Positions 1-50,439 of a stretch of 50,439 nt of DNA are shown here, one piece after another. Made by a program: the position numbers and the translations under genes. This stretch comes from Sphingomonadales bacterium (lineage in GTDB: Bacteria > Pseudomonadota > Alphaproteobacteria > Sphingomonadales > Sphingomonadaceae), in NCBI GenBank assembly GCA_025351405.1, contig JANXVZ010000012.1:1-50439 (forward strand). Reading direction: 5' to 3'. The notes under the pieces were generated by a model. It was not told the origin of the DNA. It was given only the letters and a program-made list of their open reading frames with translations, and searched no databases. Position 1 is the first letter of the stretch. Each line of letters opens with the position of its first letter.

Positions 1-150
1 GCTTCCGGTAAGCGAATATTTAGTTTGCTATCCGCTAGTTGTCGCGAAAAATACGGTGTTAGTTTCGGTGCCCAATCCATCTCAAAGCGAATGAAATTGA
101 GCCAAGTCCCGGATGAATTACTCGACTTCGTCCGCCTTATAATAAAATAG
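1..150 (+). CDS. C-terminal end of an unidentified gene (cut by window edge)
   Basis: Frame 1 is open from the first base to a TAG at 148-150 and would encode the last 49 residues of a protein. The peptide is lysine- and serine-rich and ends in an amphipathic, protein-like stretch (key part KLSQVPDELLDFVRLIIK). Base composition is clearly more AT-rich than the rest of the window, which suggests acquired DNA. I do not recognise the family. The competing strand is broken by stops in the frames I read, so the plus-strand reading is preferred. It is uncertain because only the tail is visible and the true start lies outside. Confidence 0.4.
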   Translation, partial: ASGKRIFSLLSASCREKYGVSFGAQSISKRMKLSQVPDELLDFVRLIIK

Positions 151-187
151 CGATGTTACGCTCGATTCCAGTCGAACCGCGCGATAT

Positions 188-415
188 CTAACGCGCTTTA
201 TGGAGATGGCGGGCGCGGGTTTCCTCGAAGATCTGTTTGATGGTCAGGTCGCTGATCTCGCTGGTGTCGCCCTCGTCGATCGCGGCGTGGAGGGCAGTCA
301 ACCTCTCCGCATCCTTCCAGTCGCGGGAGACGTAGGCAGCTTCGCTCGCCCATTCGCCGCTGGCAACACGTGGGGCGACCCAGGCGCGCGCGGGTTTGGC
401 GAGCGCCGGTGCCAT
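188..415 (-). CDS. ParD-like antitoxin, orphan and probably degenerate
   Basis: The 75-residue product resembles antitoxins of the ParD/CC2985 type: a W-x-x-x-R-V-x-S-G-E-W-A-S-E core followed by a charged helix (RDWKDAERL) and a tail rich in acidic residues ending in EETRARHLHKAR. Such antitoxins bind DNA through an N-terminal ribbon-helix-helix and neutralise a ParE or RelE toxin encoded just downstream. Between YVS and RDWK about four residues usually seen in the second helix appear to be missing, and the N-terminal strand is atypical. Downstream on the minus strand (positions 187 to 1) I find no ParE-like frame, only short frames with stops. It may be a relic of a toxin-antitoxin operon. 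The family call is from residue pattern only. Confidence 0.5.
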   Translation of the reverse strand: MAPALAKPARAWVAPRVASGEWASEAAYVSRDWKDAERLTALHAAIDEGDTSEISDLTIKQIFEETRARHLHKAR

Positions 416-674
416 GTTTTCAGACGCAGGGGTACTTTGGCCGAACTACGTGGGTGATCCTCTGGCGAGATTGTGCACACCCTCACCCGCCGAGCTGGGG
501 CGCGTGTTGCCTCTCCCGCAGGTGCGAGAGGAGCATTTTGCCGGTTGTATCGACAAAACGATCCAACCAGGTTACTAATCTTCTGCTATATCGACAGGAG
601 ATTTTGACAATGCGGACAGCGCGAAAGGTCATGAAAACGGCGCCTGGGGGTGACTTTCCGATTTCGCCCGGCCC

Positions 675-1190
675 TCAAACGGTGACCGTCGCCACCGCTT
701 CGACGACCCTGCCTATCAGTGCCGGGCGCAGGCCGTCGCGTTTGCAAACGAGGATGAGGTGCCAGCGATCGGGCAGGGTTTCCACCCGCCAGTCGAGCAC
801 TTCGAACATCGCGGCTTCGATTTCGGGCGCCAGCGCATCGCGGGTCCAGCCGGAGGCCTGCCATTCCCAGCGGCGCCGCGCCTTGACGACAAGCAGCAGC
901 AGCCCGGCCGGCGCGGTGACACGCCACAGTTCGCGCAGTTCCGCCCGGATGCCCGCGCTGGGCAGGGTGGTGGTGACCAGCGCCCGGTCGAACAGCGCCT
1001 CGATGAACGGCAGGCGTGCCGGATCGGCCACCACCGGGCCATATTCACCCGGGCGGACCAGCCGGGCGACGCGCTCGACATGGTCCAGCGGCGGGATCGC
1101 CAGTTCCGGTGGCGGCACCCCGAACAGCAGCAGCCGGATATGCCGCCCGCCGGCGAACAGCCGTTCGAGCGGGGGCGCGGCATTGGTCAT
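675..1190 (-). CDS. Class I SAM-dependent methyltransferase-like protein, N-terminally short
   Basis: The 171-residue product reads as the core of a class I methyltransferase fold: a hydrophobic strand where motif I should lie (IRLLLFGVPPPE), an acidic strand end (VVADPARLPF), and the late strand LRELWRVTAPAGLLLLVV, which is typical of methyltransferase type 11 proteins. The classical glycine-rich motif I (GxGxG) is absent, and about 30-40 N-terminal residues normal for relatives are missing, so binding of S-adenosylmethionine is doubtful. It lies 21 bp downstream of the thiolase gene on the same strand and may be co-transcribed. No good Shine-Dalgarno precedes the ATG. The substrate is unknown. 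It could be a non-catalytic or decaying paralogue. Confidence 0.6.
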   Translation of the reverse strand: MTNAAPPLERLFAGGRHIRLLLFGVPPPELAIPPLDHVERVARLVRPGEYGPVVADPARLPFIEALFDRALVTTTLPSAGIRAELRELWRVTAPAGLLLLVVKARRRWEWQASGWTRDALAPEIEAAMFEVLDWRVETLPDRWHLILVCKRDGLRPALIGRVVEAVATVTV

Positions 1191-1211
1191 GGCATGTTAT
1201 CGCAGCGTGGT

Positions 1212-2387
1212 TCAGCCGCGCTCGACGCACATGGCGATGCCCATGCCGCCGCCGATGCACAGGGTTGCCAGCCCGCGCCGCACATCGCGGCGCACCATTT
1301 CGTGCAGCAAGGTCGTCAGCACCCGCGCACCGGAGGCGCCGATCGGGTGGCCGATGGCGATGGCGCCGCCGTTGACGTTGACCCTCGCCGGATCGAGCCC
1401 GAGTTCCTGCCCAACCGCCAGCGCCTGCGCCGCGAACGCCTCATTGGCTTCGACGAGGTCGAGGTCGGCGACCGTCCAGCCGGCCTTTTCCAGCGCCTTG
1501 CGCGATGCCGGCACCGGGCCGATGCCCATGACCGCCGGGTCGACGCCGACGCTGGCCCAACTGGCGATGCGGGCGATGACGGGAGCGCCGCGCCGCGCTG
1601 CCTCGGCCTCGCTCATCACCACCAGCGCCGCGGCGCCGTCGTTGAGCCCGCTGGCGTTGGCGGCGGTGACGCTGCCGTCCTTCTTGAAGGCGCCGCGCAG
1701 GCCCGAAATGCTTTCAAGCGTCACGCCGTCGCGAATATATTCGTCGCTGTCGATGATGGTATCGCCCTTGCGGCCCTTGACGGTGACCGGCGCGATCTGG
1801 CCCTTGAAGCGGCCTTCGCTGCGGGCGGCGCTGGCCTTGTTCTGGCTGGCAACCGCGAAATCATCCTGCGCCGCGCGGCTGATCTGATATTGTTCGGCAA
1901 CATTTTCGGCGGTGATGCCCATGTGATAGCCGTTGAAGGCATCCCACAGGCCATCCTTGATCATGGTGTCGACAAGCTCGATGGCGCCCATCTTGGTGCC
2001 GCTGCGCAGTGCCTGGGCATGCGTTGAAAGGCTCATCGATTCCTGGCCACCGGCGATGATGATTTTTGCGTCGCCGGACTGGATGGCCTGGGAGGCGAGG
2101 GCGACGGCGCGCAGGCCCGAGCCGCAGACCTGGTTGACCCCCCATGCCGGGGTGGCCTGGGCGATGCCGGCCGCCATCGCCGCCTGCCGCGCCGGGTTCT
2201 GGCCCTGCCCGGCGGTCAGCACCTGGCCGAGGATGACTTCGTCGATCTCGTCCGCCGAAACGCCGGCATCGGCCATGGCGGCAAGGATCGCAGCCTTGCC
2301 GAGTTCGTGCGCCGGCACCGCCCCGAAGGCGCCCATGAAGCTGCCGACAGGTGTGCGGCGTGCGGCGGTGATGACGGTTCCGGTCAT
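1212..2387 (-). CDS. phaA: Acetyl-CoA C-acetyltransferase (thiolase)
   Basis: The 391-residue product is a full-length biosynthetic-type thiolase that condenses two acetyl-CoA to acetoacetyl-CoA in the cytoplasm, the first step of polyhydroxybutyrate synthesis. All active-site landmarks are visible: nucleophilic Cys88 in NQVCGSG, the [10 protein letters not shown] motif with His347, and Cys377 in LCIGGGMG. I chose the ATG at 2387 because [15 protein letters not shown] is the normal thiolase N terminus and GGGGAG sits a few bases upstream; an upstream in-frame ATG would add 24 untypical residues. It follows phaC on the same strand with about 124 bp between. The context with phaC and phaR favours a PHB role, although beta-oxidation or acetoacetate metabolism would use the same enzyme. 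Confidence 0.92.
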
Positions 2388-2511
2388 GGACAAGCTCCCC
2401 AGCGATGTGTGTGTGATTCGGTTCGCCGCACGGTAAGGACTGGCCGTGGCAAAGGCCATAGAGGTGTCGATGCCGCGCCGGTGGCCGGCTGTGTCCGGGC
2501 GCCGCGGAAGG

Positions 2512-3669
2512 TCAGGATTTGGCCCCCCGGGGCTGACCTTCCAGCAGCCATCGGCCCAGCGGTGCCCATAGCAGGGCCGGGGCGTGACGCCCGACGATCA
2601 TGCCGACATGGCCCGCATCGAGCATCAGGCCGGTGCCGATGCCCCCCGCCGAAACCGCAGCGGCGGCGGGCACGATCCGGTCGCGCCGGGCCACGATGTC
2701 GAGCACCGGCATGGCAAGCGCGGCAGGGTCGACACCGCTGCCGCCGACCTGCCAGCGCCCGGTGCCCGGAAGGTCCTCGCCGTGGAAACCGACCGCAAGA
2801 TCGTGCATCGCGGCCAGCGACAACGGATGCCCGGCGTTCGACCAGTCCTCCAGCCGCACGAAGGCGTCCGCCTCGGGGCCATCGGCCATGGTGGCAAAAC
2901 GGGCGTATTTCGCCACCAGTCCCTCCGGATCGAGACCCCAGAATGCCGGCTGCAACAGGTCCATCGGCACCGCGCCCAAGGGAATGGCGAGCGGCTCGGC
3001 ACCGCGCCACCAATCCGCCAGCGCGGCGCGCGCCGTGTCGTCATAGCCGGCAAAATGCCACGGCGCGGCGAGCAAGGCGAGGCGCGTTACCCGGCCCGGC
3101 GCGGCGCGTGCAGCGGCCGCCAGCGCCAGCGTGCCGCCAAGGCAATATCCGAGCATCGCAACCGGTTCGCCGATGGCATCGAGCAGCGGCAGCAGCCGGG
3201 TTTCGACCAGCGCGGCAAGGCTGGCACCGGTTTCCGGCGGGCCCCAATCGACGAGCATCGGGCGGTGGCCATGGGCAGCCAGATGCCCGAGCAGCGAATT
3301 GCCGGGCGCCAGGTCGAGGACGTGCGGCGGATTGATCAGCGACGGCACCACCAGCAGCGGGCGACCCGTTCCCAGCCCCAGATCACGCAGTGCGATCGCC
3401 CCCGATCGTGCCACCACCGGATACGAAGGCCGCGGCGGCGCAATCGGCGCGGACTGGTATCGCCGCAGCCCGGCCAGCACCGCGGCCATGCGCTCCTTGT
3501 CGGCACCGCAAGCCCGGTTTACCGCGGCAAGGAACACCGGCAACGGATGCGGTCCGCGGCCCCTGGCGACGGCCGATGCTGCCTCGTCATGCGGCGCAGC
3601 AGACCCGCGTTGCGGTGCAGCATATATGTGTGATACTGCCGCAGCTTCGTCTGTATCGGGAACAATCAT
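2512..3669 (-). CDS. phaC: PhaC-like polyhydroxyalkanoate synthase, short alpha/beta-hydrolase type
   Basis: The 385-residue product carries the PHA-synthase version of the lipase box, GYCLGG, with Cys176 as nucleophile, plus the expected aspartate (near 330, in ARRDRIVP) and histidine (near 354, in DAGHVG). PHA synthases polymerise (R)-3-hydroxyacyl-CoA into storage granules. The size matches the compact class III-like or sphingomonad form rather than the roughly 600-residue class I enzyme, and no phaE partner is visible. The ATG at 3669 has AGAGG upstream, and no other ATG, GTG or TTG lies before the conserved PHPLPVFL segment. That start overlaps the divergent phaR start (shared CATG). It is followed by thiolase. 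It could instead be a granule-associated hydrolase, but the Cys box argues for synthase. Confidence 0.8.
3609..3622. promoter_or_regulatory. Possible PhaR operator before phaR (TGC/GCA-rich)
   Basis: GTTGCGGTGCAGCA lies 46 bp before the phaR ATG, inside the 5' part of phaC. PhaR repressors are known to bind TGC/GCA-rich partial palindromes at their own and phasin promoters. A TATATG hexamer at 3623-3628 could be the phaR -10 element, which would put this site in the promoter spacer; no good -35 is visible. The assignment rests on resemblance only. Confidence 0.3.
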
Positions 3670-4285
3670 GGCCGACGCCTCTGCTCATAGTGACGGTTCC
3701 AAGGCCGCCTTGCCGGTCGTCATCAAGAAATATGCCAACCGCCGCCTCTACAATACCGAAACCAGCAGTTACATCACACTGGAGCATCTGGCGACGATGA
3801 CGCGCGAAGGCCGTGATTTCCAGGTTTTCGATGCCCGCAGCGGCGATGACATCACCCGGTCCGTGCTCACCCAGATCGTCATGGAGGAGGAATCGACCGG
3901 CCAGACGATGTTGCCGGTACCGTTCCTGCGCCAGATCATTTCGATGTACGGCGATTCGATGCAGTCGATGGTGCCGCATTACCTCGAAGCCTCGATGGCG
4001 GCATTTTCGGAGAACCAGGCCAAGTTTCGCGATGCGGCGCTCAAGCCGTTCGAACAGCTTGCCAAACAGAACCTGGCGCTGTTCCAGGCCGCCAGCGAAA
4101 TGTTGAGCGGCCGGCCAGGCGCTGCGATGTCGGGTATGGCGGGCAAGACCCGCACCGCCACCACGCCGGCGCCAGCCGCACCCGCCACGCCGACCGCAGC
4201 GGCGAACAGCGACGATGAACTGCGCGCGCTGAAGTCCCAAATGGCGGCGCTGCAAGCCCGGCTCGACGGTCTCGCAAAGGGTTAG
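3668..4285 (+). CDS. phaR: Polyhydroxyalkanoate synthesis repressor PhaR
   Basis: The 205-residue product begins, after a short leader, with the PhaR DNA-binding domain signature VVIKKYANRRLYNT and SYITLEHLATM, then a PHB-accumulation regulatory region (residues about 60-110, with QTMLPVPFLRQIISMYGDSMQ), and ends in an Ala/Pro/Thr-rich linker and a coiled-coil-like tail. PhaR senses PHB granules and represses phasin genes and its own gene. The ATG at 3668 shares bases with the divergent phaC ATG; GGGAA lies 4-5 bp upstream as a weak ribosome site. An alternative TTG start just before the domain (residue 15) is possible. Its position opposite phaC-phaA fits control of the storage cluster. Confidence 0.93.
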   Translation: MADASAHSDGSKAALPVVIKKYANRRLYNTETSSYITLEHLATMTREGRDFQVFDARSGDDITRSVLTQIVMEEESTGQTMLPVPFLRQIISMYGDSMQSMVPHYLEASMAAFSENQAKFRDAALKPFEQLAKQNLALFQAASEMLSGRPGAAMSGMAGKTRTATTPAPAAPATPTAAANSDDELRALKSQMAALQARLDGLAKG

Positions 4286-4638
4286 GCGCGTCACCCTGGT
4301 TCCGGGTGCAACGTCGGTTTCCCGCAACAATTGTCTTGGCTTGGCCACGACTGGTCGCAAAGTATCGCCGCGACTCGGCGTATGCGCTTTTTACGCTTTG
4401 TTATCGCCATGCCACACCTTGCCGCGCCGTTGCGTCGCCGCTATGGGCTGGCGCGGGGAGCGGCGAAGTCTCGCAAGGGGGTGCGCCGCGTCGGTATCGT
4501 CAACGGATCCTGCACCGCAGGCGTCCGTCAACGTCCGGGGGCTGGAGTTGGAATGTTATGGATTCTTCGGCGGCTGCGCATGGGGTCAATGCAAGCGGCG
4601 CAACGGCAATCGATGATGATCATGTCGGGGGCGACGGC
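4286..4638. other. Gene-free stretch between phaR and dksA
   Basis: This 353-bp gap holds no convincing gene. One frame is open into dksA from 4306, but its translation is Arg/Cys-rich and not protein-like, and a second possible dksA start (ATG at 4558) would add 27 low-complexity residues. A short hairpin CACCC-N7-GGGTG at about 4294-4310 could end phaR transcripts but lacks a T tract. The dksA promoter should be here; no clear -35/-10 pair was found. Confidence 0.5.
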
Positions 4639-5076
4639 ATGAGCAACGGATCGGGACAGCAGGCGGCAACGCTGCCGCAGAGTTACGGGCCGACCGCCGA
4701 CGAGGCGTTCATGAACCCCCGGCAACTGGCGTATTTCCGCCGCAAGCTTCTCGACTGGAAGGACGAGATCCTTCGCGAGGCAGCCGGTACACTCGAAACG
4801 CTCAAGGCCGAGCCGATGCGCGAGCCGGACGTCAACGATCGCGCCTCAAGCGAGACCGATTGGGGAATCGAGCTGCGCACACGCGATCGCCAGCGCAAGT
4901 TGATCAGCAAGATCGACGCAGCGCTGCGGCGGATCGATTCAGGTGACTATGGCTATTGCGAAGTCACCGGCGAGCCGATTTCGCTGCAGCGGCTGGAAGC
5001 GCGGCCGATTGCGACCATGACGCTGGAAGCACAGGAGCGCCACGAACGGGACGAAAAGATCACCCGCGACGAATAG
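4639..5076 (+). CDS. dksA: RNA polymerase-binding transcription factor DksA
   Basis: The 145-residue product matches DksA: N-terminal region to FMNPRQLAYF, a long coiled coil, the tip with D64 and the D67-R68-A69 triad that enters the polymerase secondary channel, then the globular zinc-finger region GDYGYCEVTGEPISLQRLEARP. Only one of the four zinc cysteines (C107) remains, as in the cysteine-poor DksA proteins of many alphaproteobacteria, so zinc binding is unlikely. DksA works with ppGpp to tune rRNA and amino-acid gene promoters. The ATG at 4639 is preferred because GGGGG lies close upstream and the leader length before FMN fits relatives; ATG 4558 is the alternative. Confidence 0.9.
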   Translation: MSNGSGQQAATLPQSYGPTADEAFMNPRQLAYFRRKLLDWKDEILREAAGTLETLKAEPMREPDVNDRASSETDWGIELRTRDRQRKLISKIDAALRRIDSGDYGYCEVTGEPISLQRLEARPIATMTLEAQERHERDEKITRDE

Positions 5077-5110
5077 GTGCCGATGATCCGATCGTCTGTT
5101 CGCAGTCGAT

Positions 5111-5269
5111 TCAATGTGCCGCGCTGATTTCTTCCTTCAGCTTCAGCTTCTCTCGCTTCAATCGTGCCAGCGCAACCTGGTCGGGCAGCGGGCGACGCGT
5201 TTCCGCGGCGACCGAAGCATCAAGCGCGGCATGGCGGGCGCTGAGTTTGGCGAGATGGGCATTGGCCAT
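5111..5269 (-). CDS. YdcH family small protein (DUF465), copy 1
   Basis: A 52-residue product (MANAHLAKLSARHAALD...) ends in the basic helical segment ARLKREKLKLKEEI, the hallmark of the DUF465/YdcH family, whose members are short alpha-helical hairpins of unknown function. The reading frame is closed by TGA at 5111-5113 on the minus strand. It lies 34 bp downstream of dksA and converges with it. A second family member is encoded divergently at 5520. The helix has heptad-like spacing of Leu and charged residues, which suggests a coiled-coil dimer. Confidence 0.75.
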   Translation of the reverse strand: MANAHLAKLSARHAALDASVAAETRRPLPDQVALARLKREKLKLKEEISAAH

Positions 5270-5519
5270 CGGGTACTCCCTGGATTAGCCCTGAGCAGGG
5301 CCCTGCGAACAGATATTGGGATGGAATAGTCAATCACAGTCACGGCCGCTTGTCCAAGCCCCTGCGTCGTCATGGGCCAATACGTTATGTTGTTGCGTTG
5401 GAGCGTCATCACACCCCAGATACGGTACACGCGTCACGGTAGCGCGGCGACGCGGCGGTGACGGGCGGGGGCGCGGGTTTCGACTCGGTGGAACGGTGCT
5501 GGAAAGAAGGTCGGCGTGC

Positions 5520-5717
5520 ATGGAAGAAACTGAAATCCACGCCCGCATCGAGATGGCCAAGCAGGATCACCGTGACCTCGATGCCGCCATCGAGGCGCTG
5601 CGCGTCCTTCCGACTGTCGACATGATCCAGCTGCAGCGCTTCAAGAAGCGCAAGCTGCGATTGAAGGACGAGATTGCCCTGCTCGAAGATATGCTGATCC
5701 CCGATATCATTGCGTGA
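5520..5717 (+). CDS. YdcH family small protein (DUF465), copy 2
   Basis: A 65-residue product with the DUF465 ending LQRFKKRKLRLKDEIALLED, preceded by a helix that starts MEETEIHARIEMAKQDH. The ATG at 5520 has AAGAAGG about nine bases upstream. Both this gene and the minus-strand copy at 5111-5269 are read outward from a 250-bp centre, so they may share a control region. The family function is unknown. The two copies are similar in pattern (basic K/R-L-K-L-K-E/D helix) but not near-identical, which points to old paralogues. Confidence 0.8.
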   Translation: MEETEIHARIEMAKQDHRDLDAAIEALRVLPTVDMIQLQRFKKRKLRLKDEIALLEDMLIPDIIA

Positions 5718-5768
5718 CGGCACGCTGCCGAGCCATGATATGATGCACCACCGCTCAGGGGAGGGATT

Positions 5769-6350
5769 ATGCGCTGTGTCGTGATGCCGATGGCCGCCGT
5801 GGTGGCGGTGATGCTCGCCGTTGTGGCGGCGCCGGTCGCGGCATCCGTGTCGGTCCTTGGCACCGGCTATGCCCGCAGTTGCTTCGATGCCGCCGAAACC
5901 CGGCGCGCAACGCGCGAGGGCCTGTGGTTCTGCGACAAGGCACTCGCCGATGATTCGTTGTCGATCGTCGATCGCGCCGCGACATGGGTCAATCGCGGTA
6001 TCGTCGAAATGCAGCGCAAACATCTGCCGGAAGCCATCGCCAACTATGACGAGGCGATCCGGCTGCGTCCGGAAACGGCCGAAGCCTATGTCAACAAGGG
6101 GATAGCGTTGCTCCACATCGGCGGACGCGACGCCGAAGCCGCCGCAGTCCTCACCGAGGGCCTCGACCGCAACCCCATCCGCCCGGAAATTGCCTATTAC
6201 ACCCGCGGCGTTGCCCAGGAATTGCTAGGCAACGCGCGCGCGGCGTATGAAGACTATAGTCGCGCGGCGCAATTGGCGCCGGGCTGGGCCGAGCCGTCGG
6301 AGCAGTTGCAACGCTTCCAGACGGTGCGGCAAAAATCTGCGGCCGGCTGA
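5769..6350 (+). CDS. Exported tetratricopeptide-repeat protein
   Basis: The 193-residue product has a signal peptide-like start (MRCVVMPMAAVVAVMLAVVAAPVAA, cleavage after an A-x-A near residue 25). It then has at least three TPR units: one around WVNRGIVEMQRKHLPEAIANY, one at AYVNKGIALLHIGGRDAEAA, and one at AYYTRGVAQELLGNARAAYE. TPR proteins act as scaffolds for protein contacts; this one should lie in the periplasm. A single Cys pair (C38, C55) could form a disulfide. GGGGAGGG directly before ATT-ATG is a strong ribosome site. The partner is unknown. Confidence 0.8.
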   Translation: MRCVVMPMAAVVAVMLAVVAAPVAASVSVLGTGYARSCFDAAETRRATREGLWFCDKALADDSLSIVDRAATWVNRGIVEMQRKHLPEAIANYDEAIRLRPETAEAYVNKGIALLHIGGRDAEAAAVLTEGLDRNPIRPEIAYYTRGVAQELLGNARAAYEDYSRAAQLAPGWAEPSEQLQRFQTVRQKSAAG

Positions 6351-6376
6351 TGTCGGGCTGCCCCGGCGCATGAAAA

Positions 6377-6407
6377 ACGGCGGCGGGTGCCATCCACCCG
6401 CCGCCGT
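6377..6407 (-). terminator. Rho-independent terminator of the Hsp20 gene
   Basis: A perfect 13-bp inverted repeat (ACGGCGGCGGGTG, loop CCATC, matching arm) is followed on the minus strand by five T residues, 18 bp after the Hsp20 stop. It probably also ends the convergent TPR gene, though without a T tract in that direction. Confidence 0.85.
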
Positions 6408-6425
6408 TGATGCGCGCGACCGGGC

Positions 6426-6899
6426 TTATTCGGCGGCGAGCTTGGTCACGATGGCCGGCGTCGCTTCCAGCGGAGCGCCGATCTCGACCTTGCGAGGCTT
6501 CTTGTGCTCGGGAATCTCGCGCACGAGTTCGATGTTGAGCAAGCCGTGTTCATAGCTGGCGCCGGTCACCTTGATGGTATCGGCGAGCTGGAAACGGCGT
6601 TCGAAGCTGCGCTTGGCGATGCCGCGATGGAGGAACTGGCGCTGGCCGGCATCGTCCTCGGCGGCGGCCTTGGCGGTGACGATCAGGGTGTTCTCCTGCA
6701 CTGTCAGGTCAAGCTCGTCCTGCGCAAAGCCGGCGACGGCCATGGCGATACGGTAAGCGCCATCACCCATCTTTTCGATGTTGTACGGCGGGTATGTGCT
6801 GTCGCCGCCGTCGACGCGGCTGGCGAATTCCACAAGCCGATTGAGATTTTCATAGCCGATCGAGGAGCGCAGCAGGGGGGAGATGTCGAATGCACGCAT
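6426..6899 (-). CDS. Hsp20 family small heat-shock chaperone (IbpA-like)
   Basis: The 157-residue product starts MRAFDISPLLRSSIGYENL and shows the alpha-crystallin domain: PPYNIEKMGDGAYRIAMAVAG, then LTVQENTLIVTAKA, the insertion with FLHRGIAKRSFERRFQLAD, and GLLNIELVREIPE, with a short tail. Small Hsp20 proteins hold unfolding proteins for refolding by DnaK/ClpB. The ATG at 6899 was chosen because AAAGGA stands nine bases upstream and the N terminus matches IbpA; longer frames upstream lack similarity. No ROSE-type thermometer could be asserted in the 5' region by eye. A strong terminator follows. Confidence 0.92.
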   Translation of the reverse strand: MRAFDISPLLRSSIGYENLNRLVEFASRVDGGDSTYPPYNIEKMGDGAYRIAMAVAGFAQDELDLTVQENTLIVTAKAAAEDDAGQRQFLHRGIAKRSFERRFQLADTIKVTGASYEHGLLNIELVREIPEHKKPRKVEIGAPLEATPAIVTKLAAE

Positions 6900-7068
6900 G
6901 TCAGCAAGTCCTTTCAAAGCGAATTGCACACTGTCTTGCCCCGCCCGTGCGGGCCGGAGCGCGTCGCCATCCCGTTCGGCAACAGCGACGATGGTGGATT
7001 TGGGATCGCGTCGCATAACTTCAAGAGGTGGGGTTGCCGTGGCGGCGTGGCCGGATAATGTCGTTGTC

Positions 7069-7425
7069 ATGACCCAGAACGAACAGCAGCGCGCCGCGCT
7101 ATACGACGAGGCCGTGATGCTTGCCGACAGGGCGCGGGGCTGGTTCGACGGTCCGGGGCAGGCGTGGCGCCGGCGGCTGTCTCCGGACAATCAGGCCCTC
7201 GTCGCCATCGAAAGCCTGGGCACCACGGCACGATTGATGGCGGTGATGGCGTGGCTGCTCGACCCCAGGGGAGAGGCGGCATTGGGGACAGCGGCAGCAC
7301 CGGCAGGGCTGGCGGAGCCGGGGCCGATCGCGGCGGTGCTGCAGGGCGTCGCCGGCGGCGAGATTGCGGCGCGGTCGCGTGACCTGGCGGCGCGCACCCG
7401 GGCGCTGGCGGATGCGACGCGCTGA
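7069..7425 (+). CDS. DUF1465 family protein (RcdA-like)
   Basis: The 118-residue product matches DUF1465 in its centre: DEAVMLADRARGWFD, then LVAIESLGTTARLMAVMAWLLD. The family includes Caulobacter RcdA, an adaptor that helps ClpXP degrade the cell-cycle regulator CtrA. RcdA itself is longer, so functional equivalence is not shown. The chosen ATG has a poor ribosome site; an in-frame GTG about 30 bases upstream, preceded by AGAGGTGGGG, is a possible start. The stop overlaps the next ATG (TGATG), so translation of the downstream VOC protein is probably coupled. Confidence 0.72.
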   Translation: MTQNEQQRAALYDEAVMLADRARGWFDGPGQAWRRRLSPDNQALVAIESLGTTARLMAVMAWLLDPRGEAALGTAAAPAGLAEPGPIAAVLQGVAGGEIAARSRDLAARTRALADATR

Positions 7426-7832
7426 TGTCGCCGTTTCACCTCGCCATCCCGGTCGACGACCTGGCTGCAGCCCGCGGGTTTTATGGCGGGCTTTTGGGGT
7501 TTGCCGAGGGCCGTTCGGCTCCGACCTGGGTGGATTTCGACATGTTCGGCCACCAGCTCGTGGTGCACCTGGCGCCGCGCGCCGCGATCACGCGATCAGC
7601 AGTCGATGGCGACGCCGTCCCAGTGCCGCATTTCGGCATGGTGCTGGATTGGCAGGGCTGGGAAGCGCTTGCAGCGCGCATCGCCGCCGCCGGCACAGCG
7701 TTCGAACTGCCGCCGCATGTACGGTTCAAAGGCAGTCCGGGCGAACAAGGGACTTTTTTCCTGTTCGATCCCGCCGGCAATGCGCTGGAATTCAAGGCCA
7801 TGCGCAAGCCGGAGAATCTGTTCGCCCGCTAG
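7425..7832 (+). CDS. VOC family protein (glyoxalase/dioxygenase superfamily)
   Basis: The 135-residue product is one vicinal-oxygen-chelate module: FHLAIPVDDLAAARGFYGGLLGF at the start, HFGMVLDWQGWEAL in the middle and TFFLFDPAGNALEFKAM at the end, with metal-ligand candidates His5, His near 66 and Glu near 126. These proteins cover glyoxalases, extradiol dioxygenases and resistance proteins, and the substrate cannot be told from sequence. It starts within the stop codon of the DUF1465 gene and should be co-translated. Confidence 0.85.
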   Translation: MSPFHLAIPVDDLAAARGFYGGLLGFAEGRSAPTWVDFDMFGHQLVVHLAPRAAITRSAVDGDAVPVPHFGMVLDWQGWEALAARIAAAGTAFELPPHVRFKGSPGEQGTFFLFDPAGNALEFKAMRKPENLFAR

Positions 7833-7914
7833 GGAACGAGGCACCCATGGCCCAGCCCGTCCGGCGGCGGCCTTTGGGGCGACAAGCCCGCCGCCAGGAT
7901 CGCCAGATGGCTGA

Positions 7915-8568
7915 TCAGGCAGCCGTGGTAGAGGTAGAAGCAGCGGTGCGGCGGCGACGCAGTGCGGTGCCGACAAGGCCGAAGCCGGCGATCAGCATGG
8001 CCCACGTCGCAGGCTCCGGGATGGCGCCGACAAGCGAGAGCGAGCCGGTCAGGACCGGATCGACAATGACCGAGACATTGTCGATTCCGACATCGACATT
8101 GTCATAGCTGGAAATATTGCGGAAGCTGACAGTCGTCGTTGCACCCGTCGCCATGAAGCTGCCGGAGATGGTGCTGAAGCTGCTGAAATTATTGGTCGAG
8201 AGGGCACTGATGGTGCCGGTCGCACCGCCAAAGGTGTAATCGAGACCCTGGGTGCCGGCGCCAAGGGCGACGAAGTCGAAACTGAAGCGGTATTGCGTGC
8301 CGGCGGTGGTCGCGATCGTCTGCTGCAGGACATTCGTACCGGAGACGTTTCCGGCACCGAAAAAGGCATAGGTGTTGCTGCTCTGCGCCGAGGTTACACT
8401 GGAGCCGATATAATCGTGATATCGTGACCCCTGCCAGGCATCGACCGTGCCGGTGGCGGACCACCCCGACAGGCCGGCACTTTCAAACCCGCCATTGACG
8501 ACAATTGCCGCGGAAGCCGGCACTGGTACCAACGCCAGCAGGATGCAAAAGCGAACCCTGTCAAACAT
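7915..8568 (-). CDS. PEP-CTERM sorting-domain exoprotein
   Basis: The 217-residue product has a signal peptide (ILLALVPVPASA), a beta-rich jelly-roll region starting IVVNGGFESAGLSGWSATG, which resembles carbohydrate-binding or DUF642-like modules, and the C-terminal anchor PEPATWAMLIAGFGLVG followed by LRRRR. The anchor combines the PEP motif, a membrane helix and an Arg cluster; such proteins are processed by exosortase and placed at the cell surface, often with exopolysaccharide. The wording of the anchor is typical for sphingomonads. AAAGGG precedes the ATG, and the AT-rich upstream region has a TTGACT that could be a -35 element. No exosortase gene is in the window. Confidence 0.9.
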   Translation of the reverse strand: MFDRVRFCILLALVPVPASAAIVVNGGFESAGLSGWSATGTVDAWQGSRYHDYIGSSVTSAQSSNTYAFFGAGNVSGTNVLQQTIATTAGTQYRFSFDFVALGAGTQGLDYTFGGATGTISALSTNNFSSFSTISGSFMATGATTTVSFRNISSYDNVDVGIDNVSVIVDPVLTGSLSLVGAIPEPATWAMLIAGFGLVGTALRRRRTAASTSTTAA

Positions 8569-8723
8569 AAATTGCCCTTTGTTAATAAAGAGTTTTTAGC
8601 AGTTTTAGGGCCATGTGACAAGTCAAGTTTCTGTAATCTTTGGTCAGTTCGGCGCAATGTTCGGCGCGGAAGTCGGCCCGAAAGTGGGCGCGGTACTAGT
8701 CTGCCCGACCCCGGCGGCGGCGG

Positions 8724-9287
8724 TTACAAGCTGCGGATCAACTGCCGCACGACGGCGATCCAGGGCACGTCGGCAAGGACCTGCTGGCGCGCACCCGGGC
8801 TGAGCGGCAGCAGCTGCACACGGCCATTTTCCGTGGCAGCAAGGCGCCCGAAGGCGAAACGGCCGACCGGGCGCGGCACCAGTACATCGCGGTTGACGGC
8901 GCTGCCGAAATGCTCCGGCGCCAGCTTTTCGGCCCATAGCGCGTCACCGCTGCGGTAATCCCCCTGCGTTACGTCGACGATGATGCCGATCATGTCGCTG
9001 CCAGGGGCCGGCGGCAGCAGTGTTTGCGGTCGGCGCGGCGCGGTGGCGCCATCGCCGGACAGGATGGCGGCGACCGGCACATCCGGACGGCCGGGCATGG
9101 TGACAAGATCGGCAGCATCGACGCCCAGCGCCGCGGCAATGCGGTTGAGCCATCCCACCGAGACGGTGCGGGTCCCGGTTTCCAGCCGGCCGATGGTTTG
9201 CGCGGTCGTGGCAGGATCGCAACGCGCCGCGACCTCGTGCAGGGTCAGGCCCTTGGCCTTGCGGACTTCCCGGATGCGCGTGAGCAT
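8724..9287 (-). CDS. XRE-family transcriptional regulator with C-terminal domain
   Basis: The 187-residue product has an N-terminal helix-turn-helix (MLTRIREVRKAKGLTLHEVA, QTIGRLETGTRTVSVGWLNRIAAALG, residues 1-60) and a C-terminal half (GIIVDVTQGDYRSGDALWAEKL...VLVPRPVGRFAFGRL) that resembles the S24/LexA-like beta fold without a clear Ser-Lys pair. It is divergent from the DUF6456 gene at 9387, with 99 bp between. Its start context GGAATTAACCATG is nearly the same as that of the divergent gene. It may regulate both through the inverted repeat at 9355-9373. Confidence 0.85.
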   Translation of the reverse strand: MLTRIREVRKAKGLTLHEVAARCDPATTAQTIGRLETGTRTVSVGWLNRIAAALGVDAADLVTMPGRPDVPVAAILSGDGATAPRRPQTLLPPAPGSDMIGIIVDVTQGDYRSGDALWAEKLAPEHFGSAVNRDVLVPRPVGRFAFGRLAATENGRVQLLPLSPGARQQVLADVPWIAVVRQLIRSL

Positions 9288-9354
9288 GGTTAATTCCTGA
9301 ATCCTGTGAACCTGTATGGTTTAATCTGTCCTACAGTTACCACGCTGTGGCAAG

Positions 9355-9373
9355 ACCCAATTCGCAATTGGGT
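9355..9373. promoter_or_regulatory. Perfect 8-bp-arm inverted repeat in the XRE/DUF6456 divergon
   Basis: ACCCAATT-CGC-AATTGGGT is a perfect inverted repeat, 13 bp before the DUF6456 ATG. Its right arm abuts the Shine-Dalgarno region (GGTGAGG). It could be an operator for the adjacent XRE protein or an RNA hairpin that limits ribosome access. Confidence 0.6.
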
Positions 9374-9386
9374 GAGGAAATTAACC

Positions 9387-9899
9387 ATGCGAAGATCACG
9401 AAAGCCAGTCGGCCAGCCCGATGATATTCTGCCGGAACCACGCAACCGATTGCTGGCGCAGCGGCGACTGGCGCCCGCCGATGCCGTCGATCGCAGCGTC
9501 GTAACCGTCAACCTGGCGGAATCGCCGCTGGCGTGGCTGGCGCGGCGCGGCCTGGTGGCACCGCTGCAATTCGCCGCCAGCGAGCGACTGCGGCACGACT
9601 TCATGATGGCGGGCCAGGCACCGCGCGTCACCATGCGCTGGGACGCGGCGCCGGGCAGCCCGCGCGGCGGCGGTGGCCAGCCAATGGACCCGACAACATC
9701 GCAGATCAGCGCGCGGCAGCGCTTCGATGCCGCCGTAGCTGCCGCGGGTCCGGGTCTGGGCGACATATTGTGGCGGGTGGTGTGCATGGGCGACGGGCTG
9801 GAGACTGCGGAGCGTGCGCTTGGCTGGCCGTCACGCGCCGGCAAGCTGGTGCTGCTGCTGGCGCTCGATCGGCTGGTGTCTCACTACAAGCTGGCTTGA
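9387..9899 (+). CDS. DUF6456 domain-containing protein
   Basis: The 170-residue product is basic at its N terminus (MRRSRKPVGQPDD), has a segment SPLAWLARRGLVAPLQFAASERLRHDF typical of DUF6456, and ends with a helical region GDILWRVVCMGDGLETAERALGWPSRAGKLVLLLALDRL that looks like a helix-turn-helix. Related alphaproteobacterial proteins pair DUF6456 with putative DNA-binding regions, and the function is not established. The ATG at 9387 has GGTGAGG upstream; a longer frame reaches 9306 but crosses the operator-like repeat. It is divergent from an XRE regulator and followed by sodC after about 50 bp. Confidence 0.7.
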   Translation: MRRSRKPVGQPDDILPEPRNRLLAQRRLAPADAVDRSVVTVNLAESPLAWLARRGLVAPLQFAASERLRHDFMMAGQAPRVTMRWDAAPGSPRGGGGQPMDPTTSQISARQRFDAAVAAAGPGLGDILWRVVCMGDGLETAERALGWPSRAGKLVLLLALDRLVSHYKLA

Positions 9900-9950
9900 A
9901 GCAGGCCGGCAAAGCATCGATAGTCGATGTTTCCTTGTGGAGAGTTTCCC

Positions 9951-10520
9951 ATGCAGATGCGCCGGTTCATGCTTCTTGCGACCATTGTCCCGCTCGGCCT
10001 TGCCAGCGCCGCGGGTGCAATAAAGGCGACGTCGATGGGCCGGACGCACGGTGCACCGCCGGCCCTGTCGATCACGACCAACCTGCTGGGGCCCAAGGAC
10101 GAGCAGATCGGCACCGCGACCGTGACCCAGGAAGCCGGTGGCGTCCATGTTGCCGCGACCCTCAATGGCCTGCCGGCCGGAAGTTATGCCATTCATCTTC
10201 ATGCGGTCGGCAAGTGCGAAGGCCCGGCGTTCACCACCGCCGGCGGGCATTTCAACCCCGGCATGAAGCAGCACGGCAACCTCAACCCCATGGGCGAGCA
10301 TGCCGGAGACTTGCCCAACCTGACCATCGGCGCCGATGGCAAGGGCACTCTCGACGCCATGCGCAGCGGAATGCGGCTGGTGGACGGCGATGCGCCGCTG
10401 CTCGATGCCGATGGTGCAGCGATCGTCCTCCATGCCGGACCAGACGACTACAAGACCGATCCATCGGGAAATTCAGGCGCGCGGATTGCGTGCGGCGTAC
10501 TGGTGGCTGCGCGGAAATAG
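9951..10520 (+). CDS. sodC: Superoxide dismutase [Cu-Zn], periplasmic
   Basis: The 189-residue product has a signal peptide (RRFMLLATIVPLGLASAAGA) and the complete Cu-Zn superoxide dismutase pattern: copper ligands in AIHLHAVG, the disulfide Cys in GKCEGPAF, zinc-loop histidines in GGHFNPGMKQHG and GEHAGDLPN, the last copper His in VLHAGPDDY, and the second Cys in RIACGVL. It dismutes superoxide in the periplasm. GGAGAG precedes the ATG at 9951 (MQMRRF; an ATG two codons later is also possible). The stop codon is directly followed by the first unit of the 34-bp repeat array, and the gene converges with tRNA-His. Confidence 0.95.
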   Translation: MQMRRFMLLATIVPLGLASAAGAIKATSMGRTHGAPPALSITTNLLGPKDEQIGTATVTQEAGGVHVAATLNGLPAGSYAIHLHAVGKCEGPAFTTAGGHFNPGMKQHGNLNPMGEHAGDLPNLTIGADGKGTLDAMRSGMRLVDGDAPLLDADGAAIVLHAGPDDYKTDPSGNSGARIACGVLVAARK

Positions 10521-10656
10521 GGCCTGCACCAGCCTTCGCTGGGGCGATCGACGGGGCCTGCACCAGCCTTCGCTGGGGCGATCGACGGGGCCTGCACCAG
10601 CCTTCGCTGGGGCGATCGACGGGGCCTGCACCAGCCTTCGCTGGGGCGATCGACGG
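10521..10656. repeat. Four perfect tandem copies of a 34-bp unit containing the tRNA-His 3' end
   Basis: Units at 10521-10554, 10555-10588, 10589-10622 and 10623-10656 are identical. Each begins GGCCTGCACC, contains the hairpin CCAGCCTTCGCTGG, and ends GGGCGATCGACGG. The last 15 bases of each unit (minus strand CCGTCGATCGCCCCA) are the 3' end of the tRNA-His gene; only in the fourth unit do they belong to the intact tRNA. The palindrome is REP-like. Confidence 0.95.
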
Positions 10657-10719
10657 GGATTGAACCCGCAACCTCCGGTACCACAAACCGGCGCTCTAAC
10701 CAATTGAGCTACGACCGCC
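10642..10719 (-). tRNA. tRNA-His (GTG)
   Basis: Reading the minus strand, the sequence folds as a cloverleaf of 78 nt with encoded CCA. It has an eight-pair acceptor stem that includes the G-1:C73 pair unique to tRNA-His (GGCGGTCG with CGATCGCC), D arm GCTC...GAGC, anticodon loop with GTG between GCCGG and CCGG arms, and T arm GCGGG-TTCAATC-CCCGT. The 3' end lies within the last unit of the 34-bp repeat array, so transcripts that run on would contain three more copies of its 3' end. Confidence 0.95.
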
Positions 10720-10904
10720 ACACGGCGCGCGTTGTCCACGCAAGGCGCGTCAGATAGAGGAGGCCGAGGGCGGGCGCAAGCTGGAGATGTGCGGGCGCGG
10801 CGCAATCGGGCGTGTTTGCACTTCCCTAGGCTGCGCCGTTCGATTATTGCGCGAGTACGCAACTTCCTTCCGGCCGCAATTCCAGCTCACAAGCGAGTCA
10901 CCCC

Positions 10905-11939
10905 ATGATTTTCGACGCGCCCGATTTCGACGCTCATGAAGCCGTGCATTTCGCCCAGGACGCGGCCACGGGGTTGAACGCCATCATCGTGCTGCATTCG
11001 ACGCACCTGGGGCCCGCCGCCGGCGGTTGCCGCTGGTGGACCTATGCCGATGATGCCGCGGCGTTGACCGATGCCCTGCGGCTGTCCCGCGGCATGAGCT
11101 ACAAGAACGCCATGGCCGGGTTGCCCATGGGCGGCGGCAAGGCCGTCATCATGAAGGGCGCCGCCAAGACCGAGGCGATGCTCGAAGCCTTTGGCGGTGT
11201 TATCGATTCGCTTGGTGGCCGTTACGTGACCGCCGAGGATGTCGGGATGAGCGATGCCGACATGACCGTCATTTCGCGGCGGACAAAACATGTTTCCGGT
11301 TTGCCGGTGGCGGGCGGCGCGGCGGGCGGCAACCCCGGGCCATCGACGGCAGAGGGCGTGTTTGTCGGCATGCGTGCCGCTGTCGCCCACAAGCTTGGGC
11401 GCCATGATTTTGCCGGCGTCCATGTCGCGATCCAGGGTCTGGGCAGCGTGGGTGGCGCACTTGCAGAAAAGCTGGCGGTGGCGGGCGCCGTGCTGACGCT
11501 TGCCGATATCGACGATTCGCGGGCGCGGGCGTTTGCGGCACGGCTGGGGGCGACGGCGGTCCCGGTTGGCGACATAACCGGGGTTGCGGCCGATGTGTTC
11601 AGTCCCAATGCACTGGGCGCGGTGCTCGATGCGAGCACGATCGCCGGGTTGAAGGTTGCCGTGGTGGCCGGGGCTGCAAACAACCAGCTTGCGACACCCA
11701 CCGACGGCGAACGGCTTGCAGCGCGCGGCATTTTGTACGCGCCGGATTACGTCATCAACGCCGGCGGCATCATCAACGTCGTGGCAGAATATCTGGGCCA
11801 TGGTGACGCCGCGTCCGTCGCGCAATCCATCGCCCGGATCGAAGGCCGGCTGCATGATATCTTTGCCGAGGCCGAGCGCAGCGGTCGGCCGACGGACGCG
11901 GTTGCCGATTCCATGGCGCGGGCGCTTATCGGGCGGTGA
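10905..11939 (+). CDS. Leu/Phe/Val-type amino-acid dehydrogenase
   Basis: The 344-residue product belongs to the Glu/Leu/Phe/Val dehydrogenase family. The N-terminal catalytic domain contains GPAAGGCRWWTY and the lysine motif GLPMGGGKAVI; the C-terminal NAD domain has the Rossmann motif IQGLGSVGGALAEKL with an acidic strand end ADIDDS, and AGAANNQL. These enzymes reversibly deaminate branched-chain or aromatic amino acids to 2-oxoacids with NAD. The length fits leucine or phenylalanine dehydrogenase rather than glutamate dehydrogenase. The exact substrate is uncertain. It is monocistronic, downstream of tRNA-His and convergent with tamB. Confidence 0.88.
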   Translation: MIFDAPDFDAHEAVHFAQDAATGLNAIIVLHSTHLGPAAGGCRWWTYADDAAALTDALRLSRGMSYKNAMAGLPMGGGKAVIMKGAAKTEAMLEAFGGVIDSLGGRYVTAEDVGMSDADMTVISRRTKHVSGLPVAGGAAGGNPGPSTAEGVFVGMRAAVAHKLGRHDFAGVHVAIQGLGSVGGALAEKLAVAGAVLTLADIDDSRARAFAARLGATAVPVGDITGVAADVFSPNALGAVLDASTIAGLKVAVVAGAANNQLATPTDGERLAARGILYAPDYVINAGGIINVVAEYLGHGDAASVAQSIARIEGRLHDIFAEAERSGRPTDAVADSMARALIGR

Positions 11940-11957
11940 CCAGCCGCCCCGACGGCA

Positions 11958-14900
11958 TCAATAGTCCTTTTTCCATTTCAGGCTGACGCTGGTACCGCCC
12001 AGGGTCGCGACTTGCGACAGGATCGACAGGGAGCGCGTCAACGACACTTCGAGGTTGCTGGCGGTGTAGCCCTGTGCATCGGTGGCTACCTCCACATAGA
12101 CGCTGCGGCCGATGTACTGCCCGGCCGCGACCGCGGTCTTGCGGCCCAGCGTGGTATCGGCCGGCAGTATGCGCAGACGGTCGATGCCCAGGCCCTTGCG
12201 CACTGCATTTATCGGGTTGAAGCCGCCGCCGTTGCTCGGGCGCAGCGAAGCCAGTGCGCCTGCCAGCTGCAACGCTTCGGGTGCCGACAAATTGGTCACG
12301 GAGGCGCCGAACAATACGCGGCTGAGCACTTCATCTTCGGGCAGCGCCGGCACCGAGCTGAATTTGATTTCCGGATGCAGCCCACTGCCGCTGATGCTGA
12401 GCTGCGCCGTAAAGCCGTTCGAGCTGCTTTCAGCGGTAATGTCGATAAGGGGATCGGGCGGGTAGCCGCCCTGGAAGCGGATATCGCCCTTCGTCAGTTC
12501 GAATCGCTTGCCGGCAAAGTCATAATCGCCGCGCACCAGTTGCACGCGGCCGGTCAATTCCGGGGTTGTCGCGCCGCCGGTGACCTTCAGGTTGCCGCGC
12601 CATTCCGATGTCAGCCCCATGCCCGATACCGTCAACCGCCGGTCGGCACTGGTATCGATTTCGAGCAGCCAGCGCGTCGGCTTGGCATAGACGATGCCGG
12701 GCCGTCCCAGCGCGCGGGTGTTGACTTCGCGCACGTCGAGCACCGCAACCTCGGCAGTGGCGGCGCGACCGATGCGGAACCCGGCCTTGTCGATGGCAAG
12801 CTTGCCCGAGACGACGCCGCCATATTCGTCGGTGGCGATGCGGATGCGGCCGGTGGCGGTGCCGGTCAGATCGTCACGGTTGAGCAATTGCGCGTTTTTC
12901 AATTGCAGCCGGATATCCATCGGGAAGGCGCGTTCGGCGGACAGGTCGATGCCACCGGTGCCGGTGATGCTGCCACCCTTGCCCGCATCCCCGGTGAATT
13001 TGGTCAATTCCAGCCGCGACCCGGTGAAGCGACTGTCGAGGATGACATTCTCCACGACCGCGCCAAGGATCGGGCTTTCGACGCGGGCGCCCTGCGTGCG
13101 GACGGTGCCGGTGATACGCGGATCCCCCAATGGCCCGCTGACATCGGCAGCGACCACCACCGGGCCACGCACGTCGAGCGCCTCGATGCCGGCAAGCCCC
13201 CAGATTGCCTGTGCCGGCCCGTTGTAGCGCGCCTGGGCAAACAAGGGACTCGCGAACAGCCGCGCCTTCACCGTGTCCCCTGGCGGGAACGGCCCCAGGC
13301 GCGCCTGCACCCGGCCCTCGACCTTGCCGCCGCGAACGATGACGACCTTGGCGACGGCCTCGTTGCCGTTGAGATCGGCATTGATGCCAAGGTCGATCGG
13401 CGTCGATGACGATGCAATGCCGGCACGCGACAGGCCGTTGACGCGCAGGCGCGCTGTTCCCGTCGGCAATCCACCGGCGGGCATCCGCAGGTCGAGGTCG
13501 CCCGAAACATGGCCGCTCAGGTCATAGCCGGGGAGGAACAGCGGCAACAGTCCAAGGCCGATGCCATCGAGCCGTGCCTTGACGGCACTGGTGTTGCCGA
13601 ACAGCCCCGACAGTTCGGCGCGGCCATAACTGGTGACGACGCCGACAGGCGCGAGTTGCCAGCCCGCCGCGGTCCTGGTGAGGACGGCGGCGTTGCTCAG
13701 CGTGATCGGCTTGCCATCGAGCCTGCCGTTGCCGCTGACGGAAATGCGATCCGGGGCAAATGCGATATCGGTATTGAAGGCGAAGGGCACGCTGGTGTTG
13801 CCGGCGATATCGACATGGGCGGTTCCCCGGCCCTGGTGATAATCGAGCGTGCCATCGGCCTTGCTGACATGGACCTCCTCGCGGTCCACCCCCAGCAGCC
13901 TGAAGCTGCCGGTGGCGCTCGCCCCGGCATCGGGAAGCATCAGCACGAGCTTGACATCGCCGGCTGCGATGGTGACCGGCGTCGTCGTCGCCAGCGTTGC
14001 ATCGCGGGCGGTCATCGCCAGGTCGACACGCTGCACGGCTCCGGCAGCGCTGAGCCCGGCTCGACCGCTCAAGCCGGTGCCGGCCAGTGCCAACTGTCCC
14101 GCAAACGGTCCCGCCACGGTCTGGGTCAGGCTGCCGTGTGCCGTGACCCCGGCAACGCTGGCGCTGGCGAGATCGATGACCAGCGGGCCGGCGCCGGTGC
14201 GGATAAGCCCGCGCGCACTGGCCGGGCCATAGGCGGAGCCGCCGCGTGCATCGAAACTCCAGCCGCCGGCCGCAGGGGCGACGCGCCCGGTGACACCCGC
14301 CAGCCCGATGCCAAGGCCGGGCCGCGCCAGCACCAGGTCGACCGTGGGGGCGTCTATCTGCCCGGCGAGCACCAGCTGCACCGGACCATAAGCGCGCGAG
14401 TTGCCGCTTCCCGTCAGGCGGATGAATCCGTCAGGCGCGCGTGTTCCGCTTGCGGTCAGCGCCAGCCCGGGCGACATCAGCCGCGCGTTGCGGAAGGACA
14501 GCGACAGGTCGCCTGCAACATCGATATCGGCGGTTATGCGCGGCTTGCCCTCCATCAGCGTGTTGAAAAAACCGTTGTCGAGGCGGGTGACCTGCACATC
14601 GGCGGTGCCGGCGACGCGGGCGCCATTGGCGGCAGGTGTCACGGCAAGATCGGCCCGAATATCGGCGATGCCGAGGCCGGGCAGAACATAGCCGGGCAGG
14701 GTGCCCTTGATGCCGATGCGATAACGGTCCTCCCCCAGCACAAGGGCGACGCTGGCGGTACCGTTCATGCGATCGGATCGGAAGGCGAGGGCCTGCGCGG
14801 TCAACTGGCCGTTGGCAAGCGTCAGCGGGCCGGTGATGCGGACATTGGTCAGCAAGGCGCCCGCGGTCTCGCCGACGCCGCTGACACGCTGCGCCGTCAG

Positions 14901-16163
14901 GCTGACCGGGATCAGGGTCGGTTGCGCGCCGGCGCGGACGATCCCGGCGGCGCGGACCCCCATCGCCTCGGTTGCACCCCAGGCGATGCGGTCGGCGGTC
15001 AGCCGATAATCGACAAGCGGATCGGCGAAGCGGCCCGCCAGCCGTGCCGTCAACTGGATATTGGCGCCACTGACCCGCGGGTGCAGCGCTGCAGGTTGCA
15101 GCAGCCGGGCGTTGACGGCGATGTTGCGCAGCGTTTCCGAAGCGAAATCGGCACCGCCACTGATATCGGCACTAAGCGCCGGACTGGCCAGCCGCGCCGT
15201 CAGGTCAAGGGTGCGATCCGCCAGCCGCGCGGTGGCGTTGACCGCCAGCCGTGGACCCAGCAGCCGCAGCGCCGCACCGTGCAGCACGCCACCGGGCTGC
15301 ACCGTTCCAACGGCGACAAACTGCCCGGCGCGCGCGTTGACGGCGAAATCCGCCAATGGCGCTTCGCCGAGCCGCGCCAGCAACCGGCCCTTCCACACCG
15401 TCCAGCTGCCGTCGCCGGACAGCTTGACCTGCAGGGGCGCGGCCAGGCCGAGCAATGTCGTCACCACGCCGCCCTTTGGTGCTTCGACCAGGGCGTCGAC
15501 GTCGAAGATATTGTCATCGGGGCGCGAATCGAGCTTGAGCCGCACGGTGTCGCCGCCGTTCACGCCGGCGCCTGCCAGGGTCAGCGCTGCAAGGTCGATC
15601 CTGGCGCGGCCGGCACGAATGTCGGCGCTGCCGCCCAACCCGAGCACGCGCATCGAACCGATGACCGGCGCTTCGAGGATCAGCCTGTCGATGCGCAGTT
15701 TGGCGATGTCGATATCGATATCGGGCAGGATGCGCTTGTCGGCGGAGGGGCGCAGCTCGGGCTTGCGCAACACCCGGACTTCGCGCGCCAGTACCGATCG
15801 TGCGGTCAACCGGTTGGACACAAGATCGAGTGGTCGCCAGTCAAGATCGAGCTCGGGGATCGTCGCGAAAACGCCCTTGGGATCGCCAATCGTGATGTCA
15901 TGGATGATGGCGTTGCCGAAAATCGAGCCGTCGATGCGCCCCGCCCGGATGAACAACCCGGACTTGGGTGCATAAAGCGGCAATTGGCGGACGATGAAGG
16001 CGCGGCCGCTGTCGCTGTCGAGCCAGCGCACCGCCCCATAGCCGAGCACGCCGAGCAGGATGATGAGCAGCACCGCCGCCGACAGCACGCGGCCGATGAT
16101 GCGCGAATTGGCCCGGGCGCTGCGGCGCGCCGGCGCGATATCGGTTTCGGGCAAATCGGCCAC
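11958..16163 (-). CDS. tamB: Translocation and assembly module protein TamB (DUF490)
   Basis: The 1401-residue product has a single N-terminal membrane anchor (RVLSAAVLLIILLGVLGYGAVRW), a long periplasmic region of repeating beta segments as in AsmA/TamB bridge-like lipid-transfer proteins, and the C-terminal TamB/DUF490 domain (about residues 1050-1401) with YVEVATDAQGYTASNLEVSLTRSLSILSQV near the end. TamB spans the periplasm and works with TamA in outer-membrane protein or phospholipid transport. The start is a GTG two bases after the tamA stop, so the genes form an operon with coupled translation. The length is usual for alphaproteobacteria. Confidence 0.93.
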   Translation of the reverse strand: MADLPETDIAPARRSARANSRIIGRVLSAAVLLIILLGVLGYGAVRWLDSDSGRAFIVRQLPLYAPKSGLFIRAGRIDGSIFGNAIIHDITIGDPKGVFATIPELDLDWRPLDLVSNRLTARSVLAREVRVLRKPELRPSADKRILPDIDIDIAKLRIDRLILEAPVIGSMRVLGLGGSADIRAGRARIDLAALTLAGAGVNGGDTVRLKLDSRPDDNIFDVDALVEAPKGGVVTTLLGLAAPLQVKLSGDGSWTVWKGRLLARLGEAPLADFAVNARAGQFVAVGTVQPGGVLHGAALRLLGPRLAVNATARLADRTLDLTARLASPALSADISGGADFASETLRNIAVNARLLQPAALHPRVSGANIQLTARLAGRFADPLVDYRLTADRIAWGATEAMGVRAAGIVRAGAQPTLIPVSLTAQRVSGVGETAGALLTNVRITGPLTLANGQLTAQALAFRSDRMNGTASVALVLGEDRYRIGIKGTLPGYVLPGLGIADIRADLAVTPAANGARVAGTADVQVTRLDNGFFNTLMEGKPRITADIDVAGDLSLSFRNARLMSPGLALTASGTRAPDGFIRLTGSGNSRAYGPVQLVLAGQIDAPTVDLVLARPGLGIGLAGVTGRVAPAAGGWSFDARGGSAYGPASARGLIRTGAGPLVIDLASASVAGVTAHGSLTQTVAGPFAGQLALAGTGLSGRAGLSAAGAVQRVDLAMTARDATLATTTPVTIAAGDVKLVLMLPDAGASATGSFRLLGVDREEVHVSKADGTLDYHQGRGTAHVDIAGNTSVPFAFNTDIAFAPDRISVSGNGRLDGKPITLSNAAVLTRTAAGWQLAPVGVVTSYGRAELSGLFGNTSAVKARLDGIGLGLLPLFLPGYDLSGHVSGDLDLRMPAGGLPTGTARLRVNGLSRAGIASSSTPIDLGINADLNGNEAVAKVVIVRGGKVEGRVQARLGPFPPGDTVKARLFASPLFAQARYNGPAQAIWGLAGIEALDVRGPVVVAADVSGPLGDPRITGTVRTQGARVESPILGAVVENVILDSRFTGSRLELTKFTGDAGKGGSITGTGGIDLSAERAFPMDIRLQLKNAQLLNRDDLTGTATGRIRIATDEYGGVVSGKLAIDKAGFRIGRAATAEVAVLDVREVNTRALGRPGIVYAKPTRWLLEIDTSADRRLTVSGMGLTSEWRGNLKVTGGATTPELTGRVQLVRGDYDFAGKRFELTKGDIRFQGGYPPDPLIDITAESSSNGFTAQLSISGSGLHPEIKFSSVPALPEDEVLSRVLFGASVTNLSAPEALQLAGALASLRPSNGGGFNPINAVRKGLGIDRLRILPADTTLGRKTAVAAGQYIGRSVYVEVATDAQGYTASNLEVSLTRSLSILSQVATLGGTSVSLKWKKDY

Positions 16164-16165
16164 GC

Positions 16166-18205
16166 CTAGAACGCCTGGCCGATGGAGACGTAGAACGCCA
16201 CTTTGGGGTCACCCTTGTCAGGGTTGACGGGTGTCGCGATGTCGATCCGGATCGGCCCGAAGCCGCTGTAGTAGCGAAAACCGAGGCCGGCACCGTATTT
16301 GAGGTCGCTGAAGCCGGGCAGGCTTTTGGAATAGACGCGCCCGGCGTCGACGAACGGCACCAGCCCGACGTCGCTGCCGAAGGCCGTGAAGCGATAGCGG
16401 ATTTCGAAGCTGGCTTCGGTGAGACCGTTGCCTCCCAGCGGTGAATTTCCGGCATCCTTGGGGCCGACACCCTGGTAGTTATAGCCACGCACCGAGCCAC
16501 CGCCGCCGGCATAAAAGCGCCGGCTGGGGGCGACGCTGCCGCGATCGGCGCCAACGATGCTGCCGAGATGAAGCCGCGCCGCAAGGATGACGGGACCGAG
16601 CGGCTGGTAGATCGAGCCTTCGACCTGTGCCTTGAAATAGTTGAGGTAATTGCCGCTGCGCAAGGTCAGCTCCGGCGATATCCGCGCTGTCAGCCGAAAG
16701 CCCTTCGCCGGATTGAGCAGATCGTCGGACGCATCATAGGTCACCGACCCCGGCAGCGCGACGATGTAGTAGATATTGAGCGGGTTGCCGATCGCCGATC
16801 GGTCGCGCTGCTGCGTGACCAGTGCCTCGACCCCGGCCGAATAGGTCCAGCGCTTCTGGTAGATCGACACCGATTGGCGATCGAGAATGGCGCTCAGCTC
16901 GAAGGTCTTGGCGGCAAATGCATCGAGCTCCTCGGCAGACAGGATTGCCGATGTGGCCAGCGTCTGGTCACGTCGCCGGAAGTTATGGCGGCGGATTTCG
17001 GCGCTGAGCAACTGCTCACGCTCGGCGCCGACGCCGCGCACCGTAAATGCGCCTTCGGGTGGGAACAGGTTGCGGTTCTGCCAGCTTGCCTCGACGCGGA
17101 TGCCCTGCCCCGTGGAATAACCCGCGGTGGTGGCGATGGTGCGCGGCGGCGCCATCTCGGTGGTGACGACAAGATCGACGGTTTGCGTGCCATCGGCGTT
17201 TGGCGGCCCCGCCGCGACCGGCTTGATACTGACGACGCTGAACAGCCCGGTCAGGACCAGGGCGCGGCGCAGGTCCTCGCGCTCGCTGCCCTTGTAGGGC
17301 GCCCCCGGCGTGAAGCGTGCCAGCACTGCCAGGTGTGCATCTGGGAAGCGCGCGGTGGGCGTATCCATGCGGGCGTGACCAAAGACGGCACGGCTGCCCA
17401 GATCGAGCTTTTGCACCAGCGTCGCGGTGCGGTTGGCGTGATCGACGATGATTTCGGGCGCGATGACGCGGGGGAAAGGGTAGCCGGCATCGGCGAGCTT
17501 TTGCGGCAGGTCGGTTTGGGCGAGCGTGACCCTGGCGGCGTCGACAGAATCGCCCGCCTTGACCCCGAGCAGCGGCTCGACCAGCCCGGGCGGCAGCGGT
17601 TGCGCGCCTTCGGTGGGGCCGGCGCTGACGGCGGCGAACGTGTACAGCGGCCCCGGCGTGACGACGAGCTTGACGACAGTTGCGCCAGGGCCAGCTGCCG
17701 GCGCGGTGATGGCCACCGCCGTCTGCCCGCCATAATGCCCGACGGATCGCAACAATTGGTCGATAAGGTCGCGATCTTCGGCGATGCGGCGATTGATCTG
17801 GGCGAGGTTGGCCGGGCTGCCCTTCTTCGTCCACAGCGACGACAGCGACTGGTACTCGTCCTGCAGGCCGAGGCTCGACAGGCCTTCGATGACGACCGAG
17901 TAGCGTACATCGCCGACTTCGATGGCACCGCCGGCAGCGGTCGTCGATTCGACCGTGGGCCATGGCGTGGAGCCGGGCAGGGGTGTGAACTCCTCGAGCT
18001 TTGCATCACCTCCACTTGGCGGTGCGGGCGATATTGTGGGCACCGCCGGTGCGGGCGATATTGTGGTCGGCACGGCCGGTGTCGCAACCGCGGCCTCCTG
18101 TGCCATGGCCGCATCGGACGCCGCAGCGAGGACGAGGACCGACAACAGCAGCGACGCGCAGACCCCGTGGACACGGACGGACGGAACGGGCGGGACGGGG
18201 GGCAT
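16166..18205 (-). CDS. tamA: Omp85-family outer-membrane protein TamA
   Basis: The 679-residue product has a signal sequence (VCASLLLSVLVLAAASDAAMA), a Pro/Ala-rich linker, POTRA-type modules (RYSVVIEGLSSLGLQDEYQ; VVKLVVTPGPLYTFAAV; ARFTPGAPYKGSEREDLRRALVLTGLF) and a C-terminal 16-strand barrel with the Omp85 motif GGGGSVRGYNYQGVG and final strand KVAFYVSIGQAF. TamA is the outer-membrane partner of TamB. I chose ATG 18205 over the GTG at 18256 because GGTGG precedes it and the extra residues are not signal-like. It is divergent from a small membrane-protein gene. Confidence 0.93.
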   Translation of the reverse strand: MPPVPPVPSVRVHGVCASLLLSVLVLAAASDAAMAQEAAVATPAVPTTISPAPAVPTISPAPPSGGDAKLEEFTPLPGSTPWPTVESTTAAGGAIEVGDVRYSVVIEGLSSLGLQDEYQSLSSLWTKKGSPANLAQINRRIAEDRDLIDQLLRSVGHYGGQTAVAITAPAAGPGATVVKLVVTPGPLYTFAAVSAGPTEGAQPLPPGLVEPLLGVKAGDSVDAARVTLAQTDLPQKLADAGYPFPRVIAPEIIVDHANRTATLVQKLDLGSRAVFGHARMDTPTARFPDAHLAVLARFTPGAPYKGSEREDLRRALVLTGLFSVVSIKPVAAGPPNADGTQTVDLVVTTEMAPPRTIATTAGYSTGQGIRVEASWQNRNLFPPEGAFTVRGVGAEREQLLSAEIRRHNFRRRDQTLATSAILSAEELDAFAAKTFELSAILDRQSVSIYQKRWTYSAGVEALVTQQRDRSAIGNPLNIYYIVALPGSVTYDASDDLLNPAKGFRLTARISPELTLRSGNYLNYFKAQVEGSIYQPLGPVILAARLHLGSIVGADRGSVAPSRRFYAGGGGSVRGYNYQGVGPKDAGNSPLGGNGLTEASFEIRYRFTAFGSDVGLVPFVDAGRVYSKSLPGFSDLKYGAGLGFRYYSGFGPIRIDIATPVNPDKGDPKVAFYVSIGQAF

Positions 18206-18300
18206 CGCCACCGGGTCTAGACGAGGCAGGGCGTGTCGCAAAGGCCGCTGCGGCACTACAAGGGTTGGCGCAAAGCGATTGACCGTGCCAAAGCACCATC

Positions 18301-18507
18301 ATGTCCGGAAAACAGCCGATTATCGACCCTGCGGGTTCGCAGCCCCCGTCTCCGAGGCGCGGCGGCGGCTGCCTTGTCGCCATCGGCCTGATCACCGGGC
18401 CGTTGGTCGGGATGTATTTTCATCAAACCTCGCTTGGCCTGCTGATCGGCTTCGGACTTGGTGCGGCGGCGGCGATCGTCATGGCACTGGCCGACCGTCG
18501 GCGCTGA
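18301..18507 (+). CDS. Small two-helix membrane protein
   Basis: The 68-residue product has a Pro/Gly/Arg N terminus and two hydrophobic segments (GGCLVAIGLITGPLVGMYF and LLIGFGLGAAAAIVMALA), rich in small residues that favour helix packing, ending in DRRR. Short proteins of this kind are common in sphingomonads but have no assigned role. The ribosome site before ATG is weak. It sits 95 bp from the divergent tamA start and converges with the S24 repressor gene. Confidence 0.6.
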   Translation: MSGKQPIIDPAGSQPPSPRRGGGCLVAIGLITGPLVGMYFHQTSLGLLIGFGLGAAAAIVMALADRRR

Positions 18508-18541
18508 GCCCGTGCTGCGGCGGTGGCCATGACGGTGACGT

Positions 18542-19219
18542 TCAGTTCAGCCGCCTGCCGACCCACACCACCCGTCCGATCACCGTTACCGCCGCAGGGT
18601 CGCAATCGTCCCAGCTTGGATAGGCATCATTGTCGCTGCGAATCGTCAATCGCCGCGTTGCCGGGTTGACCGACAGGCGTTTGACGAGCAGCGCGTCATC
18701 GGTGCGCAAGACATAAATGCCGTCGCGAAGGCGTTCGCGATCGTCGCTGTCCACCAGGATCTGGTCGCCATCGGCGAGCGTCGGCAGCATCGAATCGCCC
18801 TCGACCCCGATAACGGACAGGGCCTCGGGGCGGCCGGTGGCAACACCGCGTACCCAGTTGGATTGAAAGGCCAGTGCGGCAAGCGGCGCTTCGCTGCCGG
18901 TCAGGCTGCCGCTGCCGGCCGAAGCGCCGATTTCGAGTTGAGGAATCAGGACATAATCATTTGATCTGAGTGCAAAACCCGGCCGGATCGCGGCGGTGGA
19001 AATGGCCTCGTCCGGCCCGCCGAGCAAGTGTTCAGCGATCCCGAAATGGCGCGCCAGCACCCGCCGGTCTTCTTCGGACAAGCGTCTTGGCACGCCGCGT
19101 TTGACGAACTGCTGGATATAGGTCGGATTGCGGCCGAGCCGTCGCGACAGCGAAGCATAGTCCTCGCCACGCGACGCAATCAGCTCATCCAACCGCTTGC
19201 GGATGGCGATACTGTCCAT
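18542..19219 (-). CDS. S24/LexA-like repressor with N-terminal helix-turn-helix
   Basis: The 225-residue product has an N-terminal HTH (IRKRLDELIASRGEDYASLSRRLGRNPTYIQQFVKRG) and a C-terminal peptidase S24 domain with the serine motif VEGDSMLPTLADGDQILVD and the lysine in DALLVKRLSV, the dyad for self-cleavage as in LexA and phage CI repressors. An Ala-Gly cleavage pair is not evident; GASAGSGS is the nearest candidate. ATG 19219 has GGAGAGGAGG upstream. It is divergent from two small conserved genes, and a palindrome at 19276-19289 lies between. A role in a damage-responsive switch is inference. Confidence 0.88.
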   Translation of the reverse strand: MDSIAIRKRLDELIASRGEDYASLSRRLGRNPTYIQQFVKRGVPRRLSEEDRRVLARHFGIAEHLLGGPDEAISTAAIRPGFALRSNDYVLIPQLEIGASAGSGSLTGSEAPLAALAFQSNWVRGVATGRPEALSVIGVEGDSMLPTLADGDQILVDSDDRERLRDGIYVLRTDDALLVKRLSVNPATRRLTIRSDNDAYPSWDDCDPAAVTVIGRVVWVGRRLN

Positions 19220-19275
19220 AACTCGCGGCACCTCCTCTCCAGGACCGCTTGGCGGCATCTTACCATAGTTTTTTA

Positions 19276-19289
19276 CCTAGACTAGTAGG
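19276..19289. promoter_or_regulatory. Candidate operator of the S24 repressor
   Basis: CCTAGACTAGTAGG contains the odd-centred palindrome CTAG-A-CTAG and the outer pair CCTA/TAGG, in an AT-rich zone (TTTTTTA on its left) 57 bp from the repressor ATG. A direct repeat CGGATA-N4-CGGATA follows at about 19300. Such symmetric sites between divergent genes often bind the neighbouring repressor. Not tested. Confidence 0.4.
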
Positions 19290-19367
19290 ATTTGCCGACG
19301 GATAAATACGGATACCAGCCGAATCGGTTGCAACGGACAAAGCCTTTGCGATTACGGGAGAAAATAA

Positions 19368-19598
19368 ATGAGCCTGCTGAGTGTCGTGGAACGCCACCTG
19401 CGACATCGCGGCATCGCACCCTCGCGCTTCGGCCGCGAAGTTGCCGGTGATCCGCGATTCGTCTTCGATTTGCGACGCGGACGCGAACCGCGCGGTGCCA
19501 CCTCGGCGCGGGTAATGGCCTTCATAGCCAACGCCGAGTCGGTTGCGGCCACAGGTAGCGCAGCCACCCATAACCCCCAGATTCGGGAGATTTTCTGA
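19368..19598 (+). CDS. Small conserved protein with HTH-like pattern
   Basis: The 76-residue product begins MSLLSVVERHLRHRGIAPSRFGREVAGDPRFVFDLRRGREPRGATSARV. The segment SRFGREVAGDPRFVFDLRRGR resembles a compact helix-turn-helix as in XRE-like proteins (recognition helix PRFVFDLRRG), and similar short genes occur in sphingomonads. GGGAG precedes the ATG. The stop overlaps the next start (TGATG), so the two are probably translated together. It is divergent from the S24 repressor, which may control it. Confidence 0.68.
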   Translation: MSLLSVVERHLRHRGIAPSRFGREVAGDPRFVFDLRRGREPRGATSARVMAFIANAESVAATGSAATHNPQIREIF

Positions 19599-19957
19599 TG
19601 CGCACCAGCGGTAACCATGTCCAGGCAGCGCTGCTGCGCGCCATCGCCAACGTCGCATTTCTGTCGGTGCACGATAGGCAAAAACCGATCCTGATCGTCG
19701 AATCGGCCTGTTCGCTGGATTGGGCCAGTGCCACCTTCGTCGGTGCGACCCACAAGCTGGACCTGCGCCTCGATGGCGACGCCGCCGCAGTGGCGGCCGC
19801 GCTGGCCCTGCTGCTCGCCGACCTTGGCGATGCGGAGATTCCAGTGGCGGGGCAGATTGTCGCGGAGATTGCGGCGACGCCGGGCGTGCTCGCGGTGTTC
19901 GATACGGGCAACGCAGCGCAATCGCTGTGCGTGCGCGCACTCACCATCATCGACTGA
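19598..19957 (+). CDS. Conserved protein of unknown function
   Basis: The 119-residue product alternates short beta-like segments (ILIVESACSLDWASATFVGATHKLDLRLDG) with Ala/Leu-rich helices (AAVAAALALLLADLG) and ends VRALTIID. I recognise no domain of known function. The repeated pattern (W-A-S-A-T-F-V-G-A-x-H-x-L) looks like a conserved sphingomonad small-protein family. It starts inside the stop codon of the preceding gene and forms a two-gene unit with it, divergent from the S24 repressor. Confidence 0.65.
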   Translation: MRTSGNHVQAALLRAIANVAFLSVHDRQKPILIVESACSLDWASATFVGATHKLDLRLDGDAAAVAAALALLLADLGDAEIPVAGQIVAEIAATPGVLAVFDTGNAAQSLCVRALTIID

Positions 19958-20093
19958 TCGGCGCAGACCGGCAGACCTGGCCGCACTGCTTTCCTGAGTG
20001 CTGCTCAAAATTTGCTTGCTCTCGCGGCGTTTCCTGCCAAGGATATGAGTCGTAATCAAATTGTGATTGCGACCATCCGGGGGGATTTTCAAC

Positions 20094-21164
20094 TTGGCTC
20101 GCACGCGTGGGGTGACGCCGATGGTGCCGCTGGTGCTGATGGCAGCCGCGCCCCTGGCCTTGCTGGCGTCGTGTGGCAAACCCGCGACTGTCCCCGCAGC
20201 CGTTGAAGCGCCGATCAGCGTCAAGCTCGCCGAGGCGCTGCCGGCATCGGGGGGCGAGACCCTCGCGATCAGCGGCACCGTCCGGCTGAAGCGCGAAACG
20301 CCGCTGGGTTTCAACACCGGTGGGCGCATCGCGGCGATCACCGTGCGAGAGGGCGACAGCGTTGGCGCCGGGCAGGTACTGGCGCGGCTCGATCCGACCG
20401 GGCTCGACGCGGCGTCAAGCTCGGCCCGCGCGGAGGCGGCGCGAGCCGATGCCGACTACCGCCGCCTCGCCGGGCTGTTCCAGAAGGGCTGGGTGACGGC
20501 GCCGCGCGTCGAGACCGCTCGCGCCACGGCGGCGGCGGCGCGGGCGCGTGTGCAGCAAACCGGGTTCGACATCGGTCTGGCGGTGGTGCGTGCGCCATCG
20601 GCCGGCGTGGTGTTGCGGCGCCCTGCCGAGCCTGGCCAGATGGTAACGCCGGGCATGACGGTGCTGACCATCGGCGAACTGGGGTCGGGGTATGTGATGC
20701 GCTTGCCGGTCAGCGATGCCGATGTGCAGCGCATCGCCCGCGGACAGGCGGCGTTGGTCAGGGTCCCCGCTTTGGGAAATGACGCGATTGCGGCAACAGT
20801 CTCTGAAATCGGTGCGCGAGGCGATGATGCCACCGGCACGTTTCGCGTCGAAGTGGCGTTGCCGCCCCATAGCGGTTTGCGGTCGGGGTTGATCGGCACG
20901 GCGCAACTGCGCTTTGCCGGCGAAGCGAGCAGCAGCGGTGGCGTCAGCGTTCCCGCCACGGCGGTGTTTGCAGCGCGTGCCGATGAAGGATTTGTTTTCG
21001 TGCATGATCGCGCGGGGGGCCGGGTGCACCTGCGTCAGGTTTCGCTTGGGGCCCTCGGCGATTCGGCGCTGGTCATCACGGGCGGGCTGAAGCCCGGCGA
21101 ACGGGTCGTGGTGTCGGGTGTCGATCGCCTGCGTGACGGCGCCAAAGTCCATATCGCGTCCTGA
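20094..21164 (+). CDS. RND efflux periplasmic adaptor lipoprotein
   Basis: The product is a membrane-fusion protein of the HlyD/AcrA type: lipobox LLASC near residue 28, biotinyl-lipoyl-like half-motifs (GFNTGGRIAAITVREGDSVGAGQVLARLDP and VVRAPSAGVVLRRPAEPGQMV), a short helical hairpin between them, a beta-barrel region and a C-terminal membrane-proximal domain. It links the inner-membrane pump to an outer-membrane channel. I prefer the TTG at 20094, with GGGGGG upstream, because it supplies an arginine-bearing signal n-region; ATG 20121 is the alternative and leaves an uncharged, very short leader. No outer-membrane TolC-like gene is adjacent. Confidence 0.88.
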   Translation: MARTRGVTPMVPLVLMAAAPLALLASCGKPATVPAAVEAPISVKLAEALPASGGETLAISGTVRLKRETPLGFNTGGRIAAITVREGDSVGAGQVLARLDPTGLDAASSSARAEAARADADYRRLAGLFQKGWVTAPRVETARATAAAARARVQQTGFDIGLAVVRAPSAGVVLRRPAEPGQMVTPGMTVLTIGELGSGYVMRLPVSDADVQRIARGQAALVRVPALGNDAIAATVSEIGARGDDATGTFRVEVALPPHSGLRSGLIGTAQLRFAGEASSSGGVSVPATAVFAARADEGFVFVHDRAGGRVHLRQVSLGALGDSALVITGGLKPGERVVVSGVDRLRDGAKVHIAS

Positions 21165-21168
21165 ACCG

Positions 21169-24100
21169 GTGGGAATCATCGCCTTCGCGATCCATCGCTG
21201 GCAGGTCACGCTCGTCATCTTCGCGCTGCTGGTTGCCGTGGGGGTGTCGGCGTTCCTGACGATACCGCGATCGGTCGATCCGCACTTCCCGTCGCCGTTC
21301 ATCAATGTCGTTGCGATCGTGCCCGGCGCCGAACCGTCGGACATGGAAACCACCATCGCCAAGCCGATCGAAGATGTCATCCAGGGCCTCGACGGCATTG
21401 TCAGGGTGCAGTCGCGATCGACCGATTCGACCGCCGTCATCACCGCCGAATTCAGCTGGGACGGTGACCCCGAGAAAAATTATGACGAGGTTGTGCGCGA
21501 GGTCAACGCCATCCGCCCCAGCCTGCCATCGGCGTTGCAGCGCCTCGAATTCCAGAAGACCCGCACCACCGAGGCTGCGGTCGTGCAATTCGCGCTGGTC
21601 AGCGAAACGGCTTCGTATCGCCGCCTCGAAAAGCTGGCAAAGGACCTGCGCGAGCGCCTCAACCGGGTCGCGGGGGTGCGCAACAGCAAGACCTGGGGGG
21701 TGCCGGTGCCCGAGGTTCGCGTCGCCATCGATGCGGGGCGGCTGGCGCAATTGGGCCTGCCGGTGACGGCGCTGACCGATGCACTGCGCCAGGGTTCGAC
21801 CGACCTGCCGCCCGGCGCCGTGCACAGCGGCGACCAGCGGCTGAACGTCCAGGCCGGCGGGGCTTTCCGATCGATCGATGAAGTCGCCGATGTGCCGGTG
21901 CGCGCCGTCAGCGATTCCGGCGCCGGCAGGGTGGTGCGGGTGCGCGACGTCGCACGGGTCGGGTGGGGTTATGAGGAACAGCCGCACATCGCGCGCTTCA
22001 ACGGCAAGCGCGCCATCTGGGTGACGCTGACCCAGAAGGATGGCGTCAATGTGCTCGATGTCCGCAACGCGGCGATGAAGGTAGCCGATGACTATCGTCG
22101 CCTGCTGCCACCCGACGTGACGCTGCAGACCGGCTTTGACCAGTCGCTCGATATCTCGCGCAAGCTCGATCAGCTCGGCCGTGATTTCGCCATCGCCCTC
22201 GGCCTGGTGTTGCTGACGCTGCTGCCGCTTGGCTGGCGGGCGTCGTTCGTCGTCATGGTGTCGGTTCCGCTCAGCCTCGCCATCGGCTGCGCGGTGCTGG
22301 CAACGCTGGGCTTCACCCTCAACCAGTTGGCGATATCGGGCTTCATCATCGCGCTCGGGTTGCTCGTCGATGATTCGATCGTCGTCACCGAAAACATCGC
22401 CCGGCATCTGCGTGAGGGCGAGGATCGTACCAGCGCCGCGTTGAACGGCACCCGCCAGATCGCCGTAGCCGTGATCGGCTGCACCGCCGTGCTGCTGTTC
22501 GCGTTCCTGCCGCTGGCATTCTTGCCGGAAGGCGCCGGCAAATTCACCCGTTCGCTGCCGGTGGCGGTGCTCGGCACGGTGGCGGCGTCGCTGCTGGTAT
22601 CGCTGACCATCGTGCCGTTTCTCGCCAGCCGTATCCTGCCCCGGCACGAGCCGGCGCATGGCAATCGCGTCCTGCAGGCCATCCAGTCGGGCATCCATCG
22701 TTTTTATGCGCCGACCCTGCACTGGTCGCTGACGCATCCGTGGCGGGCGATGCTGGCGGCGTCGCTGCTGGTATTTTCAGGGGTCGCGCTGGTGCCGTTC
22801 ATCGGGTCCAGCCTGTTTCCTTCGGCCGACACCGCCTATTTCCTCGTCGAGGTGACAGCCCCGGAGGGCGCCGCGCTGACCCAGACCGACCGCGCCGTGC
22901 GCTTTGTCGAGGCGGCGACCCGCGGCGAGCCCGACGTTACCAACGTCATGGCCAACGTCGGGCGCGGCAATCCGCAGATTTTCTACAACCAGCGCAGTTT
23001 CGACCAACGCAGCAACATCGGCCAGGTGCTGGTGGTGCTCGACCGCTGGGATCCGGTCCGCGGCCCGGCCCTGGTGGCGCGGCTGCGAAAGCGGTTCGCC
23101 GATTGTGCCGATGCCCGCCTGGTGATCAAGATCTTCCAGAATGGCCCGCCGGTCGATGCGCCGATCCAGGTCAAGATACTCGGCCCCGAGTTGCCGGTGC
23201 TGAAACGCCTTGCTGGTGAAATAGAGGCTGTGGTTCGCAATGTACCCGGAACGCGCGACATCGAAAACCCGGTGGCGATCGACCAGCCGCGGCTCGACCT
23301 GGGGCTCGATGCCGGCAAGGCGGCGCTGTTGGGTGTCGTGCCGGGGGCGCCGCGCCGCGCCGTGCGACTGGCGCTGGCCGGCGAAACGGCGGGGCGACTG
23401 CGCGACAGCGAGGGTGACAGCTACAATGTCGTGGTTCGGCTGCCGCTCGATGTGCGCCAGCCGGTGTCGGCACTCGACGCCATCTATGTGCCGAGCAGCA
23501 ATGGCGCCATCCCGCTGCGCCAGATCGCGACGCCGCACCTCGATTCTGCGCCGGCGCGAATCAGCCGCGAGCGCCAGCAGCGCATCGTCTATGTGCAGAG
23601 CCAGGTCGCCGAAGGCTTCCTCACCGCCAAGGTCAACACCGCGGTGTTCGATGCCGTCGGCAAAGTCAGGCTGCCCGATGGCTATGCCATCGACAGCGGC
23701 GGCGAGGCCGAACAAAAGGCCAGGAGCTTTGGCGGGCTGGGGCCGATCATCGCCATCGCGGTGTTCGGTATCCTGGGCGTGCTGGTCATCGAGTTCGGGC
23801 GCTTCCGCGAGACAGCGGTGGTCGCCGGGGTCATTCCGCTCGGGATTTTCGGTGGGCTGGTGGCGTTGTTCGCGACAGGCAATTCGCTCAGCTACACCGC
23901 CGTCATCGGCTTTGTCGCGTTGATCGGCATCGAGATCAAGAATTCGATCCTGCTCGTCGATTTCACCACGCAGTTGCGACAACAGGGCATGGACCTGCGC
24001 GACGCCATCGAACGTGCCGGTGAGGTGCGATTCCTGCCGGTGCTGCTGACTTCGGTGACCGCCATCGGTGGCCTGCTGCCGTTGGCGCTGTCCGGCTCGG

Positions 24101-24231
24101 GACTTTACGGCCCGCTGGCGTGGGTGATAATCGGCGGGCTGATTTCATCGACCTTGCTCAGTCGTATCGTCACGCCGGTCATGTACCTGCTGATCGTGCG
24201 TGGGCATTTGCCCAATGGAGTGGCGGACTGA
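21169..24231 (+). CDS. RND efflux transporter permease (HAE1/AcrB-like)
   Basis: The 1020-residue product is a complete RND permease: a first helix after AIHRWQVTLVIFALLVAVGVS, large periplasmic loops, the central helix block with the proton-relay motif LLVDDSIVVTENI, the second half beginning HPWRAMLAASLLVFSGVALV, and closing helices with IEIKNSILLVDFTT. Such pumps use the proton gradient to expel drugs, solvents or metals; the substrate is not deducible. A GTG at 21169, five bases after the adaptor stop, fits the usual start (MxIAxFAIxRWQ); an earlier GTG would overlap the adaptor gene by 47 bases. Confidence 0.93.
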   Translation: MGIIAFAIHRWQVTLVIFALLVAVGVSAFLTIPRSVDPHFPSPFINVVAIVPGAEPSDMETTIAKPIEDVIQGLDGIVRVQSRSTDSTAVITAEFSWDGDPEKNYDEVVREVNAIRPSLPSALQRLEFQKTRTTEAAVVQFALVSETASYRRLEKLAKDLRERLNRVAGVRNSKTWGVPVPEVRVAIDAGRLAQLGLPVTALTDALRQGSTDLPPGAVHSGDQRLNVQAGGAFRSIDEVADVPVRAVSDSGAGRVVRVRDVARVGWGYEEQPHIARFNGKRAIWVTLTQKDGVNVLDVRNAAMKVADDYRRLLPPDVTLQTGFDQSLDISRKLDQLGRDFAIALGLVLLTLLPLGWRASFVVMVSVPLSLAIGCAVLATLGFTLNQLAISGFIIALGLLVDDSIVVTENIARHLREGEDRTSAALNGTRQIAVAVIGCTAVLLFAFLPLAFLPEGAGKFTRSLPVAVLGTVAASLLVSLTIVPFLASRILPRHEPAHGNRVLQAIQSGIHRFYAPTLHWSLTHPWRAMLAASLLVFSGVALVPFIGSSLFPSADTAYFLVEVTAPEGAALTQTDRAVRFVEAATRGEPDVTNVMANVGRGNPQIFYNQRSFDQRSNIGQVLVVLDRWDPVRGPALVARLRKRFADCADARLVIKIFQNGPPVDAPIQVKILGPELPVLKRLAGEIEAVVRNVPGTRDIENPVAIDQPRLDLGLDAGKAALLGVVPGAPRRAVRLALAGETAGRLRDSEGDSYNVVVRLPLDVRQPVSALDAIYVPSSNGAIPLRQIATPHLDSAPARISRERQQRIVYVQSQVAEGFLTAKVNTAVFDAVGKVRLPDGYAIDSGGEAEQKARSFGGLGPIIAIAVFGILGVLVIEFGRFRETAVVAGVIPLGIFGGLVALFATGNSLSYTAVIGFVALIGIEIKNSILLVDFTTQLRQQGMDLRDAIERAGEVRFLPVLLTSVTAIGGLLPLALSGSGLYGPLAWVIIGGLISSTLLSRIVTPVMYLLIVRGHLPNGVAD

Positions 24232-24248
24232 ACGCGGAGCCGCCCATC

Positions 24249-24674
24249 GTGTTTGTCCAGCGCCTGCCCAGGCTGCATGAACGGGCGATCTATTCCGGCT
24301 TCGGCATTCTCGTCGTCACCGGGCTGGCATGGCTGTGGGTGCATGACGTCCGGCAGCCGCTTCCCGGTCCGCAGGTAAACCCCGTCGAATCCTGGCTGAT
24401 GCGGGTTCACGGTATCGCCGCCTATGTCTTCCTGGTGCTGGCGGGAGCGCTTTTGCCGGTGCACGTCAGGATGGGCTGGCGCGGGCGCCGCAACCACCGC
24501 AGCGGCGCCGTTGTCGGGGCGATGCTGCTGTTGCTCGGCTTCAGCGGATTGGTGCTTTATTACGAAAGCGGCGAACTCGCCCGCACCATCGCCGACCGGG
24601 CGCACTGGCCGGCGGGCATCGCCGCAACGCTGGTGCTCGGCTGGCACGCCTTGCGCGGCCGCTCGGCACGCTGA
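24249..24674 (+). CDS. Four-helix membrane protein, cytochrome b561/DUF4405-like
   Basis: The 141-residue product has four hydrophobic segments (AIYSGFGILVVTGLAWLW; VHGIAAYVFLVLAGALLPV; GAVVGAMLLLLGFSGLVLYY; GIAATLVLGWHAL), with histidines at or near helix ends (LHER, RVHG, PVHV, GWHA) in the spacing seen in small di-haem b561-type proteins. Haem binding is inference. A GTG start with GGAG upstream lies 17 bp after the RND permease stop, which makes it the third gene of the efflux operon. Its link to efflux is unexplained. Confidence 0.6.
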   Translation: MFVQRLPRLHERAIYSGFGILVVTGLAWLWVHDVRQPLPGPQVNPVESWLMRVHGIAAYVFLVLAGALLPVHVRMGWRGRRNHRSGAVVGAMLLLLGFSGLVLYYESGELARTIADRAHWPAGIAATLVLGWHALRGRSAR

Positions 24675-24686
24675 CCGGTCCGGGCT

Positions 24687-25142
24687 CTATCGGTCCAGGG
24701 CTTCGGCTACCGCTGCCAATTGATCGGCCACGGCACCCCAGCCGGCTTCGAACCCCATCGCCCGGTGCTGCTGCATCGAAGCTTCGTCCCAGTGCCGCGC
24801 GCTGGCACGATAGCGCGTGCCGCTGCCCTCCGCGGTGAATTCGAACAGTCCGACCATGAAGGCCTTTTGCGGGTGCCAGCCTTGCCGGAAGGCATCCGTG
24901 AACACCACGCGCCGCGCCGGTACGACTTCGAGGAAGACGCCCTGCTGGGCATGGCTTTCTCCGTTCGGGCCGTGCATTTCCAGGTGCGTGATGCCACCGC
25001 TGCGCAAATCCTGCTCGATGATCCGCGTCGTCCAGGGTTTCGGGCACCACCATTCGGTAAGATGTTCGGTCCAGGCGCGCCACACCGTTTCAGGCGGTGC
25101 CGCGATCAGGCGCTCCACCGCCAGTTCGAAATCTTCAGGCAT
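24687..25142 (-). CDS. SRPBCC/AHSA1-domain protein
   Basis: The 151-residue product matches the activator of Hsp90 ATPase homologue 1-like (SRPBCC) fold: AVERLIAAPPETVWRAWTEHLTEWWCPKPW, GVFLEVVPARRVVFTDAF and SMQQHRAMGFEAGWGAVADQLAAV. These proteins have a deep hydrophobic cavity and bind small ligands; most are uncharacterised. It starts two bases after the stop of the PhnB-like gene, so they form an operon. In proteobacteria AHSA1 and PhnB-like proteins are often adjacent, and the shared role is unknown. Confidence 0.85.
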   Translation of the reverse strand: MPEDFELAVERLIAAPPETVWRAWTEHLTEWWCPKPWTTRIIEQDLRSGGITHLEMHGPNGESHAQQGVFLEVVPARRVVFTDAFRQGWHPQKAFMVGLFEFTAEGSGTRYRASARHWDEASMQQHRAMGFEAGWGAVADQLAAVAEALDR

Positions 25143-25144
25143 GT

Positions 25145-25621
25145 TCAGGCGCCTTCATAGGCGGCCTCGAGGGCAGCGATATCGAGCTTCACCATCCCCA
25201 TCAGCGCCTGCATCATGCGGCCGACCTGCTCGCGGCTGCCGGCGCGCTGCATGGTCCCCAACGCTGCCGGGACAAGCTGCCACGACACGCCATAGCGATC
25301 CTTGAGCCAGCCGCACTGCACCGGCTTGCCGCCATCGGCGACGAGGCTGTCCCAGATATGGTCGAGCTCGGCCTGGTCGGCGCAATCGGCCGACAGCGAG
25401 ATGGCCTGGGTGAACGGAAACTGCGGCCCGCCGTTCAACGCCTGGAACGGTTGTCCCCGCAGCGTGAACTCCACCATCATCGCCGTGCCGGCCGGAAATG
25501 GCATATTTTCGCCATAACGGCTGACGGTGCCGACCGATGATCCGGAAAAAATGCCGGCATAATAATGTGCCGCCGTCTCGGCGTCGCCGTTGCACCACAG
25601 GCAGGGTTTGATAGCGTTCAT
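25145..25621 (-). CDS. VOC family protein, PhnB-like
   Basis: The 158-residue product is the PhnB or 3-demethylubiquinone-methyltransferase-like branch of the VOC superfamily: KPCLWCNGDAETAAHYYAGIF, then VEFTLRGQPFQALNGGPQFPFTQAISL, and DRYGVSWQLVP. The methyltransferase name of the branch is historic; no enzyme activity is implied. ATG 25621 is preceded by GGGGAG. An upstream in-frame extension in this strand lacks the VOC pattern. It is the first gene of a pair with the SRPBCC protein and is divergent from metZ. Confidence 0.85.
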   Translation of the reverse strand: MNAIKPCLWCNGDAETAAHYYAGIFSGSSVGTVSRYGENMPFPAGTAMMVEFTLRGQPFQALNGGPQFPFTQAISLSADCADQAELDHIWDSLVADGGKPVQCGWLKDRYGVSWQLVPAALGTMQRAGSREQVGRMMQALMGMVKLDIAALEAAYEGA

Positions 25622-25723
25622 GTCTCCGACTCCCCGGTCAATGCGTTGATGGTCGTCCCTTTGCCCCCGGTTGGAAAGCGGTTTGGATTGCGTGCCTCCC
25701 GGTGCGCGGCTATCCCCGCAGCC

Positions 25724-26932
25724 ATGAAACGATTTACCGGCCAGGATCGCAGCATCACCGACAAATGGCGGCCCGCCACGCTCGCCGTGCGTGGCGGCAC
25801 GGTGCGCACCGACATCGGCGAAACGTCCGAGGCGATCTTCATGACCTCGGGCTATGCCTATGACAATGCGGAGGAAGCGGCGGCGCGGTTCCGCGGCGAG
25901 CGCCCCGGCATGACCTATTCGCGGTTGCAAAACCCCACCGTGGAAATGCTCGAAAAGCGGCTGGCGCTGCTTGAGGGTGCCGATGCGGCGCGCGCCACCG
26001 CCACCGGCATGGCGGCGATGACGGCTGCGTTGATGTGCCAATTGTCAGCCGGTGACCATCTCGTCGCCGGGCGAGCGCTGTTCGGATCATGCCGGGTGCT
26101 CGTCGATACCATCCTGCCGCGTTTCGGTATCGAGACAACGACGGTCGATGCGCGCGATCCCGACGCATGGGCCAAGGCGCGAAAGCCCAACACCAAGGTG
26201 TTTTTCCTTGAAACCCCGTCGAATCCCGGGCTCGAAATCTCCGACATCCGCGCTATTTCGGACATCGGCCATGATGCCGGGGCGTGCGTGGTGGTGGACA
26301 ATGCCTTTGCCTCGCCGATCGTCCAGCGCCCGATGGACCTTGGCGCCGACGTCGTCGCCTATAGCGCAACCAAGCTGTTGGACGGGCAGGGCCGGGTGCT
26401 GGCCGGCGCTGTCCTCGCCGACGAAAAATGGATGAACGACATCTATCTGGCATTCACCCGCCACACCGGGCCCAACTTGTCGCCTTTCAATGCTTGGGTT
26501 GTGCTCAAGTCGCTGGAAACGTTGGATCTGCGCGTTCGACGTAGCTGCGAAAACGCGCTCAAGGTGGCAAGCTTTCTTGAAATGCGGGTGCCGAAACTGC
26601 TTTATCCCGGCCTCGCTTCGCACCCCCAGCATGCGTTGGCGATGCAGCAGATGGCGGCCGGCGGCACCATCATCGCGCTGTTTCTTGATGGTGGCCGGCC
26701 GCAGGCCCATGCGCTGCTGGACGGTTTGGAATTGATCGACATTTCCAACAACCTTGGCGATTCGCGGTCGCTGATGACGCATCCGGCGTCGACCACCCAC
26801 GCCAGCGTGACGCCGGAGGTGCGCGCCAGCATGGGGATCACCGAGGGGATGTTGCGGCTGTCGATCGGTCTTGAAGACCCGGCGGATGTCATCGACGATC
26901 TCGACCAGGCGCTGGCAAAGGCCGGGTTATAG
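25724..26932 (+). CDS. metZ: O-succinylhomoserine sulfhydrylase
   Basis: The 402-residue product is a PLP-dependent Cys/Met metabolism enzyme. It has the phosphate-binding region MTYSRLQNPTVEMLEKRLALLEGA, ATATGMAAM, the aspartate of VVVDNAFASP and the Schiff-base lysine K217 in YSATKLLDGQGR, and ends with LRLSIGLEDPADVIDDL. It makes homocysteine from O-succinylhomoserine and sulfide. The GR after the lysine motif fits MetZ better than cystathionine gamma-synthase. The ATG has no clear Shine-Dalgarno. I looked in the 102-bp upstream gap for SAM-II or other methionine riboswitch motifs and saw none. apaG follows after 2 bp. Confidence 0.9.
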   Translation: MKRFTGQDRSITDKWRPATLAVRGGTVRTDIGETSEAIFMTSGYAYDNAEEAAARFRGERPGMTYSRLQNPTVEMLEKRLALLEGADAARATATGMAAMTAALMCQLSAGDHLVAGRALFGSCRVLVDTILPRFGIETTTVDARDPDAWAKARKPNTKVFFLETPSNPGLEISDIRAISDIGHDAGACVVVDNAFASPIVQRPMDLGADVVAYSATKLLDGQGRVLAGAVLADEKWMNDIYLAFTRHTGPNLSPFNAWVVLKSLETLDLRVRRSCENALKVASFLEMRVPKLLYPGLASHPQHALAMQQMAAGGTIIALFLDGGRPQAHALLDGLELIDISNNLGDSRSLMTHPASTTHASVTPEVRASMGITEGMLRLSIGLEDPADVIDDLDQALAKAGL

Positions 26933-26934
26933 CC

Positions 26935-27345
26935 ATGCCGATGCGCGCCTTTTTTCCCTACGCCGCGACCACCGACGGCATCACGGTGCGCGTCGCGCCG
27001 CGTTTCCTGCCCGAACAGTCGGACCCGGAGGCACCGCGTTTCGTGTGGAGCTATCACGTTCGCATCGAAAACCATGGCGACCAGAGCGTCCAGTTGTTCG
27101 CCCGCCACTGGATCATCACCGACGCCGATGGCCATATCGAGGAAATCGAAGGCGAGGGCGTCGTTGGCGACCAGCCGTTCATCGCCCCGGGGGGCGCCTA
27201 TGATTATGTGTCGGGTTGCCCGCTGCCGACACCGTCCGGCACCATGCACGGCAGCTATGCGATGGAACGCGACGGCGAAGTCTTCGACGTCGAAATACCG
27301 GCATTTGCGCTCGAGCATCCGACGTTGAAGCCGAGCTTGAATTGA
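26935..27345 (+). CDS. apaG: ApaG domain protein
   Basis: The 136-residue product is a full ApaG: ITVRVAPRFLPEQSDPE, FVWSYHVRIENHGDQSVQLFARHWIITDADG, then VVGDQPFIAPGGAYDYVSGCPLPTPSGTMHGSY. ApaG has an immunoglobulin-like fold; it is associated with Co/Mg homeostasis in Salmonella, but its molecular role is unclear. It begins two bases after metZ and overlaps the LysR start by 4 bases (TTGA), so metZ-apaG-lysR form one unit. A second ATG two codons in is also possible. Confidence 0.95.
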   Translation: MPMRAFFPYAATTDGITVRVAPRFLPEQSDPEAPRFVWSYHVRIENHGDQSVQLFARHWIITDADGHIEEIEGEGVVGDQPFIAPGGAYDYVSGCPLPTPSGTMHGSYAMERDGEVFDVEIPAFALEHPTLKPSLN

Positions 27346-28133
27346 AACGTACCCATCTGCCCCTGAACGCATTGCGGGTGTTCGACGCCGCCGCCCGGCA
27401 TCTGTCGTTCACCAAGGCGGCCGACGAACTCGCCGTCACGCCGGCAGCTGTCGGCCAGCAGATCCGGGCGCTCGAAGACACCCTTGGCGTCGTGCTGTTC
27501 AAGCGCATGACCCGCAACCTCGAATTGACGCCCGAGGCAGAACGCAGCCTGCCCGCACTGCGCGCCGGCTTCCTGCAATTCGAGGAATCGGTGCGGGTGT
27601 TGCAGGATGGCCAGTCGTCGAAGGTGCTCACGATCGCCGCGACGCGCGATTTCACGGCGAAATGGCTGGCCGCACGGCTGGCACGCTATGGCGAGCTGCA
27701 CCCCGATGTCCGCTTCGTCATCACCGCGATCGATGGTCCTGTCGATTTTACCCAGGCCAATCTCGACCTCGCCATCGTCTATGGCGGGGAGCCGGGCGAT
27801 GAAGGCATCCACGGCAAGACGCTGGCGGTCGAAACACTGCTGACGGTGCGGGCCCCCGGCGCGTCCCCCGACCTGCCGCGCATCGCCTATCCCGGCGATC
27901 CGGAAGCACCCGGTTTGACGGTCAGTGACGCCGGCCTTGCCATCGACAGCGCCGCTGCCGGGCTGGGGGTTGCGCGCGTGCCGGCAACGCTGGTCGCTGC
28001 CGACATCGCTGCGGGCAGGGTCGTGCAGACGGGTGGACCGGTACCGACGAGCCAGGCGTTCTGGTTGGTTGCACCGACCCCGCAATGGCGCCAGGCCAAG
28101 GTGCGGGCGATGGTCGAGTTCCTGCTGGCTTGA
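27342..28133 (+). CDS. LysR-family transcriptional regulator (GcvA-like), short
   Basis: The 263-residue product has the GcvA-type N-terminal winged HTH: LPLNALRVFDAAARHLSFTKAADELAVTPAAVGQQIRALED, then an effector domain beginning LTIAATRDFTAKWLAARLARY. It is about 30-40 residues shorter than most LysR proteins, mainly in the second lobe, around the sensor region after VRAPGASPDLPRI. The start is TTG 27342, which overlaps the apaG stop; no ATG lies between it and the HTH. Regulation of the metZ operon is plausible by context only. Confidence 0.82.
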   Translation: MKRTHLPLNALRVFDAAARHLSFTKAADELAVTPAAVGQQIRALEDTLGVVLFKRMTRNLELTPEAERSLPALRAGFLQFEESVRVLQDGQSSKVLTIAATRDFTAKWLAARLARYGELHPDVRFVITAIDGPVDFTQANLDLAIVYGGEPGDEGIHGKTLAVETLLTVRAPGASPDLPRIAYPGDPEAPGLTVSDAGLAIDSAAAGLGVARVPATLVAADIAAGRVVQTGGPVPTSQAFWLVAPTPQWRQAKVRAMVEFLLA

Positions 28134-28213
28134 CACCGCGGCGTGATTGGCAGCGATAGCCGCGGCCGTTACGCCCCGTTCCCTTGTGCGTCGCACCATG
28201 CTAACCGGCGCCC

Positions 28214-30094
28214 ATGCTGACTCTCAACGCCGTTACTGTCCGCCTCGGCGGCCGGACCATCCTCGACCGTGCCACCGCGACCCTGCCGCCCCGGGGCCGC
28301 ATCGGTCTCATCGGCCGCAATGGTGCGGGGAAATCGACCCTGATGAAGGTCATCGCCGGCACTCTCGATCCCGATGGCGGCGGCGTCGAAATGCCCAAAT
28401 CGGCCAAGCTGGGGTATGTTGCGCAGGAGGCACCGGCGGGCAAGGGCACGCCGTTCGAAACCGTGCTCAAGGCCGATGTTGAACGCGCCGCGCTGATCGC
28501 CGAGGAGGATAGCCACCCGGACCCCCATCGCATCGCCGAAATTCACGAGCGGCTGGTCGCCATCGACGCCCATACCGCCCCGGCGCGCGCCTCGCGCATC
28601 CTCGTCGGGCTTGGGTTCGACGAGGCCGCGCAGCACCGGCCGCTCGACAGCTATTCGGGCGGCTGGCGGATGCGCGTTGCGCTGGCGGCGTTGCTGTTCT
28701 CGCAACCCGACCTGCTGCTGCTCGACGAGCCTTCGAACCATCTCGACCTCGAAGCAACGATGTGGCTGGAAAACTTCCTCAAATCCTATCGCGCCACCAT
28801 CGTTGTCATCAGTCACGAACGCGACCTGCTCAACAACGTCGTCGACCATATCCTCCATCTCGAAGCCGGCAAGATTACGCTTTATCCGGGCGGCTATGAC
28901 GATTTCGAGCGCCAACGCGCCGAACGCCTGGCGCAGATGGCGTCGGCGCGCGAGGCGCAGGCCGCCCAGCGCGCCAAGCTGCAGGATTATATCGCGAGGA
29001 ACGGCGCGCGTGCCTCGACCGCCAAACAGGCGCAATCGCGGCAAAAGGCGCTGGCGCGGATGCAGCCGATCGCCGAGGCGGTCACCGATCCGACCCTGGT
29101 GTTCAACTTCCCGTCGCCGCCGCCGTTGAAGCCGCCGCTGGTGCAGATCGACGAAGCCTCGGTTGGCTATGACGGCAAGCCCGTTCTCCAGCACATCGAC
29201 CTCAGGCTCGATCCGGACGACCGGCTGGCGCTGTTGGGGCGCAACGGCAACGGCAAGACGACGCTGGCGCGGCTGCTGTCGGGCCAATTGAAGGCGATGG
29301 ACGGCCATATCGCCGTGCCGGGCAAGCTGCGCGTCGGCTATTTCACCCAGTACCAGGTCGAGGAACTCGATGTCGACGACAGCCCGCTGGAACACATGAC
29401 CCGGCTGATGCGCGGCGCCAACCCGTCGCAGGTGCGGGCGCAACTCGGGCGCTTCGGCTTTTCGGGGGGCATGGCGGAACAGAAGGTCGGCAAGATGTCA
29501 GGCGGCGAAAAGGCCCGGCTGGCGCTGGCGTTGATCACCCGCGATGCGCCGCACCTGCTCATCCTCGATGAGCCGACCAACCATCTCGACGTCGATACCC
29601 GCGAGGCGCTGGTGCAGGCGCTCAACGATTACGACGGCGCCGTCGTCGTCGTCAGCCACGATCGCCACATGATCGAGGCCAGCGCCGACCGGCTGGTGCT
29701 CGTCGATGCCGGCCGCGCCGTCGAATTCAACGGCAGCCTCGAGGATTATACCGACAGCATTTTGGGCAAGGGCGATGCAAAGCCCGAAGGCAGCAAAGGC
29801 GCGCCCAGAGGCAACAAGAAGGACGAACGCAAAGCCGCTGCCACGGCGCGCGAGGCTCAGGGCGCGCAACGCAAGGCCATCAAGGACGCCGAAGCCGAAA
29901 CCGCTCGCCTCACCGCCCGGCGTGCCGAAATCGACCGCGCACTGTTCGACCCGTCCGCGGCGACCGCAGCGGATGCAAAGCTTACGGCAGGCGACCTGAT
30001 GCGCCTGCGCGGCGAAACCGAACGCGCACTGGCAGCGAGTGAAGCCCGATGGTTGCTGGCAAGCGAAGCGCTGGAGGGTGCGTCGCAGGGTTAG
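28214..30094 (+). CDS. ABC-F family ATP-binding protein (Uup/YheS-like)
   Basis: The 626-residue soluble product carries two ABC domains without membrane segments: Walker A GRNGAGKST (about residue 35) and GRNGNGKTT (about 343), signatures YSGGWRMRVAL and MSGGEKARLAL, and Walker B DLLLLDEPSNHLDLE and LLILDEPTNHLDVD. A charged interdomain linker and a C-terminal coiled coil (KDERKAAATAREAQGAQRK...) follow the YheS/Uup pattern. ABC-F proteins bind the ribosomal E site and relieve stalled translation or confer resistance. The substrate is the ribosome by family knowledge. The ribosome-binding site is weak. Confidence 0.93.
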   Translation: MLTLNAVTVRLGGRTILDRATATLPPRGRIGLIGRNGAGKSTLMKVIAGTLDPDGGGVEMPKSAKLGYVAQEAPAGKGTPFETVLKADVERAALIAEEDSHPDPHRIAEIHERLVAIDAHTAPARASRILVGLGFDEAAQHRPLDSYSGGWRMRVALAALLFSQPDLLLLDEPSNHLDLEATMWLENFLKSYRATIVVISHERDLLNNVVDHILHLEAGKITLYPGGYDDFERQRAERLAQMASAREAQAAQRAKLQDYIARNGARASTAKQAQSRQKALARMQPIAEAVTDPTLVFNFPSPPPLKPPLVQIDEASVGYDGKPVLQHIDLRLDPDDRLALLGRNGNGKTTLARLLSGQLKAMDGHIAVPGKLRVGYFTQYQVEELDVDDSPLEHMTRLMRGANPSQVRAQLGRFGFSGGMAEQKVGKMSGGEKARLALALITRDAPHLLILDEPTNHLDVDTREALVQALNDYDGAVVVVSHDRHMIEASADRLVLVDAGRAVEFNGSLEDYTDSILGKGDAKPEGSKGAPRGNKKDERKAAATAREAQGAQRKAIKDAEAETARLTARRAEIDRALFDPSAATAADAKLTAGDLMRLRGETERALAASEARWLLASEALEGASQG

Positions 30095-30178
30095 TTTGGG
30101 ATATTCGGGCCCGCGCAGGCTTGCCGCTCTAAGCCGCCGCGTCTACCCCAGGCATGGGGGCCATCGCGCGGGGGTTGA

Positions 30179-33154
30179 ATGACATTCTTGCTGCTCATCG
30201 TCGCTGTGGCGGCGATTGTCGACCTGCACCAGCGGTTGCGCCGGCTTGGCGAAGCGGCCCGGGACGACCGTTTGCGGCTCGATTGGGCCGAGCAGCGGCT
30301 GCAATTGCTCGAACGCGTGGACAGGCGCGTTGGTATCACGCCGGAAAGCGCCACCTCCCCGGCGGCCGATGCGGAGCCCGTTACCGCGCCGGCGCCGCGA
30401 CCGACCCCATGGGACACGCCGCCGCCGTTTCCCGATACCATCGTGTCGTCGCCCGGACGCCAGGCATCGCCCGAGCTGCCAGAGCTGCCGGAGCCTTTGG
30501 AGTCGTTGGCGCCGGACGTCGGGCCCGAGCCGGACCTCGTACCTGTGCAGCCCTCGCGCGCCTGGTCCTTCGAACAATTGTTCGGCGAGCAATTGCCGGT
30601 GTGGGGGGGCGGCATTGCGCTGGCGCTCGCCGGCTTCTTCCTGGTCAAATATTCGATCGACATCGGCCTGATCACCCCGGCCGTTCGCATCCTTCTCGGT
30701 GTCGTTTTCGGCATCGTCCTGATCGCTGCGGCCGAAGTGGCGCGGCGGTGGTCCAAGACAGCGGCCGACCCGCGTATCGGCCAGGCCCTGGCGGGAAGCG
30801 GTGTCGCGGTGCTTTATGCCGTCAGCTTCGTGGCGACGCGGCTGTATGAACTGGTGCCGCCGTCGGTGGGCTTTGCCGGCATGGCGGCGACCACCGTCAT
30901 TGCACTGGTGCTGGCGCTCCGCCATGGCCCGGCCACGGCGCTTCTGGGGCTTTTGGGTGGCTTTGCGACGCCGGCTTTGGTGGCGTCGGGCGAAGGCAGT
31001 GTCCCGGTGCTGCTCGGCTATCTGTTGCTGACGGTTGCGGGGTTGCTCGGGCTGGCGGGCCGGCAGGGCTGGCGCTGGCTAGCGGCGCTGGCATTGCTGG
31101 GGGGTTTTGGCTGGGGCGCGCTGCTGCTGTTCGGGCACATGGCGACGGCTGACCTGCGGCTGACCGGGTTGTTCCTCGCCGGGCTGGCGCTGGCAGCGGT
31201 GTGGTCCGATAGTCGCAATGGCGATGCGGCCGGGGGTTTCCCGCCGCGCTGGCTGGTGTCCGGCGCGTCGATGGCGTTGGCTTTCGTGCAACTGGCCTTT
31301 GTCGTCGGCAAGGGCGGCTTCGGCCCGCTCGAATGGGGACTTTACGGACTGTTGGGCGCAGCCACGCTTGTTATCGGCATCCGCGATTCGCGCTACCGTC
31401 GCATGCCGCTCATCGGCTTTGCCATCGGGATGGTGACCCTGTTGGTCTGGCCGGCGCCGCTGACCAATTTTGCCGCCGTTGCCGTGTTGGCGACGCTGCT
31501 GTTCGGCATTCCATCCTATGCCATGGCGGTGCGCAGCGACGCGCGGGCGTGGATCGTGCTGGCGCTGGCGGCGACTCTCGCACCGGCCGCGATCGCCTAT
31601 GTGCGACTGCCGGACATGCTGGCGCCGGCGCTGTGGGCTGGCGTCGCGCTGGTGGCGATGGCGGCGCCGGCGTGGCTGGCATGGCGCGCCAACAGCAAGG
31701 GCGGGACGCTGGCGCTGTTCGGTGGCACGGCGGTGACGGCTCTGCTGGCGGGCTTTGCGCTGGCGATGACGGTGCCGGATATCGGCCTGCCGCTGTGCTA
31801 TGCCGGGTTGGCGCTGTTCATCGCGGTGTTGGCACAACCGGCGCGGGATCCACGGTTCGGCTGGCTGGCATTCGGTCCCGTGGCGGCTGCATTGACCGCG
31901 CTGCTCGTTGCCAATCCAGATCATTCCGAACAGGCGGTACGGATGCTCGGCGTCGACGGCATCGCACCCTTCGACGGCCAGCTGCGCTACGTGCTGCCGG
32001 GGCTGGCGCTGCTCGGCGCATCCGCTGCCGATCCAGCCGCTGATCGCCGTCGCATCTTCGCAGGGCTCGGCACGCTGCTGCTCGCGATCGGCGTCGTCCA
32101 GATGCTTCCTGCCGATTGGCGGCCGCTCGGGCTGGCGGCGCTGGCATTGGTCCTGGGCGAAACGTCGCTGCGCTGGCCGCGCCTGCCGCTGGCCGAAGGC
32201 AGTGCCGGCGTCGCATTCTACACGATGCTATGGATGCTGCCGCCGGTGGCGATGACCGGCCTGGCCATCCTTGGTCATGTCCCGGCGTCGTTGCCTATCC
32301 TCGTCGGCGACCTGCCGACGGTTACCCATGCGTTGCGCTGGCTGGTGCTGCCCGCAGTGCTGCTGCTGGCGCTGGGATGGCGAATTTCGCCGCCGCACTG
32401 GCGCATGCGCGGTGCCGCCGTCGCGGCGTTGCCGTTCGCGGTCGCCGGTTACGTGCTGCTGAGGCAACCTTTCGCCATTGCGACAGCGGCGGACTTCGTG
32501 GCGCGCGGCTTTGCCGAACGCACGCTCATCACCTTGTTGTTGCTCGGCAGCGGCGCGGCGCTCTACGGGTTGGCGCCCCGCGGCGCTGTGTGGCGCTGGT
32601 CGGCGCGGGCCGCCACCGCTGGCGGATTGCTGCGTTTCGCAACGCTCGATCTCATCTTCTACAATCCGCTGGTGGCGCAGAATGTCGGCGACGTGCCGGG
32701 GCTGAACTGGCTGCTGCCGGCGTTCCTTGCGCCGATGCTGGCGGTCGGCTGGTTGTTGCGCAACGAGCCCGACCTCGACCGGCGATTGGGTATCTGCCTT
32801 GAAATCCTGCGCGTGGTTGCCGTCACCGCTTTTGCCTTGTGGAGCGTCCGCCAGATCTTCCACGGCGGGATATTGGCGACCGGTGCCGTCGGAACGTCGG
32901 AATATTATGCCTATTCGCTGGCGGCGATCGTTACTGCGCTGGTTTTGCTGGCATGGGGCGCGCGTCGCGACAACGCCGTCATGCGGGTGGCCTCGCTGGT
33001 GCTGCTGCTCGGCGCGGTCGGCAAGGTGTTCCTGTCGGATGCAGCGGCACTGGAAGGCTTGCTCAGGATCGCGTCGTTCCTGGGTTTGGGCATCAGCCTG
33101 ATCGGGGTCAGCTGGTTTTATACCCGCCATGTCTTTGCCAGGGCCAGCCGTTAG
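30179..33154 (+). CDS. Multi-spanning DUF2339 membrane protein
   Basis: The 991-residue product starts with one hydrophobic helix (MTFLLLIVAVAAIVDLHQRL), a short coiled stretch and a Pro-rich linker, and then WSFEQLFGEQLPVWGGGIALALAGFFLVKYSID, the DUF2339 entry motif, followed by more than 20 hydrophobic segments. The family is found in many Gram-negatives; its function is unknown. GGGGG lies just before the ATG. The stop overlaps the convergent parE stop by four bases, so the two transcripts share 3' ends. Confidence 0.88.
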   Translation: MTFLLLIVAVAAIVDLHQRLRRLGEAARDDRLRLDWAEQRLQLLERVDRRVGITPESATSPAADAEPVTAPAPRPTPWDTPPPFPDTIVSSPGRQASPELPELPEPLESLAPDVGPEPDLVPVQPSRAWSFEQLFGEQLPVWGGGIALALAGFFLVKYSIDIGLITPAVRILLGVVFGIVLIAAAEVARRWSKTAADPRIGQALAGSGVAVLYAVSFVATRLYELVPPSVGFAGMAATTVIALVLALRHGPATALLGLLGGFATPALVASGEGSVPVLLGYLLLTVAGLLGLAGRQGWRWLAALALLGGFGWGALLLFGHMATADLRLTGLFLAGLALAAVWSDSRNGDAAGGFPPRWLVSGASMALAFVQLAFVVGKGGFGPLEWGLYGLLGAATLVIGIRDSRYRRMPLIGFAIGMVTLLVWPAPLTNFAAVAVLATLLFGIPSYAMAVRSDARAWIVLALAATLAPAAIAYVRLPDMLAPALWAGVALVAMAAPAWLAWRANSKGGTLALFGGTAVTALLAGFALAMTVPDIGLPLCYAGLALFIAVLAQPARDPRFGWLAFGPVAAALTALLVANPDHSEQAVRMLGVDGIAPFDGQLRYVLPGLALLGASAADPAADRRRIFAGLGTLLLAIGVVQMLPADWRPLGLAALALVLGETSLRWPRLPLAEGSAGVAFYTMLWMLPPVAMTGLAILGHVPASLPILVGDLPTVTHALRWLVLPAVLLLALGWRISPPHWRMRGAAVAALPFAVAGYVLLRQPFAIATAADFVARGFAERTLITLLLLGSGAALYGLAPRGAVWRWSARAATAGGLLRFATLDLIFYNPLVAQNVGDVPGLNWLLPAFLAPMLAVGWLLRNEPDLDRRLGICLEILRVVAVTAFALWSVRQIFHGGILATGAVGTSEYYAYSLAAIVTALVLLAWGARRDNAVMRVASLVLLLGAVGKVFLSDAAALEGLLRIASFLGLGISLIGVSWFYTRHVFARASR

Positions 33155-35127
33155 GCGTCGAGTGCCTCGGCATCGACAGCATCGGCGTGCGCCTGGATGA
33201 AGGCAAAACGATGTTCGGGGTTGCGCCCCATCAGCCGCTCGACGAGGTCGGCGACATCGGCGCGGCCGTCGACGCCCTCGGGCAAGGTGACCCGCAACAG
33301 CGTGCGCTTCTTCGGGTCCATCGTTGTTTCGCGAAGCTGTTGTGGCGCCATTTCGCCAAGGCCCTTAAAGCGGCCGGTCTCGATCTTGGTCTTGCCGGCG
33401 AAAAGCGTGCGCAGCAATTCTTCGCGATGGGCGTCGTCGCGGGCATAGGCGACGGTGCCCCCGGCAGCGAGCCGGTACAGGGGCGGTTGCGCGACATACA
33501 GCCGACCGTCGCGGACCAGGCCGGGCATTTCACGGAAAAAGAAGGTCATCAGCAGCGTCGCGATATGGGCACCATCGACATCGGCATCGGTCATGATGAC
33601 GATGCGTTCGTATCGCAGGTTTTCGGGGGAATAATTGCCGCGGGTGCCGCACCCGAGTGCCTGGATGATGTCGGCGACCTCGTTGTTGGCGCCGATCTTG
33701 GCGGCGTTGGCGGAGGCGACGTTGAGGATCTTGCCGCGGATCGGCAGGATCGCCTGGGTGTTGCGGTCGCGGGCGTGTTTTGCCGAGCCACCCGCCGAAT
33801 CACCTTCGACGATGAACAGCTCCGTGCCGGCCGAATCGTTGCGCGCGCAATCGGTCAGCTTGCCCGGCAACCGCAGGTTGCGCTTGGAGGTTGCGGTCTT
33901 GCGCTTGACCAGCAGCTCGGCGCGGCGGCGCAGCCGGTCCTCCATGCGCTCGGTCACAAACGCCAGCAACGCCTTGCCGCGCTCCCCCGATGCGGTCAGC
34001 CAATGGTCGAAATGGTCCTTGATGGCGTTTTCGACCAGCCGTGTCGCTTCGGGCGAGGTCAGGCGATCCTTGGTCTGGCTCTGGAATTGCGGGTCGCGCA
34101 GGAACAGCGACAGCATCAGTTCGGCGCCGGAAAAGACATCTTCGCCAGACAGTTCGGCAGCCTTCTTGTTGCCGGTCAGCGCCGCATAGCCCCGCAGGCC
34201 GCGGGTCAGGGCCGTTCGCAGCCCCGCCTCATGCGTGCCACCATCCGGCGTCGGGATGGTATTGCAGTAAAAGCTGGCAGAACCTTCGCCATAGGCCGGC
34301 CAGGCGCAGGCCCATTCGACCGCACCCTTGCCCTCGGCAAGGTCGGCCCGGCCAAAAAACAGGTCCGGCGTTACCAGCTCGCGGTCGGCGAGGCGTTCGC
34401 GAAGGTGGTCGGATAGTCCGCCGGGGAACTGGAAGGTCGCGGATTCAGGCGTGTCGCCGTCAAGCAGCGCCGCCGCGCCTTTCCAGCGGATTTCGACGCC
34501 GCCGAACAGGTAGGCCTTGGATCGCGCCAGCCGATACAGCCGCGAAGCCCTGAATTTGGCTTCCGGCCCGAAAATATCGCTATCCGGCAAGAAGCGGATG
34601 GTGGTGCCGCGCCGGTTCGGCACCGCGCCCATCTTCTCAAGGCCTGTCGTTGGCGCGCCGCGCGAAAACCCCTGGCGGAACAACTCGCGGTTGCGCGCCA
34701 CCTCGACCGTCATCACCGATGACAGCGCGTTGACGACGGAAATGCCAACGCCGTGCAGTCCGCCCGACGTCGCATAGGCCTTGCCGCTGAATTTTCCGCC
34801 GGAATGCAGCATGGTCATGATGACCTCGAGCGCGGACTTGTCCGGAAAACGCGGGTGCGGGTCGATGGGGATACCACGGCCATTGTCCGAAATGCTCAGC
34901 GAGCCATCGGCTTCAAGGGTCACTTCGATGCGGGTGGCATGGCCCGCCACCGCTTCGTCCATGCTGTTGTCGAGCACTTCAGCGGCCAGATGGTGCAGGG
35001 CGCGCTCATCGGTGCCGCCGATGTACATGCCCGGCCGCCGCCGGACAGGCTCCAGTCCTTCGAGCACCTCGATATGGCTGGCATCATAGTCGCTGGAGGC
35101 CGCCGTCGCGGCGAACAAATCGCTCAT
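33151..35127 (-). CDS. parE: DNA topoisomerase IV subunit B
   Basis: The 658-residue product is a complete ParE: N-terminal GHKL ATPase (HIEVLEGLEPVRRRPGMYIGG; AEVLDNSMDEAV; ISDNGRGIPID), transducer domain, and TOPRIM domain with TELFIVEGDSAGGSAK and the metal-binding VIMTDADVDGAHI. With ParC it decatenates daughter chromosomes. ATG 35127 (MSDLFAA) was chosen over the upstream ATG because the N terminus fits and GGTGGC stands before it. ParC is not in the window. It converges with the DUF2339 gene with overlapping stops. Confidence 0.95.
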   Translation of the reverse strand: MSDLFAATAASSDYDASHIEVLEGLEPVRRRPGMYIGGTDERALHHLAAEVLDNSMDEAVAGHATRIEVTLEADGSLSISDNGRGIPIDPHPRFPDKSALEVIMTMLHSGGKFSGKAYATSGGLHGVGISVVNALSSVMTVEVARNRELFRQGFSRGAPTTGLEKMGAVPNRRGTTIRFLPDSDIFGPEAKFRASRLYRLARSKAYLFGGVEIRWKGAAALLDGDTPESATFQFPGGLSDHLRERLADRELVTPDLFFGRADLAEGKGAVEWACAWPAYGEGSASFYCNTIPTPDGGTHEAGLRTALTRGLRGYAALTGNKKAAELSGEDVFSGAELMLSLFLRDPQFQSQTKDRLTSPEATRLVENAIKDHFDHWLTASGERGKALLAFVTERMEDRLRRRAELLVKRKTATSKRNLRLPGKLTDCARNDSAGTELFIVEGDSAGGSAKHARDRNTQAILPIRGKILNVASANAAKIGANNEVADIIQALGCGTRGNYSPENLRYERIVIMTDADVDGAHIATLLMTFFFREMPGLVRDGRLYVAQPPLYRLAAGGTVAYARDDAHREELLRTLFAGKTKIETGRFKGLGEMAPQQLRETTMDPKKRTLLRVTLPEGVDGRADVADLVERLMGRNPEHRFAFIQAHADAVDAEALDA

Positions 35128-35257
35128 GCAGCCACCATAGTCCGGCATTGTGCGGGAGGACAGAGGGAGAACGCTGGCGAAACAGCTACTGACGGGACGA
35201 TTTCATGACTCTTTGGAAAACTTTTGACGCGGACCCATTTTTAGCGTTGCAAATGCC

Positions 35258-35278
35258 TTTGTTGCAGTGCACAACAAT
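35258..35278 (+). promoter_or_regulatory. TGCA-palindrome element, copy A (before the candidate small RNA)
   Basis: TTTGTTGCAGTGCACAACAAT is a partial palindrome around TGCA-G-TGCA, followed six bases later by GGCCAAT. The same arrangement recurs before the TorF gene. A TTGCAG/AATATG pair 17 bp apart inside it could be a promoter. It resembles TGC/GCA-rich PhaR sites, which is inference. Confidence 0.45.
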
Positions 35279-35289
35279 CAGGCCAATAT

Positions 35290-35348
35290 GGCGATCCTCC
35301 CCAAGGATAAACTTCAGGGGCCGGTGGTTTTTCCGCCGGCCCTTTTTT
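35290..35348 (+). ncRNA. Candidate short small RNA with C-rich loop
   Basis: A stretch of about 50-60 nt between promoter-like element A and a strong terminator has no open frame of note. It contains a small hairpin ATCCT-CCCCA-AGGAT (35294-35308) that exposes CCTCCCC, complementary to Shine-Dalgarno sequences, and then the terminator stem. Alphaproteobacterial small RNAs often carry C-rich anti-Shine-Dalgarno loops (for instance the Rhodobacter CCUCCUCCC RNAs). The start is estimated from the -10-like AATATG. It could alternatively be a terminated leader or a decayed gene. The rest of the 440-bp gap between parE and torF holds the two promoter elements and nothing else I can name. Confidence 0.5.
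35318..35348 (+). terminator. Rho-independent terminator
   Basis: GGGCCGGTGG-TTTTT-CCGCCGGCCC forms a 10-bp stem with one G-T pair, followed by six T residues on the plus strand. No annotated gene ends here, since parE is read away from it, so it must end a non-coding or unrecognised transcript. Confidence 0.9.
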
Positions 35349-35452
35349 CATGGCCGGCACCGGATGCTGGACGTCTCTCCAGCGCAGGCGCCGCGCAGTG
35401 TGGCCGAATGTCCACAATCATCCGGGGAAACGTTGCGGTGCCGCACAATCTC

Positions 35453-35467
35453 TTGTGCAATGCACAA
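35453..35467 (+). promoter_or_regulatory. TGCA-palindrome element, copy B (before torF)
   Basis: TTGTGCA-A-TGCACAA is a perfect 15-base palindrome, preceded by CACAA-TCTC so that a third half-site is present, and followed five bases later by GGCCAAT. It lies 102 bp before the TorF ATG and repeats copy A at 35258. Confidence 0.55.
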
Positions 35468-35568
35468 AGGTCGGCCAATCTTGATGGCACATCCGGCATC
35501 AGACCGGCGCGAGCAGGACAGTCATCACAACAGCCCGGTCCCAAGGCCGGGTGCAAGGGAGGTTATCC

Positions 35569-36300
35569 ATGCGTGCCAAATTCCGTGCAGCAGCCATTGC
35601 TGCCGCACTTACCATCACCGCCGCCGCGCCCGTCGCTGCTCGCGCCGAAGATGCGCCTAAGGACTTTTTCAGCATCACCGGCGGTGCCAGCTTCGTTTCC
35701 GACTATCGTTTCCGCGGCGTCTCGCTGTCGAACACCGAAATCGCCGTGCAGCCGTACATCACCCTCAACACCGCTCCCGGCTTCTACGTCGGGCTCTGGG
35801 GATCCTCGATTGCCACTTACGGTGGCGCCAACACCGAAGTCGATGTGTTCGGCGGCTGGACCGGCACCACGGGCCCGGTTACCTCGACGATCGGCATCTA
35901 CAGCTATCTGTATCCAGGCGGCAGCGGCGTCGACTATTACGAAATCTACGGCAGCATCGCCAAGACCCTGGGCCCAGTCGGGCTGACCCTTGGCATCAAC
36001 TATGGCCCGAACCAGAAGAATCTCGTCAGCGACGATTTCTATATCTATGGCCTTGGCACCGTCGGCATTCCCAATACGCCGATCACGCTGAAGGGTTCGC
36101 TCGGTTATGAAGACGGGTCGGGCCCGCCGGCAGCCGGTTCTTCGGGGCGCAGCAAGGTCGACTACATGGTCGGCGCCGACATCAAATGGAAGGTGCTGAC
36201 GCTCGGCCTTCAGTATATCGGTAACGACGTCGACAAGAACTCGTTCAACCGCTCGAATACCAAGGGCCGGTTCGTCGTCAGCTTGACGGCAGGGTTCTAG
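35569..36300 (+). CDS. TorF-family putative porin
   Basis: The 243-residue product has a signal peptide (MRAKFRAAAIAAALTITAAAPVAARA) and the TorF pattern FSITGGASFVSDYRFRGVSLSNTEIAVQPYITL, followed by amphipathic beta strands and an outer-membrane-type final Phe (SLTAGF). TorF-like porins are often encoded near glnK/amtB or other nitrogen genes in alphaproteobacteria; here glnA-glnB converge on it. AGGGAGG is an excellent ribosome site. A hairpin (CCCGG...CCGGG) lies in the leader at about 35534-35551. Which solute passes is unknown. Confidence 0.88.
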   Translation: MRAKFRAAAIAAALTITAAAPVAARAEDAPKDFFSITGGASFVSDYRFRGVSLSNTEIAVQPYITLNTAPGFYVGLWGSSIATYGGANTEVDVFGGWTGTTGPVTSTIGIYSYLYPGGSGVDYYEIYGSIAKTLGPVGLTLGINYGPNQKNLVSDDFYIYGLGTVGIPNTPITLKGSLGYEDGSGPPAAGSSGRSKVDYMVGADIKWKVLTLGLQYIGNDVDKNSFNRSNTKGRFVVSLTAGF

Positions 36301-36315
36301 ACGCATCACGGCAGT

Positions 36316-36358
36316 GGCCCGGTCGGCAATTCGTTCGTCGCGAATTGCCGACCGGGCC
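36316..36358. terminator. 18-bp perfect hairpin after torF
   Basis: GGCCCGGTCGGCAATTCG and its exact complement, separated by TTCGTCG, form a very stable stem 16 bp after the TorF stop. It lacks a T tract and may act as an mRNA 3'-end stabiliser or bidirectional terminator. Confidence 0.6.
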
Positions 36359-36425
36359 CTGACGCGCACCAGCCCCGGCCAGCGAGGCTGCAGGGCATTT
36401 ACCGGGCGAACTCGACTGACGCGAA

Positions 36426-36450
36426 CGCGGGCTTTGCCTGCGTTTTTTTT
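36426..36450 (+). terminator. Rho-independent terminator, plus strand
   Basis: CGCGGGC-TTT-GCCTGCG (one wobble pair) is followed by eight T residues. It is the T-tract terminator for the torF transcript, behind the 18-bp hairpin. Confidence 0.85.
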
Positions 36451-36589
36451 ATGTGGTCATCTCTCGGCTTGCCGCGCTCGCGACAAACGAAACCCCGCCT
36501 GGGATGGACGGGGTGGGTATGGTGGTGATCGCGTGATGCAAGATACGCGGGCCGTGCGCGCGCCGGTCGGTCGGGCCCGGGGCGAATCC

Positions 36590-36637
36590 GGGCCGATTGC
36601 GGGGTGTTTGGTGTAGAACGACCCCCGCAATCGGCCC
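36590..36637 (-). terminator. 15-bp hairpin just after glnA
   Basis: GGGCCGATTGCGGGG and its exact complement flank an 18-nt loop and begin 7 bases after the glnA stop on the minus strand. There is no T tract. It probably ends or stabilises the glnBA mRNA. Between this hairpin and the torF terminator, CCCCG...CGGGG at about 36493-36513 is a weaker stem. Confidence 0.6.
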
Positions 36638-36643
36638 AGCCGC

Positions 36644-38056
36644 TTACGAGCTGTAATACATGTCGAATTCGACCGGCGCCGGGGTCATTTCCCAACGCTG
36701 AACGTCGTGCATCTTCAGTTCGATGTACGAATCGATCTGGTCGTCGGTGAACACGCCCCCCTTGGTGAAGACAGCGCGCGACTTGTCCAAAGCACCAAGT
36801 GCTTCGCGCAGCGACGCGCACACTGTCGGAACCTTCTTCAGCTCCTTTGGCGGCAGGTCATAAAGGTTCTTGTCCATCGGCGCGCCGGGGTGGATGCGGT
36901 TCTCGATGCCATCGAGGCCGGCCATCAAAAGCGCGGTGTAGCAGAGGTAGGGGTTGGCCATCGCATCCGGGAAACGCACTTCGACACGCTTGGCCTTGCC
37001 GCCGCTGCCATAGGGAATACGGCATGATGCCGATCGGTTGCGGCTCGAATAGGCGAGCAGCACGGGGGCTTCGAAACCCGGGACCAGGCGCTTGTAGCTG
37101 TTGGTCGATGGGTTGGTGAAGGCGTTGCAGGCCTTGGCGTGCTTGATGATACCGCCGATGAAGAACAGCGCGAGTTCCGACAGGCCGGCATAGCCGTCGC
37201 CGGCGAACAGCGGCGTCTTGCCGTTCCAGATCGACAGATGGGTGTGCATCCCTGAGCCATTGTCGTCCTTGATCGGCTTGGGCATGAAGGTCGCGGTCTT
37301 GCCATAGGCGTGGGCGACCTGGTGGACGACATATTTGTAGACTTGCATGCGGTCGGCCGTCGTCGTCAGCGTCCCATAGGTCAGGCCGAGTTCGTGCTGG
37401 GCGGCGGCGACTTCATGGTGGTGCTTGTCGCAAGGGAGCCCCATCTCGAGCATGGTCGAAACCATTTCGCCGCGAAGATCGACGGCGGAATCGACGGGCG
37501 CAACCGGGAAGTAACCGCCCTTGACGCGGGGGCGGTGGCCCATGTTGCCGACATCATAGACCTTGCCCGAATTGCCCGGCAATTCGATGTCGTCAAGGTG
37601 ATAGAAGCCTTCGCCATAGCCAAGGCCGAATCGCACGTCGTCGAAGACGAAGAATTCGGCTTCCGGCCCGATGTAGATGGTGTCGCCGATGCCGCTCGCC
37701 TTCAAATAGGCCTCGCCGCGCTTGGCGGTCGAGCGCGGATCGCGGCTGTAAAGCTGGCCGGTCGAAGGCTCGACGATGTCGCAGATGAGGATCAGCATCG
37801 GCGTCGCCGAAAACGGGTCGATATAGGTGGCGTCGAGATCGGGCATGAGGATCATGTCGCTCTCGTTGATCGCTTTCCACCCGTCGATCGACGAGCCGTC
37901 GAACATGAAGCCATCTGTCAGCATGTCTTCATCGACAACGCTCGCAACCATCGTCAGATGCTGCCACTTGCCCTTGGGATCGGTGAAACGCAGATCGACC
38001 CATTCGATCTCCTTTTCCTTGATCATCCCGAGGACGCCAGAAGCTTTCTTCGCCAT
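36644..38056 (-). CDS. glnA: Glutamine synthetase, type I
   Basis: The 470-residue product is a complete type I glutamine synthetase: beta-grasp N terminus ([21 protein letters not shown]), [12 protein letters not shown], the ATP region [29 protein letters not shown], and the adenylylation loop with Tyr near 399 ([10 protein letters not shown]). It condenses ammonia and glutamate with ATP and is switched off by GlnE-mediated adenylylation at that tyrosine. It is 36 bp downstream of glnB; the pair is the standard alphaproteobacterial glnBA operon, driven by the sigma-54 site at 38461-38476. A strong hairpin follows. Confidence 0.97.
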
Positions 38057-38092
38057 TTTCGTCAGACCCTTTTCACGCGTTCGTGTTGAAAT

Positions 38093-38458
<366 letters not shown>

Positions 38459-38460
38459 CT

Positions 38461-38476
38461 AGCAATTGCCGTGCCA
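38461..38476 (-). promoter_or_regulatory. Sigma-54 promoter of glnBA
   Basis: On the minus strand TGGCACG-GCAA-TTGCT matches the -24/-12 consensus (TGGCACG-N4-TTGCW) at every specified base. It ends 30 bp before the glnB GTG. RpoN-dependent, NtrC-activated expression under nitrogen limitation is expected; I could not pick out clear NtrC boxes in the upstream 117 bp. Confidence 0.9.
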
Positions 38477-38593
38477 GCCGCAAGTTAGCACGGTTTTCCA
38501 GCGATGCGCGGCAAAATGGAGGCAAGACCCCACCAAATTGCCGCGGAAACCTGCCGAATTCCCCATCACCTGCCCGAAAATGGGGCAGCTTGC

Positions 38594-39370
38594 TCACACC
38601 GTCGTTGCGAAACCGCCGTCGACCGTGACCACGCTGCCGCACAGGAAGGCGCTGGCGCGCGACCCGAGGAACAAGGCCACGCCGCCCATGTCGTCACTGT
38701 CGCCCATGCGCTTCATCGGTGTGGCTGCAAGCGTGTGGCCGGCAATGTCGGCTGGTATGCCCATGGTCATCTTGGACGGAAAAAAGCCCGGTGCGATGGC
38801 ATTGACCGCGATATGTCGCCCGGCAAGATACTTGGCCATCATCCGCGTCATGTGCAGGACGCCGGCCTTCGACGCCGCATAGCTGTACGATTCGATGTCC
38901 GAAACATGGATGCCTTCGATCGACCCGATGTTGATGACCCGGGCGTTGTCATGCGCCGTCCCCGCGGCCTCGAGCAGCTTGACCAGCTTTTGGGTGAGGA
39001 AAAAGATCGACTTGACGTTGAGGTCCATCACCTTGTCCCAGCCGCTTTCCGGGAAATCGTCAAACGGCGCGCCCCAGCTCGCCCCGGCGTTGTTGAACAG
39101 GATGTCGACCTTGCTTTCACGCGCCGCCACCGCCGCTGCAAAGCGCTCGATCTCGGCCATCTTCGACAGGTCGGCGGGTATCGACACACACTCGCCGATC
39201 TTCGACAATTGCGCTGCCAGCCCATCGCAAACCGCGGCATTGCGCGCCGAAATGATGACCCGCGCGCCATTTTCGACATAGGCTCGGGCGATCATCTCGC
39301 CGATGCCGCGACTGCCGCCGGTGATGACGACAAGCTTGTCGCGTACGGAGAACAGGTCTTCGATCTTCAT
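38594..39370 (-). CDS. Short-chain dehydrogenase/reductase
   Basis: The 258-residue product is a classical SDR: cofactor motif TGGSRGIGEMIA, NNAGA (with LFNNAGASWG), catalytic serine in INIGSIEG, YxxxK as YSYAASKAG, and the usual NAIAPGFFPSKM and TVDGG ending. The charged residue after the first helix (ISARNAA) suggests NADP(H). The substrate is unknown. It follows the MFS transporter gene by 39 bp on the same strand, so uptake and oxidation of one compound is plausible. Its 3' end lies 118 bp from the sigma-54 site of glnBA. Confidence 0.9.
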   Translation of the reverse strand: MKIEDLFSVRDKLVVITGGSRGIGEMIARAYVENGARVIISARNAAVCDGLAAQLSKIGECVSIPADLSKMAEIERFAAAVAARESKVDILFNNAGASWGAPFDDFPESGWDKVMDLNVKSIFFLTQKLVKLLEAAGTAHDNARVINIGSIEGIHVSDIESYSYAASKAGVLHMTRMMAKYLAGRHIAVNAIAPGFFPSKMTMGIPADIAGHTLAATPMKRMGDSDDMGGVALFLGSRASAFLCGSVVTVDGGFATTV

Positions 39371-39409
39371 TGCGTTTCCTTGGGTAAAGCGGGGGTAAAA
39401 TGGCGTCCG

Positions 39410-41095
39410 CTAGATAATCTCGCCCGCCTCGCGGGCACGGGCAACCCGGCTGGCTTCCGCCATCGGCAGTTTGCGGTACACCAGGAACAGGCAGGTCAGC
39501 GTCAGCGGCGCCGCGACAAGCAGCGAAAGCACGCCAGTGGCGAGGCTGCCGCTGACCTTGGAGATGGCGCCGGTGAAATATGGCCCCAGGCCCAGCCCGA
39601 GCAGCGTCGTGCCGATGAAATAGGTGGCTGTGGCCGCACCGCGCATCCGCGGCAGCACCAGGTCCTGCGTCGTCGCGGCGGCGATGCCGACGTAGCAGCT
39701 GCCGAACAGCGCAATGGGGATATAGATCACCAGGTACCAGCCAAGGCTTTGCGTCGTGAACATGGCGACGAGGAACGGCGCCGGCACCAGTGTGGCCAGC
39801 GAGGCGACAAGGATGCGTCCCGATGGGTTGCTGCGCTTGGCATAGTCGGACAGCCAGCCGCCGATGACAACGCCGAGGAACCCGCCGGCGGCACCCCAGC
39901 CGCCAAGCAGCAGCGCCACCATTTCCTTCGATGCGTACCAGGGCAGCGGCGTTCCCGTCGCTGCCGACAATACCGCCATCGGCACGACGAAGGTGCGGAT
40001 GGCATAGGGCATCGCCCAGAAGGCGATCGAATAGCCGGCGAACGAAATGCTGCCGAAACCGACGATGGCCAGCAGGAAGGTCGGCGTGCCCCAGATCAGC
40101 GCAAAGGTCGGCGCGTCGCGTTCGCGCAGCGATTGCGCCCAGCTTGCGACGGCATAGCCGCCAAGGCAAAGGGCAATCCATTGCGGCTTGTCGCCCGTCA
40201 GCCCGATCAGGCCGACCGCCAATAGCGCAAAGGCCAGCGCGATGCCGATATTGCGCGCCAGCACCCGCGCGCCGAACGGCGCCAGATGCAGGAGGGTGAG
40301 CGGCGGGATGACGCTGCTGATATCCTCCCACAGCTTGCGCCCGGCGTTGGCAACACGCGGCGGCGGCGGCAGTCCTTCGGCACGGCCGCGGATCGGCTCC
40401 TTCAGGGTCGAAACCCACAGTGCCAGCAGGATCCCCGGCAGCCCGACCGCAAGGAATGCCGCCTGCCAGCCAACCAGACCGAGCGGCCCGCCGCCGGGGA
40501 AGCCGTGGTTCCAGGCTTTGACGACGATGGCGCCGATGAGCAGCGAGACGCCGCCGCCGAGGTACAGCCCGGCGGAATAGATCGCGAGTGCAGTGCCGCG
40601 CTTTTCACGCGGGAACCAGTCGGACAGCATCGAGAACGCCGATGGGCTGGCCGAAGCCTCGCCGATGCCGACGCCGACACGCGCCGTGCTCAATTGCAGG
40701 AAGCTGGTGGACAGGCCCGAAAGCGCCGTCATCACCGACCAGACGAACAGTCCAAGGCTGAGCAGGCGGACGCGAATCCAGTTATCGGCAAGCCGCCCGA
40801 GGGGGATGCCGAACAGCGAATAAAAGACGGCAAAGGCCGTGCCATAGAGGAAGCCGATCTGCGCATCATCGAGCTTGAGGTCGTGCTTGATGTCTTCGGC
40901 GAGGATCGACAGGATCTGGCGATCGACAAAGTTGAGTGCATAGACCAGCACCAGCACGCCGAGCACATATTTGGCATAGGCGCCGCCAACGGGCGGGGCG
41001 GCGGCCAGCAGATCGGCGGCGCGGGTGTCATCGGCCTTGCGGGCCAACGCGGCTGCATCATCATGCAGCGCCATCTGCACGTCGCTATCGGCCAT
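39410..41095 (-). CDS. MFS transporter, spinster-like
   Basis: The 561-residue product shows the spinster-type MFS start YVLGVLVLVYALNFVDRQILSILAEDIKHDL, motif A as GIPLGRLADNWIR, RVGVGIGEASASPSAFSMLSDWFPREKRGTALAIYSAG and about 12 membrane helices, with a longer central loop (EPIRGRAEGLPPPPRVANAG). Such transporters occur in sphingomonads beside SDR and acyl-CoA metabolism genes and may import organic acids or aromatic or steroid compounds; the substrate is unproven. The first 35 residues form a hydrophilic extension. Confidence 0.9.
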   Translation of the reverse strand: MADSDVQMALHDDAAALARKADDTRAADLLAAAPPVGGAYAKYVLGVLVLVYALNFVDRQILSILAEDIKHDLKLDDAQIGFLYGTAFAVFYSLFGIPLGRLADNWIRVRLLSLGLFVWSVMTALSGLSTSFLQLSTARVGVGIGEASASPSAFSMLSDWFPREKRGTALAIYSAGLYLGGGVSLLIGAIVVKAWNHGFPGGGPLGLVGWQAAFLAVGLPGILLALWVSTLKEPIRGRAEGLPPPPRVANAGRKLWEDISSVIPPLTLLHLAPFGARVLARNIGIALAFALLAVGLIGLTGDKPQWIALCLGGYAVASWAQSLRERDAPTFALIWGTPTFLLAIVGFGSISFAGYSIAFWAMPYAIRTFVVPMAVLSAATGTPLPWYASKEMVALLLGGWGAAGGFLGVVIGGWLSDYAKRSNPSGRILVASLATLVPAPFLVAMFTTQSLGWYLVIYIPIALFGSCYVGIAAATTQDLVLPRMRGAATATYFIGTTLLGLGLGPYFTGAISKVSGSLATGVLSLLVAAPLTLTCLFLVYRKLPMAEASRVARAREAGEII

Positions 41096-41212
41096 GCGCC
41101 CACTCCCCGATGCGGCTGATTTCCGCTTGTCGACAGGGGTAGCAGGCTGGCGGGAAGGTTAAAAGCCGCTCTTCAGGGGTGGCGGTTGGCAAAAATCCGG
41201 CGCAATCGCGGC

Positions 41213-41398
41213 TCAACGCTGCTCGACATGCGCGGTGGCGTGGAGCGCACCCGGCTGCCCGGCCCCGGCGGCAAGCGCAACGGTGGCGCCACAAGCGGCA
41301 ATGAGGAGCAACGGTCGGCGGTAAAGGTGAATCAAACCCCGTGTCCATGCGGCAATCCGCGATACGGTATTGGTGAGATTGGCTTCATAAGGATTCAT
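41213..41398 (-). CDS. Small single-span membrane protein
   Basis: The 61-residue product (MNPYEANLTNTVSRIAAWTRGLIHLYRRPLLLIAACG...) has a basic region and one hydrophobic segment (PLLLIAACGATVALAAGAG), so is likely membrane-anchored with a short periplasmic tail. ATG 41398 is preceded by GGTGG; a longer in-frame reading to 41464 is less likely. It lies between the MFS and LuxR genes on the same strand. No relatives recognised; it may be a false ORF. Confidence 0.45.
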   Translation of the reverse strand: MNPYEANLTNTVSRIAAWTRGLIHLYRRPLLLIAACGATVALAAGAGQPGALHATAHVEQR

Positions 41399-41629
41399 CG
41401 AAGATCCACCGCAGCTACCCTGCCCGGGGTTGATGACCGCGGCAGCAGGCGCAGAAGCGACCATACCGATGACTCCCCCGAGTCTGCCCTGTGGATAACA
41501 TTGCCTTCAAGCGATAGCTACCCGAAGCACGGCATTGTGACCGACATTTCATGCGCCCCGTCGATTCGCACGGGCCGAGCGAGCGCAACGGGAACGCCTG
41601 TGTATCAATATTGCGCCATTACAAGGTAT

Positions 41630-42397
41630 TCAGCGCTCGCCGACGACGTCCTTGAAACTCAACTGGCCGTCATACAGGGCGCGCACCACCAGTTCGGTGC
41701 GGCTCGACACGCCATAGCGCCGCTTGGCGCTTTCAAGATATTTGTGGACGGTGTCGGGCGACAGGCCGAGCAGCTGGCCGGCGACCCAGTTCGATTTGCC
41801 CTTGGCGGCGAGTACGACGCAATCGAGCTGGCGCTGCGTCAGTTTGGGCATCTTCGTGGCCTCGCCGTCGCCGTCCGGCCCGCCCGGCCGGCGGGATACC
41901 AGGCGGCGCGCCGCCTCGAAGGCAAAACACGCCAGATATTGCGCGGCAGGAAGCGAATCCGCCGGCAGCTCGCGGCCCTTGGTGGTGACAAAGCTGCATA
42001 GCCCGGATGCCTCGCCGGGTACATGGATCGGCACCGTATAACCTTGCGACAGCCCGACCTCGCGCGCATCGGCCATATAGGCCTTCTGGTGCTTCGACAT
42101 GGCGATCATTTCGGGAATCGCATCCCAGGAGAAGGGCGCCACCGATTTTTCGCACGCCACCAGCACCGGGTCGTGAACAAAGTAATCTGTGGCACCGAGC
42201 AGTTCGATCCAGGCTTCCGGATAGTCCGAAAGCTGGACGGGGCCGATGGCGAGCCTTGAACTCACCCGCTGCACCAGGGCGAAATAATCGAAATCGAAGC
42301 GCCGCGTCGCATCGCTGAGGGTGTCGGTAATCGTCGCAAGGCTGTCTGCATCGCGGACAGCCCGGACAAACTGCTGGACCTCCGCCAACTTGCTCAA
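41630..42397 (-). CDS. LuxR-family regulator with autoinducer-binding domain
   Basis: The 255-residue product has an N-terminal acyl-homoserine-lactone receptor-like domain with the usual aromatic/acidic ligand residues (FDFDYFALVQRV; YPEAWIELLGATDYFVHDPV; FSWDAI; GLSQGYTVPIHVPG) and a C-terminal LuxR HTH (LTQRQLDCVVLAAKGKSNWVAGQLLGLSPDTVHKYLESAKRRYG). I set the start at TTG 42397 with AGGGG eight bases before; an upstream frame exists but is poorly protein-like. No luxI-type synthase is in the window, so it is a solo or its partner is elsewhere. It is divergent from msrA. Confidence 0.82.
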   Translation of the reverse strand: MSKLAEVQQFVRAVRDADSLATITDTLSDATRRFDFDYFALVQRVSSRLAIGPVQLSDYPEAWIELLGATDYFVHDPVLVACEKSVAPFSWDAIPEMIAMSKHQKAYMADAREVGLSQGYTVPIHVPGEASGLCSFVTTKGRELPADSLPAAQYLACFAFEAARRLVSRRPGGPDGDGEATKMPKLTQRQLDCVVLAAKGKSNWVAGQLLGLSPDTVHKYLESAKRRYGVSSRTELVVRALYDGQLSFKDVVGER

Positions 42398-42531
42398 AAT
42401 CTTGCCCCTGAAAATGCGCCTGTGCACCAGCCATCTTGGTTGTCCAGCCTGCCGTGGCAAGGTGGCACTTTAAACACATCGACAAAACACTTACGTGACG
42501 CACCGTCGAGTATGTGACCAAAGAGGATAAA

Positions 42532-43086
42532 ATGGCAACCGAGATCGCGACTTTTGCCGGCGGCTGCTTCTGGTGCACCGAGGCTGTGTTCAACGAATTG
42601 CGTGGCGTCGAAAGCGTTGTTTCCGGCTATATCGGCGGGGAAACCGTCAACCCGAGCTATGAACAGGTGTGCTCGGGTCGGACCGGCCATGCCGAGGCCA
42701 TCCGGATCGCGTTCGATCCCGACGTCATTCCCTATGCCGACCTGCTCGATATCTTTTTCCACACCCATAATCCGACGACCCTCAATCGCCAGGGCGCCGA
42801 CAGCGGTACGCAATACCGGTCTGCGATCTTCCCGGCGTCTCCCGAGCAACGCGCCGCAGCCGAGGCGGCCATCGCGCGCAACCAGGCGGTGTGGGACGAC
42901 CCTATCGTCACCAGCATCGAGCCCGATTCGACCTGGTACCCGGCCGAAGCGTACCACCAGCGCTATTTCGAGCGTAACGGCACCGCCAACGGCTATTGCG
43001 CCGCCGTGGTGGCCCCCAAGCTTGCCAAGTTCCGCAAGGGCTATGCAGCACGGCTGAAGAGCGCGGTACAGCCGAGCGCGGCGTAG
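42532..43086 (+). CDS. msrA: Peptide-methionine (S)-S-oxide reductase
   Basis: The 184-residue product is a complete MsrA: active motif AGGCFWCTEAVF with catalytic Cys12, GYIGGETVNPSYEQVCSGRTGHAEAIRI, HNPTTLNRQGADSGTQYRSAIF and the late YHQRYF. It reduces methionine-S-sulfoxide using thioredoxin. ATG 42532 has AGAGGA upstream; an in-frame GTG six codons earlier is poorer. It is divergent from the LuxR gene and converges with the S9 peptidase. MsrB, for the other epimer, is encoded separately at 49894. Confidence 0.96.
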   Translation: MATEIATFAGGCFWCTEAVFNELRGVESVVSGYIGGETVNPSYEQVCSGRTGHAEAIRIAFDPDVIPYADLLDIFFHTHNPTTLNRQGADSGTQYRSAIFPASPEQRAAAEAAIARNQAVWDDPIVTSIEPDSTWYPAEAYHQRYFERNGTANGYCAAVVAPKLAKFRKGYAARLKSAVQPSAA

Positions 43087-43147
43087 CTTAGAGGCGCCGG
43101 ACCACGGTTTAGCAGAGGCGCACCGACACGCGGCGGGGCCGCTTCTT

Positions 43148-43183
43148 CCGGGCACATGGCCGTCGCCACGGCCGTGTGCCCGG
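43148..43183. terminator. 16-bp hairpin between msrA and the S9 peptidase gene
   Basis: CCGGGCACATGGCCGT and its near-exact complement (one wobble pair on the plus transcript) flank a CGCC loop, just before the convergent peptidase stop. Likely a shared bidirectional terminator, no T tract. Confidence 0.6.
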
Positions 43184-43186
43184 CGA

Positions 43187-45205
43187 TCATCTGACCAGAT
43201 ATTTGTTGTACCATTCGACGACCACCATGTTGGTCTGCAGCCATTGGCTGGGCCGCCCCATGCCGTGGCCGGCCTCGGGCAGGCGCACCATGCGCGTGTC
43301 GATCCCACGCACCTTCAGCGCCTGGTAATAGGCTTCGCTTTGGCCGATCGGCGTGCGCCAGTCGGCCTCGCCGTCGATGAGCAGGGTCGGTGTCTGCACT
43401 TTGCCGACGAGGCTCAGCGTCGACCGCCGCCAGTAATCCTCGTGGTTGTCCCACGGTGTCCCGGGCACCCAGTTCTTCAGCGTCAAGGCCTGGATGTCCG
43501 ATGTCAGTGCCTGCACCGTCCAGTCGGTCACCGGGCGCAGCGCCGCTGCGGCGCGAAAGCGGTTGGTGTTGCCGATGGCGTAGGTGGTCAACACTCCGCC
43601 GCCCGAACCGCCGCCGATGAACTGGTTGCGGGCATCGACATAGGGACGCTTGAGCATTTCATCGACACCGGACATCAGGTCGGACAGGTCGTCACCGGGG
43701 TAGGCCTTGTCGATGGCATTGGCGAATTTTTGGCCATAGCCGATCGAGCCGCGCGGGTTGGTGAACAGCACGATATAGCCGGCGGCGGCGTAGAGTTGGT
43801 GGGTGATGGAGAAATACGGGCCATAGTCGGTGTTGGGGCCGCCGTGGATCTCCAGTGCGATCGGGTATTTCTTCGCTGCATCGAAATTGGGCGGGTATTG
43901 CACCCAGCCTTCCACCGGCAGGCCATCCCTGGCGGATTTCCAGGCGACATGCTCCATCTTGCCGATGGTCTTGCCGGCGCGCCAATCGGCGTTGAAGTCG
44001 ATATGGGCGATTTCGCGGCCCGCCTTCTGGATGCCGAGGCCGGCCGGGCGATCGGCCTCCACGGTGGTATAGGCAAAGGTGCCGTTGCCTTCCGACCAGC
44101 TGCCGCCGGCAGAGGGCAGATACAGCCGGGTGCCGCCGATGGCGTTGACGACGACCCGCGGCTTGCCGCCATCGACGGGCACGAGGGCGACCCGCGTCAG
44201 GCCCGCGTCATTGTAAAAGGCATATAGCCCCTTGCCGTCCCTGGCCCATCGGGCGTCGATGATCGGACGGTCGAGCGCCCTCGTCAGGTTGCGCGCCGTG
44301 CCGCCCGCCAGCGGCATGATCCACAGATCCGGCTGGACGTAAAAGCTCGTCGCTGTCAGCGCGCCGATATAGGCGAGGGTGCGGCCATCGGGTGAGACCG
44401 CCGGCGAATCCTCGGTGCCATCGCTGCTGGTGACGCGCTGCGGCGCACCGCCTGCGGCCGCGATGCTGTAGAGATCGCTCTCGATCGGCAGCATTTCGGC
44501 GCCCGGCCGGGTTTGTGTCGAATAGACGATGCGCTTGCCATCCGGCGTCCAGTCGAGCCCGCCGCTGATCTGGTCGGTGTTGCCGCTGGTCAGTTGCACG
44601 GCGGTGCCGGTGTCGATCGGCACCACGAACAGTTGCGCTGCACCGGCGGGCAGATAGCCGGCGCCGTCGCCGCGATAGTGGAAAGCGTCGATGATCTTGG
44701 GTGCCGGAGCCCAGGTCGCGCCTTCGGGCTTTTCGAGCATCCCGGCGATCTTGACCGCAGGCGCTTCGACCTGCGCGACGAAGGCGATACGGCTGCTGTC
44801 CGGCGACCAGACGAACGCGACCGGTGCCATTTTGCCGGTGGTCAGCACTTTTCCCACCCCGGATGCGGCGTCCATCACCCAGAGTTGCGGCTTGCCCAGC
44901 CACGGCGCGACATAGGCGATGCGCTTGCCATCGGGCGACCAGTCGACACCGCCGGCCTTGGCTGCGGCGCCGATGAGCAGATGTTTTTCGACGGTCTTGC
45001 CGGTGATGGTGGCGAGCCAGATTTCGCCCTGGCGGGTATCGGTCTGGATGTCGAACGTGGCGCGGGTGAACAGCACGCGGCTGCCGTCGGGCGATACCTT
45101 GGGGTCGGTGACCATCGACAATCTGTAGAAATCGGCCGGTTCGAACGGCGTCGCGGCGAGGGTCGGCGCACTGGCGAGCAGCAGGGCGAGCAGGAACGGC
45201 TTCAT
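43187..45205 (-). CDS. S9 family prolyl oligopeptidase-type peptidase
   Basis: The 672-residue product has a signal peptide (MKPFLLALLLASAPTLA), a beta-propeller of repeated WD40-like PD40 units (KVSPDGSRVLFTR; DWSPDGKRIAYVA; VWSPDSSRIAFVA; DWTPDGKRIVYST; AVSPDGRTLAYIG) and a C-terminal alpha/beta-hydrolase with Ser in GGGSGGGVLT, Asp in LLIDGEADWRTPIG and His in LPEAGHGMGRPSQW. It should cleave short peptides in the periplasm. The serine box GGSGG differs from the more common GGSYGG. ATG 45205 gives the signal peptide; the upstream frame overlaps the divergent gene. Confidence 0.92.
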   Translation of the reverse strand: MKPFLLALLLASAPTLAATPFEPADFYRLSMVTDPKVSPDGSRVLFTRATFDIQTDTRQGEIWLATITGKTVEKHLLIGAAAKAGGVDWSPDGKRIAYVAPWLGKPQLWVMDAASGVGKVLTTGKMAPVAFVWSPDSSRIAFVAQVEAPAVKIAGMLEKPEGATWAPAPKIIDAFHYRGDGAGYLPAGAAQLFVVPIDTGTAVQLTSGNTDQISGGLDWTPDGKRIVYSTQTRPGAEMLPIESDLYSIAAAGGAPQRVTSSDGTEDSPAVSPDGRTLAYIGALTATSFYVQPDLWIMPLAGGTARNLTRALDRPIIDARWARDGKGLYAFYNDAGLTRVALVPVDGGKPRVVVNAIGGTRLYLPSAGGSWSEGNGTFAYTTVEADRPAGLGIQKAGREIAHIDFNADWRAGKTIGKMEHVAWKSARDGLPVEGWVQYPPNFDAAKKYPIALEIHGGPNTDYGPYFSITHQLYAAAGYIVLFTNPRGSIGYGQKFANAIDKAYPGDDLSDLMSGVDEMLKRPYVDARNQFIGGGSGGGVLTTYAIGNTNRFRAAAALRPVTDWTVQALTSDIQALTLKNWVPGTPWDNHEDYWRRSTLSLVGKVQTPTLLIDGEADWRTPIGQSEAYYQALKVRGIDTRMVRLPEAGHGMGRPSQWLQTNMVVVEWYNKYLVR

Positions 45206-45281
45206 CTGTTGGGCCTGTCGGTTGGGAATAATATTGCAACGCTTATTCCCGGTCGCGGCGCCGAAGGCTAGTGTGCCTCGC

Positions 45282-46454
45282 ATGACCACCGATTTTGACC
45301 AATGGCGCGCCCGCTCCCCCTTTTATGACGAAAGCCACGAAGCCGTCGCGCAAAGCGTCAGGCGGTTCATGGCGCAGGAGGTGCTGCCCAATATCGACCG
45401 GTGGGAGGCAGAAGGCGAGCTGCCCCGCGCCCTGCACAAGAAGGCCGCCGCCGCCGGTATTCTTGGCCTCAACTACCCCGAGGAATTCGGCGGGCATAGC
45501 GATGGCTTCGACATCTTCCATTCGTTGACCCAGTCTGAAGAGATGGCGGCTGCCGGGGCGGGCGGACTTGGTGCATCGCTGATGACACACGGCATCGGCC
45601 TGCCGCCGATCCTCGCGCTCGGCTCCGAAGACATGAAGCGGCGGATCGCGCCCGAAGTGCTGAGCGGCGACAAGATCATCGGGCTCGCCATTACCGAACC
45701 TTCGGGCGGCAGCGATGTTGCACAACTGCGCACCAAGGCCGTGCTGACCGGCAACAAATACATCGTCAACGGCAGCAAGATGTTCATCACGTCGGGGATG
45801 CGCGCCGACTATCTGACCGTCGCGGTGCGCACCGGCGGCGCAGGCATGGGCGGCATCTCGCTGATGCTCATCGAAACCGATCGCCCCGGCGTGTCGCGCA
45901 CCCGGCTCGACAAGATGGGCTGGCGCTGTTCCGATACCGCCGCCATCCATTTCGACAATGTCGAGGTGCCGCCGGAAAATCTCATAGGCCCGGAGAATGG
46001 CGGCTTTGCCGGCATCATGCGCAATTTCAACGGCGAGCGCCTCGGCATGGCGCATGGCTGCTGCGCGATGGCGCGGGTGGCGCTGGCCGAAGCGGTCGGC
46101 TGGGCGACGACCCGCGAGACCTTCGGCAAGCGGCTGGCGCAGCACCAGTCTATCCGCATCAAGCTGGCCGATTGTGCCCGGCAAATCGCCGCGACACAGG
46201 CCTGGGTGGACCTGTGCGCGTGGCAGATGAAGACCGGCAAGGGCCTGCCGGCGGATTTCGCCATGCTGAAAGTCCAGGCGACGCGGATGCTCGAGCATGT
46301 CGCGCGCGAAGCGGCGCAGGTGCTCGGCGGCGCCAGCTACATCACCGGGTCGAAGGTGGAGCGCATCTATCGCGAGGTGCGGGTCAACGCCATCGGCGGC
46401 GGCAGCGAAGAAATCATGCTCGATCTCGCCGGCCGGCAATTAGGCTACACCTAA
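45282..46454 (+). CDS. Acyl-CoA dehydrogenase
   Basis: The 390-residue product is a full acyl-CoA dehydrogenase: N-terminal helices (ESHEAVAQSVRRFMAQEVLPNIDRW), LNYPEEFGGHSDG, the FAD-binding IIGLAITEPSGGSDVAQLRTKAV, and the C-terminal four-helix bundle with QVLGGASYI and VRVNAIGGGSEEIMLDL. The catalytic Glu near the end (GGGSEEIM) is present. It oxidises acyl-CoA esters with FAD and passes electrons to ETF; chain length is not deducible. The start at 45282 (MTTDFDQW) lies 76 bp from the divergent peptidase start. Confidence 0.93.
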   Translation: MTTDFDQWRARSPFYDESHEAVAQSVRRFMAQEVLPNIDRWEAEGELPRALHKKAAAAGILGLNYPEEFGGHSDGFDIFHSLTQSEEMAAAGAGGLGASLMTHGIGLPPILALGSEDMKRRIAPEVLSGDKIIGLAITEPSGGSDVAQLRTKAVLTGNKYIVNGSKMFITSGMRADYLTVAVRTGGAGMGGISLMLIETDRPGVSRTRLDKMGWRCSDTAAIHFDNVEVPPENLIGPENGGFAGIMRNFNGERLGMAHGCCAMARVALAEAVGWATTRETFGKRLAQHQSIRIKLADCARQIAATQAWVDLCAWQMKTGKGLPADFAMLKVQATRMLEHVAREAAQVLGGASYITGSKVERIYREVRVNAIGGGSEEIMLDLAGRQLGYT

Positions 46455-46645
46455 GCGCCTCGCCCTTCACGAAAAATATGCGTTGAAAGTACGGGCCTGG
46501 AACGCATCCGTAACCAAACCGAAACTATCATTTGCTAATCGCAATACATCCCTCGGGTCGCTGCCGGCAATGACCGGTTATCCCGTCGGCCGCAGTCAGC
46601 CGCGAAGCGGCGTCGGCGTCCGGCCTTCCCCGAGGAGATGACTTC

Positions 46646-48118
46646 GTGACAGCTGCTTCCCCAATCCTGCGTTTCTGGGTCGACATGGCGACCGAGTGTG
46701 TGCGCCGTGACCACACACCGATCGATAGCGCCGGCGACCAGCGTGGACCCTTTCTGACCGCGCGTGCACTCGGCATGGCGATGGCGGCCCTCCACGATGC
46801 GAAGGCGATCGCCGAGGGCCGCCCCGGACTGCTCGACCCGGCGCCGGCCGTGCCGCCCGGCCTTGCCGGAGCCAGCCCCGATCTTGCCGCCGCCGCTGCC
46901 TGCCACCAGCTGCTTTTGAAGCGCTATCCCAAACAGGCGCCCTTCCTGTCGCCGGCATGGATCCGCTGGCTTGGGCTGTACAACCCCGCGGGCAGCGGCG
47001 GCGCGTCCGAACCCGCCGGTCGCGCCTTTGGCGATGCCGTCCATGCGCTTGGTGGCAATGATCCAACCTTTGCCGCTGCCGGGATGTTCCCGCCGCCGCC
47101 GATTCCGCCATATGTCCACGCGCCGCCGCCCAACCAGCCGACGCAGGGCTATTCGGGCGGGTTGTGGGGCAATGCCAACCGGCTGGCGAGCGTCGCGGTG
47201 ACCGGATTTCCGGGGCCGCCGGGGCGCATTTCAGGTGCCGTCGTCAACCCGACGGCGCATTTTGTGGCCGATTTCGACAAGGTCAAGGTCAAGGGCGTCA
47301 ACCTCGGCAGCACCCGCACCGCCGATGAGGAAGTCATGGGCATCTTCTGGGGTTACGATGGCCCGCCCGAGCTCGGCACGCCGCCGCGGCTCTACATGCA
47401 GGTGGTGCTGACCGCGCTCGACGCCATCGAACTCGACAAGGTCGAACGGCTTTCGGTCAACGACGAGCTCGCCGTCATCGCCGGGGCGGCGCTCGCCATG
47501 GCCGACGCCGGCATCGAAGCCTGGCACTATAAATATGCGCCGACCCATATGATGTGGCGGCCGGTTGTGGGCATCCAGAACGCCCAGGCCGGCAACGGCG
47601 TCGCCATCCCCGGCTGGCTGCCGCTTGGCCGGCCGGATACCAACGGCACCGGGCTGTGGCTGACTCCGGATTTCCCGGCCTATCCCTCGGGCCATGCCAC
47701 CTTCGGCGCGGCGGCGTTCGGGGTCCTCCGGATGTTCCTCGTGGAAAAGGGTGTGACCGCCTTTCGCAAGAACGGCGATGACACCTTCGATTTCGACTTC
47801 GTGTCGGACGAGTACAACGGCCGCAACACCGATGCGCGGACCGGCCGGGCGCGCGACCGGATCACCCGCGGCTTCACCAGCCTGTGGTCTGCCATCCTCG
47901 AAAATTCGGTCAGCCGGGTGTTCCTCGGCGTGCACTGGCAGTTCGACGGACTGACGCAGCGCAACAGTGCGGGCACCGATGACGAGTTCGCCGCGGTGTT
48001 GCCGATGCCCGACAAGCTCGGCCATACCGGCGGCGTCTGGCTCGGCTCCCAGGTTGCCAAGCAGGTGGCGGCAAAACTGGGTGTCAGCGCAACGACGATT
48101 GCCGCGTCAAAAGCCTGA
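46646..48118 (+). CDS. Vanadium-dependent haloperoxidase-like protein (PAP2 superfamily)
   Basis: The 490-residue product carries the vanadate/phosphate pocket motifs of the vanadium haloperoxidase/acid phosphatase fold: K-Y-A-P-T-H-M-M-W-R near 296-306, AYPSGHATFGAAAFG (Ser348, His350) and SRVFLGVHWQFDG (Arg424, His430). These enzymes use peroxide to oxidise halides; PAP2 phosphatases share the same pocket. It lacks an obvious signal peptide and has a Pro-rich insert (FPPPPIPPYVHAPPPNQP). GTG start with GAGGAG upstream. Substrate, metal and activity are not established, and it could be a phosphatase. It is monocistronic, ending in a hairpin. Confidence 0.85.
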   Translation: MTAASPILRFWVDMATECVRRDHTPIDSAGDQRGPFLTARALGMAMAALHDAKAIAEGRPGLLDPAPAVPPGLAGASPDLAAAAACHQLLLKRYPKQAPFLSPAWIRWLGLYNPAGSGGASEPAGRAFGDAVHALGGNDPTFAAAGMFPPPPIPPYVHAPPPNQPTQGYSGGLWGNANRLASVAVTGFPGPPGRISGAVVNPTAHFVADFDKVKVKGVNLGSTRTADEEVMGIFWGYDGPPELGTPPRLYMQVVLTALDAIELDKVERLSVNDELAVIAGAALAMADAGIEAWHYKYAPTHMMWRPVVGIQNAQAGNGVAIPGWLPLGRPDTNGTGLWLTPDFPAYPSGHATFGAAAFGVLRMFLVEKGVTAFRKNGDDTFDFDFVSDEYNGRNTDARTGRARDRITRGFTSLWSAILENSVSRVFLGVHWQFDGLTQRNSAGTDDEFAAVLPMPDKLGHTGGVWLGSQVAKQVAAKLGVSATTIAASKA

Positions 48119-48126
48119 TCTAACCG

Positions 48127-48156
48127 GCGGGAGGGGCGGCTAAGCGCCTCTCCCGC
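48127..48156 (+). terminator. Hairpin after the haloperoxidase-like gene
   Basis: A 12-bp stem (GCGGGAGGGGCG with its complement, one wobble pair) around a six-base loop lies 8 bases after the stop. No T tract follows, so it may terminate with Rho or only protect the 3' end. Confidence 0.5.
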
Positions 48157-48202
48157 ACGGTTGCCCCTCCCGTTGCGGCAATGCGCCTGCTAGGGAGGCG
48201 CG

Positions 48203-49360
48203 ATGTTGGCCCGCCGCTTCCTCTGGATCATCGCGATCCTGATCATGATCGTCATCGCGGCGGCGTTCGCCTATTCGCTGTTCGGCGAAAGGCTGATCAC
48301 CGCGGCGATGGTGCCGAGCGCCGAATTCAAGGCGCCCCCGGCAAAGGATGCACCCGATTACAGCCAGTTGGCAGCCTGGGCGGCGCATCCGGCCAAACCG
48401 CGGGACGCGGCGCACTGGACACCCGCCGGCTACACGGCGCCGCCAAGGCCCGGCGTGTCGGTATTCTATGTGCTGCCGACGAGCATCTTCGACCGCACGC
48501 GCTGGAATGCGGCGATGGACGATGCGAAGGTCGGCCAGACCATGGACCTGTTCTTGCAATCGCAGGCCAGCGTCTTCAACGGCGTCGCCGAAATCTGGGC
48601 ACCGCGCTATCGCCAGGCGACCTTCGGCGCGTTCCTTACCGACAAGCCCGAAGCGAAGCAGGCGCTCGATCTCGCCTATCGTGACGTGCTTGCAGCATTC
48701 GACGCGTTCATCGCAGCGCAACCGGCGGGCCGGCCGATCATCCTTGCCGGGCATAGCCAGGGTTCGCTGTTGCTGATGCGCCTGCTCAAGGACCGTGTCG
48801 CCGGCACCGGGATCGCCGCGCGCATCGTCGCCGTCTACATTCCTGGCTGGCCGATCTCGGTCAGCGCCGACCTGCCGGCGCTCGGCCTGCCGGCGTGCAG
48901 CACGCCCGATCAGAACGGCTGTATCCTGTCGTGGCAAAGCTATGCCCGCCCGGCCGATTATGGCGCGATCCGGGCGCGTTTCGATGCGGGTACCGGCCTA
49001 ACCGGCGCCCGCCGTCTCGGCACCGGTATCCTGTGCGTCAACCCGATGACAGGGATGGCCAGCGACGAAAAAGTACCGGCAAAGGCCAATTTGGGCTCGC
49101 TGGTGCCCAATGCCGATTTCAGCGGTGGCAGCCTGGTGCCGCATGGCATCGGGGCGCAATGCCTGCCCGCCGGCATCCTCGACATCGGCGAGCCACCGAA
49201 TGGCTTTGGCAGCTATGTCCTCCCCGGCAACAACTACCATGTTTATGATTATCCGCTGTTCTGGGCGAATCTGCGCGCCGATGTCGAACGTCGGGTCGAT
49301 GGTTATGCCGCACCGGTCGCGCCGGCGCGAAAGCCGGTCAAGCACATGGCCGCGGCGTGA
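48203..49360 (+). CDS. DUF3089 alpha/beta-hydrolase-like protein, membrane-anchored
   Basis: The 385-residue product has an N-terminal hydrophobic anchor ([27 protein letters not shown]) and then a DUF3089 domain: [30 protein letters not shown], and the nucleophile elbow [12 protein letters not shown]. Several Cys residues (in [15 protein letters not shown] and AQC) may be disulfide-bonded, in line with a periplasmic location. The family is lipase-like but uncharacterised. AGGGAGG precedes the ATG. ruvX follows after 10 bp. Confidence 0.88.
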
Positions 49361-49370
49361 TCGGCACGCC

Positions 49371-49871
49371 GTGATCACCACCGACGTGGCGGAATTCGCC
49401 GCGGCCCTGCCCGATGCCGGGCGGCTGGCCGGGCTCGACGCGGGGACAAAGACCATCGGGCTGGCAACCTGCGACGCCGGCTGGAGCTTCGCCGCGCCGC
49501 ACTCCACGATCGCGCGCGGCAAATTCGGTGCCGATCTCGAAAAACTGCGGGCGTTCATCAAGGCCGAGCGAATTACCGGGCTGGTGCTCGGGCTGCCGCT
49601 GAGCATGGACGGGAGCGACAGCCCGCGCACCCAATCGGTGCGCGCGCTGTCACGCAACCTGGCACCGCTGGGGCTGCCGCTGCTGCTGTGGGATGAACGC
49701 TGGAGCACCCAGGCCGTCGAACGCGCCATGATCGCCGAGGATTTGAGCCGGGCGCGGCGGGCGGAGCGGGTCGACCGGCTGGCGGCGGCGTACATACTGC
49801 AGGGCGCGATTGACGCACTGACGCGGCCGCAGTTGCCAAATCGCGGCGAAACCCCAATCTCGGGGACGTAA
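49371..49871 (+). CDS. ruvX: Putative Holliday junction resolvase RuvX (YqgF)
   Basis: The 166-residue product matches RuvX/YqgF: first acidic motif [38 protein letters not shown] and the last metal motif [17 protein letters not shown], and [13 protein letters not shown] at the end. It is an RNase H-fold nuclease proposed to resolve recombination intermediates and shown in E. coli to act in 16S rRNA 5'-end processing. The GTG at 49371 is ten bases after the preceding stop; the ribosome site is weak. Confidence 0.93.
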
Positions 49872-49893
49872 AACGATACGTGGAACCAATGCC

Positions 49894-50253
49894 ATGCCCG
49901 AATTGACCCCCGACCAGCACGCCGTTTTGCGCGAGCACGCCACCGAACGCCCGTTTTCGTCGCCGTTGAACGATGAAAAGCGCGCCGGCGCCTTTCATTG
50001 CGCCGGCTGCGGTGCGGTCGTCTACAAATCCGATACCAAATACAACAGCGGCTCGGGTTGGCCCAGCTTCTGGGCGCCGGTCGAAGGCGCCGTGGGGGTC
50101 ACGCGCGATACGAGCGCCGGCATGGTCCGCACCGAAGTCCATTGTGCCGCTTGCGAGGGTCACCTCGGCCATGTGTTCCCGGATGGTCCACGGCCGACGG
50201 GGCAGCGCCACTGCATCAACGGCCTCGCACTGGCGTTCGAGCCGGAGGAATAA
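49894..50253 (+). CDS. msrB: Peptide-methionine (R)-S-oxide reductase
   Basis: The 119-residue product is a complete MsrB: ERPFSSPLNDEKRAGAFHCAGCG, SGSGWPSFWAPV, EVHCAACEGHLGHVFPDGP and the catalytic Cys107 in RHCINGLAL. The CxxC pairs at 36/39 and 84/87 bind structural zinc. It reduces methionine-R-sulfoxide with thioredoxin. GGAA before the ATG is a modest ribosome site. It is 22 bp after ruvX, likely the same operon. Together with msrA at 42532 it covers both sulfoxide epimers. Confidence 0.96.
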   Translation: MPELTPDQHAVLREHATERPFSSPLNDEKRAGAFHCAGCGAVVYKSDTKYNSGSGWPSFWAPVEGAVGVTRDTSAGMVRTEVHCAACEGHLGHVFPDGPRPTGQRHCINGLALAFEPEE

Positions 50254-50353
50254 GCAACAGGATTGCGCTGGACGGCCGGGCTGGCGAACCAGGTTTGCCC
50301 GGTAAGGCGAAGGCACGGTTGCACTCTGTCCACACCTCCGCCACCGTACCGGC

Positions 50354-50439
50354 ATGATCCTGCTCCTCACCGCCCTCATTGCCGCCGCATCGCCTTCGGA
50401 GATTGCCGCCAGCGCTCCTGCCACGGCCTGGCGCACCAT
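50354..50439 (+). CDS. Start of an exported protein, possibly a peptidylprolyl isomerase (cut by window edge)
   Basis: An open frame from ATG 50354 to the window end begins MILLLTALIAAASPSEIAASAPATAWRT, a short signal-like leader and the Ala-rich S-A-P-A-T-A-W-R that often precedes cyclophilin-type domains in sphingomonads. Only 28 residues are visible, so both function and start are tentative. Confidence 0.4.
   Translation, partial: MILLLTALIAAASPSEIAASAPATAWRT

Follow-up and report, generated by a model that had tools for sequence, protein, structure and literature searches.

The window, i.e. the whole stretch of 50,439 bases analysed here, harbors between parE and torF two similar palindromes, each followed by the string GGCCAAT. 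In the initial annotation they had been regarded as a duplicated element through which one regulator drives a short terminated RNA and a TorF porin beside glnBA. The locus raises the question whether the segment behind the first palindrome is a gene of its own, which regulator may act on this gene and on torF, and what the RNA might do in the cell. Judged by its sequence, the region 35282-35348 indeed has the appearance of a separate RNA gene that ends in a terminator and is served by a putative promoter of its own (Table 1).

Table 1. Features of the sRNA-torF locus and of phaR (positions in the window)
Feature	Position	Strand	Remarks
phaR, predicted regulator	3692..4285	+	TIGR01848, 154.5 bits, over cut-off
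parE	33151..35148	-	TIGR01055, 747.6 bits; divergent neighbour of the sRNA gene
Degenerate second dyad upstream of the sRNA gene	35237..35257	.	4.7 bits
Putative sRNA -35 region TTGCAA	35247..35252	+	direct reading
PhaR-like operator 1, CTTTGTTGCAGTGCACAACAA	35257..35277	.	22.4 bits; between putative -35 and -10
Putative sRNA -10 region CACAAC	35270..35275	+	17 nt after the -35 region; direct reading
sRNA gene, ~67 nt, three predicted stem-loops	35282..35348	+	putative 5' end
Stem-loop 1, GCC-AAUAU-GGC	35282..35292	+	single-sequence fold; holds most of the first GGCCAAT copy
19-nt core GGCGATCCTCCCCAAGGAT with stem-loop 2 AUCCU-CCCCA-AGGAU, anti-Shine-Dalgarno stretch	35290..35308	+	
Intrinsic terminator (stem-loop 3 and T run)	35316..35348	+	
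PhaR-like operator 2, CTCTTGTGCAATGCACAAAGG	35450..35470	.	19.7 bits; over putative torF -35
Putative torF -35 region TTGTGC	35453-35458	+	
Putative torF -10 region CAATCT	35476..35481	+	direct reading, 17-nt spacing; overlaps the second GGCCAAT copy
torF, TorF-family putative porin (Gcw_chp)	35569..36300	+	PF09694, 142.9 bits; TIGR02001, 104.9 bits
glnA	36644..38056	-	TIGR00653, 614.6 bits
glnB	38093..38443	-	
Sigma-54-like exact match TGGCACGGCAATTGC upstream of glnB	38462-38476	-	pattern search

Palindromes and putative promoters of the sRNA gene and torF

Both palindromes (TTGCAGTGCACAA at 35262-35274 and TTGTGCAATGCACAA at 35453-35467), both GGCCAAT strings (35281-35287 and 35473-35479) and the terminator described behind the first copy were recovered, the latter with 12 pairs, nine of them G-C, in front of its T run. 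The idea of a duplicated element held insofar as two dyads of one kind exist, but not as a duplicated block, since a generic repeat finder disclosed no direct repeat of at least 12 bases in 34900-35700. GGCCAAT, which had been taken as part of the regulatory element, preceded the RNA core in only three of 42 RNA loci and followed the torF dyad in one of 13 torF loci possessing a site, namely that of the window itself. Moreover, its first copy runs into the 5' arm of stem-loop 1 and thus lies inside the putative transcript. From these sequence comparisons, the presence of GGCCAAT in both copies looks like a coincidence.

The palindromes were scored with a PhaR matrix of 21 positions, compiled from 20 Sinorhizobium meliloti sites in efficiently bound promoters (Table 3 of PMC12542648). 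Both contain the YGCRNYGCR dyad, a feature of the PhaR regulon, and with 22.4 and 19.7 bits, respectively, they were the two best sites of the whole window, ahead of a third with 11.4 bits. When the intergenic region was simulated 500 times with a first-order Markov model, no site attained the score of the second palindrome. Weaker sites were located between the palindromes (9.2 bits, 35428-35448) and 67 bases upstream of the phaR start used (10.6 bits, 3605-3625). In the genome, TTGCANTGCACAA had three exact matches: besides the copy in the sRNA promoter, two copies precede a Phasin_2 gene (contig 39), which fits PhaR as the regulator. The phaR gene was the sole TIGR01848 match of the genome and is adjoined by a thiolase gene and a weakly matching PhaC-like gene (89 bits versus a cut-off of 365; window 1215-4285).

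The sRNA promoter could be examined independently, because the loci had been gathered by the RNA core and not by the promoter. Among 42 distinct loci (L080 and L095 excluded), a strict YGCRNYGCR dyad started 26-29 bases before the core in 37, and a TTG[ACT]NN hexamer started 40-48 bases before it in 36. A further dyad 20 bases upstream, degenerate in the window, reached at least 11 bits in 11 of these loci. The five loci devoid of the dyad (L089, L091, L094, L102 and L106) are mostly titled Sphingosinicella, and parE was not seen in the stretches examined. They appear to represent a second class of copies with the same 19-nt core and another promoter (CGCAGGTGCAA). We infer that transcription starts near 35281-35283, at the base of stem-loop 1; the start previously suggested (35285-35296) lies a few bases further downstream. 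A scan of 34000-37500 for E. coli-type promoters yielded a single site on the other strand inside torF and none at either putative promoter; its silence at the sRNA promoter counts against the PhaR-based explanation given below.

For torF, a second promoter, as claimed before, is likewise suggested by the sequence. Matches to torF were found in 79 of 98 relatives, and 30 loci were examined, 22 at the family level and eight from other families. With start codons extrapolated from the alignment, 13 of the 22 family loci possessed a PhaR-like site of at least 12 bits within -230 to +20 of torF, compared to none of 260 tiles elsewhere in the torF loci, a lenient control as the tiles are mostly coding, and to 13 of 440 Markov simulations. 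With the threshold raised to 15 bits, the values were 9 of 22, 0 of 260 and 2 of 440, respectively. None of the eight loci of other families had such a site before torF, which counts against the explanation. In five of the 13 loci with a site, its left half reads CTTGTGC, which would put the torF operator on the -35 region. Another hairpin element (ATTCCTCCCCAAGGAAT plus terminator) was noticed upstream of an other-strand torF copy (L148, G035 contig 16, minus strand).

The PhaR (AniA) regulon of S. meliloti shares with this locus the YGCRNYGCR dyads. Phasin genes and an alpha-r8 sRNA are among its members, and two sites around the -35 region are a feature of phaP1/phaP2. Unlike there, a TorF-family porin is a predicted member here. 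A search of the literature by titles, abstracts and term counts returned no report on a TorF-family porin in a PhaR regulon, and at the level of listings none on a PhaR-operator sRNA beside torF in sphingomonads.

It had also been supposed that NtrC might act at the sRNA promoter. Within 35149-35568, no NtrC-like or sigma-54-like match with at most two mismatches was detected by two simple patterns, which indirect or degenerate control could escape. Hence, of the proposal that one regulator controls the sRNA and the porin, the single regulator is sustained by a PhaR-like site in each promoter sequence, but NtrC is not. The sigma-54-like match TGGCACGGCAATTGC before glnB would be expected for NtrC-type control of glnBA, not of the sRNA. 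The glnA/glnB neighbourhood of the sRNA, pointed out earlier, was encountered in relatives as well. In a genome of another family of the order (G070), a variant RNA was accompanied by two PhaR-like sites of 18.9 and 16.5 bits (L188, hairpin near 1771, minus strand) and faces a gene reading as glnA. Judged from this genome, the link of the RNA to glnA may be old.

Conservation, structure and relatives of the RNA

Blast searches with 121 bases gave matches at E <=0.1 in 51 of the 98 relatives. Thirty loci of the better-matching among these 51 genomes were examined, and the core GGCGATCCTCCCCAAGGAT was unchanged in 26 of them (i.e., in at least 26 of 98 relatives) and absent from four. Within the genus, 23 of 24 genomes contained the core; the exception, G016, is 78% complete. 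The parE gene adjoins the RNA in all 26 core-bearing loci. A torF gene was seen near the RNA in three of them (G000, the genome of the window, G026 and G030). In the remaining 22 genus loci, stretches of up to 1.5 kb on each side contained none; instead, 12 of these loci have glnA or glnB on the opposite strand. Thus, the conservation in close relatives on which the initial annotation had laid weight applies to the RNA and its dyad, but not to the position of torF beside the RNA.

The 19-nt core was also searched for in 84,980 species genomes. This gave 42 exact-match stretches, 40 of which were RNA-like and belonged to Sphingomonadales wherever they were named. The genera named were Sandarakinorhabdus, Polymorphobacter, Glacieibacterium, Pacificimonas, Hankyongella and Sphingosinicella, the others being named only at higher rank. 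A T run followed the core in 38 of the 40; in L075 and L108, counted as RNA-like, the examined stretch ends inside the terminator. Two matches without a T run (L080, titled Rhodobacteraceae, and L095, Oceaniglobus) were taken as chance and excluded from the counts. Many records of this set are the same genomes as the relatives of the Blast set, and the invariance of the core is selected for in the 19-mer set and less so in the Blast set. A torF match within ~1.6 kb after the core was present in nine of the 42 stretches; hence, the order RNA-torF is not peculiar to this genome. In L097 (Hankyongella), parE matched in three pieces, pointing to a sequencing error or a broken gene. Our covariance model R1 recovered the variant at E <1e-12 in 27 of the 98 relatives. 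At E <=1e-9 it was found in only 12 of 396 Sphingomonadales genomes and in six of 84 genera, a rarity that counts against the explanation proposed here.

The single-sequence fold predicts three stem-loops with -33.4 kcal/mol (z = -4.37; none of 200 shuffles was as stable). In the consensus fold of a 41-sequence alignment, two-sided changes occurred in seven of 15 pairs, all of them in the terminator stem, while the five pairs of stem-loop 2 never varied and stem-loop 1 was not contained. A compensated change in stem-loop 2 was disclosed by sister elements, in which AUCC..GGAU is replaced by UUCC..GGAA (A-U to U-A). These data and the parE synteny support the existence of the RNA. If stem-loop 2 forms as predicted, part of the anti-Shine-Dalgarno stretch would be masked, which counts against the proposed mode of action.

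At the gathering thresholds of Rfam, only a tRNA was detected in the window. Against a cut-off of 41, model RF00519 (suhB, mmgR) scored 30.4 bits at the locus (E 1.8e-4 when 451 bases were searched), in an alignment that requires a 32-base insert in the 5' stem. Ten of 13 related loci matched at E <=1 with 24.6-37.5 bits; L052, L063 and L073 did not. Both the insert and the three failures count against the explanation. When whole genomes were searched, 60 of the 98 relatives had an RF00519 match above the cut-off, but the genus, with its 24 genomes, had none. The best match of G000 was on contig 17 (32.6 bits) and lacks the CCUCC core; the locus of the window was not among the matches listed for G000. 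For the remaining 23 genomes of the genus, the listed matches included the variant locus in 16. Since this search ranked another place of G000 above the locus, our confidence in the explanation decreased by a trifle. Weak RF00519 matches must be regarded as unspecific, because ten of 14 control genomes were matched, one of them over the cut-off. With the exception of a tRNA in L091, the other Rfam matches (GlmZ, L20 leader, miRNA models and others) stayed below the cut-off and were taken as chance. Conversely, R1 also matched places where RF00519 lies above its cut-off, at ~1e-8 to 1e-5 and weaker.

Canonical copies of the family consist of GCC-UUUCA-GGC, AUCCUCUCC, UAAAACUU and a terminator. 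In the variant, AGGAU after the core folds the CU-rich stretch into a hairpin. Alpha-r8 RNAs carry a single-stranded 10-mer, UUUCCUCCCU, according to PMC12559287, whereas the variant has GAUCCUCCCC, predicted to be partly paired in stem-loop 2. Common to both are a weak hairpin immediately preceding the CU-rich core, here GCC-AAUAU-GGC when the RNA is folded as a single sequence, and the intrinsic terminator directly downstream. The usual neighbour of alpha-r8 genes, the N-formylglutamate amidohydrolase (FGase) gene, is absent, the neighbours being parE and torF/glnA. The gathering cut-off of 41 bits was reached neither by the RNA of the window (30.4) nor by the best of the 13 related loci (37.5). 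Because, in addition, the 10-mer differs and is predicted to be partly paired, and no FGase gene is adjacent, we did not file the RNA as alpha-r8. By its sequence it resembles MmgR, SuhB and SisA but is a divergent relative.

With MmgR of S. meliloti the variant shares a short intergenic RNA with a 5' hairpin, a CU-rich anti-Shine-Dalgarno stretch, ACUU and an intrinsic terminator, besides a link to PHB and a PhaR site inside the promoter, both of them predicted here. S. meliloti PhaR binds the mmgR promoter, as stated in PMC12542648, and mmgR is reported in PMC8401924 to be activated by NtrC as well. Unlike MmgR, the variant possesses the additional AGGAU, which builds a second hairpin around the pairing stretch, and shows no sign of NtrC control. 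The likeness to RF00519 and the published binding of PhaR at mmgR support our explanation. SuhB of Sphingopyxis granuli TFA, compared by its description, is likewise a sphingomonad RNA, with 61 nt. PMC6563040 reports a positive effect of PHB granules on SuhB transcription and a lowered translation of the target by SuhB together with Hfq, acting on the 5' UTR of thnR; by a count of terms, the word PhaR does not occur in that paper. Unlike the variant RNA, SuhB has in thnR a published target. SisA-D of Caulobacter crescentus (alphaR8) have the anti-Shine-Dalgarno core in common with the variant. Their upstream sequences share no motif, and SisA represses TonB-dependent receptors by acting upstream of start codons, a class of targets that recurs among the candidates of the variant RNA. 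In contrast to the variant, the 10-mer of SisA-D is single-stranded, sisA adjoins the FGase gene, and the CrfA sponge regulates SisA-D (all as given in PMC12559287). The variant RNA most likely works like an alpha-r8 RNA.

In canonical suhB loci of other family members, a PhaR-like site of at least 12 bits within 100 bases upstream was present in nine of 29, two of these sites lying more than 80 bases from the match; PhaR control of canonical copies is thus not general. Many canonical sphingomonad suhB promoters (L214-L233, L121-L137) have TTTTCGCACTTGCACAA or a similar sequence in common, which is dyad-like with a two-base spacing and is located around the -35 region, ~30-45 bases ahead of the RNA.

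Candidate targets and a hairpin after amtB

The sequence GGGGAGGA was found 2-10 bases before an ATG at 20 places in G000, including the starts of two genes for TonB-dependent receptors (L202 and L206). A kinase-like gene (L197) has 13 bases complementary to the core. The longer complement TTGGGGAGGA had no match before an ATG in G000, which counts against the explanation, and gave matches in 21 of 24 genus genomes. Thirty of these loci were examined; several turned out to be just the opposite strand of the RNA or of the hairpin after amtB. Among the others were three TonB-dependent receptors of genus-mates (L240, L241 and L254), genes of the acyl-CoA ligase type (three times, one of them Pfam-checked) and DHDPS-family genes. 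As read from these sequences, TonB-dependent receptors as targets of the sRNA are suggestive only. Against a background with a mean of -15.0 (sd 3.3, n 63), the pairing of the RNA with the starts of torF (-16.6) and the phasin gene (-13.8) was ordinary, which counts against the explanation; direct pairing with either start was dismissed. The strongest values of the 12 starts tried were obtained with thiolase (-20.4) and glnB (-20.3), ~1.6 sd beyond the background mean.

R1 also found a hairpin, GUUCCUCCCCAAGGAAAC, followed by a terminator directly after amtB. Out of 15 secondary-match loci examined, 13 exhibited the hairpin by pattern, ten of these after an AmtB-matching gene. The copy of G000 has the same UCCCCAA loop (L179:2767-2822, i.e. 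contig 36, 118266-118321, minus strand; amtB Pfam-checked). Its sequence and position suggest that this hairpin is possibly a sister RNA derived from the 3' UTR.

Proposed regulation and its alternatives

We regard it as probable that the locus is a switch in which titration of PhaR controls the sRNA and torF and the RNA blocks ribosome-binding sites. PhaR, encoded 31 kb away, would occupy the dyad between the -35 and -10 regions of the sRNA gene and the second dyad, which covers the -35 region of torF, and would thereby repress both genes. Upon carbon excess PHB granules would form and draw PhaR onto them, so that both promoters would open, as published for phasin genes. The transcribed sRNA would then act in trans, probably with Hfq, the CUCCCC of stem-loop 2 pairing with ribosome-binding sites of the GGGGAGG type and lowering translation. 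TonB-dependent receptors are perhaps the best candidate targets. For this explanation count the first two matrix ranks, the dyad in 37 of 42 loci, the presence of phaR, the sites at torF and the occurrence of GGGGAGGA or TTGGGGAGGA before receptor starts.

Another regulator might bind the dyads of a genuine RNA, either NtrC or a factor recognizing a similar palindrome. The reported NtrC activation of mmgR (PMC8401924) and the adjoining glnA and glnB would fit, and the PhaR sites are assigned by prediction. Yet the simple patterns revealed no NtrC-like or sigma-54-like match, the dyads are close to published PhaR sites and the same dyads precede the phasin gene, which makes this alternative quite unlikely in our view. 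If PhaR control is right, the RNA may still act other than by Shine-Dalgarno pairing and use the loop of stem-loop 2 to sequester another sRNA or a protein as a sponge. In favour of this, its pairing stretch is predicted to lie inside a hairpin, other than the single-stranded 10-mer of alpha-r8 (PMC12559287), and the RNA does not pair unusually strongly with the starts of torF or the phasin gene. However, none of the 26 relatives shows a change in the core, which is complementary to strong Shine-Dalgarno sequences, and the related SuhB and SisA act on the thnR 5' UTR and upstream of start codons, respectively. A sponge is therefore unlikely, if worth bearing in mind.

That the RNA is only an abortive leader or attenuator of torF, starting at the first dyad and ending at the terminator or reading through, might be assumed from its position on the same strand 220 bases upstream of torF and from the torF match that follows in nine of 42 stretches. 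The RNA exists, however, without a torF match in the stretches examined from the other 22 genus loci, a dozen of which show glnA or glnB on the opposite strand, and torF has its own operator and putative promoter. We consider a leader disfavoured and very unlikely. The notion of a short coding gene, whose frame opens with ATGGCGATCCTCCCC, is extremely unlikely. Although the window has the ATG, as do 31 of the 42 distinct loci, and the frame remains uninterrupted there, 11 loci lack this start codon while retaining the core (e.g., L046, L063, L073 and L078). In the window the frame crosses the terminator, and no Shine-Dalgarno sequence was seen by eye. The short frame is disfavoured, since only those 31 loci have the start codon.

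Returning to the PhaR-titration switch, a wider scheme is conceivable, in which sphingomonads would use PHB-titrated PhaR as their one carbon-storage sensor to switch the variant alpha-r8 RNA and TorF porins together and so reshape the outer membrane, while the amtB transcript releases a sister regulator with the same seed, so that carbon-storage and nitrogen signals would join on the same targets; we consider it possible but doubtful. New is a sRNA with a predicted PhaR operator that is related to MmgR and SuhB and situated next to a porin gene with a PhaR operator, also predicted. By analogy, this suggests how, at the level of sequence, PHB granules and suhB transcription may come to be linked, as reported for a sphingomonad. 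In addition, a TorF-family porin joins the predicted PhaR regulon, and the RNA variant holds its pairing stretch in a hairpin. If the explanation is right, the composition of the outer membrane would be directly governed by stored carbon.
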